Shown: one piece after another, positions 1-36,595 of the stretch | How positions within the stretch are numbered: the stretch's first letter is position 1 | How the letters are laid out: every line of letters begins with the position of its first letter | DNA from: Candidatus Obscuribacter sp. | GTDB taxonomy: Bacteria; Cyanobacteriota; Vampirovibrionia; Obscuribacterales; Obscuribacteraceae | Direction: 5' to 3' | Assembly (NCBI GenBank): GCA_021772155.1 | Contig: JADYXS010000037.1 | Span: 1-36,595, forward strand | Length of the DNA stretch: 36,595 bases | Notes under the pieces: generated by a model | What the model was told of the DNA's origin: nothing | The model's input: the letters and a program-made list of their open reading frames with translations, nothing else | Database searches by the model: none | Program-made: the position numbers and the translations under genes

Positions 1-1253
1 CCAAGCGGAGTGTATTCCGCAAAAGGCACCAAGCGATACTTGATGTAGGGAGTTTCTGCCACAGACTGCGCCGAAAAGACGCGCACCACATCTGCAAAAC
101 CGCCGCTGGCCACCTCGCGCATTCCAAGAACGATATCTTTCTTCTCGGCAGCGGCAAGTTTAGCCAGCTCATTTTTGAGCGGCTCGAAACCACGCCGTTC
201 CCCGCCAATTACACCGGCCGGCAGAACCAATACACTAGCGCCCAATCCTTTGCATATTGACAGATAGCGTTCGGCAAACGCGGTGCCGCTCGCTTTTTGA
301 GACTGCTCTATAGGCATGTTGCCTTGAATGATGGCAATCGGTATCGCTGGAGCGAAATCTGTCGTGGCAGCAGCCCAGGCTTGCTTCGCCTTTGGAGTTT
401 GCTCGGGTAGTTGCTGTCCTTTTGGCCACTGCCAATAAGCAGGCATAGCTGCATCACGCAAGACTTCTCCGTGCCCCCATGAAGCCGATGCCAGCACAAG
501 AGCAGAGACAAGGACAACGTCGAAGAAGGCACCGAGCCGGTCTGAAAGTACGTCGGCCCGGCTGTATAGCTTCTGCGAGACATTTGCAACTTCTATCAAC
601 AGAGCTGCCAGAGCGCAGTTGAACAGCACCATAAGAAATTCGACTGACTGCGCGCCACCATAACGAGCAATCTGAATGATTTCCGGGACCCGCGCTTGAG
701 AGTACGCTAGTTGGTCAATTGGTACGCCGAGAAACATCGGCGATGGTGCCACGATCCATTGAAAGAAGATCCACATCAATGGCACGCTGATAAGAAATGG
801 GAATCGCGGGCGCTCGTAATGCGGCAGAAATCCGTTACGCATTGGCAGTGCAAAGACAAAGAGTGCAAACAAAGTTGTGAGCAATGACTGGTGCAGGGAC
901 TCAACAAACCAGACCTGGAGGGCAACGACCACGCTGAGCGGTCCTGTAATGCCAAACCAATCCAGCGGATGGAGGTCAACTAACCAGCGCAAGGCAACCA
1001 GATGATAAGCCAGCCCGAACAGCAAGCCCGTGAGGGCAGCGTCTGTTTTTGATCGGGCGCCATAGATCAGTAGGATCAAAGGCGCCAGGCAAACCCAACC
1101 CAGCCACCAAACTCCGTACCCGGCGCTTGAAAGGCCGAGCAGCGCGCCGCATATGACGGTTAAAGGCAGCTTCTCCAGCCAGCCCGCCCGTTCAAGCAGC
1201 GAGGGCGCGGGAGCTGATCCCGTCCGTTCACCAGAATATCCAAGAGTCTGCAT
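1..1253 (-). CDS. lnt: Apolipoprotein N-acyltransferase, C-terminus cut by window edge
   Basis: Lnt adds the third acyl chain to the N-terminal Cys of lipoproteins in the inner membrane. Reading the minus strand with codons ending at positions 3, 6, 9 and so on gives about 417 residues without a stop. Several hydrophobic segments come first (e.g. LPLTVICGALLGLSSAGYG), then the start of a carbon-nitrogen hydrolase domain. Family signatures seen are IAIIQGNMPIEQSQK (about 299-343) and IKYRLVPFAEYTPL (about 3-44), whose Lys (39-41) aligns with the catalytic Lys of E. coli Lnt. The Cys lies beyond the window. Oddity: the usual catalytic Glu (WPE motif) reads LVLPAG, with Ala at 216-218. The start is uncertain: ATG at 1253 or ATG at 1325, neither with a good Shine-Dalgarno. 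Confidence 0.85.
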   Translation of the reverse strand, partial: MQTLGYSGERTGSAPAPSLLERAGWLEKLPLTVICGALLGLSSAGYGVWWLGWVCLAPLILLIYGARSKTDAALTGLLFGLAYHLVALRWLVDLHPLDWFGITGPLSVVVALQVWFVESLHQSLLTTLFALFVFALPMRNGFLPHYERPRFPFLISVPLMWIFFQWIVAPSPMFLGVPIDQLAYSQARVPEIIQIARYGGAQSVEFLMVLFNCALAALLIEVANVSQKLYSRADVLSDRLGAFFDVVLVSALVLASASWGHGEVLRDAAMPAYWQWPKGQQLPEQTPKAKQAWAAATTDFAPAIPIAIIQGNMPIEQSQKASGTAFAERYLSICKGLGASVLVLPAGVIGGERRGFEPLKNELAKLAAAEKKDIVLGMREVASGGFADVVRVFSAQSVAETPYIKYRLVPFAEYTPL

Positions 1254-1624
1254 ACAGAGAGGAAAGTCTATCAGTTCTGCGGCCGTTAGGCGCCAATGTT
1301 CGTTGCAAAGCCGACTAACGGTCATATCTATACGGTATATTCCGCGGAAATAACTGCGATATGTAACGCAGGGTTTTAGCGGCGATTACGCCTCAATAAC
1401 GCACCGGGGACAGTGATTAACGTCGCGCGATGATGACAAAGCAGCCTCGCGGCATCTTTTTCCAATTGTCCCTGTTGGAAAACGGATTCCAAGATGAAGT
1501 TACGCGGCGTGAGATCCGCGTTAACGAGGGCGAATCTTGTGCCCGATTCCACACAGGCAAGTGCATAGAATCGCTGGTTCCACATTCAATTACCGCCTCG
1601 AATAATCGAAGTTGGAGGTTCAAA
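1254..1624. other. Divergent intergenic region between lnt and the TadG-like gene
   Basis: This stretch separates two outward-facing genes, so promoters for both should lie here. A small inverted repeat (ACGCGG, 8-nt loop, CCGCGT; about 1502-1521) is visible. The downstream reading frame is open back to an ATG at 1430, but the translated extension is not protein-like for this family and the real start has a clear ribosome site, so I treat 1430-1624 as non-coding. I see no RNA gene. Confidence 0.5.
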
Positions 1625-2671
1625 ATGATTCGCAGTGATAGAAGGATGGCAGAGCCGAGCAGAGCCAATCGCGGTTCAATAGTCGCTCTGGTTCCTGCGG
1701 GGATCCTGATGGCAGTTATAGGCATAGGCGCCTTCGCTCTCGATATAAGTCACAATGTCTCAGTAAGATCCGAACTGCAGAGCGCAACCGACGCCGCTGC
1801 GCTGGCTGGTGCACAAGACTTAATCAGTGCAAGCACCGAACGCAATGCAGATACCACGGCGCTGCTAATTGCGGCAGCCAATACGGCCGATGGCACTCCG
1901 ATAGACAATGCAACTACAAAAACAACAGTCACCTCAGAGACCAGTCCATGGGACAACTCCACCGATAGCGGCACGGTTCAAGTTGATGCAACCGTATCCG
2001 TAACCAATATGTTCGCCAAACTTTTCGGTCACAACAGCGACGATGTGCACGGGCATTCCATGGCTAAGTGCTGGAGATCGGTCACCGGCATCCGTTCAAA
2101 CGAGGGTTTCCCACTGATGGTCAGTCTTGACACAGCGCAGGGAAATCCAAAGCCTTTATACCAAATGAGCATCGGTGATAAATTCGATATTCACATCAAC
2201 AGTCAACAGTTCAAAAATGGAGCATGGACGGGTTTCACCACGAAGAACACCAACGCCAACTGGCTTAAGGCAGTAATGGACATGGCTCTTGGGTTCACAC
2301 CCGCAACGCCTGGTTACATACCAGGTGCAACAGTCGGCGACAGTCTCGAGCTTGGTAATGGCGTCATGGCTCAAAAAACCTTAGCTGAGCCGGCCTATGA
2401 ATCCCGATTGACCGACCCTAAATTCACCGTCGTAATTCCGGTAATGACAGGAGAGCCTCCATATAACCAAAACCGAAAAGCCGTTGGTTTCATCACGCTG
2501 CACATCGATAGTGTCTCCAAAAACAAAAGCGGCGGTGAAGTAGAAACACTGCATGCCACCATAGTGAAGGGGATAGTCAAAGGCACAGGCGGAATACCGG
2601 CTGCAGGAAATTCGGCCGTAAGCCAAGGCATGAATAACATATCTGCAGGTACGGTGCAGCTAGTCCAATAG
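1625..2671 (+). CDS. TadE/TadG-like (Flp pilus-type) membrane-anchored protein
   Basis: The protein has 348 residues from the ATG at 1625, which has a good GGAGG at 1614-1618. The N-terminal 60 residues are the typical TadG/TadE-like leader. There is a basic stretch, then a hydrophobic segment (GSIVALVPAGILMAVIGIGA), then ALDISHNVSVRSELQSATDA and AALAGAQ, matching the family pattern of one membrane helix followed by an Asp and an Ala-rich LQ-x-AADAAALAGA helix. Such proteins are exported minor pseudopilin-like or Flp pilus-associated components. The remaining 280 residues resemble nothing I recognise; they are Thr/Ser-rich and probably extracytoplasmic. No other tad genes are in the window, so a pilus role is not supported here. 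A strong terminator follows at 2700. Confidence 0.7.
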   Translation: MIRSDRRMAEPSRANRGSIVALVPAGILMAVIGIGAFALDISHNVSVRSELQSATDAAALAGAQDLISASTERNADTTALLIAAANTADGTPIDNATTKTTVTSETSPWDNSTDSGTVQVDATVSVTNMFAKLFGHNSDDVHGHSMAKCWRSVTGIRSNEGFPLMVSLDTAQGNPKPLYQMSIGDKFDIHINSQQFKNGAWTGFTTKNTNANWLKAVMDMALGFTPATPGYIPGATVGDSLELGNGVMAQKTLAEPAYESRLTDPKFTVVIPVMTGEPPYNQNRKAVGFITLHIDSVSKNKSGGEVETLHATIVKGIVKGTGGIPAAGNSAVSQGMNNISAGTVQLVQ

Positions 2672-2699
2672 CTATACGCCTTGTTCAAGACTATGCCAG

Positions 2700-2739
2700 A
2701 ACCGCATTCGGTGCTAAACTCCGAATGCGGTTTCTTATT
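2700..2739 (+). terminator. Rho-independent terminator after the TadG-like gene
   Basis: A perfect stem, ACCGCATTCGG (2701-2711) pairing with CCGAATGCGGT (2721-2731), has a 9-nt loop and is followed by the T-rich run TTCTTATTT. It ends only 13 bp before the ruvC start codon, so ruvC either needs a promoter inside this hairpin region or depends on readthrough. Confidence 0.8.
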
Positions 2740-2752
2740 TAGGCGGGTGGGG

Positions 2753-3280
2753 ATGCGGATATTTGGCGTTGATCCAGGCACTGCCACCACCGGCTACGGA
2801 GTACTCGACGTCATCGGTTCCCACCAGTTCCACTACATTGCTTCAGGAATTATTCAAACTAAAAAAGACCGCACCATGGCGGAACGGCTCGGTATCATTC
2901 GAGCAGATATTCTCTGCTTACTCGAAGAGTACAAGCCGGAGATCCTGGTGATCGAACAGCTTTTCTTCTTTCGCAACGTATCCACGGCCATTCCAGTTGC
3001 CCAAGCTCGTGGAGTCATTCTGGAAGCAGCGAACTCCCACTGCTTACCTATTTTCGAGTACACGCCCATGCAGGTAAAGCTGAACATAACGGGCTTCGGC
3101 AAAGCCGACAAAAAGATGGTGCAATTTTCAGTGGCAAAACTGCTGGGACACGAGAGCATAATCAGGCCAGACGATGCCGCAGATGCAGTGGCATTGGCGA
3201 TTTGTCACGCACGTCTCAACCTGGCCGGTGTTCAACCACCATTATCACCGAGTCCGAAAGGAACCCAGCCTGTGCGCTGA
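2753..3280 (+). CDS. ruvC: Crossover junction endodeoxyribonuclease RuvC
   Basis: RuvC cuts Holliday junctions symmetrically with RuvAB during recombinational repair. The protein has 175 residues from the ATG at 2753, preceded by a G-rich GGGTGGGG. The four acidic catalytic residues of the RNase H-like fold are visible: D7 in FGVDPGTATTGYG, E68 in ILVIEQLFFF, and D141 and D144 in PDDAADAVALAICHA. The frame is open to 2681, but that extension lies across the upstream terminator and is not conserved-looking. The C-terminal tail (about 16 residues, VQPPLSPSPKGTQPVR) lies in DNA shared with the convergent gene. ruvA and ruvB are not in the window. Confidence 0.93.
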   Translation: MRIFGVDPGTATTGYGVLDVIGSHQFHYIASGIIQTKKDRTMAERLGIIRADILCLLEEYKPEILVIEQLFFFRNVSTAIPVAQARGVILEAANSHCLPIFEYTPMQVKLNITGFGKADKKMVQFSVAKLLGHESIIRPDDAADAVALAICHARLNLAGVQPPLSPSPKGTQPVR

Positions 3281-4176
3281 TGTCCAAACGAGAAAGTATC
3301 GGGATAGCAAATTTCAGCGATGATTTCCAGTGAATCCACGAGCCTGGGACCTGGTCGATTGAAGTACTGATTACCATCGGCTACATAAACGCGGTTCTCG
3401 CGAACAGCTTTGATCTGCGAAAAGCCCGGGCGATTAGTCAGGAAATGCATGTCCTGTAATGTTCTCGGGATGTCAAAACCGCAAGGGGCGACAATTATCA
3501 CGCCTGGATCGGCCCGGAGGAAATCGTCCCACGAAAGTGGCGCCGAATGGCGGCCTATTTCGCCAAACACATTGATTGCACCAGCCATTTCAACAAGCTC
3601 CGGCATCCAGTTGCCACCTGCCATCAACGGATCTATCCATTCTACGTAAGCGCACCTGAGTGGGCGATACACTGTCTTGCCCTTTTTGGCAATTGCTTCC
3701 ATCCGATTCTTGAGCGTATCGATCAAAAGTGCCCCGGCTGAAGGCATGGACAGAGCGTTCGCCACTGCAGTGATGTCACGCCAGACGTCGGCCAATTTAT
3801 TGGGCTCAAGTGAAATAATCTTCGGCTGCGATTTGATTAGGTCGCAAGCGGCTTCTTCCACGTCACGCAAGCTGACGGCGCAAACCTCGCACTGCGATTG
3901 GGTAATAATGTGCGTCGGGCTAAGGCTGTCCAGCAACGCGGCATCCACTTGGTAAACGCTCAGGGCTTCTTGAAGAATGCCTTTAACCTTGAGATCGATT
4001 TCAAGACTGGTGCCGCTGGTATCGAATTTGGGTGAAGTCGTCACTGGCAACTTTAAAACATCAGCAGGGTAGTCGCATTCGTGTGACCGACCAACCATTT
4101 GATTGCGCAAACCCAGAGCGCAGACGATTTCTGTTGCACTTGCTATCAGGGATACGATTCTCAAAGGCTGGTTCAT
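3232..4176 (-). CDS. Cobalamin-type (BtuF/TroA-like) substrate-binding protein without signal peptide
   Basis: The protein has 314 residues. RIVSLIASATEIVCALG at the start, GRSHECDYP near residue 35, SPTHIITQSQCEVCAVS near residue 90 and VIIVAPCGFD near the C-terminal third match the BtuF-like cobalamin/metal-chelate binding family of bilobed periplasmic proteins. No N-terminal signal peptide is visible, so either export uses another route or the protein is cytoplasmic. Many genomes carry such leaderless versions annotated simply as cobalamin-binding protein. No permease or ATPase gene lies beside it. Its last 16 codons overlap the end of ruvC on the other strand by 49 bp. The ATG at 4176 has no evident Shine-Dalgarno. 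Ligand identity is inferred from family resemblance only. Confidence 0.75.
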   Translation of the reverse strand: MNQPLRIVSLIASATEIVCALGLRNQMVGRSHECDYPADVLKLPVTTSPKFDTSGTSLEIDLKVKGILQEALSVYQVDAALLDSLSPTHIITQSQCEVCAVSLRDVEEAACDLIKSQPKIISLEPNKLADVWRDITAVANALSMPSAGALLIDTLKNRMEAIAKKGKTVYRPLRCAYVEWIDPLMAGGNWMPELVEMAGAINVFGEIGRHSAPLSWDDFLRADPGVIIVAPCGFDIPRTLQDMHFLTNRPGFSQIKAVRENRVYVADGNQYFNRPGPRLVDSLEIIAEICYPDTFSFGHQRTGWVPFGLGDNGG

Positions 4177-4727
4177 ACTGATTGTGGTATTTTGTCGTCG
4201 TCGGAGAGTTTGACTTTAAAGGCGTTATGGACGCTGCAACAATGCCTACGTGGGTCCAAGCCAGAAACAAAGAAGCGGCAGGCGGTCGGAAGCAAAGAGC
4301 ATCGAATGTCTTTGAAGGGACAGAAGTCTGACAAAAGGCAAGTATAGCTGGAATAGAGATCCTTAGGCTGAGCGTTTCACCTAACGCTGACCAACTGATA
4401 CCGGAATCCTTTGCTGTGGTCGGAAATCACAACTGGTCGGAGACGGCCGCCCCCACGTCTCTCCCTTATCAGATTGGATGGCAGCAGTCGAAAGCAGGAA
4501 GATTTGATTTCTTTTTCTCCACCACCACGAAGGTGCTGATGCCCTATGTAAGGCGATACCAGTTTTGGTGCTAAATGGTGGCAGCAAGAAACTTTCTCGT
4601 AGCACCAATTGTCGTTCGAGAGTGGCGAGCCGCCTGAAGGTGGCAAACTGCATCGCGTCTCAAAGAGGGATCGATAATTCCTCTGGATTCCTTTCTCGAA
4701 CTACATTTCAAGTACCAGAACATTTCT

Positions 4728-4757
4728 TTGACAACTGAGACCGTGAGGGATTCTTAT
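4728..4757 (+). promoter_or_regulatory. Candidate sigma70-type promoter
   Basis: A consensus -35 TTGACA (4728-4733) is followed, after 18 bp, by TCTTAT as a weak -10. It lies about 290 bp before the treS start and is the best match I noticed in this leader. Without transcript data this remains a guess. Confidence 0.25.
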
Positions 4758-4860
4758 TCATCTGCGCACAGTGTCCATATTGACATCGATGGACGCCGAG
4801 AAAGCATGTCTGTGTTGGCTCTATCAATTCCCACCATAAACAGCTACTTGAATATCGTTT

Positions 4861-4875
4861 CCTTATAAAATAAGG
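4861..4875. promoter_or_regulatory. AT-rich dyad, possible operator
   Basis: CCTTAT and ATAAGG are arranged as a perfect inverted repeat around AAA. The size and symmetry are like a regulator binding site, but no regulator is identified. Confidence 0.2.
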
Positions 4876-4996
4876 CACTTCATACTTGTTTTTCTTGGCA
4901 ACTCGATCGTGGAATCCAGCAAGCTTTCAAAAAACACGCCGAAAGAACGGGAACTGTTTTTTCCTTCCCGTGCCGTGGCTGGGTCCTGCCAAACCC

Positions 4997-5017
4997 GGGT
5001 GGTGCCCAGCACCACCC
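4997..5017 (+). promoter_or_regulatory. Hairpin in the treS leader
   Basis: GGGTGGTG (4997-5004) pairs with CACCACCC (5010-5017) around the loop CCCAG, an 8-bp GC-rich stem ending 30 nt before the treS ATG. No T-tract follows, so it is not a standard terminator. The treS ribosome site region (5038-5044, CGGGTGG) repeats the 5' arm GGGTGG, so the CACCACCC arm could pair with either copy; such pairing would mask the ribosome site. Confidence 0.4.
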
Positions 5018-5047
5018 CTACGCATCGTCATTTAGTACGGGTGGTTC

Positions 5048-8000
5048 ATGGGTAGTCCAACAAATAGTCTCTGGTACAAAGATTCGCTCATTTACCAGTT
5101 ACACATCAAATCGTTCTTCGACAGCAACGCGGACGGCTACGGCGATATCCGCGGACTGATTGAAAAACTCGACTACATCCAAGATCTCGGTGTCGATTGT
5201 ATTTGGGTGCTACCTTTTTATCCGTCTCCGCTGAAAGATGACGGATACGATATCGCGGACTACGAAAGTATCAACCCCGTTTATGGAAGTGAATCCGACT
5301 TCCGTAAGCTACTGCGCGAGGCGCATCGACGAGGGCTTAAGGTGGTGACTGAGCTGGTCATCAATCACACTTCCGATCAGCATCCGTGGTTTCAATCCGC
5401 CCGTTACGCGCCGGCAGGTTCGCCAGAACGGGACTTTTATGTCTGGAGCCCAACGGACCAGAAGTACACAGACGCGCGAGTCATTTTCATTGACTACGAG
5501 AAATCTAACTGGACGTGGGATCCAGTTGCAAACGCTTTCTACTGGCACCGATTTTTCAGTCACCAACCAGAGCTGAACTTCGATAATCCTCAAGTTTTTG
5601 AATCTATAGTCGACGTGATGCGCAAATGGCTCGACATGGGCGTTGATGGACTCAGGCTGGATGCAATTCCCTACCTGATTGAGCGGGAAGGCACCAATTG
5701 CGAGAATCTTCCAGAGACGCACATAATTCTCAAGAACATGCGAAAGGTTCTGGACGAACACTATCCGGATCGAATCTTCCTTGCTGAAGCCAATCAGTGG
5801 CCATCAGAAGTTCGAGAGTATTTCGGTGATGGCGACGAATGCCAGATGGCGTTTCACTTTCCTGTAATGCCTCGATTGTATATGGCGTTGCATTTGGAAG
5901 ACAGACACCCGATAACGGATATTCTTAGGCAAACTCCGGAGATTCCAGATAACTGCCAGTGGGCGATGTTCCTGCGCAATCATGATGAATTGACACTGGA
6001 AATGGTGACAGACGAGGAGCGCGATTATATGTATCGCGCTTACGCAACGCATCCGCTCATGCGCATCAACGTGGGCATTCGCCGAAGACTGGCTCCACTC
6101 ATGGAGTACAGCCGTCCGCGAATTCAGCTTATGAACGGTCTTCTCTTTTCATTGCCCGGCACACCAGTCATTTATTATGGCGATGAAATCGGCATGGGCG
6201 ATAACGTTTATTTGAACGATCGAAATGGTGTCCGCACTCCGATGCAGTGGAGTTCCGATCGTAACGCCGGTTTTTCGAAGGCACCATTTGCACAACTTTA
6301 TTTGCCACCATTAATGGATCCGATCACCGGCTATCAGGCTGTGAACGTGGAAGCGCAACAGCTGGACCCGTCTTCTTTGCTCAATTGGATGAAAACAATC
6401 ATCAAGTTGAGAAAGGGACACAAAGTATTTGGCAGAGGCACCATCGACCTGGTTGCTCCATCCAACCGCAAGGTTCTGGCTTTCATTCGCAAATACGAAG
6501 AAGAAACAGTGCTTGTCGTTGCGAACCTTTCCAGGCATCCTCAATCTTTTGAATTGGATCTGAAGGACTACGCAGGAATCAGCCCCATTGAGATGTTCGG
6601 TCTGACCAGCTTTCATCCAATTACCACCGCGCCATACGTTCTAACACTGGGACCTTATGAATTTTATTGGCTGCTTTTGTCGTATGCGCCCGATACGCTG
6701 CCACCACAACTGCAAGCGCCAGAACAAGCAACGCCTGTAGAGACAGCAGTTAATGCGCGCACTGCAATCAGAATCATCGATTCAAAAGCAGAAAACGTCT
6801 GGAAAGACCTCATTAGCGGATCGCTGCAAAAACGGCTGGAAAAGGATGTGCTGCCCTGGTATCTCAGTCGCCAGCGATGGTTCGCGCGAAAGTCGGCTCG
6901 CATAACAGGCACGCGCATTATTGATTGGACTCCAATCAAAATTCCAGCGGAAGAAGGCGGAATATTCATCGTCGAAGTCGAGACCTCAGATGGTATCAAA
7001 GACGAATATGCGCTGCACCTGGCTCTGGCAAGCGGTTATCGATCAAAACAAATCATCGAGCACACACCGGAGCACGTGCTAGCGGACATCCGTTGTCGCT
7101 CCGAGAGCTTCGCAGTTTATGAAGCGACCCAAAGCGACGCTTACTGCCGAACACTTCTAGGCGCCATCAACAGCAATAAGAAGATACCTTCTCAGCACGG
7201 AGCACTAGAGTTCGAAAAGACCTCAGTCTATGGAAAACTCGCCGGCAATAAGTCCGGGCTAAACATCAAGCGCCTCAGCAGTGAACAGAGCAACTCCAGC
7301 ATCATCTTCGGGGAAGAGTTCATCATGAAGCTCTACCGGCGTTTGCAGCCTGGAGTAAACCCGGATTATGAAGTCGGGCGCTTCCTGGCGGAAAAGACTT
7401 CTTTCCGTCACAGCCCGGCAGTGGCAGGTTCCATCACCTACACGGAAGAAAAGAGCAAAGACCTGTACATGGTCGGCTTGTTACAGCAGTTCCTCAGCAA
7501 CCAGGGTGATGGCTGGTCCTACTCGATAGAAGAATTGCGTCGTTTCTACGAACGAGCGGAAACACACAGCTACATGCTCGGCTCCCTGGTGGAAAAGAAG
7601 GGCAGCCTACAACAACTGGTCAATCGGGAGATTCCAGAAGAAGCAGAAAGCATGCTTGGCATTTACCTGAGCGAAGTTACAGGACTCGGACGGAGAACTG
7701 GTGAACTCCACGTAGCTTTGGCTTCCGATAAAAAGGATCCGGCATTCAAGCCGGAGAAAATGACGAAGGAGGAAGTTGCTCAAACGATTGCGGAAATTCA
7801 ACGCAATATCGAGCAAACTTTCTCATTGCTCCAAAGCCGTCGAGCCAGTGTTAACACCGATTTGCAACCGAAAGTCGATGAACTGATTGCGTACAAGCCC
7901 CAGTTGCTTACGTTGGTTGAACAACTGAAGCTCGCCCGGACCGACCTTATCAAGACGCGCTGTCACGGAGACTACCATCTTGGGCAGGTCTTGAATGCAT

Positions 8001-8428
8001 TTGGAGACTTCATAATCCTTGACTTCGAAGGCGAACCGGGACGGTCACTAGCTGCTCGCGTCCAAAAACAATCGCCGCTGAAAGACGTAGCTGGGATGCT
8101 GCGCTCGTTCAGCTATGCTTCGTACGCCAGCTTGTTCATCTTCGCCCACAATCGGTCCGATGAATTGGAGAAGTTCATCCCTTGGGCTCAGGTGTGCGAA
8201 ACTTGGGTATCAGTTGCATTTATGCAGGGGTATCTGGCAAGCACCCAGGGGCAGCCGTTTCTCCCACCTACAGAATCGGAAATTTTCGAGATGCTGCTAC
8301 CATTCTTGATTGATAAGGCCGTTTACGAGATTAACTACGAAGTAAACAACCGCCCCGATTGGTTGGGAATCCCGGTAACCAGCTTACTTGAAGATCTGAA
8401 AAGCAGTTTTAACGCAGGAGCCAAATAA
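5048..8428 (+). CDS. treS: Trehalose synthase-maltokinase fusion (TreS-Mak)
   Basis: This 1126-residue two-domain protein interconverts maltose and trehalose and phosphorylates maltose to maltose-1-phosphate, the donor for GlgE-type alpha-glucan synthesis. Residues 1 to about 560 are a GH13 Tre[17 protein letters not shown] near the start, nucleophile D205 in [10 protein letters not shown], acid/base E247 in FLAEANQW, and D313 in LRNHDEL. Residues from about 590 to the end are maltokinase: [14 protein letters not shown] at the domain start, [10 protein letters not shown] near 972 as catalytic loop, and DFEGEP near 992 as metal-binding motif. Both halves look intact. Its stop overlaps the glgB start (TAATG), so the two are surely translated together. 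No glgE is present in the window. Confidence 0.95.
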
Positions 8429-10341
8429 TGAGCGCAGAACAAATGACTTCGTTCATCAGTGAGTACGATTTGCACTTATTTAATGAGGGCTCCCATCGTC
8501 GATTATACGAACGGATGGGTGCGCACCTGACCGAACAGGGCGGCAAGAAAGGTGTGCACTTCGCAGTCTGGGCACCTTCGGCAAAACGGGTTTCTGTAGT
8601 CGGTGACTTCAACAATTGGGATCCGAATGCAAACTTGCTCTCACTTATCGGAGGCTCCGGCGTCTGGGCCAGTTTTGTGCCAGCACTGAAAGAAGGCACA
8701 ATCTACAAATACCGCATCGAGTCCGACTTTTTGCCCGCTCCGGCAGAGAAGTCTGATCCCTTTGGTTTTGCTGCTGAGTTTCGCCCGAAAACTGCTTCTA
8801 TTGTTTGGGATTTATCCAAATACAAATGGCAAGACAGCGAATGGATGCAGCAGCGCGAAAAGTTCAAGCAGCTCACTGCGCCAATCTCTATCTACGAAGT
8901 GCACCTGGGCTCTTGGATGCGTGTGCCGGAAGAAGATAACCGCTTCATGACGTACCACGAACTTGCAGATAAATTGACCGCTTACGTCAAAGAGATGGGC
9001 TACACACACATTGAATTGATGCCGATTGCTGAGCATCCTCTCGATTCTTCCTGGGGCTATCAGGTCACCGGATACTTTGCGCCGACAAGCCGCTTCGGTA
9101 CACCTGACGATTTCATGTTTTTTGTTGACACCATGCACCAAAATGGTATTGGCGTACTTGTGGACTGGGTACCTTCACATTTCCCTCGTGACGGTCATGC
9201 CTTGGGAACGTTCGACGGAACACACTTGTATGAGCATGCTGACCCGCGCGTTGGCGAACACAAAGAATGGGGCACTTACGTCTTCAACTACAGCCGCTAT
9301 GAAGTTGCAAACTTTCTGGTGAGCAACGCTCTTTTCTGGCTGGACAAATATCACATCGATGGCTTGCGTGTGGACGCCGTCGCTTCAATGCTCTATCGCG
9401 ATTACGGAAGACCGGATGGCGAATGGCTTCCGAACCAATACGGCAGCAGAGAAAATTTGGAAGCGATCAACTTTTTGAAGAATCTCAATGAGATTATCTA
9501 CTCCGAATACCCAAGCACCATGACCATCGCTGAGGAATCAACGGCTTGGCCATTGGTCTCTCGACCGACTTACGTCGGCGGGCTCGGCTTTGGCTTCAAA
9601 TGGGACATGGGCTGGATGCATGACACGCTGGAATACATGACGCACGATTCCGTGTACAGGAAATTCCACCACAACCAGCTTACGTTCCGCACACTATACG
9701 CATATTCCGAGAACTTCATGTTGCCGCTGTCCCATGACGAAGTCGTGTACGGCAAGCGTTCGCTGCTGTCGAAGATGCCGGGGGATTCATGGCAGCAGTT
9801 TGCTAATCTCAGGCTCTTGTTCGGCTATATGTGGACGGTGCCGGCGAAGAAATTACTTTTCATGGGCGGAGAAATCGCACAACGAAACGAATGGTATTCC
9901 GAACAAAGTTTGGACTGGCATCTACTCGACAGCGATTGGCACAAGGGAATGAACAAATGGTGCCGCGACCTCAACATGGCTTATAAAGACATCCCTGCCA
10001 TGCACGAGGGCGATTGCTCCAACTGGGGCTTCGAGTGGGTTGATTGCGGTGACGTCGAACAGAGCGTCATGACTTACCTGCGGAAAGCCAAAGACGGCAC
10101 ACCAATTCTGGTGGCGTTGAACTTCACCCCAGTGCCGCGTCACAACTATAAAGTTGGCGTCCCAGTGGGCGGATTCTGGAAAGAAGTCTTGAATAGCGAC
10201 TCCACAGAATATGCTGGCAGCGGGCAAGGCAATCTCGGTGGATTGTATGCACACGACGAGCCAGTGCACGGTCGCAATCATTCATTGAATATTGTGCTGC
10301 CACCGCTCGGCATGGTGGCATTCACGCCAGCGAATGGATAG
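8428..10341 (+). CDS. glgB: 1,4-alpha-glucan branching enzyme GlgB
   Basis: GlgB moves short alpha-1,4 chains to O6 positions, making alpha-1,6 branches in glycogen. The protein has 637 residues, within the shorter range of the family. An N-terminal CBM48-like domain ([20 protein letters not shown]) precedes the GH13 barrel. Catalytic residues read from the sequence are D316 in [13 protein letters not shown]369 in TIAEEST and D437 in [12 protein letters not shown]. The start codon shares one base with the treS stop codon, indicating translational coupling. Together with TreS-Mak it would supply and branch alpha-glucan; the debranching partner GlgX lies 20 kb away on the opposite strand. Confidence 0.96.
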
Positions 10342-10372
10342 CTACTCTCGGCACCGGAACCGGTAGAACGGT

Positions 10373-10528
10373 ATGGAAAAACTCCTGTCCCGCTCACGCC
10401 AGCAGCGCGTATTACTCAACGTCGTCAGCAAGGCGGTAGCATCTGTGAGCCTCGGTAACCCTCAGCCTAGTAAAGATCAGCAATTCAATAATTTCATTGA
10501 CGCTCCGCGTCACCGTCCGCATCCTTAG
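10373..10528 (+). CDS. Possible small ORF, 51 residues
   Basis: The ATG at 10373 opens a 51-codon frame (MEKLLSRSRQQRVLLNVVSK at its start) in the 318-bp gap between glgB and the Gly-rich gene. It begins basic and amphipathic and ends Pro/His-rich. There is no strong ribosome site and no recognised family. It is the only plausible coding stretch in this gap and may be spurious. Confidence 0.22.
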   Translation: MEKLLSRSRQQRVLLNVVSKAVASVSLGNPQPSKDQQFNNFIDAPRHRPHP

Positions 10529-10624
10529 AATTCAGAAGATCTAGTTGCTCCGACTCAAAGGCTCAGTTTCGATATATCACGAGCGTCGCTCATGTGAAAC
10601 ACAGGAGTTGGTGCGAGGTGAATA

Positions 10625-10663
10625 ATGAAGAATGTCCCCGTATGTGACAGAGGCTTTTCATGA
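10625..10663 (+). CDS. Twelve-codon leader ORF coupled to the Gly-rich gene
   Basis: ATG at 10625 is preceded by GAGGTGA, encodes MKNVPVCDRGFS and stops at TGA 10661-10663. That stop overlaps the ATG of the next gene in an ATGA junction. It could couple translation of the downstream secreted protein to an upstream initiation event. It may also be chance, because the downstream gene has its own AGAGG 7 bp before its ATG. Confidence 0.3.
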   Translation: MKNVPVCDRGFS

Positions 10664-11346
10664 ACTTGCACAGACTTCAATCAATTCTCTGGAGCATTAC
10701 GCTGGTGGCGGCTCTCTCGGCGCCCGCGCTCGCACAGGGTAACGGCACGCGACAAGGTTGGTCCGGTGGAAATGGCAACAACGGCGGACAAGGTTGGTCC
10801 GGTGGAAATGGCAACAACGGTGGACAAGGTTGGTCCGGTGGAAGTGGCAACAACGGTGGACAAGGTTGGTCCGGCGGAAATGGCAGCAACGGTGGACAAG
10901 GTTGGTCCGGTGGAAGTGGCAGCAACGGTGCCCGCGGTAAGCACGGACGGCGCGGCAACCGGGGTGGAGGCAATGGTCTGCAATCTGCAGACAACGGTTT
11001 CTCGAACGGAAAACGGTCCAAGGCACGGAAGCAAAGGCGCAAGGCCATGAAGAATGGATCATGCCAACCAGGTCTTGGCTCAGGACAGGGCTTTGGCGGT
11101 CTTGGTGGTAAAAATGGCTGGAAGAACGCACAAGGACAGGGTGGTAACGGATTCGGTGGAGTTGCGTTTAACGGTAGTGGCTCTAATGGACGTCGGGGCA
11201 AGCACAGACGAAACCAAGGAAACTGGCAAGGTGGCGGACAAGGTAACGGACAGTTTCCCGGCGGCGGAGCGACTAATGGTCAGTTTCCCGGCGGCGGAGC
11301 AACTAACGGTCAATTTCCCGGACAAGGCAACGGCGTAGGCAATTAA
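10660..11346 (+). CDS. Secreted glycine/asparagine-rich repeat protein
   Basis: The protein has 228 residues. A signal peptide (SILWSITLVAALSAPALAQG) is followed by five tandem 12-residue units of the type QGWSGGNGNNGG. Next come a Lys/Arg-rich stretch (about residues 85-130), more Gly-rich sequence, and three C-terminal GQFPGGGATN-type units. Composition implies a disordered or adhesive extracellular or envelope protein; basic patches could bind nucleic acid or anionic polymers. I recognise no family. The AGAGG at 10650 region serves as ribosome site. The next gene downstream, same strand, is the exported thioredoxin-like protein, starting 123 bp later with its own ribosome site. Confidence 0.75.
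   Translation: MNLHRLQSILWSITLVAALSAPALAQGNGTRQGWSGGNGNNGGQGWSGGNGNNGGQGWSGGSGNNGGQGWSGGNGSNGGQGWSGGSGSNGARGKHGRRGNRGGGNGLQSADNGFSNGKRSKARKQRRKAMKNGSCQPGLGSGQGFGGLGGKNGWKNAQGQGGNGFGGVAFNGSGSNGRRGKHRRNQGNWQGGGQGNGQFPGGGATNGQFPGGGATNGQFPGQGNGVGN
10753..10932 (+). repeat. 36-bp in-frame tandem repeat, five copies
   Basis: Units begin at 10753, 10789, 10825, 10861 and 10897 with CAAGGTTGGTCCGGTGGAAA-type sequence. Each encodes one 12-residue block, and copies differ by a few substitutions (AAT/AGT, AAC/AGC, GGC/GGT). The length (multiple of 3) keeps the frame, so copy number could vary between strains. Confidence 0.95.
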
Positions 11347-11469
11347 CTCTCAGATCTCCATCAAATGGCATTGCTATTTGGTCCTGGAGCTGATTAACGA
11401 GTGCCACATCAATTCAACGCCAACTACGGGTACAACGTTATGGGCTACACCAAGAGGAGATGGAGTTAA

Positions 11470-12159
11470 GTGTTTCGAAAATCAATACTACTTGCACTCA
11501 TGTCACTGCAATTGTGCGCAATCCCTTCAGCAGAAGCGGCACCGGCCGGTTTTGATGACGGCGTAAGGGCATATAACGGACGCCAGTACAGGCAAGCTCT
11601 TTCGTCATTTTCACAGGCAGCCTCTCAGGCGCCGGCTGATCCAATGGTTCGTTACTACATGGGGCTGTCCTATCAAGGACTAAACCAAATGACACTGGCA
11701 AAACAACAGTTCGAATATGTTGCTAGCTGCCAATCAAATCCTTCATTGGCCGGACAAGCTCGAACGGCATTGCAGAACCTCGCGCGTTACCAACCAACAC
11801 GGCAAGGCACAGCCAGCCCAGTGCGCATAGCAAGCGCCGCCGGTAGTGGTGGCGCTGCGGCATCGGGACAACGGGCTAGCGGACGACTAAAGGTTATAGA
11901 TTTTTCCACTGAATGGTGAGGGTATTGTAAACGGTTTGATCCGGTGTGGGAGCAGGTTGCATCCCAGATGAGAGGGGAAGTGGATTTCACGAAACTGGAT
12001 GGTGACGATCCAGGAAACAGTGCAATAAAGGCAAAATACAACGTCACTGGTTACCCCAGACTAGTTTTCACCGACAAGACTGGCACCGCGCTGCTTAATC
12101 ATCGAGGCGCACCATCGACGGCCGAGGATTTCAAAGCACTCATCAATAAATACAAATAA
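11470..12159 (+). CDS. Exported TPR-thioredoxin protein with in-frame TGA at the first active-site Cys: candidate selenoprotein
   Basis: The start is GTG 11470 with AGGAG and GGAG just upstream. A signal peptide (about residues 1-24) is followed by TPR-like helices (about 28-110), a low-complexity linker, and a thioredoxin domain (about 138-229). Codons before the break read VIDFSTEW; then TGA (11917-11919), then GYCKRFDPVW in the same frame. The frame continues with the Asp of KLDGDD and the cis-Pro loop VTGYP, ending at TAA 12159. The expected motif is WCGYC, so TGA stands exactly for the nucleophilic Cys. With selenocysteine inserted the product is 229 residues with Sec150 and Cys153. UxxC thioredoxin-fold selenoproteins are known in bacteria. 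A SECIS-like hairpin follows. Alternatives are a single-base nonsense mutation (TGC/TGT to TGA) or a sequence error. Selenocysteine machinery genes are not in this window. Confidence 0.65.
11947..11966 (+). promoter_or_regulatory. Putative bacterial SECIS hairpin
   Basis: The RNA UGGGAGCAGGUUGCAUCCCA folds as UGGGA/UCCCA (5 bp), a bulged A, GCA/UGC (3 bp) and the apical loop GGU. E. coli fdhF's SECIS has GCA-GGUC-UGC at its tip, also with a bulge in the stem, so the tip here is almost the same. Thirty-five bases separate the TGA from the loop. From memory, bacterial SECIS models accept about 16-37 and require a G in the first two loop positions. Spacing is longer than in fdhF, so SelB binding is inferred. 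Confidence 0.5.
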
Positions 12160-12161
12160 AG

Positions 12162-12180
12162 ATGGGTGAGTGTCGCCCAT
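12162..12180. terminator. Hairpin between convergent genes, possible terminator
   Basis: ATGGGTGA pairs with TCGCCCAT around a 3-nt loop (8 bp including one G-U). It lies immediately after the TAA of the thioredoxin-like gene and 56 bp from the end of the convergent kinase gene. There is no strong T-tract, so termination is plausible rather than certain. Confidence 0.4.
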
Positions 12181-12235
12181 GCTGATTACCTTTTGCTTGT
12201 AATCGTTCGATGCTGCATCGGTGTCTTTCGATCAA

Positions 12236-14263
12236 TCAGTCTTGATGATCTTTCAACGGGACTTTGTAGTTATTGAGAATGGTACGCGAATGATTTGAAT
12301 CACTCAGGCATTTACTGTCGAATGCAATGTACGTTGCAATGTCTTCCGATTCTTTCCTGCTAAGTGATCCGCTCTTCAATGCGGCCAAATAGAATTGGTT
12401 GGCTTCCTGCCATTTGTGTTTTTGGCGCAGCACGTTTCCTAATAGAACCTGCACCTCCGATTGTCCTGGCAGCTCAACAGAGTTCTCTTCCCCTATCGCA
12501 ACCGCCTTCCTAAAGCAAGACTCCGCTCGCTCGAAATTGCCAACATTCACATAATTCCTGCCGAGCATCGTTTGGAGCATTTTCTCCGACCACATGCCGG
12601 CCGACGGTCTTCCCTTCGCAAACTCTATACCGTCGTTGACTACGGAGAGCCAATCCGCTGACCCCGGTTCAAGCAAGTTGCCTGTTTTGCAGTAGGCGTC
12701 AACAGTTCGCTCCGATGGACGTATCGCTTTCAAAATCCGTAAGGCGCGATTGCCGGTGAGACGGCACATTGCGCTATCAGTGTTAAAGGCTCCACTTTCC
12801 TCGAATAAATCTCCAATGAGCTCCGGGCAGGCTTTATTGTTGCGTGCAGACTTGAATATCCTTATAGCGGCTTCAGCGTATGTTTGGCGCATTTTCGGAT
12901 TCTGGCATTTAACTGCCACAAAAAAACAAGCTTTTGCGATATTGGCATCGCGACAGTCTGCAGGCACCGCCTTTGATACCATCTCGCTGGTTGATTCGGC
13001 TCCGGCAATTGATTGTGGATCCGTTCGAGAACGAAGCACTAGCCATTGCTGCAAAGCCGTAAGAGCGGCGGCGGAAGCTTCATCTTTAGCGCCCTCTTGT
13101 TGAAGGGCCATGGCACGCATCGCGAACAATTTCACCGTATCTTCATTTATCAGGTGCGACTGGGTCGCGCGCCCACAACATTGATTAACTACTCCATTTC
13201 GATCCGTTTTAAAGAAAGCAGAGGAATAGAAGGCAGTATTGGCTCCGATTGCGCATGCGGTCTGGGCATCTGCAAACCCAAGAAAAAATGAAACAACCCG
13301 TCCGGGAAACAGCAAGATTCCGACAATAAATAGACCAACTATTACAAACAACGCGCGCGAATGCGTACTCAACGATACATGTGGGCGAATCGCCACCGCC
13401 TTGATTTTACCGCCACTCAGAAGGGATTCCAGGTCTAATTGAAATTCGCCCATCGATGGATATCGATTGCCGGACTGTTTTGCCACCGCTTTTGCAACTA
13501 CGTTCTGAATATCCGCAGGGCAGTCATTTTCCTCAATAGCCGATCGCACTATGGGTGGGGTCTTCTGCAGGTGCATCTGCATCACCGCTACAGTATCGAA
13601 GGCAAGGAATGGCGGCTCACCGGTCAGGCACTGAATCAAGACGCAACCGAGGGCGTAGACGTCAGATCTTATGTCCGCTGGATTCCCCAAGCACTGCTCC
13701 GGGCTCATCGAGTAAATACTGCCAATCAGGTCACCAGTCTGCGTCAACTTCTGGGAGGCGTCGGCGGATTCAATTGATTTGCCTAAACCGAAATCTACTA
13801 CCCTTACTCGATCAATGCCGTCTTCACCGCAGGAAACAAGGATATTGCGTGGCGTTAGGTCTCGATGAATGACGCCCTGAGAATGAGCGTGATCCATGGC
13901 CTTGGCCACTTCAATACAGATGCGGAGTGCTCGGCGCCAGGGTATCTTACCGCTGTGCAGCAATTGTGCAAGTGATTCGCCATCGAAATAGTCGACACAT
14001 GCGTACAACGAGCTCTGCCATACTCCGAACTCATAACATTGAAGGATATTCGGATGCCGCAAAAGGGAAATTAGCCGAGCTTCCCGAAGAAACCGCTTTT
14101 GCGCTTCTTCGTTGATTTCCTGAATGTCGGCATGCATAAACTTTAAAGCAACGGTGCGATCCAGGTGTTGGTCGATTGCCCGATAGACACTGGCATGAGC
14201 GCCTGAGCCCAATAGGCAGACAATGCGGTAGTGGTCGTCGACGATTGTTCCGGGCTGAAGCAT
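12236..14263 (-). CDS. Transmembrane Ser/Thr protein kinase with extracytoplasmic TPR region
   Basis: The protein has 675 residues from the ATG at 14263, chosen because GGAGG lies 4 bp upstream and the alternative 88-residue extension runs into the preceding gene. The cytoplasmic PknB-like kinase domain (about 12-282) shows LLGSGAHASVYRA as G-loop, VALKF with the ATP-binding Lys, HRDLTPRN as catalytic loop, DFGLG for metal binding and MSPEQ in the activation segment. A transmembrane helix (about 305-330, ALFVIVGLFIVGILLFP) is followed by a Cys-containing outer region with TPR-like helices (NVGNFERAESCFRKAVAIGE and beyond). The catalytic-loop Lys is Thr. The gene follows a TerD-domain gene by 100 bp on the same strand, probably as one operon. 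Confidence 0.88.
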   Translation of the reverse strand: MLQPGTIVDDHYRIVCLLGSGAHASVYRAIDQHLDRTVALKFMHADIQEINEEAQKRFLREARLISLLRHPNILQCYEFGVWQSSLYACVDYFDGESLAQLLHSGKIPWRRALRICIEVAKAMDHAHSQGVIHRDLTPRNILVSCGEDGIDRVRVVDFGLGKSIESADASQKLTQTGDLIGSIYSMSPEQCLGNPADIRSDVYALGCVLIQCLTGEPPFLAFDTVAVMQMHLQKTPPIVRSAIEENDCPADIQNVVAKAVAKQSGNRYPSMGEFQLDLESLLSGGKIKAVAIRPHVSLSTHSRALFVIVGLFIVGILLFPGRVVSFFLGFADAQTACAIGANTAFYSSAFFKTDRNGVVNQCCGRATQSHLINEDTVKLFAMRAMALQQEGAKDEASAAALTALQQWLVLRSRTDPQSIAGAESTSEMVSKAVPADCRDANIAKACFFVAVKCQNPKMRQTYAEAAIRIFKSARNNKACPELIGDLFEESGAFNTDSAMCRLTGNRALRILKAIRPSERTVDAYCKTGNLLEPGSADWLSVVNDGIEFAKGRPSAGMWSEKMLQTMLGRNYVNVGNFERAESCFRKAVAIGEENSVELPGQSEVQVLLGNVLRQKHKWQEANQFYLAALKSGSLSRKESEDIATYIAFDSKCLSDSNHSRTILNNYKVPLKDHQD

Positions 14264-14363
14264 GCACCCTCCGAGCATGATTTGCCCGGCCTGCGGTGCT
14301 CTTAAGCAGCCTACGTGAGGCAAAGCGTATTCATTAAGTACTGCGGTCGAAGAATCAGCCTCT

Positions 14364-16490
14364 CTAGTTCTGCATAAACTCGCTAGCGATGCGCTCGGGA
14401 TGAAACGGAGTTTCATTTTCTTCGGAAAACACGGTGACGGCATCGTTCGGATTCTGGACTTCTTGCCCGCGCGCTTGAACGTGCAACTGCAGCAGATCAT
14501 ATAGATTCGGTTTAGCGATATCGACAAGGGATTGAACAGTCAATTGGATACCCGTTAGATTTCCAGCCACATTGTTGAACCAGCCAGGGTTGTGGTTAAG
14601 CCCCATATCGGCCCAGATCACTTCGCGTTCGACCAAATCGAATATTGCCGGGATTGCGACCTTCGTGTTAGATGCGATGTCGAATTTATTACTTACAGTC
14701 CTGGGTTCATAGATCTCTCCAGAGTCAGCTTGTTTTCGCGACATCCAGCCAGCGAAACATTCAGGAAGATCACAATATGGTTGCCCGGTATAGCTGTTCA
14801 GCACCATTACGACGTAGCGCGCCCCAAGTTGCTTGCTCTTACTTATTGATATATCGATGAATTCACTTGCACCGTTTGGTGCGTCTACGATGTCACCACT
14901 ATGGTGCCCACCGAAATTTTTCAAGTTGTAATAGGAAAGTACATCGAGATATCTGAACTTGGTATCGAAAACGGCCGCGGAAAGGTCGATGTCTGCTCGC
15001 CCAAGTCCATTCTTCCACCAGATAAAGAATCGCAGAGTATCGGTAGTTGTTAGCAAGGGCAAACGACTACCTCGTGTAACCGTGCGTAGCGCTTTCGATG
15101 CAGACCGCTGGGAAAAAGGCACCATGTAGTTTTTCAATACTGGATCAACATAGCAGGTGCCAAGATCAGGCAATTTCGAAAACCTACTGATCAACGTCGA
15201 TTCGCAGATTTCAAACACAGTTCGGCATAACTCCGGCGGCAATTTCGGCAACGTGTTCAGAATCCCCTGAGCTTTGGCAACTTCGCCCTTTGGAAAAAAT
15301 ACTCGTAGCGCACGCGGTTCAGCCCGAGTCTTAAAGTGATGCATGACTTGCAGTAAAACAGGGGTGGAGACTTTCATAGCCACAGTAGAGAATGCTGCCG
15401 CCACCTCATTTTGAGACCGGGCCTCTAACCGCAGGATGTGATCGAGTCGTCGAGCGAAGTCACCGGGACGTGTTGCCAACATCGTCAACAGGGTGTCCAG
15501 GTTCTTGTCCTCAAGAGCCTTTTCCAGAGTGCTGTTAAAGCGCGGAACCGCTCTATTGTTTCTCAATACATCAAAGGCCTCGTCACAGCGCGGAAATCTC
15601 TTCTTATATTCTGATGGATGCAGACGCTCTCCGAGCCGAATCCAGCGCGCTTTCCATCTGAGCATATCCTCAGTCGGATTACTTTGCGATTCCAAAACTT
15701 GGAGCAAAGCACGTCGTTCTCGGCGAGAATAACTTCGGAACTTCACAGGCTCCGCCAAAGACACATCACCATCGCTCATAGCCACAGCCACCCGCAACAC
15801 ATCAGTGGCCGTAGTGCAAAATCGCGAAAGATGTCCGCTGCCATCCACGGTGCTTGAAATTAGCGCTGCCACCAGGAAAGCCTTGTTTTCCCTGTTCGGC
15901 ACTTCGTCCGGCATAAGCCGCAGAACATCATTTCCATACAGCTCAACGAACAATCGAAGATCGTGCTTATCTTCTGCCGAAAGGGACGTGTTCGCCAAGG
16001 CAAGCTGACGAAACAGGCACTCAAATTCCTCCTGAGAGCCTCGCTCAATTATCTTGATTTCGGTTTCGTCCGCCAGGGGTGATCGTTCTTTCTTTTCAGT
16101 CTTCGGGCTCCAGCGCCCGTCAGTCAAATAGTGCATAAAGGCGTTCAAATACAGACGCGCCTTACTCATGTCCATAACTTGCTGCGGGAAGTTCGGATAC
16201 ATCGGCTCAAAACGCTTATGGGCGCCCTTGCCTTTACCCAAAGACTCCATAAGTCCATTGTGGAAATCTGTGAGTTTTTCCAGCGTCATGCGCCCGCAGT
16301 CCTCAGTAAGTTCGGCAGATAGGCCGTAACCGAGCGACTCAAGGTTCATCAACACAGATGCCACATATTGAGGGGGAAGCGATTCGCCTTCCGCGGTCTC
16401 AATCAGGACTTTCTTTGCTCGCCTGGCGAAGATTTCATTGGCAATCGTCATTTTCGCTGATGATTTCGTCAGCACGGTTAATCGCCTCAC
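14364..16490 (-). CDS. Large protein with C-terminal TerD domain (stress/tellurite-type)
   Basis: The protein has 708 residues from GTG 16490; ATG 16451 is an alternative, and neither has a strong ribosome site. The last 230 residues match the TerD fold: LRFFIWWKNGLGRADIDLSA, then HHSGDIVDAPNGASEFIDIS with the acidic Ca-binding-type residues, YVVMVLNSYTG, and a long C-terminal hydrophobic pattern. The N-terminal 450 residues are helical, with RERRALLQVLESQSN, WIRLGERLHPSEYKKRFP and RPGDFARRLDHILRLEAR. These recall the large TerD-containing proteins of actinomycetes and myxobacteria (the MXAN_6230/SCO0854 type), from memory. TerD proteins act in stress and membrane-linked complexes. Association with the downstream kinase suggests a signalling role. 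No terC, terB or other ter genes are nearby. Confidence 0.75.
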   Translation of the reverse strand: MRRLTVLTKSSAKMTIANEIFARRAKKVLIETAEGESLPPQYVASVLMNLESLGYGLSAELTEDCGRMTLEKLTDFHNGLMESLGKGKGAHKRFEPMYPNFPQQVMDMSKARLYLNAFMHYLTDGRWSPKTEKKERSPLADETEIKIIERGSQEEFECLFRQLALANTSLSAEDKHDLRLFVELYGNDVLRLMPDEVPNRENKAFLVAALISSTVDGSGHLSRFCTTATDVLRVAVAMSDGDVSLAEPVKFRSYSRRERRALLQVLESQSNPTEDMLRWKARWIRLGERLHPSEYKKRFPRCDEAFDVLRNNRAVPRFNSTLEKALEDKNLDTLLTMLATRPGDFARRLDHILRLEARSQNEVAAAFSTVAMKVSTPVLLQVMHHFKTRAEPRALRVFFPKGEVAKAQGILNTLPKLPPELCRTVFEICESTLISRFSKLPDLGTCYVDPVLKNYMVPFSQRSASKALRTVTRGSRLPLLTTTDTLRFFIWWKNGLGRADIDLSAAVFDTKFRYLDVLSYYNLKNFGGHHSGDIVDAPNGASEFIDISISKSKQLGARYVVMVLNSYTGQPYCDLPECFAGWMSRKQADSGEIYEPRTVSNKFDIASNTKVAIPAIFDLVEREVIWADMGLNHNPGWFNNVAGNLTGIQLTVQSLVDIAKPNLYDLLQLHVQARGQEVQNPNDAVTVFSEENETPFHPERIASEFMQN

Positions 16491-16837
16491 GGTGCTGGAA
16501 TTGACAAAAGGTGTCGCGGAGAGCGAAGACTCTATTTGACAATAGAAGGAAGAACCCTCATAGCCGCGACATGTCTAATCTACCCGCGTGTCAAGTAAGC
16601 AAACCCCGGCAAAATAAAATTGCCGTCAAAACACACGCAGAACTTCAATTCGGCACGGCTCACGATAGACACCACATTTAGTGCTGACATCCACTTGTAT
16701 CACCAAGCCTAAAGCTGCTTCCAACCGATTGAGTTACCCGCGGCGAAAACGGCATGTAAAGAGCCGCTAGACAACTCATAAGCTGTAAGATTTGCATAAT
16801 TGCAGAGTCCGGTTCTTAGCTTCAAGGAGAAGGTCCG
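16491..16837. other. Divergent intergenic region before the DUF2330 array
   Basis: About 350 bp lie between the TerD gene and the first DUF2330 gene. Two TTGACA hexamers (16501, 16536) are present, but neither has a convincing -10 at the right spacing. A small hairpin, CGGCAA/TTGCCG (16607-16625), has an A-rich loop. I see no coding frame. AAGGAGAAGG at the right end is the ribosome site of the first array gene. Confidence 0.45.
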
Positions 16838-18271
16838 ATGCCGAGTAAAGGTACGCCATTTGTTAGGCTGCAATCAGCATTCCTTTTAGGTCTGACTCTG
16901 GCAATCGGAGTGGTCCAGCTAACGCCTTTCCAAGTCCAAGCTGCTTGTTGTTACTTTGCAGCCAAAGATAAAGACGTCAACCAACCGGGTCAAAAAGCTT
17001 TCATTACTTGGGACGCACAGAAAAAGCTAGAGGCGTTCACTGTTCAACCAAAGTTTGAAGGTAACGCAGGAGATTTCGGAATGGTTATCCCGACACCTTC
17101 CAGACCAAAGCTGGACGAGATGCCGCGCGATTTCTTCAAAGACCTGGCGATGTACACAATTCTGATGCCCTTACCAGAACCAATCGACACCTCGTTAACT
17201 GAGCGCAAATACGACATGCGCGAAAGAAGCATTCGATCGAGCACTTTGTCACGAGAGAGTGACAAGAAAAATCATGTTCGGATACTGGAATCTGGAGTCG
17301 TCGGCTCACTGGACTATAAAATCATTTTGGCCGAAGATGCTAGCGGTCTGTTTCAATGGCTCAAAAGCAACCGGTATTCCTATGGTGGCGATGAAGCGAC
17401 CTTGCGATTTTACATCAAGAAAAAATCGTATTTTACAGTGATGAAAATTGACCCAAAGCAAATGAAAAAGGCCTCAAATGGTTCTTATACGGGCGAGATA
17501 ACGCCAACGCGTTTTACGTTCTCATCGCCCCAGTGCATGTATCCACTCAAGATCACGCAGCTATCCGTCAAAGATCGAACAGACGCTTTATTTTATGTGC
17601 AGGCGCCGGATCAAATGGACTTGCCGGGTGACTGGTCATGGATGCACTCGTACCGCCCAATGTATCTCACATACATGCTGGGATGCAGCGCCAACGAGCA
17701 GCAACAAACGGAACTGAATTCGCGCAGTGAGTGGCTTGACAAGAAACGAGTGAAAGAACCCAATTACGAAACAACAAAGTTGGAGTGGGCAAAGTCCCTC
17801 GGCGTGGCTGAAATGAAAGTACTTGAAGATCCGCAGAAGAACTATGGACTGATGGGCTCCGGAGACTTACCAACAGGGGCTAAAGTAATGGCGCTGAGCG
17901 ATTTTCTTGAGGAAATTAAGACGAATTACCTTAAGGACAATAAGCAACTGCTTCCCTACGCCAAGGAACAACTGATCAGCATGGAAGACAAATACCAACC
18001 TTCCAGAGGATTGATCGTCAAATACGACCCGAAGACCGTCGGACAAGGCTATCTTTACAGCAACTACGCCTGGTACCCAGCACGTGAAGTGCCAGTCGAA
18101 GACATCAAAGGATTGACCCGCCTCAAGGGACACCTGCACCAGGGACAGTGGCTAACCAAATTTCGCAAGATCATCCGTAAAGACGAAATGACGCACGATC
18201 TGGTTCTGGCAGAAGTGCCCAAACAGAAGCAGCAAACATACATCAGGGTAATGCCGACATCACCACCTTAG
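16838..18271 (+). CDS. DUF2330-family exported protein, array copy 1
   Basis: The protein has 477 residues, with AAGGAGAAGG before the ATG. The signal peptide (about 1-35) ends VQA before ACCYFAAKDK and is unrelated to those of copies 2-5, while the rest is nearly the same. The core, PGQKAFITWDAQKKLEAFTV then GDFGMVIPTPSRPKLDEMP, fits the DUF2330 family of secreted or membrane-linked proteins with no established function. Cysteines at the mature N-terminus (CC), in the SSPQCMYPL region and in YMLGCSAN are shared by all five copies. The segment at about 17190-17270 is hypervariable among copies. A large inverted repeat follows the stop. Confidence 0.85.
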   Translation: MPSKGTPFVRLQSAFLLGLTLAIGVVQLTPFQVQAACCYFAAKDKDVNQPGQKAFITWDAQKKLEAFTVQPKFEGNAGDFGMVIPTPSRPKLDEMPRDFFKDLAMYTILMPLPEPIDTSLTERKYDMRERSIRSSTLSRESDKKNHVRILESGVVGSLDYKIILAEDASGLFQWLKSNRYSYGGDEATLRFYIKKKSYFTVMKIDPKQMKKASNGSYTGEITPTRFTFSSPQCMYPLKITQLSVKDRTDALFYVQAPDQMDLPGDWSWMHSYRPMYLTYMLGCSANEQQQTELNSRSEWLDKKRVKEPNYETTKLEWAKSLGVAEMKVLEDPQKNYGLMGSGDLPTGAKVMALSDFLEEIKTNYLKDNKQLLPYAKEQLISMEDKYQPSRGLIVKYDPKTVGQGYLYSNYAWYPAREVPVEDIKGLTRLKGHLHQGQWLTKFRKIIRKDEMTHDLVLAEVPKQKQQTYIRVMPTSPP

Positions 18272-18274
18272 TTT

Positions 18275-18385
18275 CCTGGGAGCGCCGGCGTCCCGCCGGC
18301 TTGGTGTAGGGTCGCGACGCGTCGCGCCCGCGGGCGGCTCACGAGCCGCCTCTACAAGAAAAACAGCCGGCGGGACGCCGGCGCT
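18275..18385. repeat. Large GC-rich inverted repeat, copy A
   Basis: Outer arms AGCGCCGGCGTCCCGCCGGC and GCCGGCGGGACGCCGGCGCT are perfect 20-bp complements. The insert between them holds TGTAGGG/CTCTACA ends, the palindrome CGCGACGCGTCGCG and a hairpin GGCGGCTC/GAGCCGCC. This nested structure recurs after array copy 2 (B) and copy 4 (D), and in part elsewhere. It resembles REP/BIME-type or MITE-like elements; no transposase is present. Confidence 0.9.
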
Positions 18386-18427
18386 TGATCGAGAACAGAA
18401 GCCATTCGTTGCTTTGAAGGAGAACTA

Positions 18428-19849
18428 ATGAAGTCCACCAAGATTACTTCGGTGTCTGGTATGGCTCTAATTATGATGCTAGCCGGATATGGACGTCAGG
18501 CGATGCAATCACCTGTTGAAGCTGCCTGCTGCTATTTCTCTGCGAAAGACAACGACGTCAACCAGCCGGGTCAAAAAGCTTTCATCACTTGGGACCCGCA
18601 GAGGAAGTTGGAGGCATTCACCGTTCAACCGAAGTTCGAAGGTAACGCTGGAGACTTCGGAATGGTCATTCCGACACCTTCCAGGCCAAAGCTGGACGAA
18701 ATGCCGCGCGATTTCTTTAAAGACCTTGCAATGTATACCATCCTGATGCCGTTGCCGGAACCAATCGATTCCTCTTTAACTGAACGCAGTTACCGCGCAG
18801 AAGCCAAGGGCTCCATGAGCGACGGCGCGGCACTTCCCATGGGGAAAAGCAATCATGTCCGCGTCGTTGAATCCGGAGTGGTCGGCTCACTAGACTACAA
18901 GATCATATTGGCTGACGATGCCAGCGGCCTATTTGAATGGCTCAAAAGCAACAAATACTCCTATGGTGGCGACGAAACAACGCTGCAGTTTTACATCAAG
19001 AAAAAATCGTACTTCACGGTCATGAAAATTGACCCGAAGCAAATGAAAACGGCTTCCAATGGTTCTTATACGGGCGAGATAACGCCCACTCGATTTACCT
19101 TTTCATCGTCCCTGTGTTTTTATCCGCTAAAAATCACACAGCTTTCCGTCAAAGATAAAACGGATGCACTGTTCTATGTGCAAGCACCAAATCAAATGGA
19201 CCTACCAGGCGACTGGTCGTGGATGCACTCGTTCCGCCCCATGTATCTCACTTATATGCTAGGGTGCAGCGCCAATCCGCAGCAGCAAACTGAGCTGAAT
19301 TCGCGCACTGAGTGGCTCAACACGAAACGAGCGAAAGAATCCAATTACGAAACAACCAAACTGGAGTGGGCAAAATCACTCGGTGCTGCTGAAATGAAAG
19401 TGCTTGAAGATCCACAGAAAAACTATGGACTGATGGGCTCAGGAGACTTGCCACCCGGCGCCAAAGTTATGGCGTTGAGCGATTTTCTCCAGGAAATTAA
19501 AACGACCTACCTCAAAGCTAACAAGCAGATTCAACCCTCTGCCAAGCAAATACTAATCACCATGGAAGACAAATACCAACCTTCCAGAGGATTGATTGTC
19601 AAAGACCCGAAAACCGCGGGACAAGGCTATATTTCCACCAACTACGCTTGGTACCCAGCACGTGAAGTGCCACTCGACGACATCAAGGGACTAACTCGCC
19701 TCAAAGGACACTTGCACCAGGGACAGTGGCTAACCAAGTTCCGTAAGATCCTTCGCAAGGACGAAATGACGCACGATCTAATTCTGGCGGAAGTGCCCAA
19801 ACAGCAGCAGCAAACATACATCAGAATCATGCCGACATCACCACCGTAA
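18428..19849 (+). CDS. DUF2330-family exported protein, array copy 2
   Basis: The protein has 473 residues, with AAGGAG before the ATG. Its signal peptide (MKSTKITSVSGMALIMMLAG) belongs to the type shared with copies 3-5. The hydrophobic core ends LAGYGRQ rather than LAGC, so it is not a clear lipoprotein; cleavage near VEA-ACCYF is more likely. The DUF2330 core is intact. The hypervariable stretch (about 18769-18850) reads TERSYRAEAKGSMSDGAA, unlike its neighbours. One residue of the KYDPKT motif is missing relative to copies 1, 3 and 4 (KDPKT). Function is unknown. Confidence 0.85.
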   Translation: MKSTKITSVSGMALIMMLAGYGRQAMQSPVEAACCYFSAKDNDVNQPGQKAFITWDPQRKLEAFTVQPKFEGNAGDFGMVIPTPSRPKLDEMPRDFFKDLAMYTILMPLPEPIDSSLTERSYRAEAKGSMSDGAALPMGKSNHVRVVESGVVGSLDYKIILADDASGLFEWLKSNKYSYGGDETTLQFYIKKKSYFTVMKIDPKQMKTASNGSYTGEITPTRFTFSSSLCFYPLKITQLSVKDKTDALFYVQAPNQMDLPGDWSWMHSFRPMYLTYMLGCSANPQQQTELNSRTEWLNTKRAKESNYETTKLEWAKSLGAAEMKVLEDPQKNYGLMGSGDLPPGAKVMALSDFLQEIKTTYLKANKQIQPSAKQILITMEDKYQPSRGLIVKDPKTAGQGYISTNYAWYPAREVPLDDIKGLTRLKGHLHQGQWLTKFRKILRKDEMTHDLILAEVPKQQQQTYIRIMPTSPP

Positions 19850-19852
19850 ATG

Positions 19853-19953
19853 CCTGGGAGCGCCGGCGTCCCGCCGGCTTGGTGTAGGGGCGCGTCGTGA
19901 GCCGCCCCTACAAGAAAAACAGCCGGCGGGACACCCAACAGAGAATCTCCCAG
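19853..19953. repeat. Large GC-rich inverted repeat, copy B
   Basis: It has the same left arm as A and an inner hairpin TGTAGGGGCG/CGCCCCTACA around CGTCGTGAGC. The right arm is GCCGGCGGGAC followed by divergent sequence, ending again at CTCCCAG. The inner insert is about 20 bp shorter than in A and D. Confidence 0.85.
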
Positions 19954-19994
19954 AAACAAAACCAGCGCCAACTCACCGATCAGAAGGAGAAATA

Positions 19995-21413
19995 ATGAAA
20001 TCAATCAAGCTTGCATCATTCTCTGGTATGGCTCTACTTATGGTGCTTGCCGGTTACGGACGTCAGGCGATGCATTCGCCTGTAAAAGCTGCCTGCTGCT
20101 ACTTTTCCGCTAAAGACAAAGACGTCAACCAGCCCGGTCAAAAAGCATTCATCACCTGGGACCCGCAGAGGAAGTTGGAGGCCTTCACGGTTCAACCGAA
20201 GTTCGAAGGTAATGCTGGAGACTTCGGGATGGTAATTCCGACACCTTCCAGACCGAAGCTGGACGAAATGCCGCGCGATTTCTTCAAAGACTTGGCAATG
20301 TACACAATTCTCATGCCCCTGCCTGAGCCAATCGATACCTCAATGGTTGTTTCGAGGTACAAAGAAGGGAGAGGCGCGCGGATAAGCGGCGAAACGCCGA
20401 TGGGAAAGGGAAATCATGTCCGCGTGCTTGAATCCGGAGTAGTCGGCTCACTGGACTACAAAATCATCTTGGCTGACGATGCCAGTGGTTTGTATGAATG
20501 GCTAAAAAACAACCGCTACTCCTATGGTGGCGATGAAGCAACGCTGCAGTTTTACATCAAGAAAAAATCGTATTTCACGGTCATGAAGATTGATCCGAAG
20601 CAAATGAAAAAGGCTTCAAATGGTTCCTATACGGGCGAGATAACACCCACTCGATTTACGTTTTCATCGGCTCAGTGCTTTTATCCACTCAAGATCACAC
20701 AGCTGTCCGTCAAAGACAAAACAGACGCATTGTTTTACGTACAGGCACCAGGGCAAATGGACCTGCCGGGCGACTGGTCATGGATGCACTCATACCGCCC
20801 GATGTACCTCACTTATATGCTCGGGTGCAGCGCCAATCCGCAACAGCAGGGTGAACTCACTTCGCGCAGCCAGTGGCTCAACACGAAACGAGCCAGAGAA
20901 TCGAATTACGAAACAACCAAACTGGAGTGGGCCAAATCACTCGTTGCAGCTGACATGAAAATACTTGAAGATCCACAAAAGAACTATGGACAGATGGGTT
21001 TAGGAGACTTGCCACCCGGTGCCAAGATTATTGCCTTGAACGATTTTCTTCAGGCAGTTAAGACCGACTATCTCAAAGACATGAAACAACTGGAACCATA
21101 CGCCAGGCAAGAGCTAATCAGAATGGAAGACAAATACCAACCTTCTAAAGGAATGATCGTTAAATACGATCCGAAGACCGTTGGCAAGGGCTATCTTTAC
21201 ACCAACTACGCCTGGTACCCGGCGCGTGAAGTGCCACTCGACGACATCAAGGGACTGACTCGCCTCAAGGGACACTTGCACCAGGGTCAGTGGCTAACCA
21301 AGTTCCGTAAGATCCTCCGCAAAGACGAAATGACGCACGATCTAGTTCTGGCGGAAGTGCCCAAACAGCAGCAGCAGACATACATCAGAATCATGCCGAC
21401 ATCACCACCGTAA
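19995..21413 (+). CDS. DUF2330-family exported protein, array copy 3
   Basis: The protein has 472 residues, with AAGGAGA before the ATG. Signal peptide and core are as in copy 2. The hypervariable stretch (about 20336-20412) reads SMVVSRYKEGRGARISGET. The final residues MPTSPP are the same in all copies, and the block from KGLTRLKGHLHQGQW to the end is almost unchanged in copies 1-4, as expected of recent duplication or continuing gene conversion. It is followed by the shortest form of the intergenic palindrome. Confidence 0.85.
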   Translation: MKSIKLASFSGMALLMVLAGYGRQAMHSPVKAACCYFSAKDKDVNQPGQKAFITWDPQRKLEAFTVQPKFEGNAGDFGMVIPTPSRPKLDEMPRDFFKDLAMYTILMPLPEPIDTSMVVSRYKEGRGARISGETPMGKGNHVRVLESGVVGSLDYKIILADDASGLYEWLKNNRYSYGGDEATLQFYIKKKSYFTVMKIDPKQMKKASNGSYTGEITPTRFTFSSAQCFYPLKITQLSVKDKTDALFYVQAPGQMDLPGDWSWMHSYRPMYLTYMLGCSANPQQQGELTSRSQWLNTKRARESNYETTKLEWAKSLVAADMKILEDPQKNYGQMGLGDLPPGAKIIALNDFLQAVKTDYLKDMKQLEPYARQELIRMEDKYQPSKGMIVKYDPKTVGKGYLYTNYAWYPAREVPLDDIKGLTRLKGHLHQGQWLTKFRKILRKDEMTHDLVLAEVPKQQQQTYIRIMPTSPP

Positions 21414-21416
21414 ATG

Positions 21417-21440
21417 CCTGGGAGCGCCGGCGCTCCCAGG
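21417..21440. repeat. Minimal palindromic form of the repeat, copy C
   Basis: This is a perfect 24-bp palindrome (CCTGGGAGCGCC and its complement) made of only the outer ends of the element. It looks like an internal deletion product of A/D-type copies, or the seed unit. Confidence 0.85.
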
Positions 21441-21481
21441 ATCGAAAGCCGACGCCACTTCACTGATCATAGGTGCAACTA

Positions 21482-22906
21482 ATGAAATCAATAAAGCTTG
21501 CTTCAGTATCAGGTCTGGCACTACTTGTGGTGCTTGCCGGATTCGGACGTCAGACGATGCAATCGCCTGTACAAGCTGCCTGCTGCTACTTTTCCGCTAA
21601 AGACAAGGACGTCAACCAGCCAGGTCAAAAGGCTTTCATTACTTGGGACCCGCAGAGGAAGTTGGAAGCGTTCACCGTTCAACCGAAATTTGAAGGCAAT
21701 GCCGGAGACTTCGGAATGGTAATTCCGACACCTTCCAGACCGAAGCTGGATGAAATGCCGCGCGATTTCTTCAAAGACCTGGCAATGTACACCATTTTGA
21801 TGCCCTTGCCGGAAGCGATTGATTCCTCGCTAATCGAGCACAAATACGAAGAAGAATGTTCCGACGCGATGGGCGGCGCAGCACCGTCGTCCTTTAAGAA
21901 AAATGGTCACGTCCGCGTACTTGAATCCGGAGTGGTTGGCTCATTGGACTACAAAATCATATTGGCTGACGATGCTAGCGGCCTATTTCAATGGCTCAAA
22001 AGCAACAAATACTCTTATGGTGGCGATGAAACAACGCTGCAGTTTTACATCAAAAAAAAATCGTACTTCACAGTTATGAAAATTGACCCGAAGCAAATGA
22101 AAAAGGCTGCCAATGGTTCTTATACGGGCGAGATAACGCCGACGCGATTTACGTTTTCATCAGCCCAGTGCTTTTATCCTCTAAAAATCACACAGCTTTC
22201 CGTCAAGGACAAAACAGATGCACTGTTCTATGTGCAAGCACCAAATCAAATGGACCTACCGGGTGACTGGTCATGGATGCACTCATACCGCCCCATGTAT
22301 CTCACTTACATGCTCGGTTGCAGCGCCGATCAACAGCAACAAAGTGAATTAACTTCGCGCACCCATTGGCTCAACACGAAAAGAGCGAAAGAACCCAACT
22401 ACGAAACAACAAAACTAGAGTGGGCAAAGTCTCTCGGTGCTGCTGAAATGAAAGTACTGGAAGATCCACAGAAAAACTACGCGCTGATGGCCGCAGGAGA
22501 CTTGCCACCCGGAGCCAAGGTTATGGACCTGAACAATTTTCTTGTGGAAATTAAGGCAGACTATCTCAAGGCTAATAAACAGCTTCAACCCTATGCAAAG
22601 CAACAGCTCGTAAGCATGGAAGACAAATACCAACCTTCCAAAGGAATGATCGTCAAATACGACCCAAAAACAGTTGGGCGTGGTTACCTTTACACTAACT
22701 ATGGCTGGTACCCGGCGCGTGAAGTACCGCTCGATGACGTAAAGGGACTGACTCGCCTGAAAGGGCACTTGCACCAGGGACAGTGGTTAACCAAATTCCG
22801 CAAGATCCTCCGCAAAGACGAAATGACGCACGATTTGATTCTGGCCGATGTGCCCAAGCAGCAGCAGCAAACTTACATCAGGATCATGCCGACATCACCA
22901 CCGTAG
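21482..22906 (+). CDS. DUF2330-family exported protein, array copy 4
   Basis: The protein has 474 residues from ATG 21482, preceded by AGGTG; a GTG 9 bp upstream is less likely because the other copies start at the MKS codons. The hypervariable stretch (about 21826-21905) reads SLIEHKYEEECSDAMGGA and contributes an extra Cys. The 45 bp upstream of the start (21434-21478) are identical to those of copy 5. Confidence 0.85.
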   Translation: MKSIKLASVSGLALLVVLAGFGRQTMQSPVQAACCYFSAKDKDVNQPGQKAFITWDPQRKLEAFTVQPKFEGNAGDFGMVIPTPSRPKLDEMPRDFFKDLAMYTILMPLPEAIDSSLIEHKYEEECSDAMGGAAPSSFKKNGHVRVLESGVVGSLDYKIILADDASGLFQWLKSNKYSYGGDETTLQFYIKKKSYFTVMKIDPKQMKKAANGSYTGEITPTRFTFSSAQCFYPLKITQLSVKDKTDALFYVQAPNQMDLPGDWSWMHSYRPMYLTYMLGCSADQQQQSELTSRTHWLNTKRAKEPNYETTKLEWAKSLGAAEMKVLEDPQKNYALMAAGDLPPGAKVMDLNNFLVEIKADYLKANKQLQPYAKQQLVSMEDKYQPSKGMIVKYDPKTVGRGYLYTNYGWYPAREVPLDDVKGLTRLKGHLHQGQWLTKFRKILRKDEMTHDLILADVPKQQQQTYIRIMPTSPP

Positions 22907-22908
22907 CT

Positions 22909-23024
22909 TCCTGGGAGCGCCGGCGTCCCGCCGGCTCGCTGTAAGGGCGCAACGCGCCCGCGGGCGGCTCACGAGCAGCCCCTACAAGAAAAACAGCCGG
23001 CGGGGACGCCGGCGCTCTCCCAGG
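22909..23024. repeat. Large GC-rich inverted repeat, copy D
   Basis: It has full left and right ends (CCTGGGAGCGCCGGCGTCCC on the left, GGCGCTCTCCCAGG on the right), one inserted G in the right arm (GGCGGGGACG) and an inner block like that of A (CGCGCCCGCGGGCGGCTCAC). The sequence next to its right end is the duplicated leader shared with array copy 4. Confidence 0.9.
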
Positions 23025-23065
23025 ATCGAAAGCCGACGCCACTTCACTGATCATAGGTGCAAATA

Positions 23066-24499
23066 ATGAAATCAATAAAGCTTGCTTCAGTGTCAGGTCT
23101 GGCACTACTTATGGTGCTCGCCGGCTACGGACGACAGGCAATGCAATCACCTGTAGACGCGGCATGCTGCTACTTCGCAGCTAAGGAAAAAGACATCAAC
23201 CAGCCGGGACAAAAAGCTTTCATTACGTGGAATCCGGCGCAGAAAAGCGAGGCATTCACAGTTCAGCCTAAGTTCGAGGGGAACGCCTCCGATTTCGGAA
23301 TGGTCATACCTACGCCGTCTCGCCCCAAACTAGATGAGATGCCTCGCGATTTCTTCAAAGACTTGGCGATCTACACGATTCTAATGCCATTGCCTGAGCC
23401 CATTTACACCGCGACCGATATGCCGATGATGCCATGCTCAGCAGCCCCGGGAGGCATGGGTGGCATGGTCCTACAAGAAGGAGCAGTACAACGAAAGTCA
23501 GTTCGCGTTCTGGAAGCCGGCGTGGTCGGATCCCTCGACTACAAAATTATCGTTGCTGATGATGCATCAGGACTGTTCGAATGGCTCAAGCAGAATCGCT
23601 ACAGCTATTCAGGCGATGAATCAACCCTTCAGTTTTATATCAAAAAGAAATGGTTTTTCACCGTCATGAAAATCGATCCAAAGCAAATGAAAAAGGCTAG
23701 CGGCGGATCATACAGCGGCGAAGTTACACCGACGCGGTTTTCGTTTTCATCAAACGAATGTATCTATCCTCTGAAAATCACTCAGCTGTCTGTTAAAGAC
23801 AAGACGGATGCATTGTTCTATGTGCAAGCGCCCCAGCAGATGGATCTTGCAGGAGACTGGTCGTGGATGCCTTCCTATCGATCAATGTACCTCACTTACA
23901 TGCTTGGTTGCTCCGCTGACCAACAGCAACAGAAAGAGCTGCAAGCGCGCACACAATGGCTTGAATCCAAGCATCAGAAAGACAATCAGTTCGAAACAAC
24001 GAAATTGGAATGGGCAAAGAAGTTAACTCCTAATGAACTCAGCGTCCTTGAAGATCCGCTAAAAAAATATGGACAAATGGGGACAGGCGGTTTGCCACCA
24101 GGAGCTAAAGTCATATCACTGGCCGACTTCCTTCAACAAATGAAGGCCGATGCCCTCAAGAGCAACAAACAAAAAATGCCGGAGTATGCAAAGCAGGACC
24201 TGATCCGCATGGAGGATCAATACCAACCAACAAAAGGAATGATCGTCAAAAACGATCCGAAGTCAGTAGGCAAAAGCTACATCTCCACCCGATTCACCTG
24301 GTATCCCGCTCGCGAAGCCCCACAAGACGATGTGAAGGGACTCACGCGCCTCAAAGGACACTTGCGCGATGGTCAGTGGCTGACAAAATTCCGCAAGACG
24401 ATCCGTAAAGATGAGATGAAGCAAGATATGGTTCTTGCCGTAACTCCTGCGGGACAAGAGCAAACGTATGTTCGCATCATGCCGACATCACCGCCTTAA
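23066..24499 (+). CDS. DUF2330-family exported protein, array copy 5 (most divergent)
   Basis: The protein has 477 residues from ATG 23066 (AGGTG upstream). The signal peptide is nearly identical to copy 4, but the mature part differs at many positions (e.g. NPAQKSEAF for DPQRKLEAF, KWFFTV for KSYFTV). The hypervariable stretch (about 23403-23490) is Met/Gly-rich (PMMPCSAAPGGMGGMVLQ). The conserved Cys residues and the MPTSPP end are kept. No large inverted repeat follows; the sulfatase gene begins 170 bp later, so this is the end of the array. Confidence 0.85.
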   Translation: MKSIKLASVSGLALLMVLAGYGRQAMQSPVDAACCYFAAKEKDINQPGQKAFITWNPAQKSEAFTVQPKFEGNASDFGMVIPTPSRPKLDEMPRDFFKDLAIYTILMPLPEPIYTATDMPMMPCSAAPGGMGGMVLQEGAVQRKSVRVLEAGVVGSLDYKIIVADDASGLFEWLKQNRYSYSGDESTLQFYIKKKWFFTVMKIDPKQMKKASGGSYSGEVTPTRFSFSSNECIYPLKITQLSVKDKTDALFYVQAPQQMDLAGDWSWMPSYRSMYLTYMLGCSADQQQQKELQARTQWLESKHQKDNQFETTKLEWAKKLTPNELSVLEDPLKKYGQMGTGGLPPGAKVISLADFLQQMKADALKSNKQKMPEYAKQDLIRMEDQYQPTKGMIVKNDPKSVGKSYISTRFTWYPAREAPQDDVKGLTRLKGHLRDGQWLTKFRKTIRKDEMKQDMVLAVTPAGQEQTYVRIMPTSPP

Positions 24500-24670
24500 G
24501 CCTCGGCCGGATCCTGTCGCAAATGGGTTGGATTCATCAGGCGCAGACTGACTTCCAAGGCGCTGACGCAGATGTCTTTATTCTGATATCGTGTGCATAC
24601 TCTTTTATGCCACGTACCTAACCGTTTTGAAGAGCGTGATAAACCCATCTATTGTCAGGAGCGAAGTAGC

Positions 24671-26284
24671 GTGAATCACTACGCAATCAAGGTGTGCGCA
24701 GTATTTTTGGCAGCAGCCGCATCGCTGGTGCCGACGGCAGGAATATGCGCAGACGCAAAGCGGCCCAACATCATCTTCATTATGGGCGACGATATCGGCT
24801 GGTTTAACATCGGTGCCTATCACCAAGGAATGATGTCCGGCAGGACGCCAAATTTGGATAGGCTGGCGTCAGAAGGAATGCGTTTTACTGATTACTATGC
24901 AGAAGCAAGTTGCACAGCTGGACGCGCAAACTTCATTACCGGTGAACTGCCAATTCGCACGGGGATGACGACCGTTGGCCAAGCCGGCTCGTCAACGGGG
25001 CTTCCGGAACAAGCCGTGACAATTGCCACGGCCCTGAAATCCAATGGCTATGCAACCGGGCAGTTTGGCAAAAATCACCTTGGCGACTTGAACAAATTCC
25101 TACCAACAGTTCATGGCTTCGACGAATTCTTTGGCTATCTGTATCACTTAGATGCCATGGAAGATCCGGCTCACGCAAATTATCCGCAAAATCTGAAAGA
25201 CACTGTTGGCCCGCGGAACATGTTGCACACCTGGGCTACCGATGCTGATGATGCCACAGTGCAACCACGCTGGGGCAAAGTCGGCAAACAAAAAATCGAA
25301 GACGCCGGAACGCTTTATCCCAAACGCATGGAAACAGTGGATGACGAGATTCTCGACAACACCATTAAGTTCATGGACAAAGCACGAGCCCAAGGCAAGC
25401 CTTTTTTCACCTGGCTTAACCCCACACGCATGCACATCGTTACGCATCTTTCCGACAAGTATCAGGACATGCGCAACGCGGAAAACAGCTGGAGTGAAGA
25501 AGAAGCCGGAATGGCGCAGCTCGATGACATCGTTGGTTCAGTAATGAGCTACCTCAAGAAAAATGGCATCGATGACAACACAATTGTTGTATTCAGCACC
25601 GATAATGGCACCGAAAACTTCACTTGGCCAGATGGCGGGCAAACGCCGTTTGCTGGCGCCAAAGGTACTGCGCTTGAAGGCGGTTTCCGAGTTCCATGCA
25701 TGGTGCGCTGGCCAGGAAAAGTACCGGCAGGCAAAGTGGAAAACAGCATCGTGTCCGGGCTTGACTGGTTTCCGACATTTGTAGCTGCAGCTGGAAATCC
25801 AAACATCGTAGACGAGCTGAAGGCTGGCACACAACTTAGCGGTACCAATTACAGGGTCCATTTAGATGGCTACAACCAATTGGATCTAATCACCGGAAAG
25901 GGTCCTTCTAAGCGTCACGAAATCTTGTATTTCACCGAAAGCACACTCGGAGCCGCACGTATTGATGATTACAAATACCGCTTCACCGATCAGCCAAACG
26001 GCTGGCTTGGTGCCACCCAGAAAGTGGATTGGCCTATTCTGACGAATCTTCGCCTCGATCCTTTTGAGCGAACTGGAATGTCCAACGGTCGAACAGGTTC
26101 GCTTGCCTACTACAACTGGTTTGTTTACCAATTCTGGCGCTTCGTTTTCGTGCAAAAGGAAATAGCCAAAACTGCCCAAACCTTCCTGGATTTTCCACCG
26201 ATGCAAAAAGGTGCAAGTTTCAACATGGAAGCTATCAAGCAGAAACTTGAAGAGCAGATGAATGCGCAGGGCAAAATCAATTAA
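24671..26284 (+). CDS. Exported arylsulfatase (formylglycine-dependent)
   Basis: The protein has 537 residues from GTG 24671, with AGGAG about 9 bp upstream. The frame is open to 24593, but the GTG gives a clean signal peptide (VNHYAIKVCAVFLAAAASLV, cleaved near ICADA). Sulfatase motifs are NIIFIMGDDIGW (metal-binding Asp pair), SCTAGRANF (C-x-A-x-R, whose Cys is oxidised to formylglycine), GQFGKNHLGD (active-site Lys/His) and FSTDNGTE (metal-binding Asp/Asn). It should hydrolyse sulfate esters in the periplasm or outside; the substrate cannot be told from sequence. The formylglycine-generating enzyme lies next downstream. Confidence 0.93.
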   Translation: MNHYAIKVCAVFLAAAASLVPTAGICADAKRPNIIFIMGDDIGWFNIGAYHQGMMSGRTPNLDRLASEGMRFTDYYAEASCTAGRANFITGELPIRTGMTTVGQAGSSTGLPEQAVTIATALKSNGYATGQFGKNHLGDLNKFLPTVHGFDEFFGYLYHLDAMEDPAHANYPQNLKDTVGPRNMLHTWATDADDATVQPRWGKVGKQKIEDAGTLYPKRMETVDDEILDNTIKFMDKARAQGKPFFTWLNPTRMHIVTHLSDKYQDMRNAENSWSEEEAGMAQLDDIVGSVMSYLKKNGIDDNTIVVFSTDNGTENFTWPDGGQTPFAGAKGTALEGGFRVPCMVRWPGKVPAGKVENSIVSGLDWFPTFVAAAGNPNIVDELKAGTQLSGTNYRVHLDGYNQLDLITGKGPSKRHEILYFTESTLGAARIDDYKYRFTDQPNGWLGATQKVDWPILTNLRLDPFERTGMSNGRTGSLAYYNWFVYQFWRFVFVQKEIAKTAQTFLDFPPMQKGASFNMEAIKQKLEEQMNAQGKIN

Positions 26285-26325
26285 AAAGGGCAACAATTGA
26301 TGTGTTGTCATCGATGGCAGATAAT

Positions 26326-26359
26326 CGGCAGAACCGCGGCAATTGCCGCGGTTCTGCCG
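26326..26359. repeat. Perfect 34-bp palindrome between sulfatase and FGE genes
   Basis: The half-site CGGCAGAACCGCGGC (15 bp) is mirrored around AATT with no mismatch. No T-tract follows, so it is not a typical intrinsic terminator; it could slow transcription, stabilise the sulfatase mRNA end, or bind a dimeric regulator. It differs in sequence from the A-F repeats. Confidence 0.85.
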
Positions 26360-26506
26360 TGCGCGAATATGGGTACGGAGCCAATTCCCAAATCGGCACA
26401 TTTCCCGATGCCTTGCTGCAGGAAGCGAATAAGCGCGTCTGGGTAGTGATCAGCATGAAAGATAATTGGAAACGCATCTTTTCTTGGTAAGGTTATTGGC
26501 TTGATA

Positions 26507-27610
26507 ATGAACGAATGCGTGCACAAAACAATCTTCTCGTGCCTCAGCCTACTCTTAATGAACGCAGCGGTGTTCCCGCCGGCTCTAGCCGCCGGTGCTT
26601 CACATTTCGCACCGACGATTTCTAACAAGACGAAAGCACCGGCGGCCGCGCCCAAAGGCATGGTCTGGATCCCCGGCGGCGAATTTTCCATGGGCAGCGA
26701 AGATCCAACTACTGGCACAGTTTGCGGTGGGCACGAGCCCATGCGCGATGCGCGGCCAGTTCACCGCACCTATGTCGACGGCTTCTGGATCGACAAAACT
26801 GAGGTTACCAACGAGCAGTTCGAAAAATTCGTGAAAGCGACCGGGTATCGAACCATTGCAGAAATCGCACCGACAAAAGAAGAATTTCCCACCGCGCCCA
26901 AAGAGAATCTTGTCGCCGGTTCTACGGTTTTCACGCCGACGGCAAGGCCTGTGGCACTGCAAAATATGTATCAGTGGTGGCGCTACCAACACGGCGCAAA
27001 CTGGCGGCATCCAGAGGGCCCCAAAAGCAGCCTGAACGGCCGTGAAAAGTATCCGGTCGTACAGGTCGCGTACCCCGATGCGATGGCTTATGCCAAGTGG
27101 GCCGGCAAGCGCCTGCCGACGGAGGCCGAATGGGAATTCGCTGCGCGAGGTGGGCGGGCCGGAGAGATTTACTCATGGGGAAACGATCTCAAACCTGTCG
27201 GCAAGTGGATGGCAAACATCTACGAGGGGAAATTTCCGGTCAAAGATACCGGCGCTGACGGCTTCGTCGGCGTTGCACCAGTGGCTCAGTTTCCGGCCAA
27301 TAGGTATGGTCTGTATGACACTGCAGGCAATGTTTGGGAATGGTGCAGCGACTGGTATCGCGCAGACTATTACGCACAACTAGCCACACAGAACGAGGGC
27401 GTGGTGCGAAACCCACAAGGGCCTGACTCAGCATGGGATCCTGTTGAACCCAAAGAAAAAAAGCGCATCCACCGAGGCGGCTCGTTCCTCTGCACAGACC
27501 AATACTGCACGCGTTACATGGTCGGCACTCGGGGCAAAGGTGAAGTCACCACAGCCGGAAATCACCTCGGATTTCGCTGCGTGCAGCCGGTCAAACTTAC
27601 AAAAAGATAA
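26507..27610 (+). CDS. Exported formylglycine-generating enzyme (SUMF1/FGE family)
   Basis: The protein has 367 residues from ATG 26507; a TTG two codons earlier is possible, and the ribosome site is weak in both cases. A signal peptide (about TIFSCLSLLLMNAAVFPPAL, then AAG) is followed by the FGE-sulfatase domain. GMVWIPGGEFSMGS, TEVTNEQFEKFV, RLPTEAEWEFAARGG and NVWEWCSDWY are family signatures. GGSFLCTDQYCTRYM contains the two active-site cysteines (C-x4-C) of true oxygen- and copper-dependent FGEs, which many SUMF1-like proteins lack. It would convert the Cys of SCTAGR in the adjacent sulfatase to formylglycine. Because both have signal peptides, activation would take place after export. 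Confidence 0.9.
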   Translation: MNECVHKTIFSCLSLLLMNAAVFPPALAAGASHFAPTISNKTKAPAAAPKGMVWIPGGEFSMGSEDPTTGTVCGGHEPMRDARPVHRTYVDGFWIDKTEVTNEQFEKFVKATGYRTIAEIAPTKEEFPTAPKENLVAGSTVFTPTARPVALQNMYQWWRYQHGANWRHPEGPKSSLNGREKYPVVQVAYPDAMAYAKWAGKRLPTEAEWEFAARGGRAGEIYSWGNDLKPVGKWMANIYEGKFPVKDTGADGFVGVAPVAQFPANRYGLYDTAGNVWEWCSDWYRADYYAQLATQNEGVVRNPQGPDSAWDPVEPKEKKRIHRGGSFLCTDQYCTRYMVGTRGKGEVTTAGNHLGFRCVQPVKLTKR

Positions 27611-27735
27611 CTCGAATGCTGAGCAGCGCCCGATTGAAGTTACATTCCAAGGTCTTTAGGATCTGCCATGAGCTCTTTCCAAAACCCGCTGACATCGGCA
27701 GCGTGTTTTCGCTCTTGTGATCAGGAGTCCTTTTT

Positions 27736-29142
27736 GTGATTTATCGAGCCGCATTTCATAGCACACGCCGATTGCCTGCTGTGTGCCTCATCATCATGCT
27801 TCTGCAGCTTGTTGCCCAATCCGGCACTATTAGCGCAGCCTCAGCGCAAGCCAGCTCCTCCAGGGACTTCAGCGCGCAATACACGGCTCTTACGAAGAAG
27901 ATTTTGCTTGCCGGAATTGAATTGGAACGGTTCAGCCTCAACTTTCGTATGGAAAGCGCAATGCAACCGAAGTTCCGCAGGTACACATATTTCCTTGCGC
28001 AGGAAACTGGGGCAGCGACAGGCTTAGCCTTCGAAGTTACCGGCACTAAGCAATTCGGCGAAGGGCGGAAACGTCTTCTCCGAGTCAACTTGCGCGCAGT
28101 AAGCAAATCACTCCGAGCGGCGGAAGTAGGCTCTATCATCGCCGCATCAGGATCATGCTTAGAGCTCAGCGGCAATTTGATTCAAGCGGTCAAGAATCGC
28201 CGGCACGGTTACGATCACAGATCGGCCAATGAATTTGTGGTATCAAAACTCAAAGAAATTGACGACCTACTGGCCCAACGATCAGCGCTCGTCGCTGCGA
28301 ACTTGGACCATCCGGCATATGAACGGGCCCTTGCTGAAGGCAAGGTTCTTAGTCTGGTACGTGACTCATTCATAAATGAGTATCGGCACTTCAGCGTTGA
28401 TACCAAAAGGTATATGGCTTACCAGAATTTGTTTTTCCTGCTGAACACGTCCTACAACACCGTCGGGGCAGTTGCGGCCGGAGTTGCTAACCGAGGGCTC
28501 ACCAAGCCCCGACTAACCGGACCGGCCAACATTCTATTCATCGTAGCCGGTGGACTAGCTACCGCCTCACCAATATTGAGCCAGGCCACAGGAAAGTTTA
28601 TGGGCTGGCAGCAAAGACGGTCTTTGGACAAGCAGTTAGGTGGACGGCCAAGCTTTGATGCCAGTGCACTATCTGCAGAAATCAAACACTTAGAAGCACT
28701 GGAAATTAATGCTGAGGGCAGCTTGATGCCTTCCCTACCTGCATCTCAGCGTCTCGCTATATACACAGAGTCAAGCGGACTCTTCTTGAAGCAGCTAGAA
28801 AGTGAAACCAAAACGATGAGGACACTTGAACAAGTAGCCATTCAAAACAGCGTTCTAGGTCCACTCATCGGCGGTACGCTGTTAACTCAAGGTATCGTCG
28901 GCACAGCCGGTTTCTACAAATACTTTCCAAACAGGCCAAAGAAGATATTCACGGCCTCTTTCGCAGGAGCAACCGTTGCCACTGTGGGAACCAGCATGGC
29001 AGTCGTCGGAAATGCCGCAACGTTGCTGGCAGGGCTGAGCAACGAACACAGCTTATCAAAGAAGAAGCAATTGCCGTCGCAATTAATCAAGGTCAGGCTT
29101 GCCCACCTCGATGATATGGAAAAAACCATCAGCGCGCTATGA
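27736..29142 (+). CDS. Uncharacterised exported membrane protein
   Basis: The protein has 468 residues from GTG 27736, preceded by AGGAG. A signal peptide or first helix (LPAVCLIIMLLQLVAQSGTI) is followed by a basic helical region and then about four hydrophobic segments: LFFLLNTSYNTVGAVAAGV, ILFIVAGGLATASPIL, LGPLIGGTLLTQGIVGTAG and the Ala/Val/Gly-rich block near 28966-29034. Between segments two and three there is a long, charged, helical stretch (EIKHLEALEINAEG onward). I do not recognise the family. It stands alone on its strand and ends toward a convergent small gene. Confidence 0.7.
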   Translation: MIYRAAFHSTRRLPAVCLIIMLLQLVAQSGTISAASAQASSSRDFSAQYTALTKKILLAGIELERFSLNFRMESAMQPKFRRYTYFLAQETGAATGLAFEVTGTKQFGEGRKRLLRVNLRAVSKSLRAAEVGSIIAASGSCLELSGNLIQAVKNRRHGYDHRSANEFVVSKLKEIDDLLAQRSALVAANLDHPAYERALAEGKVLSLVRDSFINEYRHFSVDTKRYMAYQNLFFLLNTSYNTVGAVAAGVANRGLTKPRLTGPANILFIVAGGLATASPILSQATGKFMGWQQRRSLDKQLGGRPSFDASALSAEIKHLEALEINAEGSLMPSLPASQRLAIYTESSGLFLKQLESETKTMRTLEQVAIQNSVLGPLIGGTLLTQGIVGTAGFYKYFPNRPKKIFTASFAGATVATVGTSMAVVGNAATLLAGLSNEHSLSKKKQLPSQLIKVRLAHLDDMEKTISAL

Positions 29143-29234
29143 GCGACGCCATAACTAATCGAAATCTCTATGTGGCAAACAATCATCCGTCTTTAACGAA
29201 CTCAGGCATGATATCTCGCTGAGCGATTTTCAAC

Positions 29235-29278
29235 AAATAGTCGATGCTGAACTTGTTATCGTTCAACATCGACTATTT
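29235..29278. terminator. Inverted repeat between convergent genes, likely bidirectional terminator
   Basis: AAATAGTCGATG (29235-29246) pairs perfectly with CATCGACTATTT (29267-29278), with an inner GAAC/GTTC pairing. It lies between the convergent ends at 29142 and 29316. The flanking T-tracts are short, so its strength is uncertain. Confidence 0.55.
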
Positions 29279-29315
29279 AAGCTCAAACTAGCGGATACCG
29301 TGGTCGGGCGAGCTC

Positions 29316-29564
29316 TTATTGTTTTTGTGCTTGCGCTTTGGCTTCGGCTTTAGCGGCTTTCTCTTGTGCTTTTTCAGCTTTCTTAGCAGCGCGCCCAGCG
29401 CGAAGCGTATGTCCCTTGGCGACCTGTTCATTGGCTTTGTTTTGTGCTGCAGCTGCTTTGGCGTCGGCCTTAGCTGCGTCCGCAGCCGCATCTCCTGCCA
29501 ATGCTGGAAGCGCATATCCGCCTACCAAGCTGGCCAAAGTGCACAAAGTCAGAATCAATTTCAT
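29316..29564 (-). CDS. Small secreted Ala/Lys-rich protein
   Basis: The protein has 82 residues, with GGAGA upstream of the ATG at 29564. A clear signal peptide (MKLILTLCTLASLVGGYALP, then ALAGDA) is followed by a mature part almost wholly of Ala, Lys, Glu and Gln (AAKADAKAAAAQNKANEQVA, then KKAEKAQEKAAKAEAKAQAQ), predicted as one long charged helix or coiled coil. There are no cysteines in the mature part. The function is unknown; such proteins are often periplasmic or wall-associated. Confidence 0.75.
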   Translation of the reverse strand: MKLILTLCTLASLVGGYALPALAGDAAADAAKADAKAAAAQNKANEQVAKGHTLRAGRAAKKAEKAQEKAAKAEAKAQAQKQ

Positions 29565-29864
29565 TTGGAATCTCCAATCAGTTGTATTCGATGCAACTGA
29601 GGCAAATTTGGAATCGCCACAGTTTTTATCTGGGGATTCTAGCCGATAATAAACTCAATCCGCTACAGGTTAAGGAACAAAAGCGAAGTAGGCGAAAATG
29701 AGTTCTGATATCGGTGCCGGCGGGACGCCAGCGCTCCCAGGTGGTGGCAACGCGCCATGCGCCGCCTTGGTAAACCAGCGACGTAACAGGACAAACGAAC
29801 CGAACAGTATGTAAAGTGTTCCGATGTATAGGATTGCTCGTGCTATACAACCTAAGCTACATTC
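29565..29864. other. Intergenic region with repeat half-element E
   Basis: This region separates the divergent small secreted protein gene and the phosphatidyltransferase gene. Apart from repeat half E at 29716 I see no coding frame or RNA gene. Promoters for both neighbours should lie here. Confidence 0.45.
29716..29741. repeat. Half-element of the GC-rich repeat, copy E
   Basis: GCCGGCGGGACGCCAGCGCT followed by CCCAGG matches the right arm of A/D with one change (CCGGC to CCAGC). Only this half is present, in the gap before the CDP-alcohol phosphatidyltransferase gene. Confidence 0.75.
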
Positions 29865-30548
29865 ATGCAGAAATTACTAGAGAACGAATTCATGGCGAAC
29901 GAGGACATCAGCAGAAGACCTATAAAGGCTCGTTCTGCATCCTGGTCGCACTCCCTTGCTCTGAAAATAGCAAACATGGGCGTGACACCTAATCAGGTGT
30001 CAGTTCTAAGCGCCGTTGCCGCGTCGATCTCCGCTGGTCTTATGGCTGTAACAAAAATATTGCCCCCTGCTCTACAGCCTGTCTTGCTCGTGCTCGCGGC
30101 ATTGTTTATACAACTGCGCCTCCTGTGCAATCTACTGGATGGCATGATGGCCGTCGAAGGTGGCAAGAAATCAACGACAGGCGAACTCTATAACGAATTG
30201 CCGGATCGGGTATCTGATACCGTGATACTCGTAGCGGCAGGTTACACCTCCAATGCGGGAATTTTGGGCATCGAGCTAGGCTGGCTTAGCGCCTTACTTG
30301 CACTAGCCACCGCCTATGTTCGAGCATTCGGCGCGCAGTGCACTGGTAAGCAGGACTTTTGCGGACCAATGGCAAAACAGCATCGAATGTTTGTGATGAC
30401 CATCGCGTTGATCGCAGCGGCTGCACTCTCGGGGATCGGAGGCGCGCGGCCCATTCTGTTGATCGCACTTGGCTTAATATCTGTGGGCAGCGCTGTAACC
30501 TGCGTACGCAGGATCGCGCGCATAGCCAAGACGCTGAAAAGCGGCTGA
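29865..30548 (+). CDS. CDP-alcohol phosphatidyltransferase family membrane protein
   Basis: The protein has 227 residues; ATG 29865 or the ATG at 29892 could be the start, neither with a strong ribosome site. It has several hydrophobic helices and the family's catalytic region, LLDGMMAVEGGKKSTTGELY then NELPDRVSD. Against the usual DG-x2-AR-x8-G-x3-D-x3-D pattern, the Arg is Val and the third Asp is Asn, while two further acidic residues (D in LPDR and in VSD) follow. It is therefore a variant subgroup. It would transfer a phospho-alcohol from a CDP-linked donor in the membrane; which alcohol is unknown. It ends 8 bp from the stop of the convergent glgX. Confidence 0.8.
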   Translation: MQKLLENEFMANEDISRRPIKARSASWSHSLALKIANMGVTPNQVSVLSAVAASISAGLMAVTKILPPALQPVLLVLAALFIQLRLLCNLLDGMMAVEGGKKSTTGELYNELPDRVSDTVILVAAGYTSNAGILGIELGWLSALLALATAYVRAFGAQCTGKQDFCGPMAKQHRMFVMTIALIAAAALSGIGGARPILLIALGLISVGSAVTCVRRIARIAKTLKSG

Positions 30549-30555
30549 AAGAAAG

Positions 30556-32748
30556 TTAGACGCTATCTTCGGTAGATGGACCTGTTGCATCGTGACATGC
30601 GAACACCGTAACTGTCCTGGGTTGCGCTAGAAACTCTTCCCCGGCTTCCCATGTGCGCATCTCGACAGTTTCGCTGGTGTCTAGAAGCAGGTCCCACTCA
30701 TCGTGCTCTTCATGCTGCGGAAGAACGAAGGGAACATCCACATGAGAAGCATTGCAGATCAATAACAATGACTGACTGTGCGCGCGCTCCTCAGTCACCG
30801 GATCGTATTCTTCCAGGCCTGATCCTTCAAGCAACATTGCGATACTCTTTAGTTCGGAGTCGTCCCAGTTTTTTGCTTGCATCAGCTCACCATCGGGGCG
30901 CAGCCAGAGAACTTCATTAGTCCAATCGCCTGTCTCATTCAGTTGTCCGCGAAAGAAATCTTTCCGGTGAATCACCATGAGCTTCTTGCGGATGCCTGCC
31001 ACTTTGCGAACAAATTCCAGAAAGTTTTGATCGTCTTCCGACAGATCCCAGTTGTACCAACTGATTTCGTTGTCCTGGCAATAGGCATTATTGTTGCCAT
31101 TCTGCGTTCGTCCCAACTCATCACCACCGCTGATCATGGGCACGCCGATGGAAAGCAACAATATGGCCATGAAATTGCGCTTTTGTTGGTAGCGTAATGC
31201 GTTTATTTCTTTATTGGCAGTTTGTCCTTCGGCTCCGTGATTCCAACTGTTGTTATGGTTGTCACCATCCCTGCTGTTCTCGCCGTTGGCTTGATTATGT
31301 TTGTGGTTATAGCTGACAAGATCGTGAAGCGTAAAGCCATCATGAGCGGTGACAAAATTTATGCTTGCATGCGGTCGACGCCCATTCTTCTCGTACAGAT
31401 CACTGCTACCAGTCAGTCGCGTCGCCGTTTCACCAAGCACGGCAGAATCACCCTTCAGAAATCGACGAACAGTATCTCGGTACTTGCCGTTCCACTCGGT
31501 CCACAGAACAGGGAAATTGCCAACCTGGTATCCGCCTTCGCCCACATCCCACGGTTCCGCAATCAGCTTGACACGCGAGATCACAGGATCCTGCTGAATT
31601 ACATCGAAGAAAGACGAAAGGTGGTCTACGTCAAACAACTCGCGCGCGAGCGCGCTTGCAAGGTCGAAGCGAAAACCATCGACGTGCATCTCCTCCACCC
31701 AATAGCGCAAACTATCCATCATCAACTGCAAGACACGAGGATGCCGCATGTTCAGCGTGTTGCCGCAGCCGGTGTAATCCATGTAATAACGCTCATTGTC
31801 GGGAACAACACGGTAGTAAGCCAGGTTGTCCAGGCCGCGGAAGCATAGTGTCGGACCAAGATGACTTCCCTCGACGGTGTGGTTATACACCACATCCAGT
31901 ATCACCTCAATTCCAGCGGCATGCAATGCACGAACCATCATTTTGAATTCTTGTATTTGATCGGTCGGGCTGCCCGAAACCGACGAGAATCGTGTGTCCG
32001 GTGCAAAGTATGAAAGCGTGTTGTAGCCCCAATAGTCACTAAGATTTTTCTCTGGCAGATTTCGACTGTTGACGCGATAGTGCACAGGCATCAACTCGAT
32101 TGCTGTGACACCAAGTTTAGTGAGATGTTTGATCACAGGCTGACTCGCCACACCAGCGTAGGTGCCCCTCAATTCTGGTGGCACGTCAGGATGCATAGCA
32201 GTTAGGCCTTTTACATGCGCCTCATAGATGATGGTTTTGTTCCACGGAATATCCGGGCGTTTGTCTTCGCCCCAAACGAAGGACGGATCAACAACCGCGC
32301 AAAGAGGAGCATAGGCCGCGTTGTCCGTATCATCAAAAGACAGATCGGCATCCTTATGTTCTACTTTATAGCCGAACAAGCTATCGTCCCACCGCGGATG
32401 GCGAACAATTGCCTTGGCGTAAGGGTCAGCGAGCAATTTGTTCGGGTTGAAGCGCAACCCATTTTCCGGATCATACGGACCGTAGGCGCGAAACCCGTAA
32501 ATCTGGCCGGGACGAATATCTTTCATATAACAATGCCACACGTAGGCGTCGCGTTCAGGCAGTGCAATACGATGGCTCTCGCTTGTAGACTCAACTGAGT
32601 CGAATAAGCAAAGTTCAATCCTTGTGGCATTCTCAGAAAAGATAGCGAAATTAACCCCAAGCCCATCCCACGTGGCGCCAAGCGGGTAAGGCTTACCCCC
32701 TTGAACTTTTACCGTTGCATAACCCGTGGATTGGTCAGTAGTCTGCAT
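30556..32748 (-). CDS. glgX: Glycogen debranching enzyme GlgX (isoamylase type)
   Basis: The enzyme hydrolyses alpha-1,6 branches of glycogen or limit dextrin. It has 730 residues from ATG 32748; TTG 32769 would add seven. The N-terminal CBM48-like part (PLGATWDGLGVNFAIFSENA) is followed by a GH13 barrel with nucleophile D362 in VDGFRFDLASALARE, acid/base E398 in LIAEPWDVG, and FVTAHDGFTLHDLVSYN containing the third Asp. GGDELGRTQNGNNNAYCQD is typical of GlgX. The C-terminal beta-domain is complete. It complements TreS-Mak and GlgB at 5-10 kb, though it is not in their operon. Confidence 0.95.
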   Translation of the reverse strand: MQTTDQSTGYATVKVQGGKPYPLGATWDGLGVNFAIFSENATRIELCLFDSVESTSESHRIALPERDAYVWHCYMKDIRPGQIYGFRAYGPYDPENGLRFNPNKLLADPYAKAIVRHPRWDDSLFGYKVEHKDADLSFDDTDNAAYAPLCAVVDPSFVWGEDKRPDIPWNKTIIYEAHVKGLTAMHPDVPPELRGTYAGVASQPVIKHLTKLGVTAIELMPVHYRVNSRNLPEKNLSDYWGYNTLSYFAPDTRFSSVSGSPTDQIQEFKMMVRALHAAGIEVILDVVYNHTVEGSHLGPTLCFRGLDNLAYYRVVPDNERYYMDYTGCGNTLNMRHPRVLQLMMDSLRYWVEEMHVDGFRFDLASALARELFDVDHLSSFFDVIQQDPVISRVKLIAEPWDVGEGGYQVGNFPVLWTEWNGKYRDTVRRFLKGDSAVLGETATRLTGSSDLYEKNGRRPHASINFVTAHDGFTLHDLVSYNHKHNQANGENSRDGDNHNNSWNHGAEGQTANKEINALRYQQKRNFMAILLLSIGVPMISGGDELGRTQNGNNNAYCQDNEISWYNWDLSEDDQNFLEFVRKVAGIRKKLMVIHRKDFFRGQLNETGDWTNEVLWLRPDGELMQAKNWDDSELKSIAMLLEGSGLEEYDPVTEERAHSQSLLLICNASHVDVPFVLPQHEEHDEWDLLLDTSETVEMRTWEAGEEFLAQPRTVTVFACHDATGPSTEDSV

Positions 32749-33036
32749 ATTGGATACCAGAAGGTACAAGGACGGACACGGGGAACTGCTTGAGCGGTTG
32801 AGACGCGCTTAGCGATTCTTGCGCATTGATTGTATCCCCTGTCAGCAGATTCTTGAATCATTGGCCTGCCAATTCCGGCTTCAAAGTAACGGAACTGCCT
32901 GCGAACACTCCCGAAAACGCGGCGCCGGCATCTTGCCGAAACTAATTGAAGTTTGTCGCCACAGGTGCCGCCAGGACGGCGGCTCTCCCAGGTAAAAGCC
33001 CCAAGCGGGAGGGGACAGGCCCCTTCCAGTTAGCAC
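32749..33036. other. Intergenic region upstream of glgX
   Basis: This region holds repeat half F (32967) and otherwise no coding frame. It must carry the glgX promoter, since groEL upstream on the same strand ends in a strong terminator at 33037-33067. Confidence 0.4.
32967..32992. repeat. Half-element variant of the GC-rich repeat, copy F
   Basis: GCCGCCAGGACGGCGGCTCT followed by CCCAGG has the layout of the right arm, but both sides of its inner stem have changed together (GCCGGCG/CGCCGGC in A becomes GCCGCC/GGCGGC). Base pairing is kept, which suggests selection on the folded form. Confidence 0.6.
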
Positions 33037-33067
33037 AAAAAGGGTGAGGCAGAATGCCTCACCCTTT
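33030..33067 (-). terminator. Rho-independent terminator of groESL
   Basis: On the minus strand, AAAGGGTGAGGCA pairs with TGCCTCACCCTTT (13 bp, 3-nt loop; 33039-33067), followed by a run of T (complement of AAAAA at 33037-33041). It lies 26 bp past the groEL stop. Confidence 0.88.
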
Positions 33068-33092
33068 CAATTTTAGCTAACGATGACTTCGC

Positions 33093-34745
<1,653 letters not shown>

Positions 34746-34767
34746 TTAAACGGTTAGTCAAACTGGA

Positions 34768-34786
34768 GGCGTAGCACTACTACGCC
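34768..34786 (-). promoter_or_regulatory. Hairpin in the groES-groEL spacer
   Basis: GGCGTAG/CTACGCC (7 bp, 5-nt loop) lies just after the groES stop. There is no T-tract, so the role is more likely mRNA processing or stability that adjusts the GroES:GroEL ratio than termination. Confidence 0.45.
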
Positions 34787-34803
34787 CCGGATAAAGAACT
34801 TTC

Positions 34804-35115
34804 TTAGGCGATGATTGCGAGAATATCGCGTTCGAACAATATGGTGTATTCAACACCTTCGATTTTGACTTCTGTGCCGGAATACTTAGCGAAAAGGACT
34901 TTGTCCCCAGCTTTCAATTCCATCGGGCAGCGTTTGCCAGCATCGTCAAGCTTACCTGGGCCTACTGCCAGAACTTCGCCTTGTTGGGGCTTTTCTTTGG
35001 CTGTGTCAGGAAGCACGATGCCACCGGCGGTCTTTTCTTCAGCTTCGAGCTTGCGCACGACCACACGATCGGCCAATGGTTTTAAGTTCAGTTTAGTAGC
35101 AGCAGTTGTAGCCAA
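34804..35115 (-). CDS. groES: Co-chaperonin GroES (Hsp10), TTG start
   Basis: GroES caps GroEL. The protein has 103 residues from TTG 35115: the frame reads [20 protein letters not shown], and AGGAGG (35124-35129) lies 8 bp upstream of the TTG. No ATG fits better, because the open frame further upstream (to 35199) runs across the ribosome site. GroES signatures are [20 protein letters not shown], the mobile-loop [16 protein letters not shown], and [16 protein letters not shown]. The N-terminus is about 7 residues longer than usual. I see no CIRCE inverted repeat (TTAGCACTC-type) upstream, so HrcA control is not evident. Confidence 0.95.
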
Positions 35116-35322
35116 TGGTTTAACCTCCTCTATTTGGGCCGCAATAAGCGCGCCCGTTCGAACCAATTGAGCGTGGGGATCTTTCCGTAACCGCCACAAG
35201 CGAACTTGCGTGATTACGATGATCTCCTACAGCAATGAGTTTAAAGGCCGGAAAGCTAGTCTGCGCCTGCTTCCCCGTTTTTCTTAATGATCGAAGCGTC
35301 GCGCATGGCTAATGGATGAGAA

Positions 35323-36595
35323 TCACTCGTTCGGTTTCTTTTTATTGCCCCAACCTGGCGTAGCCCGCATCCATGGCGCGTATTCAGGCGTTAGTGACAA
35401 ACGATTTTGCAATCGTGACTGCCTTTCACTGACAACTGCCAACTTGGCCTGCCGAGCCAGTTCTTCCCATGGAATCCGCCCTGGATCAGTAGTTACGCCT
35501 TCATGAGCCTTAACGCGATCTCTTCCCTCAAATTTCGCAACATCCAATGCTTCTTCAGCGAACTTTACAAGAGCCGTTCCAGAAGTTTCCGAGTTGGCGC
35601 TTGCTGCAGCTATCCCAATGGAGACAGTGATCATGCCGATACCCGGTGCAGCTTCGCTGCGGATTCGCTGGCGTAGCCGCTCTGCAACCTCAAGGGCACT
35701 CTGCTCTGCAGTTTCAGGCAGGACGATGGCAAACTCTTCCGAACCATAGCGGCAGGGTATGTCGATGTCGCGCAGACTGCTTTTGATTATCTTGGCAACG
35801 TGCTTGATAACCACATCTCCCTTTTCCTGACCCAGGAGATCATTTACGCGCGAAAGATGGTCAATATCAACAATCAACAGAGCCAGATCACGCTTGTGTC
35901 TTTGGGATCTTTCAATTTCCTTTTGCAGAGCTTCTTCAAAATGCCAGCGGTTGTATAAACCAGTGTGAGCATCCTGCATCGTTTGAGCCGTCGCAGACTC
36001 ATGCGTAAAAGCGACATAGAGCGCGTTGGTGACTTGCTGAGCAAGAGATTCAAGCAACTCCACCTGTTCCCGATGAAAGCCCCTTAAATCGGTGGAGAAG
36101 AGCATGATCACGCCCATAGGGTCGTGTTCATGCATCATCGGCACCGCTACTATAGATCCAAAGGGATTGCCGCTTGTACCACGAGGCATGGAATGCTGAT
36201 AGCGCAAAGCATCTGCCACATATTCAGTCTTTCCGGAGATGATCGTTCGGCCAGCGACGGTCGAATCTACTCCTAAGTCGAACTCGGCCAGGCTGTTGCC
36301 ATCCAATCCTTTGAATGCAGCCATATGCAGCGATTGTTTTTGCTGGTCGAACATCAAAATGGCGCAATGCGGCGTGTTACCCAGAATCAGGGACGTATCT
36401 GCAGCTATCTGAATAACTTCCGACACCTTCAACGAACTGCCGCTGAGCGCAACTGCGGTCTTATAGAGGGTCCCTAGCCGCTCACGTTCGTACTCACTGC
36501 GACCAAAAAGAATGCAATTACCCACTGCCAGAGCCACAAGATCGGCAACGTCACGCAGAATATCAACCATGTTGAGATATTCAGGATTGGTCAAA
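35323..36595 (-). CDS. GAF-GGDEF signalling protein, N-terminus cut by window edge
   Basis: At least 424 residues are open at the window edge. A GAF sensor domain (LGTLYKTAVALSGSSLKVSE onward, to about QQVTNALYVA) is preceded by LADL-type residues that look like the end of an earlier GAF domain outside the window. A GGDEF diguanylate cyclase-type domain follows: DAHTGLYNRWHFEEAL, DIDHLSRVNDLLGQEKGD, the I-site RDID, and CRYGSEEFAIVLPE. The signature is GSEEF rather than GG(D/E)EF, so catalytic activity is uncertain. The C-terminal 60 residues (PGRIPWEELARQAKLAVV onward) are basic and of unknown role. The product would make or sense c-di-GMP. Confidence 0.9.
   Translation of the reverse strand, partial: LTNPEYLNMVDILRDVADLVALAVGNCILFGRSEYERERLGTLYKTAVALSGSSLKVSEVIQIAADTSLILGNTPHCAILMFDQQKQSLHMAAFKGLDGNSLAEFDLGVDSTVAGRTIISGKTEYVADALRYQHSMPRGTSGNPFGSIVAVPMMHEHDPMGVIMLFSTDLRGFHREQVELLESLAQQVTNALYVAFTHESATAQTMQDAHTGLYNRWHFEEALQKEIERSQRHKRDLALLIVDIDHLSRVNDLLGQEKGDVVIKHVAKIIKSSLRDIDIPCRYGSEEFAIVLPETAEQSALEVAERLRQRIRSEAAPGIGMITVSIGIAAASANSETSGTALVKFAEEALDVAKFEGRDRVKAHEGVTTDPGRIPWEELARQAKLAVVSERQSRLQNRLSLTPEYAPWMRATPGWGNKKKPNE

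Follow-up and report, generated by a model that had tools for sequence, protein, structure and literature searches.

A TGA codon very probably read as selenocysteine in a predicted exported TPR-thioredoxin from a non-photosynthetic class of Cyanobacteriota

The window, by which we mean the whole stretch of 36,595 nucleotides that was analysed, carries on its plus strand a gene that runs from a GTG at 11470 to a TAA ending at 12159 and contains a single in-frame TGA. Just upstream, at 10660-11346, lies the gene of a secreted protein that is built of Gly/Asn-rich repeats (GGNGNNGGQGWS) and matches no Pfam family, and a Ser/Thr protein kinase with TPR is encoded on the minus strand at 12236-14527, convergent with the TGA-containing gene. 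The gene and the elements within it are:

11470..12159, plus strand: whole candidate selenoprotein gene from GTG to TAA, coding for 229 residues with putative Sec150; one frame with a single in-frame TGA, PF00085 match at E 1.9e-15
11470..11541, plus strand: predicted Sec-type signal peptide (MFRKSILLALMSLQLCAIPSAEAA), read from the sequence by eye; helix 4-14 in the structural model
11551..11784, plus strand: residues 28-105, a region of TPR-like helices, modelled as five with pLDDT 96-98; TPR Pfam matches in relatives
11785..11883, plus strand: low-complexity Ser/Gly/Ala linker; pLDDT mostly low in the model, under 50 for residues 112-135
11884..12156, plus strand: thioredoxin domain with putative UGYC active site and cis-Pro (P196); PF00085 match 139-225, thioredoxin fold match at rmsd 1.3-3.5 A
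11917..11919, plus strand: TGA codon very probably read as selenocysteine (Sec150); 25 genes share this TGA, and the other homologues have Cys bar one Ser
11943..11948, plus strand: apical-loop motif GGTGTG, position-homologous to the CGTGTTT loop of other TGA genes; 23 nt after the TGA, with a weak stem in the window
11944..11969, plus strand: strong hairpin GGGAGCA-GGU-UGCAUCCC, candidate bSECIS; fold of -10.6 kcal/mol (z -2.67), with 3 of 200 shuffles doing as well, the loop lying 35 nt beyond the TGA

The initial annotation had placed this TGA where the thioredoxin CxxC has its first Cys, with the frame continuing in phase via VTGYP to the TAA, and this proved exact in the sequence: the residues around the codon read DFSTEW-TGA-GYCKRFDPVW. 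The absence of a second disruption downstream was likewise confirmed, TGA 11917-11919 being the only stop in the 229-codon frame. With the TGA read as Cys, the PF00085 Thioredoxin model matched residues 139-225 with 57.1 bits (cut-off 23.5), and UxxC and cis-Pro are both present, with positions 150, 153 and P196 invariant across the alignment. The protein also matches PF13098 Thioredoxin_2 (35 bits, cut-off 27), and none of the curated NCBIfam selenoprotein models was exceeded, the best being TsoB (NF045694) with 24 bits against a cut-off of 805. In the AlphaFold model (mean pLDDT 87) five N-terminal TPR-like helices (pLDDT about 96) are joined by a linker, disordered at 112-135, to a thioredoxin fold in which the Sec position sits directly before the active-site helix; superposition of this half on thioredoxins of solved structure gave an rmsd of 1.3-3.5 A. 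The proposed TPR region stood in part: the five model helices and TPR matches in relatives agree with it (TPR_19 exceeds its cut-off in the relative L074, the matches of other relatives lying below cut-off), while the window protein itself gave no TPR Pfam match at E<=0.01.

Homologues were searched for in 289 genomes of the same class, the GTDB family of the window genome being sampled by 50 genomes. Close homologues of the TPR-thioredoxin architecture were found in this one family, and many of them were flagged with exactly one internal TGA. With both strands read and two genes added via the covariance model, 25 distinct genes from 24 of the 50 family genomes proved to have TGA as the homologous codon, and all 25 keep the second Cys. 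The same codon is TGC or TGT in 36 of the remaining homologues and Ser in one. Breaks by TAA or TAG are rare in the family, and the in-frame stops of matched homologues are nearly all TGA, at one codon. The alignment of homologues thus revealed TGA or Cys (one Ser) at this position and no random breaks.

Such a codon could arise if an ordinary Cys thioredoxin gene had recently suffered a nonsense mutation or had been misread in sequencing, TGC and TGT being one base away from TGA, and TGC is indeed found both in the nearest paralogue of the same genome, L020 (47% identity), and in L039. However, the identical TGA recurs in 24 other genes from 23 further genomes, the near relatives L040 and L041 among them, the window frame has no second disruption, and the nucleotide conservation behind the codon, described below, is tied to TGA; we therefore regard mutation or error as very unlikely, and a plain nonsense mutation was rejected because the TGA is conserved among relatives. 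It is extremely unlikely that the TGA is a true stop that closes a 149-residue exported TPR protein and leaves the thioredoxin half untranslated or separately started. A complete domain, the TPR part with its linker, does precede the codon, but dN/dS downstream of the TGA was 0.04-0.25 in comparable TGA-gene pairs of relatives (e.g. L075/L070 and L082/L071, the window gene not being among the pairs), and this purifying selection argues that the region behind the stop is translated and selected. Moreover, the thioredoxin beta strand 140-146 precedes the TGA, so that the domain needs both sides, and the Cys homologues are continuous proteins.

The window genome (G000) is a draft assembly of 7.0 Mb in 730 contigs, and because it is 88% complete and 7% contaminated, the contigs with the selenocysteine machinery are not provably from the same cell. 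In this assembly selA (537 bits), selB (306 bits, C-terminal SelB winged-helix domain present) and selC all scored above cut-off. The tRNA-Sec (69.5 bits, anticodon TCA) is colinear with the tRNA-Sec of relatives, and its gap-free alignment with them favours a native origin. The search for the sel genes, advised by the initial annotation, was therefore successful for selA, selB and tRNA-Sec; selD was not found in the 88% complete assembly (top score 46.6 bits, cut-off 125) and is present in 42 of 50 relatives. Across the same 50 genomes tRNA-Sec is above cut-off in 39, namely in 22 of the 24 TGA genomes and 17 of the 26 others, and the two TGA genomes without it are incomplete assemblies, both with selD. 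Among the five family genomes that have neither tRNA-Sec nor selD, none has a TGA gene (Fisher p 0.027, uncorrected for relatedness). Since TGA occupies this active-site position in 25 related genes, all from bacteria with selenocysteine machinery, the TGA of the window gene is very probably read as selenocysteine. A general reassignment or suppression of TGA (e.g. as Trp, or by a suppressor tRNA), which would keep the codon open even though the window itself has no strongly conserved hairpin, is a negligible prospect, given that the in-frame stops of homologues concentrate on TGA at a single codon, that several relatives (e.g. L074, L083) end the same gene with an ordinary TGA stop, that the codon occupies a catalytic Cys site whose role Trp could not fill, and that tRNA-Sec, SelA and SelB are present in the genome.

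Subsequent to the TGA, at a distance of 15-40 nt, most TGA genes share the block TTTGCGCCCGTGTTTGACGCA, the synonymous sites of which vary in Cys genes; codons +8 to +11 (CCC GTG TTT GAC) are frozen at their synonymous sites in TGA genes and variable in Cys genes. The block folds as a hairpin with the loop CGUGUUU, 23 nt from the TGA. In an alignment of 23 genes, 83.8% of the hairpin pair cells are formed, against at most 50.6% in slid controls, and four of the pairs show two-sided (compensatory) changes, e.g. from U-A to C-G and from G-C to C-G. Covariation was 0.267 versus 0.128, a score reached in none of 500 shuffles. At the loop position GTGT occurs in 25 of 25 TGA genes versus 1 of 36 Cys genes, and a covariance model built without the window clade gave the other TGA genes 61-73 bits and the Cys genes at most 39. 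Judged by its compensatory changes and its GUGU loop, the block is a bacterial SECIS, and the check for such an element after the TGA thus had a positive outcome. Several of the relatives' hairpins miss the published bSECIS energy limit. Fixed-position pairing compared with synonymous shuffles averaged 5.9 of 7 in TGA genes, with 4.8 expected (a mild excess for individual genes, with p about 0.1, and the window gene at expectation), and a generic hairpin energy scan, in which the loop constraint is unenforced and which thus counts neither way, yielded a median of about -7.2 for both TGA and Cys genes. Selenoproteins of other kinds were not found via the covariance model R1, the strong matches of which all come from the TPR-thioredoxin family.

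The window gene and its relatives L040 and L041 form a clade in which GTGT is kept at the loop position with a stem that differs from that of the main clade. The main-clade covariance model scored L041 at 34 bits, L040 at 25 and the window gene at 7.3, its stem not being recognised. The strong hairpin of the window (GGU loop, spacing 35, -10.6 kcal/mol) lies within the published bSECIS limits (PMC13188914) and was not seen in the nearest relatives L040 and L041. Either of the two window hairpins, with the GGUGUG loop or with the GGU loop, may serve SelB.

The selenoprotein candidacy put forward at the outset is thus upheld by the recurrence of the TGA across 25 genes, by selA, selB and tRNA-Sec in the genome and by a SECIS-type element after the codon; the checks that were run from the initial list all favoured it, and none of the refuting observations named there was encountered. 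We are highly confident that the gene encodes an exported TPR-thioredoxin with selenocysteine as the nucleophilic residue (UGYC), the UGA being decoded by SelB with the aid of a downstream RNA hairpin. SelA and SelD would make Sec-tRNA(UCA), SelB would carry it to the UGA, and the hairpin just inside the coding sequence would guide the decoding; our confidence in this route of insertion, via SelB and a SECIS, is high. Outside the cytoplasm the mature protein would serve as a thiol-disulfide oxidoreductase, its selenol attacking substrate disulfides and the resolving Cys153 closing the cycle (U150/C153), with the TPR part choosing the partner. Export, the thiol-disulfide exchange and the choice of partner by the TPR part are predicted from the domains, and the reaction would run in the reducing, not the oxidising, direction.

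The bacterial Sec-thioredoxin of PF00085, a UxxC protein listed as experimentally verified (PMC13188914 Table 1), belongs to the same family and likewise has Sec for the first nucleophilic Cys. It is listed as a plain thioredoxin, whereas the window protein has a predicted signal peptide and an N-terminal TPR-like domain, comes from a Cyanobacteriota lineage and appears to use its own SECIS types. The UxxC thiol:disulfide interchange protein (PF13098) and the DsbD-fusion-like TsoB (NF045694) are, as the window protein would be, thioredoxin-fold thiol-disulfide selenoproteins, but the window protein carries a TPR region instead of a rhodanese or DsbD membrane domain. A combination of a Trx domain with TPR helices is also known from the CnoX/YbbN chaperedoxins (PMC6282202). 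The window protein falls outside that group, its order being TPR then Trx with a predicted signal peptide in front. CnoX has the Trx domain first and the TPR after it, is cytoplasmic and is not known to contain Sec. The suggestion that the architecture had not been described agrees with its absence from the 2026 catalogue of 119 families/subfamilies, in which there is no TPR-thioredoxin and no Melainabacteria (PMC13188914); Sec-thioredoxins as such are well known. The chemistry itself is already found in a known class of selenoproteins; as far as the literature shows, the exported TPR fusion, the lineage and the SECIS types would be new.

Cyanobacteria have been counted among the few lineages apparently lacking selenocysteine (PMC9312934, a 2022 review), and a proteome of Candidatus Melainabacteria has been noted in passing to include one Sec protein (PMC9529120); our search found no literature that pairs Obscuribacter with a selenoprotein. 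The window genome belongs to a non-photosynthetic class of the phylum: psbA is present in 48 of 117 phylum genomes sampled, none of these in its class. Among 386 phylum genomes, in which the family of the window genome is hardly sampled, selA was above cut-off in the window genome and in seven genomes of three families outside the class. A search for the TGA form in seven Sec-machinery genomes from other families of the phylum gave thioredoxin matches only. In a phylum reviewed as apparently without Sec, one family with large genomes commonly has both tRNA-Sec and selD. The selenoprotein catalogue would gain an architecture and a SECIS set with compensatory changes, in the shape of an exported redox selenoprotein that is sometimes multi-copy and that ordinary gene callers would end at the TGA. 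Furthermore, Cys-Sec switching becomes open to study in close relatives of one protein family.

A tree was computed after masking of the Sec column; on it 7 changes of the TGA/Cys label are required, and well-supported branches force at least 3 of them. The window gene falls into a supported clade with the TGA genes L040 and L041 and the Cys genes L039 and L020, outside the main TGA clade; compared with L040, the window gene is 53% identical before the TGA and 42% after it. The locus L131 (1480-1550) of genome G089, which has no tRNA-Sec over cut-off, carries TGT for TGA followed by a partial SECIS block of 38.8 bits, and by inspection it is the sole Cys gene with GTGT. L131 is a candidate for a Sec-to-Cys reversion. 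We tentatively suggest, at slightly less than even chance, that this non-photosynthetic family has undergone several Cys/Sec switches, that the SECIS of the window clade arose or was rebuilt independently of that in the main TGA clade, the loop keeping its position while the stem differs, and that the decayed SECIS behind the TGT of G089 marks a Sec that reverted to Cys.

The relative L074 has two TGA genes in tandem, and in L071 one TGA gene is followed by two Cys copies; these tandem copies indicate that the family expands locally. The TGA genes L081 and L083, from a divergent subgroup (genus g11), have Gly for Trp before the active site (HLDGUVPC). Among the genes neighbouring the TGA loci, inspection by eye revealed neither a reductase nor a DsbD partner in common. 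A kinase-like frame (IGEGGMGLVYKVEH or similar) lies directly downstream of the TGA gene in L069, L070, L075, L076 and L079. Further along the window, 16838-24499 holds five tandem paralogues, each with a signal-peptide-like start and an AACCYF motif, the first of which matches DUF2330 (PF10092). At 24593-27610 a sulfatase gene is followed by a gene for an FGE-like (formylglycine-generating) enzyme, and the CTAGR stretch of the sulfatase is of the kind that FGE modifies.
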